A stretch of DNA of 64,000 nt from Campylobacteraceae bacterium (lineage in GTDB: Bacteria > Campylobacterota > Campylobacteria > Campylobacterales > Sulfurovaceae), in contig JALWDJ010000071.1 in the NCBI GenBank assembly GCA_027014605.1, positions 1-64,000 of the forward strand. Direction: 5' to 3'. The translations under genes were made by a program, and so were the position numbers. Of this stretch, positions 1 through 64,000 are shown piece after piece. Below the pieces are notes generated by a model that did no database searches, was not told the DNA's origin, and was given only the letters and a program-made list of their open reading frames with translations. Each line of letters begins with the position of its first letter. The stretch's first letter is position 1.

Positions 1-92
1 AGACTATTAATAAAGATGATTTAAACCTCATCTCACTAATTAATAGTGTAGATGAGGTAATTAATATAATTAAAGAGTTTAATAAAGCTTGA
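1..92 (+). CDS. C-terminal end of an unidentified protein (partial)
   Basis: The window opens inside a reading frame (codons from base 3) that ends with TGA at 90-92, giving 29 residues ending in KEFNKA. The segment is short, acidic and helical, with an ISLINSVDEVINII stretch. This resembles the last helix of acyl-carrier-like proteins, but the piece is too short to call. The next gene starts 66 bp downstream with its own ribosome binding site. Confidence 0.4.
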   Translation, partial: TINKDDLNLISLINSVDEVINIIKEFNKA

Positions 93-158
93 TATATCTC
101 AATCTAAAATATATATTTTTTTGGATAAAATAGATAAAATCTAAATAAAAGGATATAT

Positions 159-608
159 TTGAGTTGGGAACTACATATACACTTAATTGCTGCAGTATCA
201 TGGATAGGTGGTTCTGTTTTTATGTTCATCTTAGGTATTTCACTTAGAGATAAAGATGACCAAAAAGCTGTATATCCAAGAATTGGACCAATATTTGGAT
301 ATTTTGAAATAGGTTCTTTAGCTACTCTACTAATTACTGGTACTCTGATGATTATAAATAACGGTTTAATCTATATACTATTTGACATCTCTATACATAA
401 TAAAGCAATAGATGCCCTGCGTCATAAATTAATCTTAGTAGCTATTATGGCAATAATTACTACCATTCATACTATTATTGCATTTAAAACAAATAATAAA
501 GAGAGAACAAAATTAGAGATGATAATATCAAGAGCCTCTTCAATGGGAATTTTTATATTAAATTTTATAGTTCTTCATTATGCTATTGTTATAAGAGATA
601 TTATATAG
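159..608 (+). CDS. CopD-like four-helix integral membrane protein
   Basis: A 149-residue inner-membrane protein with four hydrophobic segments (about 5-27, 46-68, 86-106 and 125-147). It opens with His residues followed by AAVSWIGG, the pattern of small CopD-like or haem/copper-associated membrane proteins (H-x-L-A-A-x-x-W-I-G-G). Two further histidines, near the third and fourth helices, could be ligands; this is inference. The start is TTG at 159, chosen because AAAAGG lies 6 bases upstream and no ATG is nearby. The stop abuts the TTG start of the following comF gene, so the two are translationally linked. Substrate and partner are unknown; it could also be described as an uncharacterised membrane protein. 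Confidence 0.6.
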   Translation: MSWELHIHLIAAVSWIGGSVFMFILGISLRDKDDQKAVYPRIGPIFGYFEIGSLATLLITGTLMIINNGLIYILFDISIHNKAIDALRHKLILVAIMAIITTIHTIIAFKTNNKERTKLEMIISRASSMGIFILNFIVLHYAIVIRDII

Positions 609-1181
609 TTGAGATGTCTAAGTTGTCATAAACTATCTTTCTCTATTTTCTGTAAAAGATGTAAAAATGAGCTTTTAAAACCCTCTATCTCAAAAAGAAA
701 TATTGATGGATTGGGAGTTTATAGTTTCTATAAATACTATAATATAGAGGATTTTCTTTTAACAAAACATACTCCATTAGGATTTAGAGTATATGGAGAG
801 TTATCTAAGATAACCTTTAAGCCATTCATTAGAGAGTTTATAAAAAATAGCAATATACCAATATATATAGTAGGAGTTGATGAGAGTGTTAAGAGTGGAT
901 ATAGTCATGTAGCCCTTTTAACTCATCAGATGAGATATAAAGGGGTAAAAGTTCTTCATAATAGTCTAATTGCTCAAAATAGAGTAAACTACTCTGGTAA
1001 ATCTCTAGAGTTTAGATTAGAAAATCCTAGAGAGTTTATCTATAAAGGCAGAGAAGATATAAATATTATCTTAGTAGATGATATTATAACAACAGGTATA
1101 ACTCTAAAAGAGGCTAAGAGAGTACTAAATATAAGTGGAGTTAATACTCTCTTTGCTCTTACATTAGCTACTCTAGTTTAA
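609..1181 (+). CDS. comF: ComF family phosphoribosyltransferase-like protein
   Basis: A 190-residue ComF-type protein. The N-terminus carries a zinc-ribbon-like set of cysteines (C3, C6, C15, C18), followed by a type I phosphoribosyltransferase fold whose PRPP loop VDDIITTGIT lies near residues 155-164. In transformable bacteria ComF acts inside the cell in uptake and processing of single-stranded DNA; here that role is inferred from family only. The TTG start lies directly after the stop of the CopD-like gene. It is the correct start because the first cysteine pair follows at once. The 3' end overlaps the convergent NosL gene by 9 bases. Two more phosphoribosyltransferases of other families lie in this window. 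Confidence 0.85.
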   Translation: MRCLSCHKLSFSIFCKRCKNELLKPSISKRNIDGLGVYSFYKYYNIEDFLLTKHTPLGFRVYGELSKITFKPFIREFIKNSNIPIYIVGVDESVKSGYSHVALLTHQMRYKGVKVLHNSLIAQNRVNYSGKSLEFRLENPREFIYKGREDINIILVDDIITTGITLKEAKRVLNISGVNTLFALTLATLV

Positions 1182-2255
1182 ATCTTCTGTAGATATTTCA
1201 CTAAATTTAATTATTTTTTTGCCATTATGGTCTTTTAGAAAAGTTTTAGCACTACTCTCATCTTTAAATGGAATTAACTCATCTCCCATAGGTCCTTTTA
1301 TATCTGAACCAACTACAAAATATGCACTTTTACCATCTATAACTTTTTGAGTATAATAGTCTCTTACTAATATTTGAGAGATATTATTTTTAGTTAAAGC
1401 TTCATATTTTCCATATTTTGTCCTATTAAAATAGAATTTCATCATATCTTTTACACCATCAAAAGATAATCTATTTTTATCTCTATATACTATTTGAGTT
1501 ATCCACTTTGGATACTTATATACAAACATACCACATACAGGGCATTTATCTTTTTTTGAAATATTTATATCAAAATTACTATTTCTATTTTTTTTATTAT
1601 CCCATAGATATATAGCTACTGCATGAAGTTGTTTCTCATTTATATTTTTACATATATTATTATCTCTTATTGCTACTTTTAACTCATTTACTGCATTAAA
1701 TTTATCTAAATCTAAAGTATCTTTACACTTCTTAGAAAATATTTTTTTACCCATAGGGTATAACATCTTCTCTTTTTTTGCTTTAACCATAGAGCTATCT
1801 CTATCTAGTGATTTTTGTGCCTCCTTCAGAGCTTCTTTAAATGAAGCTAATTTTCCACCATGCTCTTTTATAAAATTTTCTGCTTCATTTTTACTCTTGA
1901 AGGCTAACTTACTAACTCTACTCATAGTCCCTTTAATATCTGAACCAATTACAAAATAAGCATCTTTTGCTAAAATAGGCTTTTGAGTTTTTGCATCAAT
2001 TACCTTTACACTATCTAAATCTATTTTACTATTTTTCATATCTGCTACTAAACATCTAATAGAACAATATTGTTTATCTCCTGCTATATATGAAGTTTTA
2101 TAAAACATCTTTAGGTTCATTCCACAAATGGTACACCACATCTTTTTAGCCCCTTTTTGAACTAAAACAGGTTCTATTGAAGCTTTTTTACTAAATGGCT
2201 CTGCATTTATTGCTGTAAATATTAATAATAGTGCTAAAAACACTTTTTTTAACAT
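1173..2255 (-). CDS. Periplasmic protein with two NosL domains
   Basis: A 360-residue exported protein: signal peptide ending around AINA, then two NosL domains. The first has CTICGMN near residues 41-47 and the second CPVCGMF near 238-244; both continue into the family's YFVxGSDIKGxM segment. NosL proteins bind Cu(I) and help mature nitrous oxide reductase or other copper enzymes in the periplasm. Between the two domains lies a segment (about 165-225) ending in LHAVAIYLWD that looks like the C-terminal helix region of a class I cytochrome c, but the haem motif CxxCH is absent (only SKKCKD remains). The ATG start follows AAGGAG. No nos operon is nearby, so the target copper protein is unknown. 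Confidence 0.85.
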   Translation of the reverse strand: MLKKVFLALLLIFTAINAEPFSKKASIEPVLVQKGAKKMWCTICGMNLKMFYKTSYIAGDKQYCSIRCLVADMKNSKIDLDSVKVIDAKTQKPILAKDAYFVIGSDIKGTMSRVSKLAFKSKNEAENFIKEHGGKLASFKEALKEAQKSLDRDSSMVKAKKEKMLYPMGKKIFSKKCKDTLDLDKFNAVNELKVAIRDNNICKNINEKQLHAVAIYLWDNKKNRNSNFDINISKKDKCPVCGMFVYKYPKWITQIVYRDKNRLSFDGVKDMMKFYFNRTKYGKYEALTKNNISQILVRDYYTQKVIDGKSAYFVVGSDIKGPMGDELIPFKDESSAKTFLKDHNGKKIIKFSEISTEDLN

Positions 2256-2347
2256 TATATCTCCTTAATTTTTAAATTAAATCAAATTATAACTATTTAA
2301 TTCTAACAAAATAGATATAATTTTAAAAATTTTTATAGGAGAAAAGA

Positions 2348-3463
2348 TTGGAAACCCCATATTGGTTACTTGAAGAGGAGTTATTAGAGAGAAATCTCAA
2401 GATACTATCTTATGTGAAGAAGAGGAGTGAAGTAAAGATACTTCTAGCACTAAAAGGTTTTGCTCTATGGCAAAGTTTTGATTTAGTATCAAAATATCTT
2501 GATGGATGTTGTGCTAGTGGACTACATGAAGCAATACTATCTAATGAGGAGTTTAAAAAAGAGACACATACATATAGTCCAGCTTTTAAAGAGTCTGATA
2601 TTAAAGAGATAGCTAAAATATCTAACCATTTAGTCTTTAACTCACCAAATCAATTTAGAAAATTTGCCAATCTAGCTAAAGAGATAAATCAAAATATATC
2701 TTTAGGATTAAGAGTAAATCCAGAGTATTCTGAGTCGCCTGTAGAGATATATAACCCTTGTGGATTATATTCAAGATTGGGAACAACTCTAAAAAATTTT
2801 GATGACTCAATAGTAGATAGATTAGAAGGATTACATTTTCATGCACTATGTGAACAGGACTCTTTAGCACTTAGTAGAGTTTTAGAGATTTTTGAAGAGA
2901 AGTTCAGTAGATATTTTCATAACTTAAAATGGGTAAATTTTGGAGGTGGACACCATATTACAAAAGATGGATATGATATAGATGGACTAATAGAGATATT
3001 AAATGGATTTAAGAATAGATATCCACACCTAGAGGTATATTTAGAGTTAGGTGAAGCTGTAGGTTGGCATACAGGAACACTTGTATCTACTATACTTGAT
3101 ATAGTACATAATGGCATTGATATAGCTATTTTAGATACCTCTGCTGAAGCCCATATGTTAGATACTATAATTATGCCATATAGAGCTGATGTAAAAGGTA
3201 GTGCTAAACCTAAAGTTAAAAAATATACATATAGACTTGCAGGGAATACATGCCTAGCAGGAGATATTATGGGAGATTATAGTTTTGATAATCCTTTAAA
3301 GATTGGAGATAAGGTTATATTTTGTGACCAAATGCACTATACTATGGTTAAAGCTACAACATTTAATGGGATAAAACTCCCATCTATTGCCATTAAAAGA
3401 ATAGATGGCTCTATAGATATAGTTAAAAAATTTGGATATAAAGATTTTAAAGAGAGATTATAA
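2348..3463 (+). CDS. nspC: Carboxynorspermidine decarboxylase
   Basis: A 371-residue PLP enzyme of the alanine-racemase-fold decarboxylase group. It decarboxylates carboxy(nor)spermidine in the alternative spermidine pathway used by Campylobacterota. LALKGFA contains the PLP lysine (K36); the GGGHH glycine loop lies near 198-202; NTCLAGD near 300 carries the catalytic cysteine and ELGEAVG precedes it. Length matches the family. The TTG start at 2348 has AGGAGA just upstream. The stop overlaps by one base the start of the following phosphoribosyltransferase. The partner dehydrogenase gene is not in this window. Confidence 0.93.
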   Translation: METPYWLLEEELLERNLKILSYVKKRSEVKILLALKGFALWQSFDLVSKYLDGCCASGLHEAILSNEEFKKETHTYSPAFKESDIKEIAKISNHLVFNSPNQFRKFANLAKEINQNISLGLRVNPEYSESPVEIYNPCGLYSRLGTTLKNFDDSIVDRLEGLHFHALCEQDSLALSRVLEIFEEKFSRYFHNLKWVNFGGGHHITKDGYDIDGLIEILNGFKNRYPHLEVYLELGEAVGWHTGTLVSTILDIVHNGIDIAILDTSAEAHMLDTIIMPYRADVKGSAKPKVKKYTYRLAGNTCLAGDIMGDYSFDNPLKIGDKVIFCDQMHYTMVKATTFNGIKLPSIAIKRIDGSIDIVKKFGYKDFKERL

Positions 3464-3930
3464 TGAAAAAAAGATACTACCCATATAGTGAATTTATAAG
3501 AGATTTAAATAGACTTATTAAAATTATTGATAAACCATTTGATACAATCCTTTTAATAGCAAGAGGAGGACTATCCATTGCCCATATATTAAGTGAATAT
3601 TACAATATCAGAGCAATCTATAGTATAAATACAATAGGATACAACAATAGAGATAAATTAAATAAAATAGAGATTTTTAATCTACCAAATCTGAAAAATT
3701 CTAAAAGAGTCCTAATAGTTGATGATATAGTTGATAGTGGAGATACACTATATGCTATATTAAAGCTATTGAAAAAGAAATATCCCAATATTATTTTCTA
3801 TAGTGCCTCTATATTTTATAAAAAAACTGCTAAAATTACACCAACTTGGTATATCAATCAGACAGAAGATTGGATAGATTTTTTTTGGAGTGTTGATTTA
3901 AAGGATAAAAATGATTTTAATGATAGATAA
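3463..3930 (+). CDS. Purine-type phosphoribosyltransferase
   Basis: A 155-residue cytosolic type I phosphoribosyltransferase resembling xanthine/hypoxanthine phosphoribosyltransferases. The hydrophobic strand ILLIARGGLS is followed by the PRPP loop VLIVDDIVDSGDT near residues 85-97 and a C-terminal WIDFFW segment typical of the Gpt-like group. It presumably salvages a purine base using PRPP. The ATG start overlaps the nspC stop by one base (TAATG), and its own 3' end overlaps trpG by 20 bases, so nspC, this gene and trpG form one transcription unit. The exact base specificity cannot be read from sequence. Confidence 0.8.
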   Translation: MKKRYYPYSEFIRDLNRLIKIIDKPFDTILLIARGGLSIAHILSEYYNIRAIYSINTIGYNNRDKLNKIEIFNLPNLKNSKRVLIVDDIVDSGDTLYAILKLLKKKYPNIIFYSASIFYKKTAKITPTWYINQTEDWIDFFWSVDLKDKNDFNDR

Positions 3931-4480
3931 CTATGATAGTTTTACATATAATGTAGTTCAATACTGCTTAGAGCTTGGAGCTAATCTTAAGGTTATTAGA
4001 AATGATGAGTTAAATATAGAAGAGATTAAGAAGTTAAATCCCCAAAAGATTATTATATCACCAGGTCCTGCTACACCAAATGAGGCAGGAGTTACACTAG
4101 ATGTTATAAAAAAATTTGCAGATACTACACCTATATTTGGTATTTGCTTAGGACATCAAAGTATAGCACAAGCTTTCGGTGGAGAGGTAATTAGAGCTAA
4201 AAATATGATGCATGGAAAAACATCACAAGTAGAAGTTAAAAAAGATAGCGTAATATTTAAAGATATACCACAAGAATTTAGAGCTACAAGATACCACTCT
4301 TTAACTGTAAATAGAGATAATCTTCCAGATAATATTATGGTTACATCTTATAGTAAAGATGATAATGAGATTATGTCACTTGAAATTATGAATAAACCTA
4401 TATATGGAGTACAGTTTCATCCTGAATCTATTATGAGTGAATATGGACATGAAATGTTAGATAACTTTTTAAAGCTCTAA
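3911..4480 (+). CDS. trpG: Anthranilate / aminodeoxychorismate synthase glutamine amidotransferase subunit
   Basis: A 189-residue class I glutamine amidotransferase. MIDNYDSFTYN opens the fold, ISPGPATP follows near residue 50, the nucleophile is the Cys in FGICLGHQS (about 79), and the His-Glu pair sits in VQFHPES near 168. It supplies ammonia to TrpE or PabB for anthranilate or aminodeoxychorismate synthesis. With no trpE or pabB beside it, I cannot decide between trpG and pabA; one protein may serve both. AAAGGA 5 bases upstream supports the ATG at 3911 over the one at 3920. It ends 7 bases from the convergent thioredoxin gene. Confidence 0.88.
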   Translation: MILMIDNYDSFTYNVVQYCLELGANLKVIRNDELNIEEIKKLNPQKIIISPGPATPNEAGVTLDVIKKFADTTPIFGICLGHQSIAQAFGGEVIRAKNMMHGKTSQVEVKKDSVIFKDIPQEFRATRYHSLTVNRDNLPDNIMVTSYSKDDNEIMSLEIMNKPIYGVQFHPESIMSEYGHEMLDNFLKL

Positions 4481-4498
4481 TAGATTATTACTCTATTA
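4478..4498. terminator. Short hairpin between convergent trpG and thioredoxin genes
   Basis: Seven-base inverted arms TAATAGA and TCTATTA with a 7-base loop span the two stop codons, which are only 7 bases apart. It could serve as a weak bidirectional terminator; no long T-run follows on either strand. Confidence 0.3.
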
Positions 4499-4985
4499 AC
4501 TTTACTCTTGCTTTAAGCCCAACTGTTGTACTATATCCAACCTCACTAAACTCTAAATGACCATTACTATTATAGATAAATGTTGTTGGAAAAGCTGTAA
4601 CATTAAATCTTTCTGCCAACTCTCCACTGTAATCATTTATAACTATATAGTCATATCCTCTCTCTTTTATAAACTTCTCTATTGATTTAGATGAACCAGA
4701 GTTTACAGCTACGGTTACTACTCTAATGCCACTATCTTTTAAATCTTGTATATTAGAAGCTTCAAATTTACAAGTTGGACACCAAGTAGCCCAAAAGTGC
4801 AAAACTAGAGGCTCTTTTTTAACAAGAGATACCTCTTGGTTATCTATTGATGTTAGTTTAATATCGGGTAGTCTGCTATCGACATTTGGTTTTCTAATAT
4901 AGTTTAATCCAATAGTTATTATAAATATCATTAAGAGAGTTATAACTGCCTCTTTTAATATAGATTTTATAGACCACTTTTTCAA
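4488..4985 (-). CDS. Membrane-anchored TlpA/ScsD-like thioredoxin
   Basis: A 165-residue thiol-disulfide oxidoreductase. One N-terminal membrane helix (about 12-29) anchors a periplasmic thioredoxin domain whose active site is WCPTC (Cys69, Cys72); a cis-proline lies in TAFPTT near 137. Such proteins reduce or oxidise disulfides in exported proteins, for example during cytochrome c maturation or copper protection; the substrate here is unknown. The start is TTG at 4985, overlapping the carB stop as TTGA, so the gene is translationally coupled to carB. The pairing with a pyrimidine/arginine gene gives no functional hint. Confidence 0.82.
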
Positions 4986-7900
4986 TTTAGATAATCCTGT
5001 AGAGCTTTAGGTTCTAACTTACCATTTAATCTTTTTAGCTCTCTAATAGCTAAAATTGTAGCTTTTGCACCTGCAATAGTTGTAGAGTATGCAATATTCT
5101 CTCTCAATACAGACTGTCTAATGGTTATTCCATCAATCTTACTACCCTGGTCTTCACTTGTATTAATAGCTAATACAATCTCTCTATTTTTAATCATATC
5201 ATCTATATTTGGTCGCCCCTCAGATATCTTTAATACCTTTGTAGATGGAACATTAGCCATCTCTAAAGCTCTATGTGTACCAATAGTAGCTACAATCTCA
5301 AATCCTAAATCTATAAAATCTCTACCAATTTCACCTACAAACTTTTTATCCATATCAGCCAAAGAGATAAAAATCTTACCACTAAGAGGGATATTATTTT
5401 TAGAAGCAAATTGACTCTTTGCAAAACTCATACCAAAATTATCACTAATCCCCATAACTTCACCTGTACTCTTCATCTCTGGCCCTAAGAGAAGGTCTGA
5501 CCCTGTTAACTTATTAAAAGGAAATACTGCCTCTTTAACTGCTATATGCCCTTTTAGATTTGGTTCTAATATCTTTTTATCAAAATTTATCATACTAAAA
5601 TTATCATAAAACCTTAGAGCCTCTTTTAGATTACCTTGTAACATAACTCTTGTAGCTACCTTTGCTAATGGTACTCCTGTTGCTTTACTTACAAATGGAA
5701 CTGTTCTTGATGCTCTTGGATTTACTTCTATAAGATATACCTCATCTCTAAAAATTGCATATTGAATATTTAATAGTCCAACAACTCCAAGCCCCAGAGC
5801 TATATTTGCTGTCTGCTCTTTTATTCTATTAATAAGTCTATCTGATATAGATATTGTAGGTAGTGAACATGCTGAGTCACCAGAGTGGATACCAGCCTCC
5901 TCTATATGTTGCATAATACCACCAATATATACATCTTCTCCATCAGATATAGCATCAACATCAAGCTCTATTGCATTATTTAAAAACTTATCTATTAATA
6001 CAGGTGCATCATTAGATACAGATACAGCCTCATCCATATACTCTTTTAACTCACTATCTGAAAAGACTGTCTTCATTCCTCTACCACCTAAAACAAAACT
6101 TGGACGAACAAGTACGGGATAACCTATACGGTTTGCTACAACTATGGCATCTTCCTTTGTAAATACTGTCCCATTCTCAGGCTGTTTTAGTCCTATCTTC
6201 TCAATAAATGATGAAAATAGCTCTCTATCCTCTGCAAGGTCAATAACTTTTGCACTTGTTCCAGCTATATTTGCTCCAATAGCAGTTAACCCTTTAGCTA
6301 GTTTTAGAGGTGTCTGTCCTCCAAAGTGGACTATTACACCATCAGGATTTTCAATCTCTATAACAGTTCTAACATGCTCAAAATCTATAGGCTCGAAATA
6401 TAATATATCTGATGTATCATAATCTGTTGATACAGTCTCAGGATTACAGTTATACATAATAGATTTAATACCCATATCTGCTAATGCAAATGAGGCATGA
6501 ACACAGCAGTAGTCAAACTCTATACCCTGCCCTATTCTATTTGGTCCACCTCCAATTACTAAAACCTTTTTCTCTTTAGATGGAGTTCTCTTTTTATCTA
6601 TAGGTAGTTTTGTAATATTTGTAGTTGAGTATAGATATGGAGTTAAAGCTTTAAACTCTGCAGAACATGTATCAACCTCATTATACTCTAATGAGATACC
6701 TAACTTCTCTCTTGCTATATATATATCATTTTCACTTAAATTTAATCCATCTACTCTATTAATAGTTTGAGCAATCATTGCATCAGAAAAGCCTTCTGAT
6801 TTAATCTTTCTTAATCTATATTCATCTTTTAATAAATTAATATCTATACTATTTTCACTCTGAATTAACTCTTCAAACTGATATAGATACCATCTATCTA
6901 TCTTAGAGAGTTCAAAAATCTCATCTACGCTCTTCCCTCTCCTTAAAGCTTCAAATATATATAAAATTCTATCTGCGTTTGGACGACGAATTTCATGTAG
7001 TAGTCTATCATTATCACAATCAACTCTATCAAAACCTATTAGTCCTGTCTCTAATGAGATAAGAGCCTTTTGAAAAGACTCTTTAAATGTTCTACCAATA
7101 CTCATAACCTCACCAACTGATTTCATAGATGTGGTAAGAGTTGAGTCTGCCATGGGGAACTTCTCAAATGTAAATCTAGGAATTTTTGTAACAATATAGT
7201 CAATTACAGGCTCAAAACTAGCAGGAGTACCTGTAATATCATTTGTAATCTCATCTAGCGTAAATCCAATAGCTAATAGAGTAGCCACTTTAGCAATAGG
7301 ATAACCCGTCGCTTTAGATGCAAGTGCAGAACTTCTACTAACTCTTGGGTTCATCTCAATAACTATCATTCTACCTGTATCTGGATTTATAGAGAACTGT
7401 ACATTACTCCCACCTGTATCTACACCAACCTCTCTTAGTATTTTAAAAGAGGCATCTCTCATATATTGATACTCTTTATCTGTAAGAGTCAAAGCTGGAG
7501 CAATAGTTATACTATCTCCTGTATGTACTCCCATAGGGTCAAGATTTTCAATAGAGCATACAATAATACAGTTATCATCTCTATCTCTAATAACCTCCAT
7601 CTCATACTCTTTCCAACCGAGTAAAGACTCCTCAATTAAAATCTCTGATATTGGAGAGGCATCTAATCCACCTTGAACTATCTTTTTATACTCATCAATA
7701 TTATAAGCAACTCCACTTCCACCTCCAGCTAGAGTATAAGAGGCTCTAATAATAAGAGGGAAACCTATCTTTTTAGCTATCTCCATAGCCTCTTCCATAC
7801 TATAGGCATACTCTGATATAGGTAAATCCATACCAATCTTTATCATAGCCTCTTTAAAAGCCTGTCTATCTTCACCTTTTTTAATCGCCTCTGGATTAGC

Positions 7901-8245
7901 TCCTAAAAACTCTACCCCTTTAAGCATTCCACTCTCATACATCTCCATAGCTACATTTAGTGCAGTCTGTCCACCCATTGTTGGTAAAATTGCATCAACA
8001 CTCTCTTGTTCTATAATCTTAGAGATAACTTTTGGAGTAATAGGCTCAATATATGTTCTATCGGCAAATTCAGGGTCTGTCATAATAGTAGCAGGATTTG
8101 AATTGATAAGAACTACTCTATATCCTAACTCTTTAAGCGTTTTAGCTGCTTGTGTTCCAGAATAGTCAAATTCACAGGCCTGACCAATCACAATTGGACC
8201 AGAACCAATAAGTAAAATAGTTTTTATATCAGTGCGTTTTGGCAT
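4982..8245 (-). CDS. carB: Carbamoyl-phosphate synthase large subunit
   Basis: A 1087-residue cytosolic enzyme that makes carbamoyl phosphate for pyrimidines and arginine from bicarbonate, ATP and ammonia delivered by CarA. It has the duplicated ATP-grasp architecture: the first half begins [20 protein letters not shown], and the second repeats the motif as [19 protein letters not shown] near residue 565. A C-terminal methylglyoxal-synthase-like regulatory domain starts near 945. Full length for the family. The ATG start at 8245 has AAGGG upstream. carA is not in the window. The upstream region carries an interrupted inverted repeat (8249-8293) that might have a regulatory role. Confidence 0.97.
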
Positions 8246-8347
8246 GAAAAGTACCCTTATTTTTAATTTTGGGATTATACTAAAAAGGTACTTAGAGGGG
8301 CTTTTTAAGGAATTTTAAATAGAATTACAACTAAAAAAGGATAAAAA

Positions 8348-9268
8348 ATGAAAAAGATAATCTTACCATTAATTATGCTTCTCTTACCACTTATGGCAAT
8401 GTCTAAGGAAATAGTATATCAAGAGGCAAAAGAGTCATGTTTTGCCTATAATAATATGAAACATACAAAAAATAGTAATAATGTTAGACTAAAAAAAGGT
8501 CAAAAGTATAGAGTTATAGAGCATAGAAAGGGACAGATATTAACTATAATTAAAGGTGAAAAGATTACCCAAAGATGGGTAGATGAGAACTGTTTTTCAG
8601 ATAAAAAATCAAAAGATAAAAAAAGTGTTAATAAAAAAGCTAAACAGAATTTACTTGCTATCTCTTGGCAAAATGCTTTTTGTCAAAACCACCAATATAA
8701 AAAAGAGTGTAGAGCTATGAAACATGGAGATTTTGCAACAACTGCTTTTGTACTTCATGGACTATGGCCACAACCTAGAAACAATCTATACTGTAATGTG
8801 AGTAAAAAAGAGATTGGTATGGATAAAAACAAGCAATGGAATAGACTACCTAAACTAGATTTATCTAAAGAGATAAGAGATGAGTTAAAGAAGTATATGA
8901 GTGGATATAGCTCAAATCTACATCGTCATGAGTGGATAAAACATGGAACTTGTTATGGAACTAATGCCAATGAGTACTATAAAGATGCAATAGAGCTCTT
9001 AAAACAGATAAACAACTCAAAAGTTAGAGAATTTTTTATAAAAAATATGGGTAGAATTGTAAAACAAAAAGATGTAAGAGAGGTTTTTGACAAAGCATTT
9101 GGAAAAGGTGCAGGAGAGCATGTAAACTTAGTCTGTCAAAAGGGATTAATTACTGAATTATGGATATATATTGGAAGTGGAAGTAGTAATTTAAGAGAGC
9201 TTCTTAAAAAAGGAGGAAAAGTTAAGAGTAGATGCTACAAAGGAAAAATTGATGAAATAGGATTTTAA
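8348..9268 (+). CDS. Secreted ribonuclease T2 family enzyme with N-terminal extra domain
   Basis: A 306-residue exported protein with a signal peptide of about 19 residues. Both catalytic signatures of RNase T2 are present: FVLHGLWP with His137, and HEWIKHGTC with His194, Glu195 and His199. Cysteines typical of the fold follow. The enzyme should cleave RNA through 2',3'-cyclic phosphates in the periplasm or outside the cell, for nutrient recovery. Residues 31-82 (VRLKKGQKYRVIEHRKG onward) look like an SH3-like segment not usual for RNase I. A Lys-rich linker (84-100) joins it to the catalytic part. The ATG follows AAAAGG. No Pho-box-like repeat is seen upstream. Confidence 0.88.
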   Translation: MKKIILPLIMLLLPLMAMSKEIVYQEAKESCFAYNNMKHTKNSNNVRLKKGQKYRVIEHRKGQILTIIKGEKITQRWVDENCFSDKKSKDKKSVNKKAKQNLLAISWQNAFCQNHQYKKECRAMKHGDFATTAFVLHGLWPQPRNNLYCNVSKKEIGMDKNKQWNRLPKLDLSKEIRDELKKYMSGYSSNLHRHEWIKHGTCYGTNANEYYKDAIELLKQINNSKVREFFIKNMGRIVKQKDVREVFDKAFGKGAGEHVNLVCQKGLITELWIYIGSGSSNLRELLKKGGKVKSRCYKGKIDEIGF

Positions 9269-9353
9269 TTTTAATTAGATAAAAACAATACATAGAGGAG
9301 ATAGATGTGCTTACTAAATTACAACGATTAAACTATAACAGATTTATTCAATT

Positions 9354-9398
9354 CCTCCTCATCCAAATCACAAATTATGGATGAAGTATCCTTGGAGG
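9354..9398 (+). promoter_or_regulatory. Possible ribosome-binding-site-sequestering hairpin
   Basis: The six-base arms CATCCA (9360-9365) and TGGATG (9378-9383) pair exactly. Just outside them CCTCC (9354-9358) can pair with GGAGG (9394-9398), the ribosome binding site of the gene starting at 9405. A short frame from GTG 9307 to TGA 9384 (25 codons) with GAGGAG upstream runs through the structure, so its translation could open it. This is inference from base pairing only. Confidence 0.35.
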
Positions 9399-9404
9399 GT
9401 CTTG

Positions 9405-9668
9405 ATGAAAAAATTACTAATTGAAGATAAAGAGTTTAATCTAAAAGATATTAAAAAACTCTATCCTGCTGTTTTAGTAAAAACAGGATATAGAGATGAG
9501 ACAACAGAAATGAGCTTAGAATGGATAGAGTTAGAGGCAAAAGGAAAGGTTGAGATAACAGGATATGGACTATTTATTTTAATTGATAAAAATAAAAAAT
9601 ACTCTTTTATATATAAAAGTAGAGATGAGTTAGATATGGCTATTAGCTTAGTAGCAAAACAACTTTAA
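9405..9668 (+). CDS. Hypothetical protein, 87 residues
   Basis: I do not recognise this small, soluble, mixed alpha/beta protein. The start is set at ATG 9405 because GGAGGG lies 5 bases upstream; an in-frame ATG at 9381 has no ribosome binding site. The sequence runs MKKLLIEDKEFNL, then charged strands with EWIELEAKGKVEI and a hydrophobic YGLFILID near the middle. It has no signal peptide or membrane helix. It is followed 12 bases later by the exported DUF3015-like gene, probably in the same transcript. Confidence 0.6.
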   Translation: MKKLLIEDKEFNLKDIKKLYPAVLVKTGYRDETTEMSLEWIELEAKGKVEITGYGLFILIDKNKKYSFIYKSRDELDMAISLVAKQL

Positions 9669-9680
9669 AAGGGGAAGAAA

Positions 9681-10163
9681 ATGAGAAAGATATTTATACT
9701 ATTAGCCATCTTATCTAATTTTATTTTAGCTGATAAAATAAAACCTAGAGTTATACATGTACATGATAATGTATATAGAAATAGTGGTGGATATAGTAGA
9801 AGTTATAGAAGAGACTCACTAGGAATATCTAGTATAGAAGCAAGTTCTCAAGCTACAGTAGATGTTATATCAATAGCTACACTAGAAGGTACATCTCAAG
9901 CAATAAGTGGTGAAAAAAGAGAAACACCAACAAAAGATAGAGCTAGATATTATAAATCTATAAGTTTTTTAAAAAATAATAGAGATACAATTATGGAAGA
10001 TATATCAAAAGGAAATGGAGAACATCTTGCTACTCTACTAAAATTAATGAAATTAAAAAGAGATAGTAAGAGTCTATCTAAAATTCAGATGAATTTTAAT
10101 ACACTATTAACACTAAATGGTATAGATTTTATATATAAACTTGAAAACCTAAATAACTCTTAA
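9681..10163 (+). CDS. Exported DUF3015-like protein
   Basis: A 160-residue protein with a clear signal peptide (hydrophobic 4-16, cleavage near LAD). The mature N-terminus is rich in Tyr, Ser and Arg. The C-terminal half, with GTSQAISGE near 80 and then a helix [17 protein letters not shown] near 118-134, follows the layout of DUF3015 proteins (a GTSG-type segment followed by MARGxGExLxxLAxLM). The function of that family is unknown. Ribosome binding site AAAGGGGAAG precedes ATG 9681. It overlaps the end of the convergent histidine kinase gene by 4 bases. DUF3015 membership is a pattern match, not a search result. Confidence 0.6.
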
Positions 10164-13075
10164 ACTCTCTTTTCTAGTTTTATAATAATACTATTTTTAT
10201 GTTTTTTTATATATATAATATATCTCTCTAATTCATTAACTAATCTATTATAATCAATATTTTTATTCTCTTTAATTCCATACTCTATCTCATTACATAA
10301 CTCTCCAATCTTATAAAACTTCAATGCTAATGCTATCCCTCTTAGAGCATGAGAACTCTGATATATAACCTGTTCATCTCTAATATCAACAGCTGGAATT
10401 AAATTTTGCAAATTTCGTATTGAATTTTCAATAAATGAGTTAAATAGTTTTATAATAATTGGTGTACTAAAATTCATACTCTTCTTAGCATTTAAAAGAG
10501 ACTCTACAAATATATCATCATTAAGCAAAACCTCATCTTTTTTAAATTTTTTAGCGTTTATCATATCTCTCTTCACCATTTTCTCTTTAATATCTTTTTC
10601 CATATATTGATATTTATTTAAAATAGCCTCTAACTCTTTAATATCTATTGGTTTACTAAGATAGTTATCCATTCCTTCAGATAGATATAACTCCTTATCA
10701 CCCTCTAGAGCATTTGCTGTTAAAGCTATAATTGGAGTATCTACTCCTCTTTCTCTTAAAATCTTGGTAGCCTCAATTCCATTCATAACAGGCATATTTA
10801 TATCCATAAATATAATAGTATACATATTATTCTCTTCAATTTTCTCTATAGCCTCTACACCATTAAGTGCAAAATCTGGCTCTATACCAAAACTATTAAA
10901 CATCTCCTCAATTAATATACGGTTCATCTCATAATCTTCTACAATTAAGACTTTTAAATTACCCTCTTCCATACTCCTATGAGATATTGGCAGAGTAATA
11001 TTTTTATCCTCTGATATAGTAAAGTTTAATATTGCATTATATAAAATGGATGGTGCTTCATCATAAAATCCAATATGATATAAAATATCCTCTTGCCTTG
11101 CTAACATAAATGCCTCTTTGCTATCATCTATTAATATTACTTTAGATGATATATTGTAAATTGGCTTATATTGACGATAGTTAAATGTAATAATTATACT
11201 ATCTTTATAGTCTCCACATAATAAATCTTCAAAAGAGCCTGTTATAACTTCAAGTCTGAAATGTTTAAGATGAGTTAATACATGATTATATATCTCCCCA
11301 TCATAGTCTAACAGATATATGGGTGCAGAATTTACTTGACTAGCTAGAGTTGGAGTTGAATTACACTTCTCTACATCAAGCTCAAAAAAGAAACTACTCC
11401 CCTCCCCCTCTTTACTTTTAACTTGAAGTTCACTTCCCATAAGCTTACATAGTGAAGCACTAATAGTAAGTCCTAAACCTGTTCCTCCAAAGTTTCTAGT
11501 TGTACTACTATCTGCTTGAATAAAAGATTTAAAAATACTATCTAATCTATTTTTTGGAATACCAATTCCTGTATCATTGACTAGAAAGAGAATTTTTTCT
11601 CTCTGCTCATCTGAAGAAACCAATTTAACTGACATATCAACAGTTCCACCATCTGATGTAAATTTAATAGCATTGTTTACTAAATTAGTAAGTATCTGAA
11701 CTACACGAAGTCTATCCATAATTAGACATTCACTAATAGAGGCATCTACATTTACTATAAATGAGATATTTTTTTTTGTTGCAATAGATTTGAAAATACT
11801 CATAGCACTTCTTAAATCTATAAATGGATTAGTTGGAATTAAATCTAACTCTAAATGTCCACTCTCTATTTTAGAAAAATCTAATATATCATTTACAATA
11901 TCTAATAATAAATTGGTAGAGTTTTTAATATACTCTGTAAATTGTCTCTGTTTTGGGTCTAGGTTACTCTTAAAGAGTAAATCTGTAAATCCAATAATCC
12001 CATTCATAGGAGTTCTAATTTCATGACTCATATTTGCCATAAACTCTGATTTTGCCCTCTCTGAAGCTATTGCCATCTCTCTAGCATGTTCTAATTCTGT
12101 AATATCTGTAAAGTTTACAATCAAAAGATTTTCATCCTCAAACTCAATAGCTTTAATATGAACAGAGTATATTCTCTCAAACTCAAACTTATCTTTTATA
12201 ATCACTTTATGTGTTTTTTGAGGTTCTTTAAAAACTAATTCACTCCAATGTTCATCTGCTGATATCTGTTTTAAATATCCCTCCTTTTCTATAAAAAGTT
12301 CAGATATGTACTTATGTTCTGCTTTAAAAAACTCTATAGATGAAAATCCAAATATATCTAAAAACTTTTGATTAACCTCAATAACACCTAACTCTTTAGT
12401 CGTAGTAAAGACAATATTTTCTTGATTATTAAATATCATCTTACTATACTTCTCTTCTCTTTTTAGCCTGTTTTCTATCTCTACTCTATTTGTAATATTA
12501 TTCCTAATTGCAATATACTCAATAATATTACCCTTAATATCAACAAGAGGAAATATAGTAGCATATACATAATATGTCCTACCATCTTTTGCTCTATTTT
12601 TAAACTCCCCCTTCCATATCTCTTTAGCCTTTATAGTCTCCCACAACTCCTTAAATAACTCATTTGAAACATCTGGATGTCTAATAATATTATGAGATTT
12701 TCCAATAATTTCCTCTCTGGAGTAGCCAGATATTTTAATAAACTCATCATTAGCATAGGTAATAATACCCTCTGTATCTGTTTTGGATACTAAATAACTA
12801 GCATCAATAGCCTCTGTATATTGTTGAAAAATAAGCTTCTTTTCTCCTATTTCATCTTTTAAAGATAGATTATACTCTTCAATTGTCTCATAGGCTTCTG
12901 TTAACTCATCAGAGTTAATCTTAATGGTATGTTCTAAAAATCTCTTTTCACTATGAAAAGCCTCATAAGCCTCGTCCACACGATTAATAAAATCTCTCAT
13001 ATTTAGCTCAAGAGTATTAATATCAAAATTTTTACCAAAAGCGTGTTTTATCTGCCTCCTTAATAGTCTATTCAT
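10160..13075 (-). CDS. Hybrid sensor histidine kinase (PAS-PAS-HisKA-HATPase-REC-HPt)
   Basis: A large cytoplasmic phosphorelay kinase without membrane helices. Order (residues from ATG): coiled coil 30-85, an Aer-like PAS domain 90-200 with [13 protein letters not shown], a second PAS about 210-330, HisKA with H-box [15 protein letters not shown] (His351), HATPase with NDTGIGIP and GGTGLGL, a degenerate receiver-like segment, a true receiver ([11 protein letters not shown]; phospho-Asp in [10 protein letters not shown]), and a C-terminal HPt-like helix bundle with SSHALRGIA. The start is ATG 13075, 6 bases after GAGGA; a TTG at 13081 would leave no spacing. It lies directly downstream of the FIST gene, whose product is a likely input. 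No output regulator is adjacent. Confidence 0.9.
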
Positions 13076-13077
13076 TA

Positions 13078-14208
13078 TCAATCCTCATATATAACTGTAA
13101 TAGTCATAGTTTGATTATGCAAATTACACGAGAGCAAATTATCCGAAAATGGAGCTATTTCACCATAAGAGTAAAAACCTGCTAACTCTACACTAACACC
13201 TAAATTATCTGATATGACCTCTAACTCCTCCTCTATTAACTGTTTTAAAACAACTCTTCTACCTATACAACTTACAACTATAGCTAAAGCAGTATGATGA
13301 TTTATTTTTTTTATCTGATTTGATGCAACCATTGCACCATCAATTAAATTATCTATACTACCCTTCATAAGTCGTCCATGATAACCCTCTGGGACATCTC
13401 CTGCAAAAATTAAGGTACTACTCTTCTCATCAACTCCTATAACTGAACGAATTATAGAGTTATTAGAGTTAGGTACTTTTATACTAATTGGAAAATTTAA
13501 CGCACTCTCAAGAATAGATTTAGCATACTCTCCTAAATATTTTTTATATAACTCTAATGCAGATTTATTATCAATCTCATACACAATATTATCAATAGAT
13601 TTTGTAATCTTTCTTAATATTCCAAACTCCTTCCAACCAGAGTAACATCCACTCTCAATAGTTAAACTATCCCCATAAAATCCAACTGCTACAACTCTAT
13701 TTGATTTAGCAATTGAATTTACTCTAACTACACTCTTTTCAAACCTTAAATCATCTCCAGCTAACCCACCTGTAATTGTTATATTATTATTAACTGCTTC
13801 ATTTGCCCCCTTTACCAATGCTGAACCATTCATATTCAAGCCATCTGATAATAAAAAAATATGCTTTAATCTCTCTTTAGGAAGAAGAGAGACCAATTTT
13901 TTACTAACCTCTATTTGATTATCTACAAGACTAAAATCTTTTATAGCTACTCTTACACTTCCCTTACAAAAATCTATAGCCGTAGCTACTATTTTAGCTT
14001 CAGAAATACTATCTCCAATAATATTCCCTCCTGATGAACAACCCACAATATCAGCACTTGGATATAATTTTTTTAATTTTTTATATATCTCATCATCTTC
14101 AATAGCCTCTCTTGAACCAAAGATAAAAACAATATCACTATTACCAAATATACTCTTTTTTGTTATACTCCAACTACTATCTATATATTCAGCCTGTTCT
14201 ATTCTCAT
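13078..14208 (-). CDS. FIST sensory domain protein
   Basis: A 376-residue cytosolic protein made of FIST N and FIST C domains. The N part includes [25 protein letters not shown] and [12 protein letters not shown]; the C part has [27 protein letters not shown] and [17 protein letters not shown] domains are proposed sensors of small ligands, perhaps amino acids, and are often linked to chemotaxis, kinase or cyclic-di-GMP modules. Its stop codon lies 2 bases before the ATG of the hybrid kinase, so the pair is almost certainly one signalling unit: FIST sensing upstream, phosphorelay downstream. The ligand cannot be read from sequence. Confidence 0.9.
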
Positions 14209-14350
14209 AACCTTTTCCTATATCTTATAAATTTTATTTTACTATATCATATTAAGCGTTAATATTTATTATAAAATAAAGTTGAATTAATTTTATATTT
14301 TAGTTTTTTTAAAAGTAAATAAATACTATAATTATAAAAAAGGAAAAATT

Positions 14351-14893
14351 ATGTCACAATTAAGTGAAAAAGATAAAAAAATGATTATTAATAGCATTCG
14401 AGAAGTTCCAGATTTTCCAAAAAAAGGTATTATTTTTAAAGATATTACAACTCTATTAAATAATAGAAAAGCACTAAATACTCTTATGAACCATCTTGAA
14501 GATAGATATAGAGATTATAATCTTGATTTTGTAGCAGGAATTGATGCAAGAGGATTTATATTTGGCTCTATCTTAGCAGATAGATTAAATATTGGTTTTG
14601 TTCCTATTAGAAAAAAAGGAAAACTCCCATATACAACCGTATCAGAAAAGTACTCTTTAGAATATGGATTTGATGAGGTTGAAGTACATATAGACGCTTT
14701 TAATAATATAGATGGGGCAAGAGTTCTTCTTATTGATGATTTAATAGCAACAGGTGGCACAGCAAAAGCTGCTTGTAACCTTATTAATAGAACTAGAGCT
14801 AACTGTGTAGAGTGTTGTTTTATTGCTGAATTATGTTTTTTAAATGGAAAAGATAGCATAAAAAGTCCTGTATATACTGTTTTAGAATTTTAG
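14351..14893 (+). CDS. apt: Adenine phosphoribosyltransferase
   Basis: A 180-residue cytosolic salvage enzyme converting adenine and PRPP to AMP. Family landmarks are [18 protein letters not shown] at 17-34, the ARGFIFG flexible loop near 65, and PRPP motif [17 protein letters not shown] near 125-141. Usual length. ATG 14351 follows AAAAAAGGAAAA. It is flanked upstream by the divergently transcribed FIST gene and downstream by the ankyrin gene 63 bases later. Confidence 0.96.
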
Positions 14894-14956
14894 TTAGATA
14901 AATAAGAGAAAATAACTCTTTTTTATGCTATAAATATAGTAAAAAGGTAATTTTCA

Positions 14957-15571
14957 ATGGAAGAACTACTAGAAGCAATGCAAAGAGATAATCTTGTAAA
15001 AATTAAAGCTCTCTGTAAACAAGGGATAGATTTAACTCAACCAATTATTTTAGGAAGTGAATATGATTTAGAAGATTATGATGAGACATCTATTCTATTT
15101 TATGCAATAAGAAACGGTGTATCTATTGAGGCTATAGAGATTTTACTAGATTATGGTGTAGATATTAAGCAAATTGATGAAGATGGATTGAGTGCTATTG
15201 ATGTAGCTATTAAATTTAAAAGAGAAGATATAGTTGAACTATGTATTAATAAAGGATTAGATATAAATAAGACATCTCGTAAGAGTGGAATTACCCCTAT
15301 ACTACTAGCCTCTTGTTTTAATAATATACCAATGATAGAACTTCTCTTAAGACATAATGCAGATATTAACTTACTAGATAACTCTGGAATGAGTGCAAAA
15401 GATTATGCTAAAAAATTAGGACAGAAAAAGATGCTAGAGTTTTTAGATAAAAAAGGTGCTAAACATAATATCTATCAAGAGGAAAAAGTTATTATAAAAG
15501 AAGAGAAACCAAAATTTGATATGAGCAATAGAGAAAAGCCAACTGAAGATATGGGGTTTGATTTGATATAA
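14957..15571 (+). CDS. Ankyrin-repeat protein
   Basis: A 204-residue protein with about four ankyrin repeats. Landmarks are TSILFYAIRNG, ALD-type turns such as DGLSAIDVAIKFKREDIVELCINKG, GITPILLASCFNNIPMIELLLRH and NSGMSAKDYAKKLGQKKMLEFL. No signal peptide is visible, so it probably acts in the cytosol as a protein-binding scaffold; the partner is unknown. The C-terminal 40 residues are charged and likely disordered. The ATG has AAAAAGG upstream. Immediately after the stop begins the first copy of the 80-bp direct repeat that brackets the toxin-antitoxin island. Confidence 0.85.
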   Translation: MEELLEAMQRDNLVKIKALCKQGIDLTQPIILGSEYDLEDYDETSILFYAIRNGVSIEAIEILLDYGVDIKQIDEDGLSAIDVAIKFKREDIVELCINKGLDINKTSRKSGITPILLASCFNNIPMIELLLRHNADINLLDNSGMSAKDYAKKLGQKKMLEFLDKKGAKHNIYQEEKVIIKEEKPKFDMSNREKPTEDMGFDLI

Positions 15572-15573
15572 AG

Positions 15574-15652
15574 TGTTTAAATATATTAAAAATATTTCAA
15601 TTGTAATGTTTCTTGTAAAATAACAGACAGTTTATGTGTCTGTTATTTTGTA
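15574..15652. repeat. Direct repeat A bracketing the toxin-antitoxin island
   Basis: About 79 bp, nearly identical to 17233-17312 (differences: one indel, one C/T and one G/T), with weaker similarity continuing to about 15668. Both copies are in the same orientation, and their starts are 1659 bp apart. Each contains a strong terminator hairpin. This copy follows the ankyrin gene; the other precedes the Nim-like gene. Confidence 0.9.
15617..15649. terminator. Bidirectional terminator hairpin in repeat A
   Basis: Perfect 13-base arms AAAATAACAGACA and TGTCTGTTATTTT around a 7-base loop, with the A- and T-rich stem base typical of a bidirectional rho-independent terminator. It follows the ankyrin gene by 45 bases. 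Confidence 0.75.
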
Positions 15653-15681
15653 GTTTTTGGGGTATTTATTCAAGAAACAGC

Positions 15682-15716
15682 TTTACAATTAAGAATAAAT
15701 CTGATACAATTGATAT
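15682..15716 (+). promoter_or_regulatory. Sigma-70-type promoter placing the toxin start at +1
   Basis: TTTACA (15682-15687), 17 bases, then TACAAT (15705-15710). Only 6 bases separate the -10 box from the ATG at 15717, so transcription would begin at or within a base or two of the start codon. Confidence 0.6.
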
Positions 15717-16028
15717 ATGGCTAAGTCAAAAAAGAAAAATTATATTAAAGTAATTGATGAACAGTTTATAGTTCCTTATGACAAAGGTGGAGGAATTATA
15801 AAGTTTGAGGCATGGGAATATAAAAACAAAGTAGTAAAATACAATATGGTTTACATTAACAAAAATCTATTTTCAAATGATAATGGAAGAGTGATGGGGT
15901 ATGATAATAGTCATAATTTTCATCATAAACACTATTTTGGCGAAATTTCAGAACTTGATGATTTTATAAGTTATCAAGAGTTAGTTCAAAGATTTAAAAA
16001 CGACATAAAGGAGTTTGTAACATGGTAA
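15717..16028 (+). CDS. TumE-family toxin (DUF6516-like)
   Basis: A 103-residue protein matching the TumE/DUF6516 toxin layout: a first strand with DEQFIVPYDKGG, an EAWEYKNKVVKYNMVYINK hairpin, the conserved VMGYDNSHNFHHKHYFG block (residues about 60-76) rich in His and Asp, and a C-terminal helix FISYQELVQRFKNDI. Family members are the toxic partner of a small winged-helix antitoxin. There is no ribosome binding site, and the promoter puts +1 at the ATG, so translation looks leaderless. It overlaps the antitoxin by 7 bases. The biochemical target is not evident from sequence. The gene sits inside the repeat-bracketed island. Confidence 0.72.
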   Translation: MAKSKKKNYIKVIDEQFIVPYDKGGGIIKFEAWEYKNKVVKYNMVYINKNLFSNDNGRVMGYDNSHNFHHKHYFGEISELDDFISYQELVQRFKNDIKEFVTW

Positions 16029-16393
16029 ATATTCAAAATGGAACAATAGAGGATTTTTTTGATTCTGCATTGCAAACAGCCACACAGATTGATAAGGGCG
16101 AAAAAGTGACTCCCAAACATACAATTTGGATGGAAACGGATGATTTATTAAATATTCTAAAGCCACAAAGAACTAAACTAATACAATATCTTAAAAATAA
16201 AACTAAAATATATTATAGTGTGATACTTGATGAGCTTAAAAAATCACCATCAAGTTTAAATAAAGACTTAGAACTTTTATCTAAATATCAACTAATTGAT
16301 ATATTAAAAGAACCAAATGCTGGACATGGTATTAGAAAAGTTATAAAACCTTTATATTTAAATGAACAAATAGAATTTAGAGCAACTATATGA
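16022..16393 (+). CDS. TumA/HVO_A0114-type winged-helix antitoxin
   Basis: A 123-residue DNA-binding protein. The N-terminal 45 residues (FFDSALQTATQIDKGEKVTP) are the linker region seen in this antitoxin family. A winged-helix domain follows: LLNILKPQRTKLIQYLKNK, a recognition region with SSLNKDLELLSKYQLID, and a wing ending in GIRKVIKPLY. It should neutralise the TumE-like toxin and repress the operon. In contrast to the toxin it has a strong ribosome binding site (AAAGGAG, 8 bases before ATG 16022), which would favour antitoxin excess. It overlaps the toxin end by 7 bases. Confidence 0.75.
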   Translation: MVNIQNGTIEDFFDSALQTATQIDKGEKVTPKHTIWMETDDLLNILKPQRTKLIQYLKNKTKIYYSVILDELKKSPSSLNKDLELLSKYQLIDILKEPNAGHGIRKVIKPLYLNEQIEFRATI

Positions 16394-16418
16394 AAAATGG
16401 ATAACAAATCATAGGAGT

Positions 16419-16446
16419 GAATAAATGCCCAAGAGGGCATTTATTC
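16419..16446. repeat. Perfect inverted repeat between the two toxin-antitoxin pairs
   Basis: Twelve-base arms GAATAAATGCCC and GGGCATTTATTC around an AAGA loop. There is no T-run on either strand, so it is not a standard terminator. It may be an RNA-stabilising hairpin or an attenuator after the TumA gene. Confidence 0.7.
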
Positions 16447-16545
16447 GCCAGAGTCAACCAATATCATCAAAGTTAAATCTCCGTTTAATACTAAATTAAA
16501 TCTAAATTTGATACAATACAGAATCTTATTTAAAAGGTAGATTCA

Positions 16546-16818
16546 ATGTATTTAAGTCAAGATATAAAACCAATCAGTTACTTAAAAGCAAAAACGGCTG
16601 ATGTAATAAATAGTGTAAATGAAAATCAAAGAGCAATAATTATAACACAAAATGGCGAAGCAAAAGCAATTGTTCAAGATATTAGAAGTTATGAAAATTT
16701 AAAAAACTCTTTAAACTTATTAAAGTTAATCGTTCAAAGTGAAAATAATATTGAAAAAGGTAATATCATAAAACAAGAAGAGATGTTCAATAATTTAGAA
16801 CAGAGATTGTTTGGATAA
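16546..16818 (+). CDS. Phd/YefM-family antitoxin
   Basis: A 90-residue antitoxin. The N-terminal DNA-binding fold begins MYLSQDIKPISYLKAKTADVINSVNE, followed by the family signature RAIIITQNGEAKAIVQDI (about 28-45) and an acidic C-terminal tail likely to wrap the toxin. It would repress its own operon and neutralise the RelE-type protein encoded 5 bases downstream. A -10-like TACAAT at 16512-16517 and AAAAGG before the ATG provide expression signals. Confidence 0.85.
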   Translation: MYLSQDIKPISYLKAKTADVINSVNENQRAIIITQNGEAKAIVQDIRSYENLKNSLNLLKLIVQSENNIEKGNIIKQEEMFNNLEQRLFG

Positions 16819-16823
16819 GTTGA

Positions 16824-17153
16824 ATGAAAAAGTTTGAAGTAATATGGACAAAAAATGCTAAATTTGATTTAGAACAAATTATTGAATATATTAAAATTGA
16901 GAGTCAAGATGTGGCAAAAAAAATTTTTTTTCAAATAAAAAAAGAGTGCGAGAATTTATATTATTTTCCAGGGAGAAAACGAATTGTACCTGAGCTGCAA
17001 CAAATCGGTATCTTAAAATATAGAGAAATTATCTATAAAAGATGGAGAATAATATATAAAATTGATAATACAAAAGTTTATGTTTTGTTAGTAGCAGATT
17101 CGAGTAGAAATTTGGAAGATATACTATTTCAAAGATTACTCGATATGAAATAA
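16824..17153 (+). CDS. RelE/ParE-family toxin
   Basis: A 109-residue toxin of the RelE/ParE superfamily. Features are the opening EVIWTKNAKFDLEQIIEYIK, the GRKRIVPEL turn near 55-64, and the strand pair YREIIYKRWRIIYKI followed by VYVLLVADSSRN. The spread of basic residues fits either an mRNA interferase or a gyrase-type ParE; sequence alone does not decide. It is the second gene of the second toxin-antitoxin pair in the repeat-bracketed island, with a weak ribosome binding site, as expected for the toxin. Confidence 0.85.
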   Translation: MKKFEVIWTKNAKFDLEQIIEYIKIESQDVAKKIFFQIKKECENLYYFPGRKRIVPELQQIGILKYREIIYKRWRIIYKIDNTKVYVLLVADSSRNLEDILFQRLLDMK

Positions 17154-17232
17154 TAATGATAGTGATTGCTATATTATATATGGGAAGGAGACAAAAAAGA
17201 AACATTTATTATTTAAGTATTTTAATATTAAA

Positions 17233-17312
17233 TGTTTAAATATATTAAAAATATTTTAAATTGTAATGTTTCTTGTAAAATAACAGACATTTTATGTGTC
17301 TGTTATTTTGTA
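17233..17312. repeat. Direct repeat B bracketing the toxin-antitoxin island
   Basis: Second copy of the 80-bp repeat at 15574-15652, same orientation, about 95% identical over the core. It lies between the RelE-type toxin and the Nim-like gene. The interval 15653-17232 holds exactly the two toxin-antitoxin pairs. Confidence 0.9.
17277..17309. terminator. Bidirectional terminator hairpin in repeat B
   Basis: Same 13-base arms as in repeat A (AAAATAACAGACA and TGTCTGTTATTTT) with a one-base loop difference. It ends transcription from the toxin-antitoxin pair before the Nim-like gene. Confidence 0.7.
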
Positions 17313-17377
17313 ATATTTAGGGTGTTTGTGTTATAGTGTTCCTTGAATCAATAGTTAGCCCAAGGAGAAAATAAACA

Positions 17378-17974
17378 TTGAAACAAATATTTGAAATAAC
17401 AGATAAAGAGACAATGAACCAAATATTAGACAATGCAGAATATGGAACTCTTGCTCTTTGTCATAATAATCAACCATATAGTTTAGCTATAAATTTTGTT
17501 AGAGTTGAAAATATTTTATACTTTCATGGAAGCTTGAAAGGTAAAAAGATAGATATTTTAAAAGGAAATCCATATGCTTCTTTTTCAGTTGTTGAAGCAT
17601 ACTCTATGATACAGTCATATTTTAGTTCAAAAGATAATCTTGCTTGTCCAGCAACACAATTTTTTAAATCTGTTATAATTGATGGAAAAATTGAGTTTGT
17701 TGAAAATTATGATGAAAAAGTTATAGCACTTTCAAAACTTATGGGAAAACTTCAACCAGAAGGAAAATATAAAGCTTTATCAGATGAAGCTTATCAAAAA
17801 GTTATCAATGCAACAGGAATATTTAAACTTAAAATAAAAGATATAAGAGCCAAATTTAAATTTGGGCAACATTTGAACAAAGATAGATTTGAAATGATTA
17901 TAAAACATTTAGAAGATAGAGGAGAAGAGATAGATATAGCTACAATTAAATTAATGAAAAGCTTAAAGGGCTAA
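17378..17974 (+). CDS. Pyridoxamine 5'-phosphate oxidase family (Nim-like) flavoprotein
   Basis: A 198-residue split-barrel FMN-binding protein of the group that includes nitroimidazole-resistance (Nim) proteins. Landmarks are YGTLALCHNNQPYSLAINFV (21-40), ILYFHGSLKGKKIDIL near 49-64, NPYASFSVV and the YFSSKDN to IIDGKIEFV segment. It probably binds FMN or haem and reduces a small molecule in the cytosol; the substrate is unknown. TTG 17378 is the start, with AAGGAG 9 bases upstream. It lies just outside the right repeat of the toxin-antitoxin island; whether it belongs to the island's history is unclear. Confidence 0.82.
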   Translation: MKQIFEITDKETMNQILDNAEYGTLALCHNNQPYSLAINFVRVENILYFHGSLKGKKIDILKGNPYASFSVVEAYSMIQSYFSSKDNLACPATQFFKSVIIDGKIEFVENYDEKVIALSKLMGKLQPEGKYKALSDEAYQKVINATGIFKLKIKDIRAKFKFGQHLNKDRFEMIIKHLEDRGEEIDIATIKLMKSLKG

Positions 17975-18088
17975 CAAATATTTCTCAACTCAATTGTTCA
18001 TGGAGTGGAGTATCAAAGTTACATCTGTTTTGTGCTAGTTTTGGTAACTCTCCAAGCTTTAAAAAAAATAAAAATAAGGAATTCTTAA

Positions 18089-18880
18089 ATGAAAAAAAAA
18101 CTATTTACAATCTTTGGTAACCCTGTAAACCACTCCAAATCTCCACTTATGCACAATCTAGCATTTAAAGGTTTAAATTATAGTGGTTGTTATACAAGAT
18201 ATAGATTAGAAGATGGCTCTAAGCTTAGAGATAAATTTTTTGAGCTAGATATAACTGGAGCAAATATTACAGTTCCACATAAAGAGATAGCCTTTGAGAT
18301 TTGTGATGAGCTTGATGAGTTTGCAAAGAGAGTTAGAGCTGTTAATACTATTGTAAGAAGAGGAGATAAACTCTATGGATATAATAGTGATGCTTTAGGC
18401 TTTTTAAAAGCTATAGAGGAGTTTAAAGGCTCAAAGAGAGTTCTATTTTTAGGTGCAGGTGGTACAGCTAAAGCTACATCTATTATATTAAAAGATGCAG
18501 GTTATGAGGTTACTATCTTAAATAGAAGTGCTAAGAGATTAGAGCAGTATCCTAATTTTAAAACATACACTTTTGAGAGTTTTAAGCTAGAAGATGATTA
18601 TAACCTTATTGTTAATATGACATCAGCAGGACTGAAAGATGAGTCACTCCCCTGCCCTATTAATATATTAGAGACTCTTATTAGCAGTGCTAAAGCTTTT
18701 ATTGATGTTATCTATGGAAAAGAGACTCCATTTTTAAAGTTTGCAAAACAGCACAATATACCAACAAAAGATGGAAGTGATATGCTACTCTATCAAGGTA
18801 TAATAGCATTTGAGAAGTTTACTAATAACAGATTTACATTTAAAGAGATAGAGCAATATATGAAAAAAGCATTCTATTAA
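18089..18880 (+). CDS. aroE: Shikimate dehydrogenase
   Basis: A 263-residue NADPH-dependent enzyme of the chorismate pathway reducing 3-dehydroshikimate. N-terminal FGNPVNHSKSPLMHN binds shikimate (Ser-x-Ser); ANITVPHKE carries the catalytic Lys near residue 67; VLFLGAGGTAKA near 120 is the nucleotide-binding glycine loop; GSDMLLYQG near 230 is the C-terminal signature. Usual length. ATG 18089 follows ATAAGGA. About 110 bases of non-coding sequence separate it from the Nim-like gene. Confidence 0.96.
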   Translation: MKKKLFTIFGNPVNHSKSPLMHNLAFKGLNYSGCYTRYRLEDGSKLRDKFFELDITGANITVPHKEIAFEICDELDEFAKRVRAVNTIVRRGDKLYGYNSDALGFLKAIEEFKGSKRVLFLGAGGTAKATSIILKDAGYEVTILNRSAKRLEQYPNFKTYTFESFKLEDDYNLIVNMTSAGLKDESLPCPINILETLISSAKAFIDVIYGKETPFLKFAKQHNIPTKDGSDMLLYQGIIAFEKFTNNRFTFKEIEQYMKKAFY

Positions 18881-18977
18881 GTGACTTTATACTATAATTT
18901 CTAAATTTTCTATAACATTTAATTGTTATAGACATTAAAATAAAATATAAACTCATCTGTTTAAGGAACATTCGATA

Positions 18978-20900
18978 ATGTCTTGTCACAAATCATATAT
19001 TACAACCCCAATCTACTATGTAAATGATGTCGCTCATATAGGACACGCATATACAACTATTATTGCTGATACTCTTGCAAGATATGCAAGACTAATTAAT
19101 CAAGATACCTTCTTTTTAACAGGCACTGATGAACATGGTCAAAAAATTGAAGAGGCTGCTAAAAATAGAGGTAAAGCTACACAAGAGTATGCTGATGAAA
19201 TATCTGCTAAATTTAAAAATCTATGGGACGAGTTTGATATATCCTATGATAAATTTATACGAACTACAGATAAAGAGCATAAGATAGGAGTGCAAAAAGC
19301 CTTTAGCGTAATGTATCAAAATGGTGATATATATAAAGATAAATATAAAGGACACTACTGTATCTCTTGTGAAGCATTCTTTCCAGAGACTCAACTTGTA
19401 GATGGTGAGTTTTGCCCTGATTGTGGTAAATTAACCTCTATTGTTGAAGAGGAGAGCTACTTTTTTAGACTATCAAAATATCAAGATAAGCTACTAGAGT
19501 GGTATAGAGATAATCCACAATGTATCTTACCTAAAAGTAAAAGAAATGAGGTTATTAGATTTGTAGAGGGTGGATTAAATGACTTATCTATTACAAGAAC
19601 AAGCTTTGATTGGGGTGTAAAACTTCCTAAAGAGTTTAATGACCCAAAACATGTTATATATGTGTGGCTCGATGCACTAATGAACTATGTAACAGCATTA
19701 GGTTATGGAACAGATGAGGCTAATATGGAGTTTTGGCCAGCAAGAGTTCATCTAATTGGTAAAGATATTCTAAGATTTCATGCAGTCTATTGGCCATCAT
19801 TCTTAATGAGTCTAGGGTTACCTCTTCCTAAACATATTGGAGCTCATGGCTGGTGGACAAGAAATGGTGAGAAGATGAGTAAATCTAAAGGTAATGTTGT
19901 AAACCCTAAAGAGGTTGCAGACGCTTATGGATTAGAGAACTTTAGATATTTTATGTTAAGAGAAGTACCATTTGGTGGAGATGGAGACTTCTCTCAAAGA
20001 GCATTAATAGATAGAATTAACTCTGACCTTGGTAATGACCTTGGAAATCTATTAAATAGACTTATTGGAATGAGTGGAAAATATTTTGATGGGTTAGTAG
20101 AGTCCAATTTAGTTAAAGAGTTCTATAGAAAAGAGCTAGATGAGGTAAATAGTTCCATCTCTAAATTAGAACCTCTACTATTTGAGTTACAACTTCATAA
20201 ATATCTAGAAGAGCTATGGAGACCTCTTACTATTGCAAATAGAGCTATTGATAAGTATCAACCTTGGAGTATGATAAAAGAGGGTAAAAGAGATGAGACT
20301 ATGGCTCTTAATGGATTGATTGCTACCATATTAGCTAAAGTATCTATAATGCTTCATGCAGTTATGCCAAAGAGTACAAATATAATTGCTAATGCTTTAG
20401 GATTTGAGATAAATCCAAAGAGCTTTAATCATATTATCCGAGAAGATAAGATACTAGCCCCTTTTAAAACAAAAAAGAGAGAGCCACTATTTCCTAGAAT
20501 AGAGAAAGAGCTACTAGAAGAGAAAAAACCTCAAGAGGAGAAAAAGGAGATAAAAAAAGAGCCTAAAACTCTTACACTTATTGGTATAGATAAATTTTTT
20601 GAAACCTCTCTGAAGATTGGTACAGTAGTAGAGGCTAAAGAGGTTAAAAAAAGTAAAAAACTTCTTCTTTTACAAGTTGATATTGGAGAAGATAGACCAA
20701 GACAAATTGTAGCAGGTATTAAAGAGTGGTATAGTGTAGATGATATACTAAATAAGCAGGTTTGTGTAGTAGCAAATCTTAAACCAGCTAAACTTATGGG
20801 ACTAAAAAGTGAAGGTATGCTACTTGCAGCAAAAGATAGTAGTGGACTCTCTTTAATTATTCCAGAAAAACCAAAAGTTAATGGTACTCCAATAAGTTAA
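18978..20900 (+). CDS. metG: Methionyl-tRNA synthetase
   Basis: A 640-residue class I synthetase charging tRNA-Met. The HIGH box is VAHIGHAYT (21-24 core), the zinc knuckle has CISC and CPDC pairs (near 130-150), and the KMSKS loop is KMSKSKGN near 302. An alpha-helical anticodon domain follows. A charged linker (about 505-535) leads to a C-terminal tRNA-binding EMAP-like domain (FFETSLKIGTVVEAKEV to GLKSEGMLLAA), which dimerises the enzyme. The ATG start follows AAGGAAC. The next gene begins 8 bases downstream. Confidence 0.97.
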   Translation: MSCHKSYITTPIYYVNDVAHIGHAYTTIIADTLARYARLINQDTFFLTGTDEHGQKIEEAAKNRGKATQEYADEISAKFKNLWDEFDISYDKFIRTTDKEHKIGVQKAFSVMYQNGDIYKDKYKGHYCISCEAFFPETQLVDGEFCPDCGKLTSIVEEESYFFRLSKYQDKLLEWYRDNPQCILPKSKRNEVIRFVEGGLNDLSITRTSFDWGVKLPKEFNDPKHVIYVWLDALMNYVTALGYGTDEANMEFWPARVHLIGKDILRFHAVYWPSFLMSLGLPLPKHIGAHGWWTRNGEKMSKSKGNVVNPKEVADAYGLENFRYFMLREVPFGGDGDFSQRALIDRINSDLGNDLGNLLNRLIGMSGKYFDGLVESNLVKEFYRKELDEVNSSISKLEPLLFELQLHKYLEELWRPLTIANRAIDKYQPWSMIKEGKRDETMALNGLIATILAKVSIMLHAVMPKSTNIIANALGFEINPKSFNHIIREDKILAPFKTKKREPLFPRIEKELLEEKKPQEEKKEIKKEPKTLTLIGIDKFFETSLKIGTVVEAKEVKKSKKLLLLQVDIGEDRPRQIVAGIKEWYSVDDILNKQVCVVANLKPAKLMGLKSEGMLLAAKDSSGLSLIIPEKPKVNGTPIS

Positions 20901-20908
20901 GAAATTAT

Positions 20909-21889
20909 ATGAAAATTAAAGATTTACTAAATTTAACAAAAGGTAAAATGATAACTAATCCTACTATTACTACCATTAACTCTGCAACAATATATCCATC
21001 AAAGGTAGATATTGGTGATTTATTTATCTCAAACTCTAAAGAGGAGATAGAAAAAGCCCTAGAGAGAGGTGCTTATGCTATTATCTATTCAGATAAATCT
21101 ATAGAGATTACAGATAAAGAGGTAGCATGGATAGAGGTTGATGATATTCAAAATGCTAGTTTTAGACTAATTCGTTATGTTTTAATAAATAGAGATGCCA
21201 GTCTCTATCTATTTAATGAGCATGAGTTATCTTTTATGAAGATGGTAGTTACTCAAAAAAACACTCTTACAATACTTCCAGATGATTGGAAAAAGATGTT
21301 TGAGAAGATTTTAAACTCTGATACTAAGATATTTATAGGTAAAAATAAGAAAATCTTAAAGATGATAAAGCCTGATATTTTAACTCTAAATAAAGAAGCT
21401 AGTTGTGAAATTGTTACAGATACACTCTTTAGAACAACCTTTAAGATTAATGAATATATATATCAATCTAAAGAGATAACACCTTTTCATGTTGACTATC
21501 TTCAAAGAGTAGTTGAGTTTTGTGATAAACACCATTTGCCATATAATTTAGATAGAGTAAAATATACAAAGCATTTTGTACCTGTATTTATTGATGGATT
21601 TTTAAATGTGAGCAGACCTAGCAAGAGTGATAAAGTTGCAATTTTTACAGATAATTTAAAAGATATATATAAAGCTAGAGAATATGTAAGGTATAATGGT
21701 GCTTGGGTTAAAACTATTGTATTGACTCCTCCAAAAACAAAAGTTGATGGAGTTGATAGACCAAATTGGTATGAAAACATAGATGATGCTAAAGATATTT
21801 TAAAAAATAGCTACTATAACTATGCATTTGTCTATGTACTAGATAAAACAATTTTATCTACTATAAAAAGAGACTATTCTCTATTATAA
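20909..21889 (+). CDS. Mur-ligase N-terminal-domain-like protein, 326 residues
   Basis: Residues 1-85 (TINSATIYPSKVDIGDLFIS, then ALERGAYAIIYSD) follow the substrate-binding N-domain of MurE/MurF ligases. The rest has no P-loop (GxxGKT) and no Mur ligase central domain, so it cannot be an ordinary Mur ligase. The C-terminal part contains VPVFIDGFLNVSRPSKSD and VAIFTDNLKDIYKAREYV, a possible Rossmann-like region. It is cotranscribed with metG (8-base gap) and precedes an outer-membrane protein gene. I do not know its function; it may bind a peptidoglycan precursor. Confidence 0.55.
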   Translation: MKIKDLLNLTKGKMITNPTITTINSATIYPSKVDIGDLFISNSKEEIEKALERGAYAIIYSDKSIEITDKEVAWIEVDDIQNASFRLIRYVLINRDASLYLFNEHELSFMKMVVTQKNTLTILPDDWKKMFEKILNSDTKIFIGKNKKILKMIKPDILTLNKEASCEIVTDTLFRTTFKINEYIYQSKEITPFHVDYLQRVVEFCDKHHLPYNLDRVKYTKHFVPVFIDGFLNVSRPSKSDKVAIFTDNLKDIYKAREYVRYNGAWVKTIVLTPPKTKVDGVDRPNWYENIDDAKDILKNSYYNYAFVYVLDKTILSTIKRDYSLL

Positions 21890-21903
21890 AGTATAAAGGA
21901 GAA

Positions 21904-22413
21904 ATGATGAAAAATCATATAAAAAATATATTAATATTGACTCTATTTACAGGAGTACTAAATGCATATAGTGATGGAATAGATAATATATACAGCTTTG
22001 TTGGAGTACAAGGTGGATATAGTACTTATGATAATATAGATGCTCCTACTATCGGTTTTACTTATGGTAAGCAAAACTCAGAATGGAGGACTGCAATTAA
22101 CTATAATTATTCAAATAACTCAAATAATACCTTTCATAGTCTCATTATTCAAGTTGATAAAGGAATTTTAACTAAACTATTTGAAGAGTACCCTTTTAAA
22201 CCATATATTGGTTTCTCACTAGGAGCAATGCAACATACAAAAGGCTCATTTGATGATAGAGGTTATCTATTCGGAGGTAACTTAGGAATAAATTATGTCT
22301 TAAATAACTCTATTGATATAGATTTAGGATATAAATATATGGATACAAGTAAATTAAAAAGGATTAGTAATAGAGGAGATTTAATGCTATCTCTACACTA
22401 CTATTTTGAGTAA
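21904..22413 (+). CDS. Small outer-membrane beta-barrel protein
   Basis: A 169-residue exported protein with a signal peptide cut near LNAYS. The mature part alternates hydrophobic and polar residues, with aromatic belts and glycine turns (FVGVQGGYSTY, TIGFTYGKQ, YIGFSLGAMQHT, FGGNLGINYVL, IDLGYKYMDT), and ends LSLHYYFE with a terminal aromatic. This fits an eight-stranded OmpA/OmpW-like barrel. It lies 14 bases after the Mur-like gene with AAAGGAG before its ATG. Function unknown. Confidence 0.8.
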   Translation: MMKNHIKNILILTLFTGVLNAYSDGIDNIYSFVGVQGGYSTYDNIDAPTIGFTYGKQNSEWRTAINYNYSNNSNNTFHSLIIQVDKGILTKLFEEYPFKPYIGFSLGAMQHTKGSFDDRGYLFGGNLGINYVLNNSIDIDLGYKYMDTSKLKRISNRGDLMLSLHYYFE

Positions 22414-22418
22414 TAAAT

Positions 22419-23306
22419 CTACCTATTTAATAGATCAGATACAGACTCTTTTGGCTCTTTCCCCTCTAACATCTTATAAACCTCATTTGCTATTGGGAGG
22501 TATATATCTCTCTTCTTAGCAATTTTAAATAGTGCTTTAGTTGTAGGGATACCTTCAGCTACCTCTCCAAGTTCATCTAAAATCTCCTCAATAGATTTTC
22601 CCTTAGCCAAACCTAAACCAACTCTATAGTTTCTTGATAGGGTAGAACTGGCAGTTAAAAATAGGTCACCTGCACCACCAAGTGAGAGAAATGTATCAAT
22701 TTTTGCACCAAAATTTTTACCAAATCTACTCATCTCAACCAATCCTCTAGCAATAAGTGATGCTCTAGCATTATTGCCAAGATTTAATCCATCACAAACT
22801 CCACTTGCAATTGCAATAACATTCTTATATGCTCCTGCAACCTCTGCACCAATAACATCACTATCTATATATCCTCTTATATAATCTGGTAGAGTATCTG
22901 CATATATCTTTGCTAAATCTAAATTGGTAGAGCTAATCTTAAGTGCTGTTGGGAGTGACTCCTTTACCTCTTTTGCAAAAGATGGTCCTGATATATAAGC
23001 TAATCTATCTGTTGATATAAAACTACTATAAATCTCATTTAAAAATGCTCCTGTAGAGGTCTCTATCCCTTTAGATGCAACTAATATACTCTGTCCTCTA
23101 TCAATAAAATTTTGCTTAAGCCACTCTCTAATTATCTGTGCAGGAAGTGCGACTATAATATATTTATGCTCTAATGCTCTATCTAAAGATACAAAATTCT
23201 CTATATCTTTTTTATGTCGTGAAGTGATAACAACCTCATTTTTTTGACTATAGGCGTGATAGAGTGCCTGTCCCCACTTTCCTGCTCCTATAATTGCTAT
23301 TTTCAT
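22419..23306 (-). CDS. gpsA: Glycerol-3-phosphate dehydrogenase [NAD(P)+]
   Basis: A 295-residue cytosolic enzyme making sn-glycerol 3-phosphate for phospholipids. The NAD loop is IIGAGKWGQAL at 4-14, the ALPAQ segment lies near 54, ISGPSFAKEV near 105 and catalytic Lys in GAYKNVIAIASG near 160. The C-terminus has GEVAEGIPTTKAL. It overlaps the 3' end of ligA by 4 bases on the same strand and is the last gene of an mqnE - hypothetical - ligA - gpsA operon. Confidence 0.96.
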   Translation of the reverse strand: MKIAIIGAGKWGQALYHAYSQKNEVVITSRHKKDIENFVSLDRALEHKYIIVALPAQIIREWLKQNFIDRGQSILVASKGIETSTGAFLNEIYSSFISTDRLAYISGPSFAKEVKESLPTALKISSTNLDLAKIYADTLPDYIRGYIDSDVIGAEVAGAYKNVIAIASGVCDGLNLGNNARASLIARGLVEMSRFGKNFGAKIDTFLSLGGAGDLFLTASSTLSRNYRVGLGLAKGKSIEEILDELGEVAEGIPTTKALFKIAKKRDIYLPIANEVYKMLEGKEPKESVSDLLNR

Positions 23307-25255
23307 AAGATATTGTCCTCTCTTAACTTCTCTTCATTTATAAGCTCAACTCCTAACTCTAAAGCCTTTTTATATTTACTACCTGCATTTTTCCCATATA
23401 TCAGATAGTCTGTCTTTTTACTAACTGAACTACTAACTTCTGCTCCAAGCTCTTCTAAAATACTCTTAATCCTATTTCGAGATAGTGACATAGTCCCTGT
23501 TAAGACAACTCTTTTTCCTTTAAATATATTCTCCTCTATCTGCTCTTTTTTCTCTATGGTTGGTTCAATTATATTAAAAAGTTTTAATACTAAATCTCTA
23601 TTTACTCTCATAAACTCTAAAAATGAGTTAGCCATCTCTTCGCCTATTCTATCTATTGCTATAAGCTCATTATAGGAGACATCTACTAAATCTAATCCAA
23701 ACTCTAAGGCTATTTTTCTACTGGCAACCTCTCCAATATGCTCTATGCCTAGACCATTAATTAGATATTTTAGCTCTTTATGCCTACTATTCTTTATAGC
23801 TTTTACTATATTCTCTGCTTTTTTCTCTCCAAATCCATCTAAATCTTTTAAATCTTCTACCCTTAAGCTATATAAATCTAAAATATTTTTAATCTTTTTC
23901 TCTTTTATTAGAACTTTTACTATATTTGAGCCAACTCCATCAATCCCCATACACCCCTTTTTAGCAAAGTGTATAATAGAGTTCTCTACTCTTGCTAAAC
24001 ACTCTAAATTTTGACACTTTATTATTTTACCCTCATCTAAGAGTTCACTATTACATATTGGGCAGTTTATAGGTCTTATTATCTCTTTTTGGCTTCCATC
24101 TCTTCTATCTTTTAAGACTTTAGTAATTTTTGGGATAACATCACCTGAACGAATTAAGATAACACTATCTCCAACCATTAACCCCTTCTTCTCTATCTCA
24201 TCAAAATTATGAAGTGTAGCCCTCTTTACAACTGCCCCATCTATATCTATGGGTATAAGTTCTGCTACGGGTGTAATAACTCCTGTTCTTCCAACTTGAA
24301 GAGTAATATCTTCTACCTTTGTAACTTTCTCTATGGCAGGAAATTTATAGGCTACCATAGATTTAGGGTATTTTATGGTATATCCTAACTGCTCTGCTTT
24401 AGCAATATTATCTACTTTTACCACCATACCGTCCATTAAGATTGGTATCTCATCTCTTTCTGAGATTAGAAATTTATAAAACTTCTCAATCTCCTCTATG
24501 TTACTACACTCTCTACTATATGGTGGTCTTAAAAATCCTAAGTTATATATAAACTCCATCTTATCAGATAGAGACTCATAATCTAAACTATTCTCTCCAA
24601 CTCCCCAAGGGTAAAAAGAGAGACGGCGTTTTGCTGTAATTGAGCTATCAAGTTGTCTTAGACTTCCTGAAGCTGTATTTCGTGGGTTTGCAAATGGCTC
24701 TTTTTCCTCTTTTAGTCTCTCTTGGTTAATTTTTTCAAAATCCTCTTTAGATATAACAACTTCACCACGAATTTCAATTAACTCTTTATACTCAATAGTT
24801 AAAGGGATAGAGCGAATAGTTTTTACATTCTCTGTTACATCTTCTCCAATCTCTCCATTACCTCTTGTAACTGCTTGATTTAGTTTTCCATCTCTATAGA
24901 TGAGGTTCATACTTGCCCCATCAAATTTAGGCTCACAGAAAAAACTAACCTCTCCAATACCTCTTTTAACTCTCTCTAACCACTCTCTAACCTCATCTTG
25001 ACTAAATACATCTTCCATACTCCACATTCTTAAGATATGTTTAGCCTTTGTAAATCCATCTCTAATAACTCCTCCAACCCTTTTTGTAGGAGAGTCATCT
25101 AAAATATTATCTGGATTTTCTCTCTCATAATCTAATACCTTATGATATAACTTATCATACTCTTCATCAGATGCTATTGGATTATCCTCTACATAGTAGG
25201 CATAAGCCCACTCTTTTAAAATCTCTACATTATCTCTATACTCTATACTATTCAT
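23303..25255 (-). CDS. ligA: NAD-dependent DNA ligase
   Basis: A 650-residue replicative and repair ligase. The adenylation lysine lies in CEPKFDGASMNLIYRDG (about 108-112). SPTKRVGG near 58 binds NAD; RGEVV and NPRNTASGSLRQLD follow. A four-cysteine zinc finger begins at CPICNSELL near 394, then helix-hairpin-helix repeats (GFGEKKAENIV) and a C-terminal BRCT domain (GKRVVLTGTMSLSRNRIK, about 573 on). All domains are intact. Its 3' end overlaps gpsA by 4 bases. Confidence 0.97.
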   Translation of the reverse strand: MNSIEYRDNVEILKEWAYAYYVEDNPIASDEEYDKLYHKVLDYERENPDNILDDSPTKRVGGVIRDGFTKAKHILRMWSMEDVFSQDEVREWLERVKRGIGEVSFFCEPKFDGASMNLIYRDGKLNQAVTRGNGEIGEDVTENVKTIRSIPLTIEYKELIEIRGEVVISKEDFEKINQERLKEEKEPFANPRNTASGSLRQLDSSITAKRRLSFYPWGVGENSLDYESLSDKMEFIYNLGFLRPPYSRECSNIEEIEKFYKFLISERDEIPILMDGMVVKVDNIAKAEQLGYTIKYPKSMVAYKFPAIEKVTKVEDITLQVGRTGVITPVAELIPIDIDGAVVKRATLHNFDEIEKKGLMVGDSVILIRSGDVIPKITKVLKDRRDGSQKEIIRPINCPICNSELLDEGKIIKCQNLECLARVENSIIHFAKKGCMGIDGVGSNIVKVLIKEKKIKNILDLYSLRVEDLKDLDGFGEKKAENIVKAIKNSRHKELKYLINGLGIEHIGEVASRKIALEFGLDLVDVSYNELIAIDRIGEEMANSFLEFMRVNRDLVLKLFNIIEPTIEKKEQIEENIFKGKRVVLTGTMSLSRNRIKSILEELGAEVSSSVSKKTDYLIYGKNAGSKYKKALELGVELINEEKLREDNIL

Positions 25256-25261
25256 ACTATT

Positions 25262-25777
25262 CTATAAAGCTCCCCAACCGTGCATCTTTTTAGCTATCAT
25301 TATCTCATAATCTCTAAATATATCAATAGTACTAATAGCTACAAATAGATTATCCTCTAAAGATTGTCTCCATAACTCTCTTATCTCTAAATCATTTTTA
25401 GGTAAAAAGAGAATAATATTTCCACCATTAAGTATATGAGTATGTATTTTTTTTAAAAAGCTATCTTTTATATCAAGAGGAATAGAGGCTGTAACAAATA
25501 TAAAGTTATACTGTTTTGCCATATTTACATATCTTCTCTGCTCTAACTTTATATTATGGACTATTATATTTTTATCTCTAAATTTATCTTTTATCTTATT
25601 AAAATAGTCACTATCTAATATATTTAGAAGATACTCAAAATCATGACTCTTCGCAAAATCTTTTAACTCAATAGATAAATCCTCTAAATCATCACTTATC
25701 TCCATAATGCTTGTTGCTGGGTAGTTTGGAATAATAGATAATAACTCATCTATACTCTTCTTTTCTAATCTATTCAT
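25262..25777 (-). CDS. Hypothetical protein between mqnE and ligA
   Basis: A 171-residue cytosolic protein I do not recognise. The second half (YNFIFVTASIPLDIKDSF, then LNGGNIILFLPKND) alternates strands and helices in a way that recalls the C-terminal half of a Rossmann-fold methyltransferase, but the glycine-rich SAM loop is absent. It starts 8 bases inside the end of mqnE and stops 6 bases before ligA, so it is firmly in that operon. No signal peptide or membrane segment. Confidence 0.6.
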   Translation of the reverse strand: MNRLEKKSIDELLSIIPNYPATSIMEISDDLEDLSIELKDFAKSHDFEYLLNILDSDYFNKIKDKFRDKNIIVHNIKLEQRRYVNMAKQYNFIFVTASIPLDIKDSFLKKIHTHILNGGNIILFLPKNDLEIRELWRQSLEDNLFVAISTIDIFRDYEIMIAKKMHGWGAL

Positions 25778-26834
25778 AAATCTTTAACTCCTTATATAGG
25801 CTATCTCTCTCTACTGGTATAAATCCAGAGTTTTTAATAAGAGATATAAAATCATTTAAACTCATACCATTTGCACTATTTGCTCCTGCTGACGATTGAA
25901 TAGACTCTTTTTCTATTGTTCCATCGAGATCATCTGCTCCAAACTCTTGAGCTATTAGTGCTAAATTGATAGTTGTGGTTGCCCAATATGCCTTAATATG
26001 GGGAATATTATCTAAGAGTATTCTGCTTATTGAGTATGTTTTAAGTATCTCTTGAGCCGATAAAAAATTCTTAACTTTTAAAAAATTATTCTCTCTCTGA
26101 TAAACCAAAGGGATAAATGCGTTAAATCCACCTGTTATATCTTGTAAATCTCTAAGCCTTAATATATGGTCAATCCTATCTGTACGACTCTCTATATGTC
26201 CAAATAGCATTGTTGCATTGCTCTGCTTTCCTCTTCTGTGCCACTTTTTATGTATCTCTAACCAATTCTTAGATGAAACTTTACCTTTACATAGATAATC
26301 TCTTATCTTTTCATTAAAAATCTCTGCACCACCTCCTGGCATTGAGTCAACTCCACTCTCTACCATTAAATCTAAAACCTCATCATAGGTTAAACCATAT
26401 TGACGAGATAGAAAATCAACCTCAGCTCCTGTCATAGCCTTTATATGAATATCTGGTAAAGCCTCTCTAATCTTTCTAAAAGCACCCATATACCAATCAA
26501 CCCCACCATTAGGATTATGAGCAGATACAATATGAACCTCTTTTGCTCCTCTACTGTATGCAGATATAGCTATCTCTAAAATCTCTTGATGACTCATAGT
26601 ATATTGATTTGGATTTTTTCTACTAGCACTATATGCACAAAATTTACATATATCAGCACATACATTAGTTGGATTTATATGACGATTAATATTAAAATAG
26701 CTCTTTTTACCAAATTTCTCTTCTCTAATCTCATTAGCTAACTCCCCTAATGTCAATAGGTCAAGTTCATATAGTGCCTCTGCCTCCTTTTGTGTTAATC
26801 TCTCTCTATTTTTTACCTTATCTACTAAATTCAT
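25770..26834 (-). CDS. mqnE: Aminofutalosine synthase (radical SAM)
   Basis: A 354-residue radical SAM enzyme of the futalosine menaquinone pathway. The cluster motif is CADICKFC near 59-66. Family features are MPGGGAEIF near 173, LEIHKKWHRRGKQSNATMLFGHIE, and GGFNAFIPLVYQ; these separate MqnE from the related MqnC. It joins the MqnA product to an adenosyl group, forming aminofutalosine. It heads the operon with the 171-residue protein, ligA and gpsA, and is divergent from glnD. This pathway is a hallmark of Campylobacterota. Confidence 0.92.
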   Translation of the reverse strand: MNLVDKVKNRERLTQKEAEALYELDLLTLGELANEIREEKFGKKSYFNINRHINPTNVCADICKFCAYSASRKNPNQYTMSHQEILEIAISAYSRGAKEVHIVSAHNPNGGVDWYMGAFRKIREALPDIHIKAMTGAEVDFLSRQYGLTYDEVLDLMVESGVDSMPGGGAEIFNEKIRDYLCKGKVSSKNWLEIHKKWHRRGKQSNATMLFGHIESRTDRIDHILRLRDLQDITGGFNAFIPLVYQRENNFLKVKNFLSAQEILKTYSISRILLDNIPHIKAYWATTTINLALIAQEFGADDLDGTIEKESIQSSAGANSANGMSLNDFISLIKNSGFIPVERDSLYKELKIYE

Positions 26835-26901
26835 ATATAATACCCACTATTTTTTCTGCTATTATATCAAGAAGAGTTAATAAATAAATTGGAGTTAATT
26901 T

Positions 26902-29358
26902 TTGATAACTAAACAGATAGAGATAGAAAACCTATTATATAATCACGCACCAGATTTTGAGATAGCTAAACTATTAAGAGAAGATATAAAAAATTATTTT
27001 GCTACATTAGAAGAGAGTTTTGCAAATTCAAAAGGTAAAGATTTCCTATATAAGCATACAAAAGCGATTGATAATCTACTTAAAATAATATATAAAGTAG
27101 CACTTCGCTCCTCTTTTGAAAGTTATATCCCTATGAAAAATAGTCTTCCTATCGCACTTTTCGCACTTGGAAGTTATGGAAGAGAGCAGTTATCTGTATA
27201 TTCTGATATAGATTTAATGATTGTATATAAAGAGACAATAGGCTATAACACAAAAGAAATAATAGAAAAAATCTTACATATTCTTTGGGACTGTAGATTA
27301 AAATTAGGTCATAGAGTACATGAGGTTAGTGAACTATTTGAAGTATCTAAAAAAGACATTACAATCAAAACAGCAATGATAGAGTCAAGATTTATAGAGG
27401 GTTCTCATTATCTATTTACAGAGGTACAAAATGAGCTTAATATTATTAGACACTATAAACAAGAAAAATTTATTGATGCTAAAATAGATGAATTAAGAGA
27501 ACTACATATTAAATATCCCCTAACAATGGAACCAAATTTAAAAGATGGAGAGGGTGGATTTAGAAGTGCTAATTTAGTCTATTGGATAGGCAATATTTTA
27601 TATAATATAAATAAGATAAGAGAGTTACCAAGAGATATAATTTTAGAAGATGAGTATAAAAATTTTCATATTGCATTAGACTTTCTATTTAGAGTCCGTT
27701 CAGCACTACATCTTGCAAATGGAAAAAAAGAAGATAGATTAAGATTAGAACTTATTCCACAAATTGCTAAATATTTAGGTTATGAAGATAATTATAAAGA
27801 GCAGATGAAATTTGCTCAAAAAGTTACTCAACAGTTAAAAGTTATTAAGCTATATACAACTATATGGATAAATGAGTTAACAGGAAAACATCTATTAGGG
27901 AAAAATAAACATATTATAAAACCTAAAAACTATACTAAATTAGAGGAGTTTATAGAGCAGTTATGTCATATAGAGGGAGACTTTCTACCACACCCAACAC
28001 TACTAAAAGCATTAATATATACCCAAAAACCTAAAAGAGCTAATGAAATGATATATAAAAGCGTATATAAGATATTTTTTAGACCAAACTCAGCATCTAT
28101 TATAAAAACACTTTTAAATGCCCATCTAATATCTTATACTATTTCACCACTAAAAAAAGTATTAAACCTACCACAATTTGATGGATATCATCAATATACT
28201 GTTGGCATTCACTCTATAAAAGCTCTATATGCACTAGAGCATATTAAAGAGGCTAGATTGTTGGAGATATTTAATAGATTAGAGTTAAAAGAAAAAGCTC
28301 TCTTAAAATTAGTCGTTCTACTTCACGATTCAGGAAAGGGTAGAAGTAGAGACCATCATATAGTTGGAGCTGAACTATTTGGAATATATGCTAAAAAGTT
28401 AGGTTTCTCTACTCAAGAGATAAAATTTGGAAAACATCTTATAAAGTGTCACACTAAAATGAATTTTGTAGCCCAAAGAGAAGATTTAAATAGTGAACAG
28501 ACTATTTTAAAATTTGTATCTCTATTTCCTACTCAAAAAGAGTTAGATTTTATATATCTCTTAACATATGCTGATATGAATGGAGTTGGAGTTGGAATTT
28601 ATAGTGATTTTAATGCACAACTACTATATACCCTTTATAATCAAGCCTCACTCTCTTTAAATTATGATAAAAAAATAAATGCTACTAGCAAAAGATTAAA
28701 AAAAGAGAGACTTTTAAAAAAATCAATAGAGTTTAAATCACTTCCAAAATCTTTGCAAAAAAAAATACTCTCAATTCCTTCAGATTTACTTTTTATAAAA
28801 TACCCTATTGAAAAAATTATTGAGATTTCCAAAAAGAGTAATAAGTTAGATGATTATATATTCTCTATAGAAAATAACAAATTTTTAACAATTGAAATTA
28901 TTAGGAAAAATAATCTTGATTTGAGCTACCTTCTAAATAAACTAAGAAGATTAGATATAGTTAATATGGATATATGTAAACTATTTAATGGTATTAAATA
29001 CTTTAATTTAGAATTTAATGAAGTAGTTGACAATAGTGGAGCTATTCTAATTGAAGACATATTACATAAAGTACTTAATAGAATAGAAATCTTAAAACTA
29101 CCAGCCCCTGATATAAAAAGAGATGAAATTTACATTAACTGTAATCACTCAAATGAACACGCTATGATGCGAGTAAAATGTAAAAATCAAAAAGGAGTAC
29201 TATGTTATATTATTAACATTTTTGATAAGTTAGGTATAGATATAACCTCAGCTAAAATCTATACAAAAAGTAATAGAGTTGATGACCTTTTTTTAATCGA
29301 AAAGAATGGAAACTTTTGTAATAATACTAATCAAATTATTAAAGAGTTAACGGAGTAA
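26902..29358 (+). CDS. glnD: Protein-PII uridylyltransferase / uridylyl-removing enzyme
   Basis: An 818-residue nitrogen sensor. The nucleotidyltransferase motif is GSYGREQLSVYSDIDLMIVY near 90-109; the HD hydrolase has LLHDSGKGRSRDHHIVG near 475; a C-terminal ACT domain (MMRVKCKNQKGVLCYIINIFDKLG, about 755-780) senses glutamine. I see one clear ACT copy, where many GlnD proteins have two, and the length is at the short end. It modifies PII (GlnB), not in this window. The TTG start at 26902 has GGAG upstream. It ends 6 bases before glmS. Confidence 0.92.
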   Translation: MITKQIEIENLLYNHAPDFEIAKLLREDIKNYFATLEESFANSKGKDFLYKHTKAIDNLLKIIYKVALRSSFESYIPMKNSLPIALFALGSYGREQLSVYSDIDLMIVYKETIGYNTKEIIEKILHILWDCRLKLGHRVHEVSELFEVSKKDITIKTAMIESRFIEGSHYLFTEVQNELNIIRHYKQEKFIDAKIDELRELHIKYPLTMEPNLKDGEGGFRSANLVYWIGNILYNINKIRELPRDIILEDEYKNFHIALDFLFRVRSALHLANGKKEDRLRLELIPQIAKYLGYEDNYKEQMKFAQKVTQQLKVIKLYTTIWINELTGKHLLGKNKHIIKPKNYTKLEEFIEQLCHIEGDFLPHPTLLKALIYTQKPKRANEMIYKSVYKIFFRPNSASIIKTLLNAHLISYTISPLKKVLNLPQFDGYHQYTVGIHSIKALYALEHIKEARLLEIFNRLELKEKALLKLVVLLHDSGKGRSRDHHIVGAELFGIYAKKLGFSTQEIKFGKHLIKCHTKMNFVAQREDLNSEQTILKFVSLFPTQKELDFIYLLTYADMNGVGVGIYSDFNAQLLYTLYNQASLSLNYDKKINATSKRLKKERLLKKSIEFKSLPKSLQKKILSIPSDLLFIKYPIEKIIEISKKSNKLDDYIFSIENNKFLTIEIIRKNNLDLSYLLNKLRRLDIVNMDICKLFNGIKYFNLEFNEVVDNSGAILIEDILHKVLNRIEILKLPAPDIKRDEIYINCNHSNEHAMMRVKCKNQKGVLCYIINIFDKLGIDITSAKIYTKSNRVDDLFLIEKNGNFCNNTNQIIKELTE

Positions 29359-29364
29359 CCCTAT

Positions 29365-31176
29365 ATGTGTGGAATTGTTGGATATATTGGTAGAAAAGAG
29401 AAAAAAAATATATTATTAGATGGATTACAAGAATTAGAGTATAGAGGATATGATTCAGCAGGTATTGCTATTATTGAAGATGGAGGGCTTAAATACTTTA
29501 AGGCTGTTGGTAAGTTAAATAACTTAAGAAATAAGACAAAAAACTATAGTAGTAGTGGTTTTGGTGTAGCTATTGGACACACAAGATGGGCAACTCATGG
29601 AAAACCAACAGAGCTTAATGCACACCCACATTTAGGAGAGTATAGTTTTGTGGTTCACAATGGAATTATAGAGAACTATCAAGAGATAAAAAATGAGTTA
29701 CAAGATGCAGGAATAACATTTTTAAGTCAAACTGATACAGAGACAATTGTTCACCTATTTGAAAAAAACTATGACAATTTAAAAAATCCATTTAACTCTT
29801 TTAAAAGAACTATATCTAAGCTTAATGGAGCTTATGCGACTCTACTAATTACAGAAGCAGAACCAGATAGTATATTTTTTGCTAAAAATGGCTCACCAAT
29901 GCTTATTGGATTTAATGGAGATGAGATATATTTTGCATCATCAGATACACCTATTATTGGAAAGGCAACAGAGGTATATTATCTTGAAGATGGAGAGTAT
30001 GGATATGCAAAAAATGGGGAAATTAGATTATTTGATAGTAGTAATATAGAGAAGAAAATAATGAAAAAGCCATTAACTACAGATAAAAAGATGGCCCAAA
30101 AAGATGGTTTTAGATTTTTTATGGAAAAAGAGATATATGAGCAATCACAAGTTATAAATGACTGTATGATTGGGAGAGTTTTAGATAAGAGAGCAGAGTT
30201 TGAAGAGTTAGACAGCTCTCTATTTAAAGATATTAATAACATAAAGATATGTGCATGTGGTACAAGCTACCACTCAGCTCTAACAGGTGCATATCTATTA
30301 GAGAGATTAGCCAAAATTCCAACACAGGTTGAGATTGCATCAGAGTTTAGATATAAAGAGCCACTACTACAAAAAAATACACTATTTATTACAATCTCCC
30401 AAAGTGGAGAAACAGCAGACACATTAGAGGCACTAAAGATGGCAAATAGAGCAGGACTTAAGAGTCTTACTATATGTAATGTAGATAACTCATCAATAGT
30501 TAGAGAGAGTAGTAGTGCTATTTTAACAAGAGCAGGGATAGAAAAGGGAGTGGCAAGTACAAAAGCATTTGCAACTCAAACAATGGTATTGTGGTTATTG
30601 GCTCTATATATTGCAGAACTAAAAGATACTATCTCAAAAGAGAGATTAGATGAGGAGTTACATGCAATAAGAAAAGTTCCTAAAGCTCTAATTGTAACAG
30701 ATAAACTACATGATAAAATACATAGACTCTCTAAAAGGTATCTTCATGGACATGGATTTTTCTTTATTGGTAGAGATATATTTTTCCCATTAGCTTTAGA
30801 GGGTGCTTTAAAGTTAAAAGAGATAAGTTATCTTCATGCAGAGGGTTATCCAGCAGGAGAAATGAAGCATGGACCAATAGCTTTAGCAGATAGTGAACTC
30901 TTTACTATTGCACTTATGCCAAAATCTCTACACTATGATAAAATAAAATCAAATGTAGAGGAGCTAAGTGCAAGAGATGCTACTATTTTAGCTATATCTC
31001 CAGAAGAGTTTGAGTTGGCAGATGATTTTATAAAGACAAAATATAGCTCTCATGCTATGTTAGAGTTTTTTGAGATGATGGTTATAACTCAACTATTAGC
31101 TTTGGAGATTTCTATTAGATTGGGAAATGATGTTGATATGCCTAGGAATTTAGCTAAATCTGTAACTGTTGAGTAA
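29365..31176 (+). CDS. glmS: Glucosamine-6-phosphate synthase
   Basis: A 603-residue cytosolic enzyme forming glucosamine 6-phosphate from fructose 6-phosphate and glutamine for cell wall and LPS. N-terminal Cys2 in MCGIVGYIG is the amidotransferase nucleophile; HTRWATHG near 72 and VVHNGIIENY near 95 complete the site. Two SIS domains follow, the first with ACGTSYHSA and ITISQSGETADT, the second with GRDIFFPLALEGALKLKE. It ends in the typical PRNLAKSVTVE. Cotranscribed with glnD (6-base gap). Confidence 0.97.
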   Translation: MCGIVGYIGRKEKKNILLDGLQELEYRGYDSAGIAIIEDGGLKYFKAVGKLNNLRNKTKNYSSSGFGVAIGHTRWATHGKPTELNAHPHLGEYSFVVHNGIIENYQEIKNELQDAGITFLSQTDTETIVHLFEKNYDNLKNPFNSFKRTISKLNGAYATLLITEAEPDSIFFAKNGSPMLIGFNGDEIYFASSDTPIIGKATEVYYLEDGEYGYAKNGEIRLFDSSNIEKKIMKKPLTTDKKMAQKDGFRFFMEKEIYEQSQVINDCMIGRVLDKRAEFEELDSSLFKDINNIKICACGTSYHSALTGAYLLERLAKIPTQVEIASEFRYKEPLLQKNTLFITISQSGETADTLEALKMANRAGLKSLTICNVDNSSIVRESSSAILTRAGIEKGVASTKAFATQTMVLWLLALYIAELKDTISKERLDEELHAIRKVPKALIVTDKLHDKIHRLSKRYLHGHGFFFIGRDIFFPLALEGALKLKEISYLHAEGYPAGEMKHGPIALADSELFTIALMPKSLHYDKIKSNVEELSARDATILAISPEEFELADDFIKTKYSSHAMLEFFEMMVITQLLALEISIRLGNDVDMPRNLAKSVTVE

Positions 31177-31263
31177 TTTTTTTATAAAAATATTTATCCT
31201 GCTCATAGCTTAGTTTTACGCTATAATTTGATAATTATATATTAAATATAGTAGGAGATAAAT

Positions 31264-31983
31264 ATGATAGATAGTAAAAAAGAGTTAAGTAGTGAACAAC
31301 ATACATTATATATAGAAGCAGTCCCTGAAAAAAAAAGATTGATAGATAAAGAGAGAAGTATCTATGAAATAATCCCAAAACATAAAAGATATAGAGTCTA
31401 TATAGGTAGATTTTTTGAACTTAAAAAAGGGCTTCATTCCGTATTTAATGGTTTAAGAGAAGCTAGTAATAGAGATTATCTTGAACTTATGATAAACTCT
31501 GGAGGTGGACTTGTAAATGAGGGGCAACAGTTTTATAATATAATTCAAGAGAAGTTTTATAAAAGAACTATTGCATATCTTGATAATATGGGTTACAGTA
31601 TGGGAGCATTACTATTTTGTATGGCTGATAAAAGAGTTGTATATGAGTATTCTGACTTAATGTTTCATACATATTCACATGGTTCTCATGGAAAAGGTGG
31701 AGAGGTAAAATCACATGTAGAACACACCTCAAAAAAACTTGAAAAATTTTTCTATAATATTATTGTTAAAAGAGGCTTTTTAACAAAAGATGAATTTAGA
31801 AAAATGGTTATTGGTCAAGACTACTGGATGAATACTAAAGAGCTTTGTAAAAGGGGTATTGCTACACATGTAATCCTAGAGGGAAAAGAGATAACAGCAA
31901 AAGAGTATCTAAAAAAGATAAAAAAGAAGAAGAAAAAAACTCAAAAAAAAGAAGAAACTACCATAGAAGAGAGTAAAAATTGA
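31264..31983 (+). CDS. Orphan ClpP-fold serine protease-like protein
   Basis: A 239-residue protein with the ClpP/crotonase-like fold: LELMINSGGGLVNEGQQFY near 75-94 (oxyanion loop), candidate nucleophile Ser in NMGYSMGALLF near 118, candidate His in LMFHTYSHGS near 140, and an Asp in VIGQDYWM near 190. The order Ser-His-Asp fits a working ClpP-like triad. It differs from housekeeping ClpP by an N-terminal extension and a Lys-rich tail (about 215-239), and no Clp ATPase gene is near. ATG 31264 follows AGGAGA. Its stop overlaps the YbgC start (TTGA). Substrate unknown. Confidence 0.75.
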   Translation: MIDSKKELSSEQHTLYIEAVPEKKRLIDKERSIYEIIPKHKRYRVYIGRFFELKKGLHSVFNGLREASNRDYLELMINSGGGLVNEGQQFYNIIQEKFYKRTIAYLDNMGYSMGALLFCMADKRVVYEYSDLMFHTYSHGSHGKGGEVKSHVEHTSKKLEKFFYNIIVKRGFLTKDEFRKMVIGQDYWMNTKELCKRGIATHVILEGKEITAKEYLKKIKKKKKKTQKKEETTIEESKN

Positions 31984-32351
31984 AAATAAGAATTTATTAT
32001 GAAGATACAGATGCAGGTGGCATTGTATATCATACTAATTATATTAAATATTGCGAAAGAGCAAGAAGTGAGATATTTTTTAGTAAAAGTATAAATCCAC
32101 TAGATAAAAATAGTGGATTTGTAGTTAGAAAAATAGAAGCAGACTTTTTAGGTTTTGCCTCTCTTGGAGATATTGTTGAAGTTACAACAGAGGTAATAAA
32201 AATTAAAGCGGTATCTATACTCTTAAATCAAGAAATATATAAAAACAATAAAAAAATTTTTAGTATGAAGATAATTCTAGCATTTATAAAAGATAGAAAA
32301 CCTCATATTATTCCAGAAGAATTTAAAAAAGTTTTTAAGGAGAAAATATAA
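31980..32351 (+). CDS. ybgC: YbgC/FadM-type acyl-CoA thioesterase
   Basis: A 123-residue hotdog-fold thioesterase. The N-terminal signature RIYYEDTDAGGIVYHTNYIKYCERARSE (4-31) contains the catalytic Asp in DTDAGG. It hydrolyses acyl-CoA or acyl-ACP; in many Proteobacteria the gene sits with tol-pal, but here it is coupled to the ClpP-like gene by a TTG start overlapping that stop. It is followed at once by the oppositely oriented tRNA-Asn pair. Confidence 0.9.
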   Translation: MKIRIYYEDTDAGGIVYHTNYIKYCERARSEIFFSKSINPLDKNSGFVVRKIEADFLGFASLGDIVEVTTEVIKIKAVSILLNQEIYKNNKKIFSMKIILAFIKDRKPHIIPEEFKKVFKEKI

Positions 32352-32353
32352 GA

Positions 32354-32428
<75 letters not shown>

Positions 32429-32455
32429 ATAAGTAATAAGCTAAACATAAAAAAA

Positions 32456-32530
<75 letters not shown>

Positions 32531-32576
32531 ACGGACAACTAAATCATCACGATTTAATTGGAATGAGATTATAGAC

Positions 32577-32605
32577 AAAAAACTCTTTAATGTCAAGAGT
32601 TTTTT
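32577..32605 (-). terminator. Rho-independent terminator of the radical SAM gene
   Basis: Eleven-base arms AAAAAACTCTT and AAGAGTTTTTT with a 7-base loop overlap the stop codon of the minus-strand radical SAM gene at 32593. A-rich and T-rich arm ends give a usable T-run in that direction. Confidence 0.55.
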
Positions 32606-33531
32606 AAATTTTTTTGTCTATTTAGTACAAAAAAATTGTATCCACCACTATTTTTAGTCTTAATCTGCCCCTCTTTTAATAGATTTTCAAATCTATCTAT
32701 ACTCTCTTGATTAAAAAGAAGCTCTATATCATCTTTAGTTAAAGGTCTCTTTTTAATTGTATTTAGTATCTCCTCTTTGGTATAGTTTGATGGCTCTGCT
32801 GTAATCTTTTTTCTTGAAGCGATATATATTGGTAGAGAGTGGTTAAATTTAAATGATATATCTCTTAACTCCTCATAAGTCAATGGCTCTACTCTATATG
32901 CAGGTGGTCTATCAATAGTTCCAATATCCACTCTTGTTGGATTTAACTCCTCTAAAAATCTATTTAACCCCTCTATCTCACTATCTCTATTATTAATACC
33001 TTTTACAAAAAGTATTTCTATAATAAGAGGATTTTTAAAACTCTTTTTAAACTCTAACATACCTCTTTTTATATCCTCTATTGAGATACTTTTCTCTGCT
33101 CTATCTAATCTCTTAAGACAACTCTCTGTTATACAATCTAATGATAACTTTACAGTATCAAATTTTTTTAATGCCTCTTGAACTTCAAAATTATTAATGG
33201 TACTACCATTAGATAAGATAAGAGTTTTTATATCCCCCTTTATAGTATCTATTCTATCCATTAATTTAGATAGATGTGGATATAGAGTAGGCTCTCCATT
33301 TGCTGTAATAGTCAATATATCTATATCTTTTTCTCTCATTAAAACCTCTCTTAGAGATGTAATAACCTCATCAATAGATACAATATCACTGTACTTATCT
33401 GTAACTTTTGCTGGTTCAAGCTCACAATATAAACAATCAAAATTACACTGTTTTCTATGTGGACTCAAATCAATACCAAGAGATTTTCCAAATCTTCTTG
33501 AATTTATCGGACCAAATATTATATCTTTCAT
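32593..33531 (-). CDS. Radical SAM protein of the COG0731 type with winged-helix tail
   Basis: A 312-residue radical SAM enzyme. The N-terminus GPINSRRFGKSLGIDLSP precedes the cluster motif CNFDCLYCE (Cys29, 33, 36). TANGEPTLYPHL and LILSNGS are SAM-binding segments. The last 60 residues (EEILNTIKKRPLTKDDIELLF onward) form a winged-helix-like domain seen in this subfamily. The reaction is not established for close relatives. It is monocistronic, followed by a terminator and the tRNA-Asn pair. Confidence 0.85.
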   Translation of the reverse strand: MKDIIFGPINSRRFGKSLGIDLSPHRKQCNFDCLYCELEPAKVTDKYSDIVSIDEVITSLREVLMREKDIDILTITANGEPTLYPHLSKLMDRIDTIKGDIKTLILSNGSTINNFEVQEALKKFDTVKLSLDCITESCLKRLDRAEKSISIEDIKRGMLEFKKSFKNPLIIEILFVKGINNRDSEIEGLNRFLEELNPTRVDIGTIDRPPAYRVEPLTYEELRDISFKFNHSLPIYIASRKKITAEPSNYTKEEILNTIKKRPLTKDDIELLFNQESIDRFENLLKEGQIKTKNSGGYNFFVLNRQKNLKNS

Positions 33532-33674
33532 AATATAACCTTTTTTATAATATTATATCAAGTTATTACAATTTACTACATTTAAGTAAAAAATATAAAT
33601 TACTCTTATTATTTAATAAAAATAGATAACTCAGTTTGATACAATAAAATTATCTAAAAAATCAAAGGATGGAA

Positions 33675-34475
33675 ATGAAAAAAATTATTACCTATTCAAC
33701 TATTGCTATATCAGCACTGCTTTTAATGGGAGGTTGTGCAGAAGATAGTGGAAAAGAACCTAAAGTAAAAATAGAAGAACACTCTACTAAACATGAGACA
33801 CATAAACATTGGGGATATAGTGGAAATGTAGCACCTGAAAATTGGGGAAAATTAGATGAAAAATTTAAAATGTGTTCAGAGGGTAAGATCCAAATGCCTA
33901 TTGATATTAGACCAACAAAAGATATTGATTTACCAAAACTAGATTTAAAATATGGAGCTAAATCTAAAAGTATAATAAATAATGGACATACAGTTCAAGT
34001 AAATATAGATAATGGAGATACTCTAACAGTCGATGGAAATGTTTATGAACTTAAACAGTTTCACTTTCATACACCAAGTGAGAATCATATAAATGGAAAA
34101 TCATTCCCATTAGAGGCACACTTTGTTCATTCAACAAAAGATGGAAAATTAGCAGTCATATCTGTAATGTTTAAAGAAGGAGCAATGAACCCAACTTTAA
34201 CAAAAATTATAAAAACTTTTCCACTTGGAGAGAATAAATCTAAAAAACTTGAACTATCAAAAGAGTACATAGATGTAATGATGCCAAAAGATAAAGATTA
34301 CTATAAGACAATGGGTTCTCTTACAACTCCTCCATGTAGTGAAAATGTCTTATGGATTATATTTAAAAATCCACAAACTGCATCAAAAGCTCAAATAGAA
34401 GCAATGCATAAGGAAATAAATAAAGATAATAATAGACCAATTCAACCTACAAATGGTAGAGAGATATATGAATAA
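33675..34475 (+). CDS. Alpha-class carbonic anhydrase, predicted lipoprotein
   Basis: A 266-residue exported enzyme interconverting CO2 and bicarbonate in the periplasm. The signal peptide ends in a lipobox LMGGC, so the protein should be lipid-anchored. The zinc ligands are the two His in FHFHTPSENH and the His in EAHFVHS; HWGYSG and LTTPPCSENVLWIIF are family signatures. The start is ATG 33675, 6 bases after AAAGG; ATG 33669 overlaps the ribosome binding site. A -10-like TACAAT lies near 33640. Useful to a CO2-fixing or acid-adapted bacterium. Confidence 0.93.
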   Translation: MKKIITYSTIAISALLLMGGCAEDSGKEPKVKIEEHSTKHETHKHWGYSGNVAPENWGKLDEKFKMCSEGKIQMPIDIRPTKDIDLPKLDLKYGAKSKSIINNGHTVQVNIDNGDTLTVDGNVYELKQFHFHTPSENHINGKSFPLEAHFVHSTKDGKLAVISVMFKEGAMNPTLTKIIKTFPLGENKSKKLELSKEYIDVMMPKDKDYYKTMGSLTTPPCSENVLWIIFKNPQTASKAQIEAMHKEINKDNNRPIQPTNGREIYE

Positions 34476-34535
34476 AATAATATAATTATTTTACATCGCA
34501 TATTTTAGTTAAAAAAATATGCGAAAATCTAACTA

Positions 34536-35201
34536 TTAAAGTTTTCCACCCATTCTTGCAAAGATAACCCTTTGAGCAATAGTCTCTAGTCTATCTACAA
34601 TTTTTAAACTTTTTCTAAAATATTTAAGTAGATTAAAATACTCTTGTACATTAACATCTGCATCACTCATTTTCTGTACAATCTCTTTTTCTAGTAGTGA
34701 ATATATATCTTCTGTTTTACTCTGCTCAACAGTGATTTTAGAGTTTAGTTTTTTGATTTTATCATCATCTTCAAAGGTATTTAACATCTCTAATGTATAT
34801 TTAAATGCATCTAAAGCACATCTATTAATACGCAAAGAGTCCTTTACAAACTCATGAATATCTTTATCATCTTCCATAATAACTGTTTGCATATTTTTAA
34901 GATAGCTATTTGTATTGTTCTGAATACGATTAAGTGCTGATGTTATCTTTAAGTAAGATACTAACTCCCTTAAATCTCTAGCACTAGGAGTATATTTAGC
35001 AAAAATAACAACTACATCATTATCTACTTTCTCTGTAATAGTTTTAAAGTCTTTAATAGATTTTCGTGCCTCTTCTAGCTCTTTGGCATTCCAATTTTTT
35101 ACTGCATCTACAGCCATTTTATTGGCACTATATAGATTTTCAACCAAATCTATAACGGTATCTCTTACGGCATGTCTTGCCTTTTGGTACTGTTTTAACA
35201 T
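34536..35201 (-). CDS. phoU: PhoU phosphate regulatory protein
   Basis: A 221-residue all-helical cytosolic protein with two PhoU three-helix repeats; the first includes YSANKMAVDAVKNWNAKELEEARKSIKDF and VVVIFAKYTPSARDLRELVSYLKI, the second RINRCALDAFKYTLEML. It moderates Pst transport and PhoB signalling. It begins at the last base of the pstB stop and is the last gene of the pstC-pstA-pstB-phoU unit. Confidence 0.88.
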   Translation of the reverse strand: MLKQYQKARHAVRDTVIDLVENLYSANKMAVDAVKNWNAKELEEARKSIKDFKTITEKVDNDVVVIFAKYTPSARDLRELVSYLKITSALNRIQNNTNSYLKNMQTVIMEDDKDIHEFVKDSLRINRCALDAFKYTLEMLNTFEDDDKIKKLNSKITVEQSKTEDIYSLLEKEIVQKMSDADVNVQEYFNLLKYFRKSLKIVDRLETIAQRVIFARMGGKL

Positions 35202-35983
35202 TATCCAAATCTCCCTGTAATATAATCTTCTGTAAGTTTTTGACTAGGGTTCATAAAAATCGTATCTGTCTTATCATACTCAATTAAATCCCCCAAATAC
35301 ATAAATGCTGTATAGTCACTAAGTCGTGAAGCCTGTTGCATATTGTGCGTTACAATAACAATAGATACCTCATCTTTAAGCTCTGCAATTAACTCTTCAA
35401 TAGCCCCTGTAGAGATTGGGTCAAGTGCCGAGGTTGGTTCATCAAAAAGCAGAACATCAGGCTTTAGAGCAACTGCTCTAGCAATACATAATCGCTGTTG
35501 TTGCCCACCACTCATTCCAAGAGCTGAAGTGTGAAGTCTATCTTTGGTCTCTTTCCAAATTGCTGCATCTTGTAGAGCTTTTTCTACTCTATCGTCAAGT
35601 TCAGATTTGTTTTTAACATCTGCTAGTCTCATTCCATAAGCAACATTGTCATAAATACTCATTGGAAAAGGAGTTGGCTTTTGAAAAATCATCCCTACAT
35701 CTTGACGAAGACGAATAAGGTCATTCTCTCTTTTTAGTTTTAAGATATTCTCTTTTTTCCCATCTTTAAAAAGGTTTATCTCGCCCTCATATTTATTCCC
35801 TGGATATAGGTCATGTATTCTATTCATAGCACGAAGGAGTGTTGATTTACCACACCCCGAAGGACCTATCATTGCTGTAATTTTGTTTTTCTCTATTGGT
35901 AGATTTATCTTTTTTAAAGAAGGAGCATCAACCCCTGCATAGGTAAAGCTAAAATCTTTGGTTTCCATTATTAAGTTGCTCAT
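35201..35983 (-). CDS. pstB: Phosphate ABC transporter ATP-binding protein
   Basis: A 260-residue ATPase of the Pst phosphate importer. Walker A is GPSGCGKST near 39-47, the Q-loop lies in [17 protein letters not shown], the signature is [14 protein letters not shown] near 157, and Walker B is [23 protein letters not shown] after the Q-loop is specific to PstB. ATG 35983 follows AAGGAGTC. It lies 9 bases after pstA and abuts phoU. Confidence 0.97.
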
Positions 35984-35992
35984 TGCGACTCC

Positions 35993-36802
35993 TTATTTTT
36001 TATTTCTAGTCATATATCGACCCGTTAAGTTAATGATTAACACGATAGCTGTTAAAACAAACGACGCAGCCCAAGCCAACTGGCGACTTTCCTCATCTGG
36101 GTATGTAGCTAAGTTATAGATACTTACGGTTAATGATGGAAACTGCCCTGTTAAATCCATGGTAAAAAACTGATTGTTTGCCGAAGTAAAGAGCAGTGGT
36201 GCTGTCTCTCCAATAATTCTAGCAAATGAGAGCAGAACCCCTGTAGTTATTCCCACTTTAGCAGCTTTAATAATAATCTGCACAATAATCGTATGTTTAC
36301 TCCCACCAAGTGCAATCCCTGCTTCTCTTAACTCTTTTGGTACAAGGGCTAACATATTGTCTGTAGTGCTTATAATAATTGGTATCATCATAATAGTTAG
36401 AGCAATAACCCCTGCAAAACCGTTATAGTTACCAAAAGGTGCAACAAAGAGAGCATAGACAAAGACCCCAATAACAATAGATGGAGCAGACATCATAACA
36501 TCGCTTAGATTTCTAATGACTGAAGCCAACTTGTTTTGGTTCGAGTATTCACGAAGCCAAATCCCTGCAAACATTCCAATAGGTACAGCAATCGCCGAGG
36601 CGATAAGTGCCATGGTAAACTGCCCAACAAGTAGGTTTCTAATACCACCATTTACTAAATCTTGTGTAAAGGTACTAAGATGAAGACTAGAGACCCCTTT
36701 GTAGGTTAAGGTTGCTAGTATCCAAAAGAGAAAGCTTATTCCAATCACTGCCGAGAGTGTTGAGAGTACCAATATGATTTTATTTAAGAGTAGTCTGTTC
36801 AT
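35993..36802 (-). CDS. pstA: Phosphate ABC transporter permease PstA
   Basis: A 269-residue inner-membrane permease with about six helices. The coupling region is ELREAGIALGGSKHTIIVQIIIKAAKVGITTGVLL near 157-191, with the EAA-type motif, and GETAPLLFTSANN follows. It pairs with PstC to form the phosphate channel. ATG 36802 overlaps the pstC stop by one base (TAATG). Confidence 0.95.
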   Translation of the reverse strand: MNRLLLNKIILVLSTLSAVIGISFLFWILATLTYKGVSSLHLSTFTQDLVNGGIRNLLVGQFTMALIASAIAVPIGMFAGIWLREYSNQNKLASVIRNLSDVMMSAPSIVIGVFVYALFVAPFGNYNGFAGVIALTIMMIPIIISTTDNMLALVPKELREAGIALGGSKHTIIVQIIIKAAKVGITTGVLLSFARIIGETAPLLFTSANNQFFTMDLTGQFPSLTVSIYNLATYPDEESRQLAWAASFVLTAIVLIINLTGRYMTRNKK

Positions 36803-37659
36803 TACTTAACCTTTTTCCCTAAGAAGTAGAATTTTGCTATGGAGATAATGGCAAAACTCACAACAAATAAGATAAGAGCCAAATAATACATGGAACTCAT
36901 CTCAAGACCCTCTGCTTCTGAAAAATTATTCGCTAAAAGAACAGGAATAGAGGTTGTTGCATCAGTTATTTTACTTGGTAGTTGCATGACTGAACCAATA
37001 AGGAATGCTACAGCCATAGTCTCACCCAATGCACGACCAAGAGCCAAAATAATAGAGCCAATAATACCACCTTTAGCATAAGGCATAATAACATCTTTTA
37101 TAACCTCAAACTTAGTTGCTCCCATCGCATAAGCTGACTCTTTGAGTACATCTGGAACAGTATTCATGGAGTCACGAGTAATTGCAGCCATAAAAGGGAT
37201 AATCATAATTGCTAAAACAATACCTGCTGTAAGAAGTCCTACACCATTACCTCCAAAAGTGGATTGAATAATTGGAGCAAAATAGAAAAGCCCCCACATA
37301 CCATAGATAATACTAGGAATAGCAGCCAAAAGCTCAATAGCAATAGAGACAGGCTTAATTAGGCTTTTATGTGCAATTTCAGTTAAGAAGATAGCAATTC
37401 CTATTGCAAGTGGAGTAGCAATAACCATAGCAATAATGGTACTTAACATTGTACCAAGAAGAGGGATATACCCACCAAATACGCCTAACTCTGCATCATC
37501 CTCATCAGCTTCCCACACTTCACTACCTAAAAAATGAAATCCAAACTCATGAATTGAATCTTGTGCATAGATAAAAAGTATTGAAAATATACCAACAAGG
37601 ATAAAAAAAGAGAGTGTAGCTGAGAAAAATGAGAAATTTTTAAAGAGTTTTCCACCCAT
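36802..37659 (-). CDS. pstC: Phosphate ABC transporter permease PstC
   Basis: A 285-residue inner-membrane permease with about six helices and the coupling loop VLKESAYAMGATKFEVIKDVIMPYAKGGIIGSIILALGRALGETMAVAFLIG near 170-220. It is the first gene of pstC-pstA-pstB-phoU. Unusually, it is separated from pstS by 494 bases containing debris, and has its own Pho-box-like promoter (37687-37719). AAAGG precedes the ATG. Confidence 0.95.
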   Translation of the reverse strand: MGGKLFKNFSFFSATLSFFILVGIFSILFIYAQDSIHEFGFHFLGSEVWEADEDDAELGVFGGYIPLLGTMLSTIIAMVIATPLAIGIAIFLTEIAHKSLIKPVSIAIELLAAIPSIIYGMWGLFYFAPIIQSTFGGNGVGLLTAGIVLAIMIIPFMAAITRDSMNTVPDVLKESAYAMGATKFEVIKDVIMPYAKGGIIGSIILALGRALGETMAVAFLIGSVMQLPSKITDATTSIPVLLANNFSEAEGLEMSSMYYLALILFVVSFAIISIAKFYFLGKKVK

Positions 37660-37686
37660 TTTTTACCTTTGTTTTTTTAATGGTTG

Positions 37687-37719
37687 ATAATACTTTAAGG
37701 TGGTAACATTTTGGTAACA
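37687..37719 (-). promoter_or_regulatory. Pho-box-like promoter of pstC
   Basis: On the minus strand TGTTACC, 4 bases, TGTTACC (37713-37719 and 37702-37708; exact 11-base period), then 9 bases and the -10 TATTAT (37692-37687). This is the classic PhoB layout with the repeat replacing the -35. The same layout precedes pstS and the PhoB-like gene. Confidence 0.75.
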
Positions 37720-37737
37720 AGAGGAGTTTTATATTTT

Positions 37738-37883
37738 TAAGATATCAAAGAGCTTAAACATCTGACTACAACTTAAAATGTTTTCAATATCAAATTCTCT
37801 CTCTTTAGCATTCTTACAAGCATTTTGTAGATAGGGAGATAATTTTTCTACTAACAGTTGAAAAACAACGCAAAAATCACAAT
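37738..37883 (-). pseudogene. C-terminal coding fragment (unidentified)
   Basis: An open minus-strand frame without start codon, reading VEKLSPYLQNACKNAKE then REFDIENILSCSQMFKLFD and ending LKI-stop at the 3' end. The protein-like composition and absence of a start suggest the tail of a lost gene. I cannot assign a family. Confidence 0.35.
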
Positions 37884-37979
37884 AAAATAGCTAATAAAAA
37901 TAAAAAAAATATTTAAAAAATTAAGATATACACAATAAAAAATATTATATAATACAGATGTCTATTAAAAAAGAAATAA

Positions 37980-38099
37980 CATAATCAGCGAAATCCAAGC
38001 TTTTATGGGATTTACTATAAATTAGGACAAAAATTACAAAAAGGTAGCTTAGACCTTAATCATGACCTTAATCTTTGTGATTTTGGCGATTTAAACTAA
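37980..38099 (+). pseudogene. Short coding fragment (unidentified)
   Basis: Forty codons without a start, reading NPSFYGIYYKLGQKLQKG then SLDLNHDLNLCDFGDLN-stop. The composition is protein-like and the frame is closed upstream by TAA at 37977. It may be the tail of a decayed mobile or defence gene; the family is not recognised. Confidence 0.35.
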
Positions 38100-38153
38100 G
38101 AGTTACTTAACCCTATGCAATAATAGGGCTAAAATGTAGTGAATAAAGGGGGA

Positions 38154-39158
38154 TTAATTATTTAATCCTTTTGTTTCCCAGTATTTTCTAATAGCATCTT
38201 TAGTCTCTTTTGGAAGAGGTACATAACCTAAGTCAGACGCTACTTTGTTTCCATTTGTGTATGCCCAGTCAAAGAACTTTGTTACTTTTTTATTTGTATC
38301 TACTTTCTCTGTTGGAAGTAAGATAAATGTTGCAGCAACTATAGGATAAGATGTTTCACCTTTAGGGTCACCAATAACAGCATAAAAGTCTTTATCTGCT
38401 GTCCACTCTGCATATTTTGCTGCATCTTGGAATGACTCTAGTGTTGGATTAATAAATTTACCCTCTTTATTCTCTACTTGTGCTGCAGGAAGTCCTAATT
38501 TCTCTTTGAAAGAGTACTCAATGTAACCAATAGAGTTTTTAATCTGTTGAATATTTGCAGATACACCAGAGTTTGACTTACCAGCAACAACCTTAGGTGC
38601 TTTCCATTTTGGTTTCTTGCTTACTTTAAAACTTTTATCAAGTTGATGTAAAAAATAGGTAAAATTAAATGTTGTACCTGATTTATCAGCTCTAACTGCA
38701 ACAGTAATAGGAGCATGAGGAAGTTTTAAATCTTTGTTATCCTTAGCAATAATCGCATCATCCCAATTTGTAGCTTTTCCACTAAAAATGGCAGAAATAG
38801 CTTTACGAGATAATTTTAATTTACCATCTTCAATACCATCAATATTATAAGCAAGAACAATTGAACCTACAACAGCAGGAAACATATAAAGTTTTTTCTT
38901 TTTAAGAATTTTTGGTTTTAATGGTTTATCTGAACCTGCAAAATCTACCATTCTTTTTGTAATAGATTTAATTCCATCACCTGAACCTGTCGGTGTATAG
39001 TTAACTTGATTTTTTGTTGCCTTAAAATAGTCTGATGTCCATGCTTTATAAACAGGTGCAGGAAAAGATGCTCCTCTACCTTTTAGTTCATCTGCATAAA
39101 CGAAAGTTGATGTAACAGTTGCTACAAGAGCTACTGTTAAAAGTTTTGATAGTCTCAT
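38154..39158 (-). CDS. pstS: Phosphate-binding periplasmic protein PstS
   Basis: A 334-residue exported binding protein with a signal peptide ending VYA. Phosphate contacts are recognisable in GRGASFPAPVYKAW (26-39), TPTGSGDGIKSI, DFAGSDKPL and VRADKSGTTFNFTYFL near 155. It delivers phosphate to PstCA. It is monocistronic in practice, because 494 bases separate it from pstC. A Pho-box-like promoter lies 30-62 bases upstream, and AAGGAG precedes the ATG. Confidence 0.95.
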   Translation of the reverse strand: MRLSKLLTVALVATVTSTFVYADELKGRGASFPAPVYKAWTSDYFKATKNQVNYTPTGSGDGIKSITKRMVDFAGSDKPLKPKILKKKKLYMFPAVVGSIVLAYNIDGIEDGKLKLSRKAISAIFSGKATNWDDAIIAKDNKDLKLPHAPITVAVRADKSGTTFNFTYFLHQLDKSFKVSKKPKWKAPKVVAGKSNSGVSANIQQIKNSIGYIEYSFKEKLGLPAAQVENKEGKFINPTLESFQDAAKYAEWTADKDFYAVIGDPKGETSYPIVAATFILLPTEKVDTNKKVTKFFDWAYTNGNKVASDLGYVPLPKETKDAIRKYWETKGLNN

Positions 39159-39187
39159 ATTTGACTCCTTATCTTTAAATATGAGAA

Positions 39188-39220
39188 ATTATAAAATGAA
39201 TTAATAACAGATTGATAACA
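39188..39220 (-). promoter_or_regulatory. Pho-box-like promoter of pstS
   Basis: On the minus strand TGTTATC (39220-39214), 4 bases, TGTTATT (39209-39203), 9 bases, then -10 TATAAT (39193-39188). Same 11-base period and 9-base spacing as at pstC and the regulator gene. Confidence 0.75.
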
Positions 39221-39223
39221 TAC

Positions 39224-39907
39224 TTAAGCTAATTTATAACCTACTCCCCAAACGGGAATAAAATACTCTTTTTCTCCCATTGGATCAATTTTTTTTCTTA
39301 ATCTATTAAGAGTTACATTAATAGTTTTATCATTAAAATTTATACTATCCTCACCCCAAACCTCATCTCTTAAAAAATCTCTATCTAATATAATATTTGG
39401 ATTTTTAATAAAAGTATATAGTAGTTTAAATTCTAAATTCGTAAGCTCTATATCTCTATCTTCTATAATAACTTTATGATTTGAAATATTTAAAACTATA
39501 TCTCTATATTTTATCTTTTCATTAAAAATCAAACCTGAACGACGAAGCAGTGCTTTAACACGCAAAACTAACTCTCTTGGTTTAAAAGGTTTCGTAATAT
39601 AATCATCACCACCTCTTATAAATCCCTCTTCAATATCTTCATCTCTATCTTTAGCTGTTAAAAAGATAACAGGTATATTATATCCATTCTTTCTAAGGTT
39701 AAATACAAATTCACTCCCTTCATAAGATGGTAGATTTCTATCTATAATCATTAATGAAGGGTTCTCCTCTTCTAAAAACTGCTCAACTCCCTTTGTAGAG
39801 AGAAATCCTATAGTCTCATATCCCACCTTTTGTAAATGATATTCGACCAATTCTAAAATATCCTCTTCATCCTCTATAATAACAATTTCTATAGCTTTAG
39901 TTTTCAT
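39224..39907 (-). CDS. PhoB/OmpR-family response regulator
   Basis: A 227-residue regulator. The receiver has acidic pair EDEED near 12, phospho-Asp in LMIIDRNLP near 56, Thr in VIFLTAKD and Lys in YITKPFKPREL. The winged helix has ITNLEFKLLYTFIKNP-type helices and RDFLRDEVWG, ending IPVWGVGYKLA. Its place just upstream of pstS and the shared operator argue that it is the phosphate regulator. No histidine kinase is beside it, so its partner lies elsewhere. Confidence 0.88.
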   Translation of the reverse strand: MKTKAIEIVIIEDEEDILELVEYHLQKVGYETIGFLSTKGVEQFLEEENPSLMIIDRNLPSYEGSEFVFNLRKNGYNIPVIFLTAKDRDEDIEEGFIRGGDDYITKPFKPRELVLRVKALLRRSGLIFNEKIKYRDIVLNISNHKVIIEDRDIELTNLEFKLLYTFIKNPNIILDRDFLRDEVWGEDSINFNDKTINVTLNRLRKKIDPMGEKEYFIPVWGVGYKLA

Positions 39908-39914
39908 AAAATAG

Positions 39915-39947
39915 AGTTTACTCTTAATTGATAACTAAATAATAACA
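39915..39947 (-). promoter_or_regulatory. Pho-box-like promoter of the response regulator
   Basis: On the minus strand TGTTATT (39947-39941), 4 bases, AGTTATC (39936-39930), 9 bases, then -10 TAAACT (39920-39915). This indicates autoregulation of the PhoB-like gene. Confidence 0.65.
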
Positions 39948-39954
39948 AAACTTA

Positions 39955-41019
39955 CTATTCTATTTTATTATGTCTATTTTCAATTCTTTTAATAACCTCA
40001 TCAGCAACTAATTCTTGTATCCCCATATCTAAGTGACTAAAAAAACCAACACATGAGCAATTCATCTCACCCAATACAAATTTATCATTACCATCTTCAT
40101 CAGTATCTAACATAAAGTCACCTGTCCAAATAATTGGTGTATTTTTGATTTTTCCAAGTTTATCTGAAATCATTGGAATAGAGTTAACAAACTTATCTAC
40201 AAGCTCTTGATACTCCTCTGGTTTATAATATGTATATTCAGCTCCTGATGCAATAGTTGCAGAAAAAGCATCTTTTTCTTGAACTGGTTTTTTATGAACA
40301 ACAAAAATTGGTTTATCTGCTACCATTAAAATACGAATTTCACCCTCAACAATTCTAGGCATAAATCTCATATCAACAAGCATTCCATTATCACCCTCTA
40401 TATATCGTTTACAAAACTTTATAAACTTACCAAGAGAGTTATACTCAACATGGTTATCAACAGCTTCAGTACATTTAATAACTGTATCTAAAGGTAGCGT
40501 ATCTCCTGCTTCATAATCTACCTTATTATCTACAATCTCTACTCTCCAAATACCCTCTCCTGTTGAACCTCGATTTTGTTTAAGAACTCTTGTCCCATAA
40601 GATATACTTTTTGGAAAATTCTTTTTAAACTCATCATAAGTATAATAAGCATAAGTGTCATCTGGAACAAGGTCAGTATCTGCTAATTTAGCTAAAGCAT
40701 CTTTAGCCCCAAAACGAATCATAGTATTTGGATGTGTTAAGATAATTACACCACTATCGTGAAGTTGACGAAGCATCTCAAAAAGTCTAGCCTCTCCATT
40801 AGGAAGATTTCCTGGATTAATCCTTACTATTACAGCATCTGCTTTTTCTAAAATATAATCAAATACATCACTAAACCATTCATCACGATAATAGATTACC
40901 TCTGCTCCATATCCTTTTTCTATAATAGCATTAACAATTGGCATAGTATCTCTTCTATGCCCATCAATCCACTTATCTGCCCCACCTTCTGCCTCCAAAA
41001 CAATTACATGTCTTTTCAT
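39955..41019 (-). CDS. Cj0069-family ATP-grasp-like protein
   Basis: A 354-residue cytosolic protein of the Cj0069 family known from Campylobacterota. The fold reads as ATP-grasp: N-terminal EAEGGADKWIDGHRRDT, THPNTMIRFGAKDALAKL near 95-112, VLKQNRGSTGEGIWRVE near 144 (phosphate loop), DMRFMPRIVEGEIRILMV near 216 and metal-binding LGEMNCSCVG near 320. It probably ligates or phosphorylates a small molecule. It sits upstream of the PhoB-like gene on the same strand, separated by that gene's own Pho-box promoter. Substrate unknown. Confidence 0.75.
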   Translation of the reverse strand: MKRHVIVLEAEGGADKWIDGHRRDTMPIVNAIIEKGYGAEVIYYRDEWFSDVFDYILEKADAVIVRINPGNLPNGEARLFEMLRQLHDSGVIILTHPNTMIRFGAKDALAKLADTDLVPDDTYAYYTYDEFKKNFPKSISYGTRVLKQNRGSTGEGIWRVEIVDNKVDYEAGDTLPLDTVIKCTEAVDNHVEYNSLGKFIKFCKRYIEGDNGMLVDMRFMPRIVEGEIRILMVADKPIFVVHKKPVQEKDAFSATIASGAEYTYYKPEEYQELVDKFVNSIPMISDKLGKIKNTPIIWTGDFMLDTDEDGNDKFVLGEMNCSCVGFFSHLDMGIQELVADEVIKRIENRHNKIE

Positions 41020-41146
41020 TAATTTTCCTTTTTTATCTTTTTCAAAAATCCCAAAGCATTTTAATTTGTTACTTAACCCTAATTCAAAATTCTAAAGAGT
41101 ATTTCTAACATATCCTATCAAAAAAAGTATTAAAAATTCAATAATA

Positions 41147-41178
41147 ATTAAGATTATAATTATTATTATAATCTTAAT
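41147..41178. repeat. Perfect 14-base inverted repeat in a divergent intergenic region
   Basis: Arms ATTAAGATTATAAT and ATTATAATCTTAAT around the loop TATT, lying between the divergent Cj0069-type gene and the small membrane protein gene. It could be an operator serving either promoter, or an RNA hairpin. Confidence 0.7.
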
Positions 41179-41228
41179 CTAATCTATCTTCTACTATTAT
41201 TAGCAATTTAATCTAAAAAGGCTTATTT

Positions 41229-41336
41229 ATGAATAGAGAACCATGGGTTGTATATTTAGTTGTTATTGGTGTTGTAGTTGCTATGATGTATGGAAAATAT
41301 TTAATGGCTAGTGGTGATAAAGAGGATAAAAAGTGA
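41229..41336 (+). CDS. Small single-helix membrane protein, 35 residues
   Basis: ATG 41229 to TGA 41334-41336 with AAAAAGG 6 bases upstream. The protein begins MNREPWVVYLVVIGVVVA, a single membrane helix, and ends in a charged tail SGDKEDKK, suggesting an N-out/C-in or similar small membrane peptide. Its stop overlaps the GTG start of the DUF89 gene (GTGA), so the two are coupled. I do not recognise a family. Confidence 0.7.
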   Translation: MNREPWVVYLVVIGVVVAMMYGKYLMASGDKEDKK

Positions 41337-42181
41337 ATATAACAACTGATTGTATAAATTGTCTTTTAAATCAATCAATAAGAGTTGCTAAAAATCTAAA
41401 TTTAGATGAATTTAAATCAAAAGAGTTAAGTAAAATTGCACAAGAGTCTATCTCTAAATATAGTGGCGTAACACCTGTTGTAGTAGCTTCAGACCTCTAT
41501 CCAAAGATGAATCATTTTATAGGAAGTAGTGATATTTATGCTGATTTAAAAGCAAAATCAACTAAAGAGGCATTAAAACTTCTTAGAGAGGTGGAGGCTA
41601 CTTTAAACAATTTAGAAGATAGAGTAAAAGGTGCAATTAAAGTGAGTGTAGCTGGAAATGTTATAGATTTTGCTACACCAAATCAGTTTGATTTATCTAA
41701 AGAGTTTAAGACAGTTTTTAAAACTCCATTTGCCATTGACAATCAAGATAAATTTTTAGATAAACTAAAGAGTGCTAAAAGCCTTATGATAGTTGGAGAT
41801 AATGTAGGAGAGCATGTTTTTGATAAACTTCTACTTCAAGAGATAAAAATAGCATATCCCAATATAGAGCTATATTATGCTACTAGAGGTGTGCCTATTA
41901 TTAATGATGTAACTATGAAAGAGGCAAAAGAGATAGGTTTAGATGAAGTTGCAACTCTAATTGATAGTGGAGTTAATACCCCTGGATTAGATTATAATAG
42001 AGCTAGTAGTAGCTTTATGGAGATATATAACTCAATGAATTTAATATTGGCTAAAGGCATGGGAAACTATGAAGCTTTAGATGAGGTAGATGATAATAGA
42101 ATTTTTCATCTTCTAAAAGTAAAATGCAATGTTGTAGCCTCTAGTATAGGTGCTAATTTAGGGGATTTAATCTTTAAATAA
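41333..42181 (+). CDS. DUF89 family metal-dependent phosphatase-like protein
   Basis: A 282-residue protein of the DUF89/ARMT1-like group, with the subgroup's N-terminal CINC (8-11). Catalytic-type segments are VAGNVIDFATP near 105, LMIVGDNVGEH near 146 with the metal-binding Asp-Asn, and AKGMGNYEAL near 240. DUF89 enzymes are described as damage-control phosphatases acting on sugar phosphates or phosphopantetheine precursors. The start is GTG 41333, overlapping the small membrane gene. The substrate here is unknown. Confidence 0.85.
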   Translation: MNITTDCINCLLNQSIRVAKNLNLDEFKSKELSKIAQESISKYSGVTPVVVASDLYPKMNHFIGSSDIYADLKAKSTKEALKLLREVEATLNNLEDRVKGAIKVSVAGNVIDFATPNQFDLSKEFKTVFKTPFAIDNQDKFLDKLKSAKSLMIVGDNVGEHVFDKLLLQEIKIAYPNIELYYATRGVPIINDVTMKEAKEIGLDEVATLIDSGVNTPGLDYNRASSSFMEIYNSMNLILAKGMGNYEALDEVDDNRIFHLLKVKCNVVASSIGANLGDLIFK

Positions 42182-42232
42182 TAAGTAGTAATTTGTTAAA
42201 ATGTCTATCTTAGAAATTAAAGGGTTTAATAG

Positions 42233-44494
42233 ATGATAAATAGAAGTAAAGATTTTTTACGAAAAAGAGTTGAAGAGGATTTAAAATTAGGTAGATATAA
42301 AAAGATAGTTACAAGATTTCCTCCAGAGCCAAATGGTTTTCCACACATTGGACATGCTAAATCTATTAGTATAAATTTTGGTATTGCTAAAGAGTATGGT
42401 GGAGAGTGCAACCTTAGAATGGACGATACAAATCCAACAACAGAGAATATTGAGTTTGTAGAGGCTCTAAAAGATGCTGTAGAGTGGCTTGGATTTAAGT
42501 GGAGTGGAGATGTTCGTTATACCTCTGATTACTTTTTAAAACTCTATAACTATGCTATTAAACTTATTAAGATGGGAAAAGCCTATGTTGATAGTCTCTC
42601 TGAAGAGGAGATAAGAGAGTATCGTGGAACAGTTACCTCAGCAGGAAAAAGAAGTATATATGCTAAAAGAGGCATAGAGGAGAATTTAGAGCTATTTGCT
42701 AGAATGAGAAGTGGTGAGTTTAGAGAGGGAGAGCATGTATTAAGAGCTAAGATTGATATGAGTTCTGCTAATATGAAAATGAGAGACCCACTACTATATA
42801 GGATTAAGAGAGCAGACCACTTTAGAGCAAAAGATAAGTGGGCAATCTATCCTATGTATGATTTTGCACACCCTCTATCTGACTATATAGAGGGGGTTAC
42901 ACACTCAATCTGTACATTAGAGTTTGAGAATAACCGAGATATTTATGATTGGTTAATTGATACATTAGAGCTTAAGCCTCCAAGACCATATCAGCATGAG
43001 TTTGCAAGATTAAATATAAACTATACTATTATGAGTAAAAGAAAAATTTTAGAGCTAATAGATAAAAATATAGTTAGTAGCTGGGACGACCCACGACTTC
43101 CAACTATTGCAGGGCTTAGAAGAAGAGGTTATACACCAGAGGCTATATTAAACTTTTGTGAACAGATAGGAGTAGCTAAGGCAAACTCTATTGTTGATAT
43201 TGCACAACTTGAATTTGCCATTAGAGATGATTTAAATCCAAAAGTACCACGAGTTATGTCTGTATTTAAACCACTAAAGGTTACTATTGAAAACTATAGT
43301 GGATTTGAAGATATTGAAGCATCTTACTATCCTCATGATGTTCCAAAAGAGGGTTCAAGAGTACTCCCTTTTTCTAAAGAGATTTATATTGAACAAGATG
43401 ATTTTATGGAAAATCCTCCAAAAGATTACTATCGTCTAACTCCAAATCAACCTGTAAGATTAAAATATGCCTATATTATCTCTTGCCAAGAGGTTATAAA
43501 AGATGATAATGGTAATATAGTTGAGATAAAAGCAAAATATTATCCTAACTCAAAGAGTGGCTCTGATAGTAGTGGAATTAGAGTAAAGAGTGCAATTCAG
43601 TGGGTCGAAGCTAATAGTGCTAAAAAAATTGAGATTAGATTATACGATAGACTATTTAAAAAAGAGACTCCTGAAAGCATTGAGGATATTAATCCAAACT
43701 CATTAGAGATTATTAAAAATGCCCTAATTGAACCTGCTGTTATCCAAGATAGAGTTAATGATAGATTTCAATTTGAGAGACATGGATATTTCTATAGAGA
43801 CCCAGTAGATTATAGTGATAAAAGACCTATATTTAATAGAGTTGTATCTCTAAAAGACTCATGGGCTAAAAAGATAAAAAAAGATAATAGAAGAGATAGA
43901 AACAAACCTAAAAAAGAGCATATAGAGGGTAAAGTAGCACCTATGAGTAGAGAGGAGGAGAATCTATTTCAAATCTACACTAAAAAGCATAATTTAAATA
44001 AAGAAGTAGCAAATACTCTTGCACGAGATATAGAGCTATCCAAATTCTATCAAGAGGCATTAAAAGAGTTTAACAGTCCTATAACTATTGGAAATATTAC
44101 TACTAATGAAGTTGCAAGAGAGCTAAAAATTAAAAAGATAGATGAGGTAAAGTTTACTCCAAAATATATAGCAGATTTAGCTAAAATGATAGATAGTGAA
44201 ACTATCTCAACTAAAATTGCAAAACAGGTTTTTGAAGAGATGAACAAAAGTGGTAGAGAGCCAACTAAAATAGTTGAAGAGAGAGGACTTAAACAGATAA
44301 ATGATAAATCCCTTATATTAGCTATTATAAGAGATGTAATATCTAAAAATGAAGATAATGTAAAAAAATTTAGAGATGGAAATAAAAAACTTTTAGGCTT
44401 TTTTATAGGAGAAGTTTTAAAAGCTTCTAATGGAAAAGCAAACCCTAAAATAGTCAATAGTCTAATTATAGAAGAGTTAAATAGAGCATTATAA
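42233..44494 (+). CDS. glnS: Glutaminyl-tRNA synthetase with C-terminal YqeY domain
   Basis: A 753-residue class I synthetase. The HIGH motif is PPEPNGFPHIGHAKSI (26-41), RMDDTNPTTEN follows, the MSK loop is IMSKRKILELI near 263, and DDPRLPTIAGLRRRGYTPEAI is specific to GlnRS over GluRS. After the anticodon barrel, residues about 585-753 form a GatB/YqeY tRNA-binding domain (EVARELKIKKIDEVKFTP to GFFIGEVLKASNGKANP). It charges tRNA-Gln directly. The best-studied Campylobacterota lack GlnRS and use transamidation. Composition matches its surroundings. Confidence 0.92.
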   Translation: MINRSKDFLRKRVEEDLKLGRYKKIVTRFPPEPNGFPHIGHAKSISINFGIAKEYGGECNLRMDDTNPTTENIEFVEALKDAVEWLGFKWSGDVRYTSDYFLKLYNYAIKLIKMGKAYVDSLSEEEIREYRGTVTSAGKRSIYAKRGIEENLELFARMRSGEFREGEHVLRAKIDMSSANMKMRDPLLYRIKRADHFRAKDKWAIYPMYDFAHPLSDYIEGVTHSICTLEFENNRDIYDWLIDTLELKPPRPYQHEFARLNINYTIMSKRKILELIDKNIVSSWDDPRLPTIAGLRRRGYTPEAILNFCEQIGVAKANSIVDIAQLEFAIRDDLNPKVPRVMSVFKPLKVTIENYSGFEDIEASYYPHDVPKEGSRVLPFSKEIYIEQDDFMENPPKDYYRLTPNQPVRLKYAYIISCQEVIKDDNGNIVEIKAKYYPNSKSGSDSSGIRVKSAIQWVEANSAKKIEIRLYDRLFKKETPESIEDINPNSLEIIKNALIEPAVIQDRVNDRFQFERHGYFYRDPVDYSDKRPIFNRVVSLKDSWAKKIKKDNRRDRNKPKKEHIEGKVAPMSREEENLFQIYTKKHNLNKEVANTLARDIELSKFYQEALKEFNSPITIGNITTNEVARELKIKKIDEVKFTPKYIADLAKMIDSETISTKIAKQVFEEMNKSGREPTKIVEERGLKQINDKSLILAIIRDVISKNEDNVKKFRDGNKKLLGFFIGEVLKASNGKANPKIVNSLIIEELNRAL

Positions 44495-44502
44495 ATATGT
44501 AA

Positions 44503-44790
44503 ACTACCTCTAACTAAAGAGCTAGAGACTTCCTAACTAGCAGATTCCAACAAATCTTAATTTGAAAGGCTCTCTGATTTATAGTCTTAAAGGCTAGTTC
44601 CTAGCCCAAGAGACTCTAATCCTCTCTTCTCTATATACCGATACCTATTGCAAGTTTAACTTGTATATTGTGGATTAACTTTTACAAATAGTTTCTCATT
44701 AAGTATAGTCTGTTTATTGAGTCTTAGTATTTTAAATCGCTTACTATCTTACTTTAAAATTGAGTATCCCTGATTGTTCCAATTTACTCA
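44503..44790 (-). pseudogene. Decayed tnpB tail with IS200/IS605-type right-end hairpin
   Basis: On the minus strand a TnpB-like piece reads KLFVKVNPQYTS, then an in-frame TAA where Gln is expected, then TCNRYRYIEKRGLESLGLGTSL; VNPxYTSQTC is the zinc-ribbon entry of TnpB. The CxxC middle is deleted and many stops lie further upstream. Just beyond, CTCTAGCT-type arms (44520-44527 and 44508-44515) form the hairpin that ends omega-RNA/right-end regions of such elements, followed by GGTAGTTTAC. The 44495-44823 gap contains nothing else I can name. Confidence 0.5.
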
Positions 44791-44823
44791 TTAGTGTCAA
44801 TCCTTTTTGTTTATTTATATTTT

Positions 44824-46221
44824 TTAACTAAAAATTGCTGATAATCTCTTTTTATTAATTATTCGTTTTTCTTTAGATGGTTTTCTAATCTTTTTAGGTT
44901 TTGCAACACGCTGAATATTAAGTAGATGTTTAGCTGTAATATTATCTGTTGTAATATTGCGACCATCTGTTCCACAACCTAGAGTAAGTGATGGAGTTAA
45001 ATTATTATATAATCCTCCTACAGCTCCTTGTGCTGATGGACTATTTATAATAATTCTGCTAGTATTAATTAACATAGAATATCTCATAATTTTATTTTTA
45101 TCATTTGAAAAGATACTTGCAGTATGTCCTTTTCCTCCATAATTATTAATGTCTAAACAGATTTTCAAAGCATGTTCAAAATCATTAGCTTCATAAATAG
45201 CAATTACTGGTGCTAAAATTTCTGAAGATAGAGGATATTCTTTTCCAACATTTGTCTGTTTAGCAACTAGTAAAGAGATATTATTAGGAACATTCAGCTT
45301 GGCCTTTTTAGCAATAAAATTTGCTGTCTTTCCAACTATATCACTTGACATAATCTCTAATTCTCTATTATATACAACCTCTTCTAAAGCTTTAATTTCT
45401 CTATTAGGAACTATATATGCACCATATTTCTCTAAAGCCTCTATTGCTTTTTTCATATTGGGCTTTTCAATAACAATTGCTTGTTCACTAGCACAAATTG
45501 TACCATTATCAAATGTTTTTGAATGAATAATTTTTTTAATTGCTAATTCAATATTAAAAGAGTTTTCAATAAGTACAGGAACATTTCCAGGTCCTACACC
45601 TAAAGCAGGTGTTCCAGAACTATATGCTAAATTAACTAAATTTTTACCTCCTGTCGCTAAAATAAGTCCTAATCGTTTATCTCTCATTACTTTTTCTGTT
45701 TTTTCTCTACTAGGATTTTTAATCCATTGAATACAATTCTTAGGTGCTCCTGCTTTTAATGCTGATTTATATAATAATTCAGCTGTATAATTACAAACAT
45801 TCTTAGCACGAGTTGGAGCGCTAATAATAATAGGGTTTCGTGTTTTAAGAGCAATTAAAATTTTAAACATTACTGTAGAACTAGGATTAGTAGATGGAAC
45901 AATAGCTAAAATTGTTCCAACAGGCTTAGCTATCTCAATAATACCTAAATTATTATCTTCAAATATAACACCAACTGTCTTCAAATGTTTTATATCCTCA
46001 TAAATATATTTTGTTGCTAAAATATTTTTAGTTACTTTATCTTCCCATTTTCCAATACCTGTTTCAGCAACTGCCATTTTTGCCAATAGAACACGATTTC
46101 TAAAACCTCTTAAATAGACTTCCTTAATAATTTTATTAACTTTAAATTGAGAATATTTTGCAAATTCTACTGTAGCTTTTTCTGCATTTTCCAAATATTG
46201 TTCTATATCACTATTATTCAT
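44824..46221 (-). CDS. CoA-acylating aldehyde dehydrogenase (AdhE N-domain / EutE-like)
   Basis: A 465-residue aldehyde dehydrogenase that should convert acetaldehyde or another aldehyde, CoA and NAD to acyl-CoA. PVGTILAIVPSTNPSS near 100-115 is the cofactor region, GPGNVPVLIE near 211, and the nucleophile is Cys in FDNGTICASEQ near 242. The C-terminus has GCGTDGRNITTDNITAKHLLNIQRVA, as in the first half of AdhE, but no alcohol dehydrogenase half and no microcompartment genes are present. AGAGGAAA precedes the ATG. It lies next to a transposon relic, so acquisition by transfer is possible. Confidence 0.85.
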   Translation of the reverse strand: MNNSDIEQYLENAEKATVEFAKYSQFKVNKIIKEVYLRGFRNRVLLAKMAVAETGIGKWEDKVTKNILATKYIYEDIKHLKTVGVIFEDNNLGIIEIAKPVGTILAIVPSTNPSSTVMFKILIALKTRNPIIISAPTRAKNVCNYTAELLYKSALKAGAPKNCIQWIKNPSREKTEKVMRDKRLGLILATGGKNLVNLAYSSGTPALGVGPGNVPVLIENSFNIELAIKKIIHSKTFDNGTICASEQAIVIEKPNMKKAIEALEKYGAYIVPNREIKALEEVVYNRELEIMSSDIVGKTANFIAKKAKLNVPNNISLLVAKQTNVGKEYPLSSEILAPVIAIYEANDFEHALKICLDINNYGGKGHTASIFSNDKNKIMRYSMLINTSRIIINSPSAQGAVGGLYNNLTPSLTLGCGTDGRNITTDNITAKHLLNIQRVAKPKKIRKPSKEKRIINKKRLSAIFS

Positions 46222-46384
46222 AAATGATTTTCCTCTTTTTATATTAAAGATATAATTATCTCCTCGCTATCTAAAAAAATCTAAGTAAGTTTAAAATTTT
46301 TTATATCTTATATAATTGTGTTACTTTTTGTATCATTTAATAGTAGTATTCATATATGGACTATTTATAATTATAATTTTTAAG

Positions 46385-47371
46385 CTATTTATAAAAATGT
46401 GCCATCTTAAACTTATCTCCCATAATAGTTGGTGCTATCAGTGTTTTTATCTTATCTGCCTCTCTTAGATAATTAGCTTGTGTAGTCTGTGAAGCAAACT
46501 GCTCCAATATATCAATAAGTCCAAATCTAATTAAGGCTCTTGCTTGTGTCTCATAACTATCTAGTTTAAAGTCATTACCTAGAAAAGAGTCTATTAGGTG
46601 GTTAAAGTTTACATCATAGGTTATATCTGCCTTTTGATATACATCTCTTAACTCTAACTCCTCATCAAATAGGGGAAAAGTCTTATGCTTTTGATATACT
46701 CTAATAGAAAAATCATTTCTTACTAACCTCTCTCCATAATCAAAAGTTACAAAATCAAGACTATTAACCCCTTTTGCCATATTTTTAGCAAACTCCTCAT
46801 AACCTATAGAAACTTCACCCTTTACCTGTCTATATTTTGATGCAAAATCTAATATTTTTTTATCTGCTTCTCTCCACTCTATCTTATGACTTTTTACAAA
46901 TGCCATCTGCTCATCTTTAATAAGTTCACAAGGAAAAGCATCAAATATCTCATTTGCTACAAAAAAAGCATACTCTGCTATAACCTCATCTACACTACTA
47001 AAGTGTCTTATTTTAATATCATCTCCAAATCTTTGTTTAATATATTTTAACTGCTCCTCTCTAACCTCTTTTTGTCTCTCTACAATTCCAAATTTAAGAC
47101 TCTTTACTAAAGAACTATCTATTGTATATAACCACTGTATCATATCAGAAATTAGATAACCTTGATGAGCTCCAATCTCAATAAGCCACCCATCTCTCTT
47201 AAAACTATCCTTTTCTATTAAACTATAAAAGTAGTTTGCAATACTTGCTCCAAAAAATGAACTTGTACTAACTGCTGTATAGAAATCTCCTTCTTTTCCA
47301 ATAGCCTTAAAGTTCTTATAATAGCCATTCTCTCCATATAACCACTCATTTATATATCTACTAAATCTCAT
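46385..47371 (-). CDS. MidA/NDUFAF7-type SAM-dependent methyltransferase
   Basis: A 328-residue protein of the DUF185 methyltransferase family. The N-terminal FSRYINEWLYGENGYY and GDFYTAVSTSSFFGASIANY (30-49) match the family; the SAM loop is LIEIGAHQGYLISDM near 63-77, and FFVANEIFDAFPCE near 133 follows. The eukaryotic relative methylates an arginine of complex I; the bacterial substrate is not settled. Monocistronic, divergent from the beta-propeller-like gene. Confidence 0.85.
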   Translation of the reverse strand: MRFSRYINEWLYGENGYYKNFKAIGKEGDFYTAVSTSSFFGASIANYFYSLIEKDSFKRDGWLIEIGAHQGYLISDMIQWLYTIDSSLVKSLKFGIVERQKEVREEQLKYIKQRFGDDIKIRHFSSVDEVIAEYAFFVANEIFDAFPCELIKDEQMAFVKSHKIEWREADKKILDFASKYRQVKGEVSIGYEEFAKNMAKGVNSLDFVTFDYGERLVRNDFSIRVYQKHKTFPLFDEELELRDVYQKADITYDVNFNHLIDSFLGNDFKLDSYETQARALIRFGLIDILEQFASQTTQANYLREADKIKTLIAPTIMGDKFKMAHFYK

Positions 47372-47415
47372 TAAATCCCTTTTTAAATTTAAAAGAATTT
47401 TATCATAATTTGATT

Positions 47416-47434
47416 GATAATGATGATTATTTAG
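47416..47434. promoter_or_regulatory. Possible Fur-box-like site
   Basis: GATAATGATGATTATTTAG matches 14 of 19 positions of the classical Fur consensus. It lies between the divergent MidA-type and propeller genes. AT-rich sequence makes chance matches likely. Confidence 0.25.
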
Positions 47435-47556
47435 AATTTTAAAATTACATAAGTAACATAACTCTTATATTATAACAATTAATTATAAAATATCTTACAA
47501 ATCATCTAAAAAATAAATCATATATTGTATAATGGAATTAAAAAATAGGAAACGAT

Positions 47557-48744
47557 ATGATAAAAACTTATGGTAAAATAATTTTAGCTTCAATACTACT
47601 CACTCCCATCTTATATGCTAAAGATAGCACAAAAAAGATAGTTAAACCTGCTTTTAAAACTATTTGGCAAAAGACTTATGGTGGAAGTGATGATGATATT
47701 GCTAATGGTGTTATAATGTTAGAGAATGGTGATAGTGCAATTATTGGTATGTGTAAATCAGCAGGAGCTATTAGAGGTGATATATGTGTAACTCGTATCA
47801 ATAGCAATGGTGATACTAAATGGCGTAAACTAATTAAGGGTAAAAAAGAGGATAGAGGGGTAGCTATTAGTAGAGCTAAAGATGGCAATCTCTTAATTTT
47901 AGGTAGTGGAAAATCTTTTAATGATAATGGTGATAGAGATTTATATGTAGCAAAGATGTCGCTTAATGGAAAACTGTTATGGCATAGAACATTTGGAGGA
48001 GATAGAGATGAGTTTGCTGGAGGTATCGCTGGAACTAATGATGGTGGTGTTTTAGTTGTAGGAGATAGTGAGTCCTTCTCTAAAAGAGGATATAAAGATA
48101 TATTAATAATTCGTCTCGATAAAAATGGTAAAACAGTCTCTGAGAAGAGAATTGGAGGTAAAAGAGGAGAGGAGGCAAAAGCTTTAACTCGTACTGCTGA
48201 TGGTAACTTTATGATGGTAGGCTCAAGAGAGGTAAAACGCTCTGGTGATGCTGATTTCTTCTTATTAAAATTAGACCAAAATGGAAAAAAGATATGGGCT
48301 AGAACTTTTGGTGGAGATGATTATGATGTATTAAATGGGGTAGCACCTACTCCTAATGGAGGAATTGTAGCTACTGGTGCAACTCGTTCATTTGGAAGTA
48401 AACAGAGTGATTTATCTGTTATGTATTTCAATAAAAATGGAAAACTTATATGGCATAAGATTTATGGGTATGATTATGAAGATAGAGGAAATGCAATTAC
48501 TATGACAAAAGATGGTGGATATATGATTGCAGGTACTACAAACTCTATAGGAAAAGGTGAGTATGATACATACATTATTGCACTAAATAGTAAAGGTTCT
48601 CTAATCTGGTCAAAACTTTATGGTGGACGAGAGAATGATATAGCTCATGGGATTACAAGAACAACTGATGGAGGAGTTATAGTAGTTGGGCAGAGTGATA
48701 GCTTTACAAGAAGCAAAGATTTCTATATGATAAAATTAAGGTAA
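47557..48744 (+). CDS. Exported repeat protein, probable beta-propeller
   Basis: A 395-residue protein with a signal peptide ending LYAK. About seven repeats of near 50 residues each follow the pattern W-x-K-x-x-GG-x-x-x-D, then a DGG(F/Y)-x-x-x-G strand, then D-x-(Y/F)-x-x-(K/R)-(L/I)-(D/N)-x-x-G; examples are WQKTYGGSDDDIANGV, TKDGGYMIAGTTNSIGKGEYD and WSKLYGGRENDIAHGI. This suggests a secreted or periplasmic beta-propeller of the delta-60-like group. ATG follows ATAGGAAA. The small exported protein 62 bases downstream may be cotranscribed. Function unknown. Confidence 0.75.
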   Translation: MIKTYGKIILASILLTPILYAKDSTKKIVKPAFKTIWQKTYGGSDDDIANGVIMLENGDSAIIGMCKSAGAIRGDICVTRINSNGDTKWRKLIKGKKEDRGVAISRAKDGNLLILGSGKSFNDNGDRDLYVAKMSLNGKLLWHRTFGGDRDEFAGGIAGTNDGGVLVVGDSESFSKRGYKDILIIRLDKNGKTVSEKRIGGKRGEEAKALTRTADGNFMMVGSREVKRSGDADFFLLKLDQNGKKIWARTFGGDDYDVLNGVAPTPNGGIVATGATRSFGSKQSDLSVMYFNKNGKLIWHKIYGYDYEDRGNAITMTKDGGYMIAGTTNSIGKGEYDTYIIALNSKGSLIWSKLYGGRENDIAHGITRTTDGGVIVVGQSDSFTRSKDFYMIKLR

Positions 48745-48806
48745 ATTATTGCTAAAAGTTATATAAAAGATGATATAATTTCTTATAAAAAACTATAAGG
48801 AATAAA

Positions 48807-49040
48807 ATGAAAAATTCAATTAAAATACTACTCGTTGCTATATTATTAATACCAACTTCAAATCTTTTAGCAAAAGATGACTCTAAAAAGATAACAATAG
48901 AGGAGATGGAGATACATCTAGCAACCTTAGGTGCAGAGATTGCAAAAGAAAAAGTTAAAATTTACGAGAAAGAGGCACTACTAAATGAGATGAAACTTGA
49001 TTTAATTAAAAAGAAAAAAAAGAGAGATTCAAAAAGATAG
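48807..49040 (+). CDS. Small exported coiled-coil protein, 77 residues
   Basis: A signal peptide (about 1-22, ending LLAK) precedes a Lys/Glu-rich helix: EEMEIHLATLGAEIAKEKVKI and the tail LIKKKKKRDSKR. It probably forms a short periplasmic coiled coil. The mature start KDDSKK resembles the KDSTKK start of the upstream propeller protein, suggesting shared processing or common origin. AAGGAAT precedes the ATG. Family not recognised. Confidence 0.65.
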   Translation: MKNSIKILLVAILLIPTSNLLAKDDSKKITIEEMEIHLATLGAEIAKEKVKIYEKEALLNEMKLDLIKKKKKRDSKR

Positions 49041-49067
49041 ACCTAATTAATTAGGTCTTCTTTTTTT
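49040..49067. terminator. Bidirectional terminator between convergent genes
   Basis: An 18-base perfect palindrome (arms GACCTAATT and AATTAGGTC) is followed on the plus strand by TTC and seven T. The complementary strand also has a T-rich tract. It separates the small exported protein gene from the SCP2-like gene. Confidence 0.85.
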
Positions 49068-49464
49068 AAGATATTTTAGACATTAATTCAAAACTTTTAA
49101 CAAAAGGCTCTGCCATAGATGGATTTTTAATCATTGCCTTAAAGTCACCTTTTACAAATTTTAATTTTCCTGTAGCTACAGCAATTCCCATTGAAACCAT
49201 AGTTAAAGGTTTCTTACTCCATTTCTCCCAATCTTTCCGAGATGCTCTCATATCCCAATCAGCTACCTCATCATTATAAAGTCCAGCTGATACAGCCTTA
49301 CCATCTTTTACTACAAATACACATAATGGTTTCTCATCTTCTTTAAAACCACATGCTATAGTTGAATTAAAATTAATTTCAGCAAGTTTATCTGAAACCT
49401 CAGGAGTTTTATTCCATAGCTCTTTTAGTTCATTTATCCATTGCTCTGAAAATAGTTCTATCAA
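49066..49464 (-). CDS. SCP2 sterol-carrier-fold protein
   Basis: A 132-residue soluble protein with the SCP2 layout: an opening helix, strands STIACGF and PLCVFVVKDGKAVSAGL, the ADWDMRASRKDWEKW segment near 68-82 typical of the family, then AVATGKLKFVKGDFKAMIKNP. SCP2 domains bind lipids or other hydrophobic ligands. Monocistronic. Ligand unknown. Confidence 0.8.
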   Translation of the reverse strand: MIELFSEQWINELKELWNKTPEVSDKLAEINFNSTIACGFKEDEKPLCVFVVKDGKAVSAGLYNDEVADWDMRASRKDWEKWSKKPLTMVSMGIAVATGKLKFVKGDFKAMIKNPSMAEPFVKSFELMSKIS

Positions 49465-49607
49465 TTCTTTCCCTTTTTATTATTTAAAATTATCAGAAAT
49501 ATAATCTGAGATTAAATTTTACTTTATATATAATTAAAAAAAGGGAAATTAACCTTAAATTATTTAAAATAATTCCTAATAAGTTTCAAAACTATACTAT
49601 CAAATAT

Positions 49608-50255
49608 CTATATCTCATTTAATTTTTGATTTTTAAGTAAATATCTTTTATCACAAAATTTAGCCATATTCTCATCATGAGTAACCCAAACTAAACTAGC
49701 ATCATTATTTTTAATATAGTCTAAAAGAACTTCCATAACAAGATATGATGTCTCTTTATCAAGATTTCCTGTTGGCTCATCTGCAAATATAATTTTTGGC
49801 TTTTTACTTAAAACTCTAGCAATAGAGACTCTCTGCTGTTGTCCACCAGATAAATCACCTATCTTTTGATACATATTATCTGATATTTCCAATTTTTCAA
49901 TAAGAGAGTTATCTATATTAGTATCTGCTAACATTGTAGCAATCTCTAAATTTTCTAAAGCTGTCATACCTTTAAATAGATAATGTGTTTGAAATATAAT
50001 CCCTAAATCATATCTTCTAATATGTTCAATTTCATTTTCATCTAATGAATATATATCTCTATCAAATAGTTTAATATAACCACTATTTGGTTTTATAAAT
50101 GTTGAAAAGATATGAAGTAGTGTTGATTTTCCTAAACCACTTCTACCAAGTATAGCTTTAGATTCATGAACTTTTAATTCAAAATCTATATTTGCAAATA
50201 GTGGATAGTCAAATCCATGTGATATATTAGAAGCTTGTAGTATAGAGGTGGACAT
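49608..50255 (-). CDS. ABC transporter ATP-binding protein, LolD-like
   Basis: A 215-residue ATPase. Walker A is GRSGLGKST near 37-45, the Q-loop lies in LGIIFQTHYLFKGMTALEN, the signature is LSGGQQQRVSIAR near 135, and Walker B is IIFADEPTGNLD, with switch His in VWVTHDE. The TGNLD and FKGMTALEN features fit the LolD/MacB group (lipoprotein release or efflux). No permease gene adjoins it. It lies 63 bases downstream of tsf on the same strand. Confidence 0.85.
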   Translation of the reverse strand: MSTSILQASNISHGFDYPLFANIDFELKVHESKAILGRSGLGKSTLLHIFSTFIKPNSGYIKLFDRDIYSLDENEIEHIRRYDLGIIFQTHYLFKGMTALENLEIATMLADTNIDNSLIEKLEISDNMYQKIGDLSGGQQQRVSIARVLSKKPKIIFADEPTGNLDKETSYLVMEVLLDYIKNNDASLVWVTHDENMAKFCDKRYLLKNQKLNEI

Positions 50256-50318
50256 GATGATTATATCCTTTAAAATAATTTCAATTAGAGAATAGATTAA
50301 ATATCTACTCTCAATATA

Positions 50319-51374
50319 TTAAGCCATTTGCTTTGCAACTTCAGCAGCAAAATCTTCCTCTTTAACCTCTATACCTTCACCAACTTCAAGTCTAATAAAG
50401 TCTGTGATTTCAGCTTTTCCTTTAGAAATTTTTTTAAAATACTCTCCAACACTCATACTATCATCCATTACATATTTTTGGTCAAGTAAAGCTAACTCTT
50501 GGTCAAGTAGAGTATTGTCAGAGATATATCTTCCTAACTTACCAGGTAAAATTCTATCCCAAATCTTTTCAGGTTTACCCTCAGCTTTAAGCTCTGCTCT
50601 AATTTTCTCTTTTGCTTTCTCAATTACTTCATCAGTTAACTGCTGTCTACTCACAAACTCTGGTATATTTTTAAGAGTCTTTCCAAGTCTTGCTAACTCT
50701 TCATTCTCTTTTTTTATTTTTTCTATTCTACCATTTGTTTCATCTTCTACAAATTTAGCATCAAAATCTTTATAAGATAAAGTAGATGGACTCATAGCAG
50801 CTGCATGCATTGCAATATTTTTAAGCTCGGCTTTTACTTTATTAGCAGTAGCTTCATCTTCACATTTTGCACCAAGTAGTACACCTACTCTATTATTTGC
50901 ATGCAGATATCCATTTATCGCAAATGTTTTATCATCAGAACTTATTATTCCTGCCCTTCTTACTACAAGATTTTCACCAATAGTTGCAATTTGTAAAGAT
51001 AGATACTCGCTAAAGGGTTGTCCATTAATCTCTGAAGAGTTAATCTCTTTAGCACTACCTAAATTGTTATTGTAAGCATGTTCTGTAATTGTATTAACAA
51101 CATTTTTAAAAACATCATTTTGAGCAACAAAATCTGTCTGAGAATTAACCTCAATAATAACAGCTTTATTATCTCCAACTTTAATAGAGATAACACCCTC
51201 AGCAGCTACTTTACTAGCTTTTTTAGCAGCAGCCCCTAAACCTTTTTCTCTAAGCCATGCAATAGCCTTATCAAAATCTCCATCTGACTCTTTTAATGCC
51301 TTCTTACAATCCATCATACCAGCATTTGTAGTCTCTCTTAATTTTTTAATATCTTTTGGTCCAAACTTTGCCAT
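50319..51374 (-). CDS. tsf: Elongation factor Ts
   Basis: A 351-residue guanine-nucleotide exchange factor for EF-Tu. The UBA-like N-terminus reads LRETTNAGMMDCKKALKES (11-29), and the TDFVAQN motif lies near 80. The length is typical for Campylobacterota, longer than in E. coli. It follows rpsB by 3 bases, the usual rpsB-tsf operon. Confidence 0.97.
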   Translation of the reverse strand: MAKFGPKDIKKLRETTNAGMMDCKKALKESDGDFDKAIAWLREKGLGAAAKKASKVAAEGVISIKVGDNKAVIIEVNSQTDFVAQNDVFKNVVNTITEHAYNNNLGSAKEINSSEINGQPFSEYLSLQIATIGENLVVRRAGIISSDDKTFAINGYLHANNRVGVLLGAKCEDEATANKVKAELKNIAMHAAAMSPSTLSYKDFDAKFVEDETNGRIEKIKKENEELARLGKTLKNIPEFVSRQQLTDEVIEKAKEKIRAELKAEGKPEKIWDRILPGKLGRYISDNTLLDQELALLDQKYVMDDSMSVGEYFKKISKGKAEITDFIRLEVGEGIEVKEEDFAAEVAKQMA

Positions 51375-51377
51375 TGA

Positions 51378-52223
51378 TTATGCCTTTACCTCTTCTGTTT
51401 TTTTCTCTTCTTCTTTTCTACCCTCTTCTACAGCTTCAGCAACAACCTCTTTAACCTCTTTGGTTATCTCTGCTTCCATCATTTTTTTTGCAAATTCACT
51501 ATCAGCAGATGGTGCTTGTTCAACATCTTTACCTTCAGCTTCAGCTAATTCAGCTTGTCCTTCAATAATTGCTTCTGCCATCTCTTTACAAAATAGATTA
51601 ATTGAACGAATAGCATCATCATTTCCAGGAATTGGATAATCAACTAAATCAGGGTCACAGTTTGTATCTAATGGTGCAATAACTTTCATACCCATTCTTC
51701 GAGCCTCTTTTACTGCAATATGCTCTTTTACTGCATCTACTACAAACATCATATCTGGTAACTTTTTCATATATCTAAAACCCTCAAGATATGAACTAAG
51801 CTTCTCTTTTTTTCTTATTAACATTAAAGCCTCTTTTTTTGTTAAAAGCTCTAATTGTCCATTCTCCTCCATCTGCTCAATAATTTCAAGTTTTCTAATA
51901 GATTTTTTCATTGTTGGATAGTTTGTTAACATCCCACCCAACCATCTAGTAGATACATAAGGCATACCACATCTCTCAGCATGTTCTTTAACAGCATTTC
52001 TAGCCTGTTTTTTAGTTCCAACAAAAATTATTGTTTGACCCTCAGCAGCTGCATCTTTTACAACATTATATGTATATTTAAAATATCGTAGAGTCTTTTG
52101 TAAATCTATAATATATATATTTTTTCTCTCACCAAAAATAAACTTTTTCATTTTTGGATTCCATCTTCTCGTTTGGTGACCAAAGTGTACTCCACACTCT
52201 AGTAAATCTTTCATCGTTACCAT
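51378..52223 (-). CDS. rpsB: Ribosomal protein S2
   Basis: A 281-residue small-subunit protein beginning [26 protein letters not shown] 52223 is chosen because AAGGAGC lies 6 bases upstream; an open frame continues 29 codons further, but that part is not S2-like. The central part ([27 protein letters not shown]) is standard. The last 45 residues are a Glu/Lys/Ala-rich acidic tail, longer than in E. coli S2. Followed by tsf after 3 bases. Confidence 0.97.
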
Positions 52224-52398
52224 TCTTGCTCCTTGCAAATAATTCAATTTTTTTATAGAGATTTCTCTTTTAGGTTTTGCCTCTGTAGCCTTCAACACTA
52301 AACAGTGCAACCATTCAAGGAATAACTACATGAGAATTTATCTTAAAATAGACGCGAAAGTCTATCTAAATAGCACTTAAGATAAAGATAAATCGGTG

Positions 52399-52410
52399 TA
52401 TAATTTGACT
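52399..52410 (+). promoter_or_regulatory. -10 box abutting the PLP enzyme start
   Basis: TATAAT at 52399-52404 is followed after 6 bases by ATG 52411. Transcription would start at about the A of ATG, implying a leaderless message. No ribosome binding site is visible. Confidence 0.5.
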
Positions 52411-53310
52411 ATGAATATAGACAAATATAGCATATGTAACTCACCAATTGAAGAAAGATTTTTTCAAAATCAGAAAATATATATAAAACGAGATGACCTT
52501 CTTAATTCTAAATTTTCAGGTAATAAAGCTAGAAAATTTTACTATTTTATACTAAAAGAGTTTCCAGATATTAAAAAAGTTATCTCATATGGTTCAAATC
52601 AATCTAATGCAATGTACTCTCTATCTGTCTTAGCAAAGGCTAAAGGGTGGAAGTTTGAATACTATACTGACCATCTCTCATCATATTTAAAAGAAAATCC
52701 AATTGGAAACTATAAATATGCCATAGAGAATGGTATGAGAATAATTATAGGAAAAGGAAAACCAAAAAGAGAGAAGCTAGAGAATAAAGATACACTATTT
52801 ATTGAAGAGGGAGGAAGAGAAAAAAATGCAAGGGTTGGAATTAAAATATTAGCTCAAGAGATAAAATTGTGGCAACAGGCACAAGGAATAAAAAATTTAA
52901 ACATATTTTTACCATCAGGTACAGGTACTACAGCACTATTTTTACAAAAATCACTATTTGAATTTGATAGTAGATTTCAAGCAAAAGTATATACCGTCCC
53001 ATGCGTTGGTGATAGTCTATATTTAAAGTTACAATTTGTAATGCTAGATAATAATTTATTAAAATATCCAACAGTAATTAACCCAAAAAAGAAGTATCAA
53101 TTTGGAAAACTATATAAAGAGGCTTATGATATTTGGAAAAGATTAAAATATGAAATGGGAATTGAATTTGATATGCTATATGACCCAATAGGATGGTTGA
53201 CACTAATAGAAAATTCTAAAATTTTAAAAAAACCTACTCTATATATTCATCAAGGTGGATTAATTGGAAATGAAAGTATGCTAGAGAGATATAAACGAAA
53301 ATATAGTTAA
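52411..53310 (+). CDS. PLP-dependent ACC deaminase / D-cysteine desulfhydrase family enzyme
   Basis: A 299-residue fold-type II PLP enzyme. KRDDLLNSKFSGNKARKF near 27-44 contains the PLP lysine in GNKARK, ISYGSNQSNAMYSLS near 62 binds the cofactor phosphate/substrate, and LPSGTGTTALFL near 167 is the phosphate loop. The family covers 1-aminocyclopropane-1-carboxylate deaminase and D-cysteine desulfhydrase; specificity cannot be read. The start is ATG 52411; a GTG 15 bases upstream overlaps the -10 box and is unlikely. Monocistronic. Confidence 0.8.
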   Translation: MNIDKYSICNSPIEERFFQNQKIYIKRDDLLNSKFSGNKARKFYYFILKEFPDIKKVISYGSNQSNAMYSLSVLAKAKGWKFEYYTDHLSSYLKENPIGNYKYAIENGMRIIIGKGKPKREKLENKDTLFIEEGGREKNARVGIKILAQEIKLWQQAQGIKNLNIFLPSGTGTTALFLQKSLFEFDSRFQAKVYTVPCVGDSLYLKLQFVMLDNNLLKYPTVINPKKKYQFGKLYKEAYDIWKRLKYEMGIEFDMLYDPIGWLTLIENSKILKKPTLYIHQGGLIGNESMLERYKRKYS

Positions 53311-53401
53311 AATTTAACAAATTTAAATATTTTTAAATAAATAAGCTTACTTTTAACTTTTTTTTAATAAAATACATTAATAATATATAAAGGATTTTAT
53401 C

Positions 53402-53965
53402 ATGATATATAGACCAATTGCTATTGATGAAGAGATAAAATTTAGCAAAAAAAAGTTTATAGTAAGTAAAACAGATTTAAAAGGTAATATTATTTTTGTT
53501 AATAAAAATTTTTGTGATATATCAGGCTATAGAGAAGAGGAACTTATTGGTGCACCACACAATATAGTAAGACACCCTGATATGCCAAGAGCTATATTTT
53601 ATCTAGTATGGAAAGCTCTTCTGTCTGGAAGAGCAATATCTGGAGTTATAAAAAATTTAGCTAAAAGTGGTAAATATTATTGGGTTATAGCTGATTTGGA
53701 ACCCAAATTTGATAAAAATGGAAATATTATATCCTTAACAGCATTTAGAAGAGCAGCTCCTCAAGATGTAATAGATACAACAGAAGAGTTATATGAAGTA
53801 ATGTTAAATATAGAAAAAAAACATGGAATGGAAAAATCTTTAGCATATCTTGAAGGTTTTTTGGAGGAACATAATATGACTTATGATGCATTCATTATAG
53901 AATTAATAAAACCTAAAGGGATTATTGCTAAACTTCTTAGTGCTTTTAAGAAGTTGTTTGGATAG
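53402..53965 (+). CDS. Aer-like PAS domain protein
   Basis: A 187-residue cytosolic sensor with one PAS domain (about 20-120): IVSKTDLKGNIIFVNKNF, DISGYREEELIGAPHNIVRHPDMP and YYWVIADLEPKFDKNGNI. The NIVRHPDMP block matches the FAD-binding PAS of Aer and recurs in the hybrid kinase at 10-13 kb. A helical tail (125-187) without kinase, GGDEF or MCP domain follows, so the output must be another protein. ATG after AAAGGA. Monocistronic. Confidence 0.82.
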   Translation: MIYRPIAIDEEIKFSKKKFIVSKTDLKGNIIFVNKNFCDISGYREEELIGAPHNIVRHPDMPRAIFYLVWKALLSGRAISGVIKNLAKSGKYYWVIADLEPKFDKNGNIISLTAFRRAAPQDVIDTTEELYEVMLNIEKKHGMEKSLAYLEGFLEEHNMTYDAFIIELIKPKGIIAKLLSAFKKLFG

Positions 53966-53980
53966 ATTAAATAAATATAT

Positions 53981-55018
53981 CTATCTAAATACTCTACTAC
54001 AATCCTTTTCTATAGCCTCTGGTATAGTAGCAATAGTCATAAATTCTTCCATCTTTAAATTAGGATACATTACAGATATATAATATTTAGGGTCTAATAT
54101 CACTGCTTTATTATTCTCTATTAAAACAGGATATGGTAATAATCCAGCATTTTTTAATCCAATTTTTTTAGGAAATTTTTTTGTTCTTTTTGATAACTTT
54201 ACTCCAACTATTGTTGAATCCTTATCTAAATTTAAAACAAATGCAACTCGTTTATTATTTTTAACTTTTTCTAATAAATCAGTTCCATTTCCAATCTCTA
54301 TCATATCCTTATAGTGTGGCATTCCTTCCATAAATTGATATTTTGGTAATCCTTGAAATTTAAATCTATCTAATGAGTCTCTCAGTCCATTAAACTCTTT
54401 TGTTATTTTATTTAAAAGTTTTTCTGAGTTCTTTTTATCAAAATCATCTTGTAAAAAAGCTTTTGTAATATATAATGGATTTGTAATTGCAAAAATTTTA
54501 TCTTTTTTATCTATAAGAAGTCTTAGAGTTCCAGCAAAACCTCTACCATTTTTACTAGCCATTTTCTTTAGAGTATCATCTGTAAATACAATAGATACTA
54601 AACTTCTTCTCTTATTAATATGATAAACTTTTACAATCTTAAATCCTGCCTTAATCAATTTTGCTTTAGCATCTTTTGTCTTAATTAAATCACCTATTAA
54701 ATTGACAGATACTCTACCATGATTAATATATCCTACTTTAGTAGAGTTATTGCTCTCTTTACTCATTTTAGCAATTTTATCTTTTAATGGAATATAGTTT
54801 GGAGGATATCTTTTTGAAAATTTAATCTTACGATTTGATATATCCATATTACCATTTTTTACATCTAACTCAACTACCTTTGGAGATTTGACTACTTTTG
54901 GTATTATAATGTGTATATTACTAGAACTATTAATATCTCTATCTATCTCATTTGAAAATAGCATTGATGATGCTAATAATATAATACCTAATGTTAATAG
55001 ATAACTCTTTAATTTCAT
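53981..55018 (-). CDS. Exported hypothetical protein, possibly with DUF302-like segments
   Basis: A 345-residue protein with a signal peptide (about 1-23, ending FSN). Two halves each end in a similar strand-turn motif: FAGTLRLLIDKKDKIFAITNPLYI near 170 and LPYPVLIENNKAVILDPKYYISVMYP near 300, the second followed by ATIPEAIE. This recalls the lipid- or small-molecule-associated DUF302 fold, but I am not sure. No catalytic residues can be named. It is separated by about 140 bases from the LEA-like gene. Confidence 0.55.
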   Translation of the reverse strand: MKLKSYLLTLGIILLASSMLFSNEIDRDINSSSNIHIIIPKVVKSPKVVELDVKNGNMDISNRKIKFSKRYPPNYIPLKDKIAKMSKESNNSTKVGYINHGRVSVNLIGDLIKTKDAKAKLIKAGFKIVKVYHINKRRSLVSIVFTDDTLKKMASKNGRGFAGTLRLLIDKKDKIFAITNPLYITKAFLQDDFDKKNSEKLLNKITKEFNGLRDSLDRFKFQGLPKYQFMEGMPHYKDMIEIGNGTDLLEKVKNNKRVAFVLNLDKDSTIVGVKLSKRTKKFPKKIGLKNAGLLPYPVLIENNKAVILDPKYYISVMYPNLKMEEFMTIATIPEAIEKDCSRVFR

Positions 55019-55160
55019 TTGATTTCCTTAAAAATTCTTATTATAAATATAATAACATAATTTTATAGAAAATGTAATTTTTGATTATTGTGTTTTATTA
55101 TTTTAAAAGATAAAGCTACTAAAAGTGACTAGTAACCTTATTTTATCTAACTATCGTTAG

Positions 55161-55409
55161 TTAACTCTTCTTTCTATCATTAGATATATCTTTTGCAGAC
55201 TCTTTTCTATCTTTAGATATACTCTTTGTACTATCTTTATCTGAAATACTTTTTCTTACATCATTAGCATTATCAGAAATATCATTTATTGCGTCTGTAG
55301 CATTATCGGTAACATGTTTCGCAGCCTCTCTCATATCATGGAACATACTACTAAAGAAATCAGCTGATAAAAATGTTACTACTATTGAAAAAATAATAAT
55401 CTTTTTCAT
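55161..55409 (-). CDS. Exported 11-residue-repeat protein, short paralogue
   Basis: An 82-residue protein: signal peptide (1-16), then DFFSSMFHDMREAAKHV and an Asp/Lys/Ser/Asn-rich helix in 11-residue steps (NATDAINDISDNANDVRKSIS, then KDSTKSISKDRKESAKDIS). It is a clear short paralogue of the protein encoded at 55588-56334, which has the same DF-SF-MF-DM-EAA opening. The pattern is that of LEA-like amphipathic helices. Function is inferred only: periplasmic or surface stress protection, or a fibrous spacer. Confidence 0.7.
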   Translation of the reverse strand: MKKIIIFSIVVTFLSADFFSSMFHDMREAAKHVTDNATDAINDISDNANDVRKSISDKDSTKSISKDRKESAKDISNDRKKS

Positions 55410-55587
55410 TAAGAAATCCTTTATATTGATATATGATATGATAACACTAATTATTCTAAATAATACTTAAAAGATATAAGAAATAGTAATATAAATAAAT
55501 TATATTCATAGATGTAACTAAGGGTAAATATTAAAAAATTTTGACAAAGCTATAATATATAGCCTTATCTAACTAAAAATATAGAAA

Positions 55588-56334
55588 TTATTTTTTATCA
55601 TCTTTAATCTCTTTTGTTGCATCATTTGCATCATTAGAGATAGTTTTTGTTGTATCTGCTGTATCATTAGATACCTCTTTTACTGCATCTCTAGTATCAT
55701 TAGAAACTGTTTTAGTTGAATCATTTACATTATCAGAAACATCTTTTACAGAGTCTCTAGTATCATTCGATACAGTCTTAACAGAATCTTTTGTATCATT
55801 AGAAACAGTTTTTACTGAATCTCTACTATCATTAGATACAGTCTTAACAGAATCTTTTGTATCATTAGAAACAGTTTTTACTGAATCTCTACTGTCATTA
55901 GATACAGTTTTTACTGAATCTGTAGCATCATGAGAGACTGCAACAGCCGAATCTTTCATATCCTTTGATGCAATAGTTGTACTATCTTTAAGGTCTTTTG
56001 TTGTATTTGTAATTGAATCTTTTGTATCTTCAGCTACCTCAACAAGAGAATCTCTACTATCTTTACTTGTTGAAACTTCAGAAGTTTTAAGGTCATCAGA
56101 AACTTTTACTGCACTATCTTTTGCATCACTACTAACATTTGTTATGGTTCTCTCAGCACTTTTACTTGTCTCAACTGCACCATCTTTCATAGATGCAACA
56201 CTATCTTTTGCATCTTTACTCATACTTATAGCAGCCTCTTTCATATCTTTAAACATATCTCCAAAACTAAAATCAGCCTGTACATTTATAATCATTCCTG
56301 CTACTATAGCACTTAAAATTATACCTTTTCTCAT
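55588..56334 (-). CDS. Exported LEA-like protein made of 11-residue repeats
   Basis: A 248-residue protein with a signal peptide ending VQA, then DFSFGDMFKDMKEAAISMSKD and about 18 copies of an 11-residue unit of the type D-S-V-K-T-V-S-N-D-T-K. Hydrophobic Val/Ala lie on one face, Asp/Lys/Ser/Thr elsewhere. Eleven-residue periodicity is that of group 3 LEA proteins and of right-handed coiled coils. No cysteine, tryptophan or enzyme motif is seen. Near-identical 66-bp DNA units inside show recent expansion. It stands as its own gene, upstream of the short paralogue on the same strand. Confidence 0.75.
   Translation of the reverse strand: MRKGIILSAIVAGMIINVQADFSFGDMFKDMKEAAISMSKDAKDSVASMKDGAVETSKSAERTITNVSSDAKDSAVKVSDDLKTSEVSTSKDSRDSLVEVAEDTKDSITNTTKDLKDSTTIASKDMKDSAVAVSHDATDSVKTVSNDSRDSVKTVSNDTKDSVKTVSNDSRDSVKTVSNDTKDSVKTVSNDTRDSVKDVSDNVNDSTKTVSNDTRDAVKEVSNDTADTTKTISNDANDATKEIKDDKK
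55769..55933. repeat. Tandem 66-bp repeats inside the LEA-like gene
   Basis: Unit 1 at 55769-55834 and unit 2 at 55835-55900 differ at one base by eye; a related half unit follows. Each 66-bp unit encodes two 11-residue repeats. Length variation by slippage is expected. Confidence 0.85.
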
Positions 56335-56509
56335 TTTTATCCTTTTATTGTTTTTTTAATAACCTCATCTTAGCAATATATATTTGAAATAATACTTAAA
56401 CAAGATAAAAAAAAATAATAAGATTAAATGATGTTTATCAATGAAACTTAGTAATTAAAGATAATTTGTTACAATACAATTATAAAATACTTTCAAAAGG
56501 ACAAATAAA

Positions 56510-56920
56510 ATGAAAAGATTACTATTAATTCCAATTATTGCAACAACAATAAATTATGCTAATGGATACACACAAGCAGATAGAATTTTAGATATGCAAA
56601 AAATGGCAAAAGCTATGGAGGCAATACAGACAGGATTTTTCTATAATAACCTAGATATAGTTAATGAAGGGGTAGATGTATTAGAAAAGACAATCGTTAA
56701 AGTACGGGCAATAGACTCAGAAGTAAATAATAAAGATATATATGAAAAGTGGATAAATAATAATCTTAAAATGACAAATAAAATAAGAAAAAAAATCATT
56801 CAAAAGTCTGAAGATATTAAAGCAAGATTTAAAGCAGGAGATGCAATTCAAGCACTTCAAGCATATAGCAAAATTACTCAACAATGTATGAAATGTCATA
56901 TTCAAATAAGAAAATGGTAA
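56510..56920 (+). CDS. Cytochrome c' / class II-like cytochrome
   Basis: A 136-residue exported four-helix protein with a signal peptide of about 19 residues and a single haem-binding motif CMKCH at its C-terminal end (near 128-132), as in class II cytochromes c. The helices contain AIQTGFFYNNLDIVNEGVDVLEK and AIQALQAYSKITQQ. It is probably a periplasmic gas-binding or electron carrier protein. ATG 56510 follows AAAAGGAC. The adaptor gene begins 18 bases downstream, so the two are likely cotranscribed. Confidence 0.82.
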   Translation: MKRLLLIPIIATTINYANGYTQADRILDMQKMAKAMEAIQTGFFYNNLDIVNEGVDVLEKTIVKVRAIDSEVNNKDIYEKWINNNLKMTNKIRKKIIQKSEDIKARFKAGDAIQALQAYSKITQQCMKCHIQIRKW

Positions 56921-56938
56921 TAGGATTAATGGAATAGT

Positions 56939-57727
56939 ATGAAAAAAATATTAATTGTATCATTTTTACTCATTATATCACTAAGAGCTGATAAAATTAC
57001 TCTTACAGGTACAGTTGTATCAGACGGGCAGAAGATGATAGGTAGTAGATATATGGGATATGTCAAAAAAGTCTTTGTAAAACTTGGAGATAAAGTAAAA
57101 AGAGAGGATAACCTATATGAGATGGAGTCAGCAGAGTTTGATATTATGAAATCACAAGCTGACTTAATGTTAGAGCAGTCAAAAATTGTTGTAGAGTTTT
57201 GGAGAAAGAGATTAGCACGAATTAATGCCAAAAAGGAGAGACTAAAAAAGAGAAAAAAAATTCCTATGATGGATTTAGATGATTTAGAAGCACAAGCTGA
57301 AAATTTTCAAGCTATGCTAGACTCAGCACAAATTATGGTAGAACAGGCTTCAATTAAAGCTAAACAGATGGCTAGTATCTATAATTATATAAAAATGAAA
57401 GCTCCATCAGATGGTGTTGTTGTTCAAAAAAATATTAAAGTTGGAGATATGGTAATGCCTGGGATGTTAACAATTATGATTGTAGATACAGAACATTTAG
57501 AGATTGATGTTTCAATTTCTGAGAGTATTATATCTAAAGTACATGTTGGACAGAAAATCCCTGTTGAAATCCCATCTATAAAATTTCATACAGTGGGTAA
57601 AATCAAAGCTGTAATACCAGATGCAAATCCAATGACACATAAGATAAAAATCCGTGTATCATTCGATAAGAAAAATAAAAATATATTCCCTGGAATGTAT
57701 GCTAAAGTAACACTTCAAGATTTTTAG
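56939..57727 (+). CDS. Periplasmic adaptor (membrane fusion) protein, orphan
   Basis: A 262-residue exported adaptor of the HlyD/RND type. Signal peptide (1-17), first lipoyl half (VVSDGQKMIGSRYMGYVKKVFVKLGDKVKRED), a coiled-coil hairpin about 60-145, second lipoyl half (MKAPSDGVVVQKNIKVGDMVMPG) and a beta-barrel (VDVSISESIISKVHVGQ to VIPDANPMTHKIKIRV). Such proteins bridge an inner-membrane pump and an outer-membrane channel, but neither gene follows. It is shorter than most. It pairs with the cytochrome c' gene upstream. Confidence 0.82.
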   Translation: MKKILIVSFLLIISLRADKITLTGTVVSDGQKMIGSRYMGYVKKVFVKLGDKVKREDNLYEMESAEFDIMKSQADLMLEQSKIVVEFWRKRLARINAKKERLKKRKKIPMMDLDDLEAQAENFQAMLDSAQIMVEQASIKAKQMASIYNYIKMKAPSDGVVVQKNIKVGDMVMPGMLTIMIVDTEHLEIDVSISESIISKVHVGQKIPVEIPSIKFHTVGKIKAVIPDANPMTHKIKIRVSFDKKNKNIFPGMYAKVTLQDF

Positions 57728-57760
57728 TATTACTAATTTAAAAAAAATGTTCAATTATTT

Positions 57761-57787
57761 ACTACCTCTAGCTCTTTAGCTAGAGAT
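57761..57787. repeat. Hairpin related to the TnpB right-end hairpin
   Basis: Arms CTCTAGCT (57766-57773) and AGCTAGAG (57778-57785) pair perfectly. The flank ACTAC and both arms match 44503-44528 with one base change, while the loop is the reverse complement (CTTT against AAAG). It may be a solitary element end, or simply a terminator between two convergent genes. Confidence 0.45.
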
Positions 57788-57790
57788 AAT

Positions 57791-57985
57791 TCATATAAGT
57801 CCTAATTCTATTAGAATAGGCTCTATATCTTTTGAAATCTCAACCAACTTTTTATATAAAATTCCAGAAGCTTTATCTTCTCTTGACCACTCTTCAATAA
57901 TCTTAAAACTAGAACTCTTCTGTTCCTCTGTTAATTTATTTGAACTACCTATTGACTCTTTAATCTTTTCTAACTTTTTTTGCAT
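57791..57985 (-). CDS. Small hypothetical protein after hslU
   Basis: A 64-residue soluble, helical protein beginning MQKKLEKIKESIGSSNKLTEEQ, with charged helices and C-terminal IEPILIELGLI. AAAAAGG lies before its ATG, 13 bases after the hslU stop, so it is the last gene of rplI-hslV-hslU. I do not recognise a family; a small adaptor or antisigma-like role would be a guess. Confidence 0.65.
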   Translation of the reverse strand: MQKKLEKIKESIGSSNKLTEEQKSSSFKIIEEWSREDKASGILYKKLVEISKDIEPILIELGLI

Positions 57986-57998
57986 TTTCTATCCTTTT

Positions 57999-59348
57999 TT
58001 ATAAAATATATCTAGTAGTATCTTCACTATCTACTAACTTATCTAATTTCTCTTCAATAAGAGCCTCATCTATTACTATATCTTCTCCTGCATACTCATC
58101 TGCATTAAAACTAATATCTTCTATAATCTTTTCCATAATTGTATGAAGTCGTCTAGCTCCAATATCTTCTGTCTTCTCATTCGCAAGAGCTGAGTAGTTT
58201 GCAATACTTCTTAGAGCATCTTCATCAAATATTAGATTTACACCCTCAACTGCTAGTAGTGCTTTATACTGCTTTACAAGTGAATTTTGAGGCTCTGTTA
58301 AAATCCTATATAGTGCTTCACTATCTAAACTATCAAGTTCAACTCTTAGAGGGAAACGCCCTTGAAGTTCAGGAATTAAATCACTTGGTTTACTTAGATG
58401 AAATGCTCCTGCTGATATAAATAGGATATGGTCAGTTTTTACTACTCCTATACGAGTCTGAACATTAGAACCTTCAACTATTGGTAGCAAATCTCTCTGA
58501 ACTCCCTCTTTAGATGGGTCTTGTCTTGAATTTGAGTTTGCAGGAACTGCAATTTTATCAATCTCATCAATAAATATAATTCCACCCTGCTCTATCTTTT
58601 TTACTGCTAAATCTTTTAACTTATCTTCATCAAAAAGTTCTCTACTCGCCTCTTGGGCTAATATCTTTTTAGCCTCTTTAACTGTTACCTCCTTCTTTTT
58701 ACCCTTTTTATTTAATCCACCTATAACTTTAATAATAGACTCTTGAACATTTGCCATTTCAGGTGGAACATTACCTGCTGTTGATACATCAATTGTTGGT
58801 GCTGGTAACTCAATCTCTATCTTTAAATGCTCAAGCTTCCCCTCTTCAAACTTCTTCTGCATTCTAGCAAAAGAGTTCTCATAATCTTTTAATTTTGCCT
58901 CACTCGCACCAGCTGGGAGAGGTGGGAGTAGTTTTTCTATAATTTTATTCTCAACATAAGCTTCAATCTTATCTATATTTAACTCATTCTGCTCCTCTCT
59001 AACTAAGGAGAGCGAATTTAGAGCTAAATCTCGTATCATGGATTCTACATCTCTACCTACAAAACCAACCTCTGTATATTTACTAGCCTCTACTTTTACA
59101 AATGGAAGACGCATCATTGTTGAGAGCCGTCTTGCTATCTCTGTTTTTCCTACACCTGTACTTCCTATCATAAGAATATTTTTAGGCATAACATCTTTCT
59201 GTAACTCAGGGGTTAATTGCATTCTCCTATACCTATTTCGTAAAGCTACGGCTATTGTCTTTTTTGCATTTTGTTGCCCAATTACATATTTATCTAAAAA
59301 TGAGACAATCTCTTTTGGTGTAAGATTGGTTGATACTGTTTTACTCAA
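57999..59348 (-). CDS. hslU: HslU ATPase of the HslUV protease
   Basis: A 449-residue AAA+ unfoldase. The N-domain reads PKEIVSFLDKYVIGQQNAKK (12-31), Walker A is GSTGVGKTEIAR near 67, the pore loop is the KYTEVGFVGRD region near 89-99, Walker B is GIIFIDEIDKIA near 258, and sensor GARRLHTIMEKI near 400. The intermediate domain (110-240) is present. It abuts hslV, with the hslV stop at the base before its start region. Confidence 0.96.
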   Translation of the reverse strand: MSKTVSTNLTPKEIVSFLDKYVIGQQNAKKTIAVALRNRYRRMQLTPELQKDVMPKNILMIGSTGVGKTEIARRLSTMMRLPFVKVEASKYTEVGFVGRDVESMIRDLALNSLSLVREEQNELNIDKIEAYVENKIIEKLLPPLPAGASEAKLKDYENSFARMQKKFEEGKLEHLKIEIELPAPTIDVSTAGNVPPEMANVQESIIKVIGGLNKKGKKKEVTVKEAKKILAQEASRELFDEDKLKDLAVKKIEQGGIIFIDEIDKIAVPANSNSRQDPSKEGVQRDLLPIVEGSNVQTRIGVVKTDHILFISAGAFHLSKPSDLIPELQGRFPLRVELDSLDSEALYRILTEPQNSLVKQYKALLAVEGVNLIFDEDALRSIANYSALANEKTEDIGARRLHTIMEKIIEDISFNADEYAGEDIVIDEALIEEKLDKLVDSEDTTRYIL

Positions 59349-59879
59349 TTAAAGCTCCAATATTTTAATATTTGTATTTGTATATATGCAGAGTTCACCT
59401 GCAATTTTAAGACTCTCTTCTACTAATTTACGAGCCTCCATATTTGCATGTCTATCTAATGCCCTAGCTGATGATATAGCGTAATTTCCACCACTACCAA
59501 TAGATGCAATCTTCCCATCTTCTGGCTCTACTACATCACCTGTTCCAGAGAGTATAAATATATGCTTCTTATTTAAAACTAACATCATAGCCTCTAGTTG
59601 CCTTAAATGCTTATCTTTCCTCCACATCTTAGAAAATTCAATAACAGACTTTAGTAAATCACCCTTTTTTTCATTTAATATTGTTTCAAACATATCAAAC
59701 AAATTAAAAGCATCAGCTGTACTACCCGCAAATCCAGCTAAAATTTTTCCATGATAAAGAGTACGAATTTTAGTTGCATTTCCTTTTAATATGGTATTTC
59801 CAAATGTCACTTGCCCATCTCCACCAATAACAGCAGAATTTTCACCTCTATAAGCAAGAATTGTTGTTGCTTCAAACAC
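59349..59879 (-). CDS. hslV: HslV peptidase of the HslUV protease
   Basis: A 176-residue proteasome-like peptidase. [25 protein letters not shown] shows the family start; after processing the catalytic Thr would be the first of the TT pair (Thr5), preceded by four residues, slightly longer than the usual Met removal. [10 protein letters not shown] and [14 protein letters not shown] are standard. Sits between rplI and hslU in one operon. Confidence 0.95.
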
Positions 59880-59883
59880 TAAT

Positions 59884-60327
59884 TTACACTCCTACAACTT
59901 CTACAACAGTATCTGCATGGATACCATGCCCTAGTTTAATATCTATTTTAAACTCTCCTGTTGATTTAATCGCTTTTTTAAGACCTATATTTCTCTTATC
60001 TATGGTAATATTCAACTGCTCTTTAATTGCATTAAAAATATCATCTTTCTTTACAGAACCTTGAATACCAACAGGAGCTAATTTTTTTGGTATAATAATC
60101 TTTTTAGCCTCTAATATACCCTTCTCCTTTTTAAATCTCTCTAGCTCATCAGCTAACTCTTTAGCTAATCTCTCCTGTTCTGCTTTCCAATCCTCAACAA
60201 TCTTTGGAGTTGCTAACTTTGCCATACCTTTTGCTATAAGAAAATTTTGACCATAACCATCTTTTACCTCTTTTATATCACCCTTTTTACCTAAGTTTTT
60301 AACATCTTTTATAAGTAATACTTTCAT
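59884..60327 (-). CDS. rplI: Ribosomal protein L9
   Basis: A 147-residue large-subunit protein beginning [21 protein letters not shown], followed by [13 protein letters not shown], the long connecting helix (41-75) and the C-terminal domain ([15 protein letters not shown]). ATG 60327 is chosen because AAAAGGA lies upstream and L9 starts at MKV; a longer frame begins 10 codons earlier without support. It is the first gene of rplI-hslV-hslU and the small gene. Confidence 0.95.
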
Positions 60328-60451
60328 TTTATATAATCCTTTTAAATAAATTATCATTTTTTTTATAATTCATAATTTTAGCAGGTTTTATTTAGAAATG
60401 GGATATTATAAGAATAATATCTATTTTTTTATTATTTAACATGAAATGTTA

Positions 60452-60487
60452 TTTAAAATTAATATATATTATTATATAATGGTTATT
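60452..60487 (+). promoter_or_regulatory. Promoter of the GGDEF-EAL gene with +1 at the ATG
   Basis: TTTAAA (60452-60457), 17 bases, TATAAT (60475-60480), then 7 bases to ATG 60488. No ribosome binding site precedes the ATG, so a leaderless message is likely. The frame upstream of the ATG overlaps the promoter. Confidence 0.5.
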
Positions 60488-62455
60488 ATGAAAAAGGCAA
60501 TTAATTACTTATTAGAAAATATATCCAGATTAAATGTTAGAGATACTCTTATAAAAAAGATATACTACTCCATACCCAAAATTGCAATATTAATATTTAT
60601 ACTATCTATCATTTTTTTCTATATATTTAAAGATAAAATCCAAAATAATATGGCATTAACAGGTTGGATTATATCTCTAAATACTCTAGTCTTTATCTTT
60701 CTATATGACTATCTCTATTATAGACTATTTTATAGACGAAAAAGTGAAGCAAGATATAAGAATGCAAAAAGAAAATTGGAGATAAAAGGAAAAAAACTCT
60801 CTCTTCTACTTAGTCAAGCACCTATAGGTATATTCTATTATGATAAAAATCTAAGAATTTTAAACTACAACAAAATATTTTATAAAATATTTGGATTAAA
60901 AAGAGATCTAAAAGGTTTTAATCTAAATCACTTAAGTGATAGAAAAGTAGTAAATACTATGAAAAGTGTCTTAATTAAAAAAGAAGCTAAAAACCGTGTT
61001 GGCTCCTACGGTTTTACTTTTCAAAATAAAGCTATTTGGGTAGAGCTTAGATGTTCTGCACTTATCGATGATAATGGTAATGTTATTGGAGGTATTGGAA
61101 TTTTGGAGGATAAAACAAGAGAACACGAAGCTTATAAAAAGCTAAACTATGTATCACTACATGACTCTTTAACAGGACTTCCTAATAGAAGACACTATAA
61201 AAATTTTATGCGTAAACTAGTTAAAGATAAAAGAAATCAAGACTACTTCTCTATACTATTTTATATGGATTTAAATCACTTTAAAGAGATTAATGATACC
61301 TTTGGACACTCAGTAGGTGATAAACTTCTACTTGAAGTTGCCAATAGATTTAAAACTTTAAAAATAAAAAATAGCCACTTAAGTCGCCTAGGTGGAGATG
61401 AGTTTACTCTAGCAGTTACATTTATATCAAAAAAAGAGACAGAAACTATAGAAAAAGCAAAAGAGATTGCTCATAGGATAAAAAAATTATTTAATAAAGT
61501 ATTTGAAATAGAGGGATTAAATCTATATATGACATCAAGTATAGGTATTGTTATCATCGAACCTAAAACAGATAATATAGATACAATTATTCGTCATGCA
61601 GATATGGCAATGTATCAAACTAAAAGAGATGGACAAAATAATATAAAATTTTATGACCATACACTAGATTTAGAAAGACAAGAATTAACAGCATTACAAC
61701 AAGATTTAAATCATGCAATAGATAAAGGAGAACTTAAACTATATTATCAACCAATAGTAGCTATAAAAGATGATAAACTAAATGCTATAGAGGCTCTTAT
61801 TCGTTGGCAACATCCCACAAAAGGCATGATTATGCCTGATAAATTTATACCTATGGCAACAGAATCAGGTCTTATTAATAGAGTTGGCTGGTGGGTAGCC
61901 AATGAGGTTTGTAAACAACTATCTATATGGAATAAAAATGGGTTAATAAATTTTGAATATGTAGCAATCAATATAAATGCAAGACAGTTACACGAGATAA
62001 ATTTTCCGCAACATCTTGAAAAATGTATTTTAGATTATAAAATTAATCCCTCTCTAATCAAATTAGAAGTTACAGAAACAACTCTTATAGATAGTTTTAC
62101 AAAAACACAAAAAATTATTAAAGATTTAAATAGGATAGGTATAGAGTGTAATATTGATGATTTTGGAACAGGATACTCATCTCTATCTTATCTAAAAAAA
62201 CTCTCATTTAAAGTTTTAAAAATAGATAGAGTATTTGTTAATGAGCTTCTAATAAATAGTGATAATTTAGAATTAATAAAGAGTATTATTAAAATAGGTA
62301 AACAATTTAACTATAAAATTATTATAGAAGGTATTGAGACACTAGCACAAAAAAAGAAAATTTTAGAAATTGATAGTGACGTCTCATATCAAGGATTTTT
62401 ATGCAGTAGGGCAATTCCTGCTAAAGAGTTTGAAGATAGATTTTTAAAAAATTAA
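60488..62455 (+). CDS. Membrane-bound PAS-GGDEF-EAL protein
   Basis: A 655-residue cyclic-di-GMP protein. Two N-terminal membrane helices (about 24-45 and 57-77) are followed by a short coiled coil, a PAS domain (LLSQAPIGIFYYDKNLRILNY, about 105-215), a GGDEF domain with intact RLGGDEF near 305, and an EAL domain with AIEALIRWQHP near 430, VEITETTL-type VTETTL and DDFGTGYSSLSYL. Both catalytic motifs look intact, so it could make or degrade cyclic-di-GMP. The start is ATG 60488, because the -10 box lies in the longer frame. Monocistronic. Confidence 0.9.
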   Translation: MKKAINYLLENISRLNVRDTLIKKIYYSIPKIAILIFILSIIFFYIFKDKIQNNMALTGWIISLNTLVFIFLYDYLYYRLFYRRKSEARYKNAKRKLEIKGKKLSLLLSQAPIGIFYYDKNLRILNYNKIFYKIFGLKRDLKGFNLNHLSDRKVVNTMKSVLIKKEAKNRVGSYGFTFQNKAIWVELRCSALIDDNGNVIGGIGILEDKTREHEAYKKLNYVSLHDSLTGLPNRRHYKNFMRKLVKDKRNQDYFSILFYMDLNHFKEINDTFGHSVGDKLLLEVANRFKTLKIKNSHLSRLGGDEFTLAVTFISKKETETIEKAKEIAHRIKKLFNKVFEIEGLNLYMTSSIGIVIIEPKTDNIDTIIRHADMAMYQTKRDGQNNIKFYDHTLDLERQELTALQQDLNHAIDKGELKLYYQPIVAIKDDKLNAIEALIRWQHPTKGMIMPDKFIPMATESGLINRVGWWVANEVCKQLSIWNKNGLINFEYVAININARQLHEINFPQHLEKCILDYKINPSLIKLEVTETTLIDSFTKTQKIIKDLNRIGIECNIDDFGTGYSSLSYLKKLSFKVLKIDRVFVNELLINSDNLELIKSIIKIGKQFNYKIIIEGIETLAQKKKILEIDSDVSYQGFLCSRAIPAKEFEDRFLKN

Positions 62456-62538
62456 AAATCCTCATAGTCCTCTATTATTTAACTAAAAAAGATATAATTC
62501 TATAAAAAATTATATTTTAGATTTAAAAGGAGTTTCTT

Positions 62539-63276
62539 ATGGGTAGAGCGTTTGAGTATCGTAAGGCAGCTAAAATGAAAAGATGGGGAACAATGTCTAA
62601 ACTGTTTCCTAAATTGGGGAAAATTATTACAATGGCAGCTAAAGCAGGTGGTACAGACCCAGATATGAACCCTAGACTTAGAACAGCTATCTTAAATGCA
62701 AAAGCCCAAAATATGCCAAAACATAATATTGAATCAGCAATTAAAAGAGCAACAGGAAAAGATAGTGCAGATATAAAAGAGATACACTATGAAGCAAAAG
62801 CTCCTTATGGAGTACAACTTATTATAGATTGTGCTACTGATAATCCAACAAGAACTGTAGCAAATGTAAAAGCAACACTTACTAGAAATAGAGCAGAATT
62901 ATTAACATCAGGGTCTTTAAATTTTATATTTACTAGAAAGGCTGTATTTATTCTTGATAAAAAAGATAATATAGATTTAGAGGAGTTAGAGTTAGAGCTT
63001 ATTGATTTTGGTTTAGAAGAGATAGAAGAGGATATTGAACCACAAGATAATGGAAAAGATAAAGATATTATTAGAATTTATGGAGAATTTACTTCATTTG
63101 GTGAATTATCTAAAGCTTTAGAAGATAGAAATATATCTGTTACAAAAGCAGAAATTCAATACATTGCAAATAATCCAATAGATTTAACAGATGAACAGAT
63201 GGAAGAGATTGATATATTAATAGACAAACTTGAAGATGATGAAGATGTTCAAGCTGTCTATACAAATATTAATTAA
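62539..63276 (+). CDS. YebC/PmpR family regulator or ribosome-associated factor
   Basis: A 245-residue protein of the YebC family: [30 protein letters not shown][10 protein letters not shown], [17 protein letters not shown] and [21 protein letters not shown]. The family is described as DNA-binding regulators and, more recently, as factors helping ribosomes pass difficult proline stretches. The opening [13 protein letters not shown] is typical of Campylobacterota and Bacteroidota YebC. AAAAGGAG precedes the ATG. Its stop overlaps the convergent barrel gene. Confidence 0.93.
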
Positions 63277-64000
63277 TTAGTGCTAAATTTCATACCTAAA
63301 TTAAACATACATCTATAGGAGCTATCAAAATTATTCTCTTCTCTCCATAATATAGATGGACTAACCTCATAATATAACCAATTTTTATAAAAAATCTCTC
63401 TATATGCTATATATAGCTGTTGATAACTAAGATATGCTTTTAGTGCATCTAATCTACTAGCAAAAGAAACTCCGGTTGTTAACTCCTGCTTATGTGAGAT
63501 AATTTTAGTCATTGATATACTATTTATTATAGTAGTACTATTTGTTCTATCTTTATACTTAAAGAAGTTACGATATAGTATATATATATTTTTTTTAAGA
63601 TGTTCAATTTTACTAAGAGTAACTGCATTTTCAAATTTTCCATCACTATATAGACGAAAACGACTATTTGCTATAAAATCTCTGTTTTCAAATAGATATT
63701 TAACTTTTAAGTTAACATAAGGATATAGATTAAACTTTCTAAATTTAACTCCAAATCCTGATGTAAAATCTATCTTCTTAAATATATAATCAAAAAAATC
63801 TAATCTTAAAAAGTAACTCTTATTATTAACTCTATATCTATTATCTAATTTAGTACCATCATAAAAAATATTATCACTATCTTCATCTTCAAAAAAAAGT
63901 CTAAATTTTTTTTGAATTTTAGGAAGATTTATCCTTAATCTAAACCTAAGAGCATATTCACTCTCTCTATTACTCTCTACTGCAAAAGATGTCTTTAACT
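63273..64000 (-). CDS. Outer-membrane beta-barrel-like protein, C-terminal part
   Basis: The minus-strand frame is open from the window edge to the stop at 63273 (about 242 residues seen); the start lies outside. The sequence is a series of amphipathic strands with aromatic and basic residues and short turns ([66 protein letters not shown]), as in large outer-membrane barrels. The last residue is not aromatic (KFSTN), which is atypical. Family not identified. An internal ATG at 63512 is not the real start. Confidence 0.7.

Follow-up and report, generated by a model that had tools for sequence, protein, structure and literature searches.

The 64,000-nucleotide stretch of DNA analyzed here (the window) comes from a sulfur bacterium related to Sulfurovum and carries phosphate-uptake genes beside the gene for a response regulator, and short direct repeats precede three of these genes. 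The locus therefore raises the question of whether the repeats are operators of a phosphate-starvation switch and, if so, which protein would act on them and how. We conclude that the three sites are very probably the operators of a PhoR/PhoB-type switch.

All genes concerned lie on the minus strand, in the order of a Cj0069-family gene (positions 39955-41019; NF033816, DUF6815), the regulator gene directly downstream of it, pstS, pstC, pstA, pstB and a gene with a PhoU domain that extends to 34536. The pstS gene (38154..39158) encodes the phosphate-binding protein (TIGR00975, 302 bits, over the cut-off). Transcription of pstC (36802..37659) runs on into pstA (35993-36802), pstB (35201-35983) and the PhoU-domain gene (34536-35201). 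The products of pstC, pstA and pstB score over the cut-offs of TIGR02138, TIGR00974 and TIGR00972, respectively, and the PhoU-domain protein is over the cut-off of Pfam PF01895 and under that of the NCBIfam PhoU model. Cj0069-family genes also occur near pst genes in loci L237, L238, L231 and L232.

Each site consists of a pair of 7-base direct repeats with 4 bases between them (an 11-base period), and then 9 bases that lead to a -10 hexamer. On the minus strand, the pstC site (37719-37687) reads TGTTACC-AAAA-TGTTACC-ACCTTAAAG-TATTAT, the pstS site (39220-39188) reads TGTTATC-AATC-TGTTATT-AATTCATTT-TATAAT, and the regulator site (39947-39915) reads TGTTATT-ATTT-AGTTATC-AATTAAGAG-TAAACT. The boxes proper occupy 37702..37719, 39203..39220 and 39930..39947, and the -10 hexamers occupy 37687..37692, 39188..39193 and 39915..39920. 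From the hexamers, 27 bases lead to the pstC ATG at 37659, 29 to the pstS ATG at 39158, with a Shine-Dalgarno sequence (AAGGAG) present, and 7 to the regulator ATG at 39907. The regulator box begins 7 bases past the stop codon of the Cj0069-family gene upstream.

An earlier note on this DNA had described TGTTAYY-type repeats with this period and spacing before pstC, pstS and a PhoB-like gene on the minus strand, and we confirm that description. Its full pattern, ending in TAWWWT, is exact in the pstC and pstS sites, but the regulator site departs from it by one base (TAAACT). None of the three promoters shows a match to a -35 element. A strong -35 element is generally missing from the sigma-70 promoters of this phylum, so its absence here does not by itself imply that the box replaces one, as the note had proposed; that the box stands in for a -35 element at a fixed distance from the -10 hexamer is plausible.

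The regulator gene (39224..39907, minus strand) encodes an OmpR/PhoB-type response regulator of 227 amino acids, with receiver and winged-helix domains (Pfam PF00072 and PF00486) and equivalents of D10, D53 and K105, which supply the acidic site, phospho-acceptor Asp and Lys. Its best NCBIfam model is that of PhoB (TIGR02154), at 173.3 bits against a cut-off of 296.2, and it scores 140.5 of 471 bits with NF007546. Because it is well under the NCBIfam cut-off, we class it as PhoB-type and not as a PhoB equivalog. A tree of 134 regulators places it in a group of 45 members (clade A; support 64, weak to moderate), beside a second group (clade B); the two clades together have a support of 93.

The promoter of this gene has an implication on which the earlier note was silent. 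The first T of its -10 hexamer is 13 bases before the ATG, and no Shine-Dalgarno sequence lies between the two. Leaderless mRNAs of Epsilonproteobacteria are recognized by TAnnnT about 12 bases before the ATG and by the lack of a ribosome binding site (PMC3847290, PMC3160421), and the regulator promoter shows both features. Since the -10 hexamer ends 5-7 bases before the ATG in most clade A genes, and no Shine-Dalgarno sequence is present, the regulator mRNA is probably leaderless, and transcription is predicted to begin on the ATG or beside it. A regulator mRNA that appears to begin precisely with the first codon is unusual. A box at the same place as here, with 5-7 bases between the -10 hexamer and the ATG, precedes 31 of the 45 clade A genes, compared with 0/21 in clade B and 1/64 among other regulators. 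In pstS genes, the corresponding distance is 25-57 bases in nearly all cases, and a Shine-Dalgarno sequence is present in 30 of 31; for pstC, the distance is 26-31 bases in all genes but one, with a Shine-Dalgarno sequence in 21 of 22. The predicted regulator mRNA resembles the leaderless mRNAs reported previously in its TAnnnT, its ATG start and its missing ribosome binding site, but differs from them in that the layout comes together with a Pho box and persists across most of a clade. This conservation in clade A is notable because leaderless status is otherwise poorly conserved between species (PMC3847290).

The regulator mRNA might instead not be leaderless, if the gene were mainly co-transcribed from the gene upstream or translated from another codon. 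Read-through is possible, given the 7 bases between the upstream stop codon and the box. In locus L033, the regulator lies behind a box-bearing porin gene and has no box of its own. However, the 31 clade A genes keep the 5- to 7-base distance even though their surrounding sequences differ, protein starts align across the clade, the gap lacks the Shine-Dalgarno sequence that pstS and pstC genes usually have, and the gene studied here has no later in-frame start ahead of the receiver core. We therefore regard this account as unlikely and retain the leaderless reading. The layout is also seen before a PsiE-family gene with a Pho box in L049, L051 and L060 (minus strand, divergent from the regulator), where 5 bases separate the -10 hexamer from the ATG; this gene is a candidate for another leaderless starvation gene. 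A phosphoesterase gene of L035 shares the layout, with 7 bases.

If the sites are operators, the adjacent regulator is the predicted binder. E. coli PhoB, which has the same domain make-up, contacts bases through T194, V197 and R201 in the major groove and R219 in the minor groove (PMC3264566, PMC3973317). Relative to the E. coli PhoB sequence, in a numbering that agrees with that of PMC3264566, the three major-groove residues are present in this regulator and in 40/40 close regulators. R219 is replaced by W here, and W is usual at this position in close regulators. In place of D196, this regulator has N, which is general in the phylum. We considered residue 196 of the recognition helix as a cause of the changed half-site and dropped the idea, because D196 of PhoB does not touch the DNA (PMC3264566).

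It is improbable, in our assessment, that another co-occurring OmpR-family regulator binds the sites and that the adjacent one serves some other purpose. Adjacency by itself does not prove binding, the genome encodes several other OmpR-like regulators (the best being 33% identical), and many relatives hold a second related regulator, from clade B, behind phoU. However, this genome has no clade B copy, T194 is lost in about half of clade B, the promoters of clade B genes carry the box in 0/21 cases versus 31/45 in clade A, and the box is specific to phosphate genes. We thus favor the adjacent regulator as the predicted binder. The clade B paralogue is found behind phoU in many Sulfurovum genomes (L054, L056, L058, L060 and others), without a box of its own. 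The clade B group is 57-63% identical, and the T194 substitution found in the recognition helix of about half its members is to A, which suggests a changed target or role.

Pattern searches of the 1.98-Mb genome with the 18-base box TGTTAYYN4WGTTAYY yielded exactly three perfect matches, namely these three sites. At one mismatch, 52 sites were found, versus 36 for the reversed pattern, which is near background. The sole further good site in the genome is located on contig C22 (18274-18242, minus strand; TGTAACT-AAAA-TGTAACT-aaactatta-TACAAT), 61 bases upstream of a gene for a porin-like protein of 394 amino acids. This protein has no match in Pfam, NCBIfam or PDB. A box-bearing porin gene of the relative L049 matches Porin_5, and numerous genomes have relatives of the porin-like gene close to the regulator or to pst genes. 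When we sought additional regulon members by using a relaxed pattern and profile scores, only weak sites were obtained (12-14 bits, versus 23-35 for the four real sites). Three of the weak sites were inspected: one precedes a peroxiredoxin gene, the others have no open frame that begins just downstream, and none belongs to a phosphate gene. The box-like site before the peroxiredoxin gene (12 bits; L156:1501, plus strand; contig C8:26716) is positioned 50 bases upstream of it, with a Fur/PerR-like gene following, and is probably a different operator.

Because the pattern was derived from these three sites, related genomes provide the fair test of it. We examined 77 named loci retrieved with the regulator as query, mostly from Sulfurovum, together with the window. 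With at most one mismatch, the box occurs upstream of 20 of 94 regulator genes, 11 of 30 pstS genes and 13 of 28 pstC genes; dinucleotide shuffles predict 0.3, 0.2 and 0.1, respectively. Starts of pstB within the same operons, which served as a negative control, have the box in 0 of 32 cases. The enrichment upstream of phosphate genes that the note had asked for is thus present. A 37-base profile built from 50 sites finds 157 sites of at least 16 bits in the Sulfurovum-type loci, whereas the reversed sequence contains none. When half-site profiles were applied with the gap left free, a gap of 4 (period 11) gave 253 pairs, versus 8 in reversed sequence, and the best of 15 other gaps gave 38. 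TAnnMT stands exactly 9 bases after the box in 189 of 250 related boxes, and the next-best offset accounts for 20. Both the period of 11 bases and the spacing of 9 bases are sharply specific.

Genes downstream of the box in relatives include the regulator, pstS, pstC, the porin family, PHO4/PiT, the ornithine-lipid synthase OlsF (781.9 bits; cut-off 620), PsiE (Pfam match over the cut-off) and a calcineurin-like phosphoesterase. As judged from these gene assignments, the box is a specific mark of phosphate genes. Direct observation covers the sites themselves, how exactly they are spaced, how well they are conserved and which phosphate genes they accompany. The same box stands before all three genes in relatives, and before other phosphate-starvation genes, which supports the proposal that it is a PhoB-type operator connecting the regulator with the two transport promoters. 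That such repeats arose by chance in a genome rich in A and T is scarcely credible: near-matches with two or three mismatches are common (up to three mismatches, 346 sites versus 246 with the pattern reversed), but perfect boxes occur at this locus alone in the genome, and the conservation and spacing in relatives, far above controls, already refute the idea.

A sample of 80 pst regions from 11 Campylobacterota families was scanned with the Sulfurovum-trained profile. In 11 of the 11 families, the pattern TGTWAYC-N4-TGTWAYC-N9-TAnnnT appears ahead of a pst, phoU or porin gene. It is absent from some genomes, and mostly so from those of f2 and of f3, a Campylobacter-like family, that have a divergent pstC. 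The suggestion that the box is lineage-specific therefore fails: the box occurs throughout the phylum, its consensus being TGTWAYC, whereas TGTTAYY is preferred locally, and even the C22 site of this genome has TGTAACT. In the sequences sampled, TGTTAYC is one end of the range of the box. One f3 genus has TGTTTCC-N4-TGTTTCC with the same 9-base spacing; in Sulfurovum, TGTTTCC likewise serves as the second repeat in many pstS boxes.

To our knowledge, the C. jejuni box is the only one described so far in the phylum, and our literature search found no paper pairing "Pho box" with "Epsilonproteobacteria". Wosten et al. are said to have reported in 2006 that the C. jejuni PhosS/PhosR box has the consensus GTTTCNAAAANGTTTC, with GTTTC half-sites. 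That system belongs to the same phylum, shares the 11-base period and has phosphate uptake genes as targets; its boxes differ in having T at half-site position 5, where the boxes of this genome have A. The PhosR box looks like a derived form of the phylum box, and the TGTTTCC boxes of the f3 genus fit the PhosR half-sites reported.

In the same frame, the E. coli pstS promoter, read by eye, is TGTCATA-AAAC-TGTCATA-TTCCTTACA-TATAAC; of 5,426 E. coli genomes, 5,392 contain the query sequence with an identity of 95-100%. This promoter and those of the window have two direct half-sites with an 11-base period and the same 7-4-7-9 layout to the -10 hexamer. The assertion that the period matches PhoB-family operators is thereby borne out, and the 9-base spacing is equal as well. 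The half-sites differ, being TGTCAT in E. coli and TGTTAYC or TGTWAYC here, as do the unlinked kinase and the predicted leaderless regulator promoter of the present system. Because the same layout is found across the phylum boxes and E. coli pstS, the architecture is kept and the letters of the half-site alone drift, which is a general property of Pho boxes (Pho-regulon review, PMC4415409).

No kinase gene was found beside the regulator in the window. In other families, the gene order is often phoU-regulator-kinase. By homology, we identified an orphan PhoR-like kinase of 337 amino acids on contig C91 (L137:1120-2133, plus strand), which is a homologue of the kinase of the pst-linked regulator of other families and is mostly 38-44% identical to it. 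The short kinase is present in all 28 genomes of the family with the closest regulators (at least 277 bits). Where the regulator is more distant, the genome mostly has a longer form of 458-558 amino acids, in many cases adjoining the regulator; as an exception, three genomes of genus g11 pair the short kinase with a distant regulator. Homology and co-occurrence, as opposed to linkage, make the C91 protein the likely partner kinase. By eye, it has two short membrane helices, with little room for a periplasmic sensor. Sulfurovum-type genomes keep the short kinase apart from its presumed regulator.

Two further elements lie between pstS and pstC. A hairpin after pstS (38106..38133, minus strand; -11.8 kcal/mol for a 67-nucleotide stretch) has the same stem and a changed loop in the same-genus locus L235, and may keep transcripts of pstS from running on into pstC. 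A dispersed repeat of about 250 base pairs (37852..38104, minus strand) has inserted upstream of the pstC promoter, on its pstS side, and has imperfect inverted ends (...CGCCAAAATCACA / TGTGATTTTTGCG...). Copies that are 99-100% identical reside on contigs C8, C58 and C75, with partial copies elsewhere, and the repeat is absent from the 209-base-pair pstS-pstC gap of L235. It looks like a small, nonautonomous mobile element. The pstC box is intact, and therefore pstCAB-phoU should still be inducible together with pstS.

The scheme we propose draws on established PhoB biology for binding, phosphorylation, activation and the start points; which protein binds the sites and which kinase acts on it are likewise inferences. 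When phosphate is scarce, the PstSCAB-PhoU complex would no longer restrain a sensor kinase, probably the 337-amino acid protein of C91, which would phosphorylate the regulator (39224-39907). Two regulator molecules would then bind head-to-tail on both half-sites, which lie one helical turn from each other and so share a face of the DNA. Acting instead of a -35 element, they would hold RNA polymerase at the -10 hexamer, whose distance from the box is exactly 9 bases. This would induce pstS, pstCAB-phoU, the porin-like gene elsewhere in the genome and, by positive feedback, the regulator itself, whose start point would coincide with the ATG and whose mRNA would thus probably be leaderless. Counting against the operator reading are the score of the regulator under the PhoB cut-off (173 versus 296 bits), the W in place of the minor-groove R219 and the 12 of 45 clade A genes with no promoter box within 50 bases, several of which belong to an operon behind phoU or the porin gene.

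For the Sulfurovum lineage, we consider it likely that the regulator gained its own Pho-box promoter giving a leaderless mRNA. Its synthesis would then be starvation induced and self-amplifying through leaderless initiation, with the targets keeping their ribosome binding sites, the PsiE and calcineurin-like phosphoesterase genes sharing the layout in some relatives, and the kinase being unlinked and shorter than in other families.

As predicted from sequence, the switch is of a known kind, with a box common to most of the phylum. On these results, the phosphate-starvation operator can be defined in usable form for the whole phylum, which includes chemolithotrophs of vents and sulfidic sediments as well as Campylobacter. 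With this definition, a regulon that would comprise transport, a porin, ornithine lipids and PsiE can be read from sequence. The locus also offers a conserved, testable case in which a stress regulator would be made from a leaderless mRNA and its targets would not.
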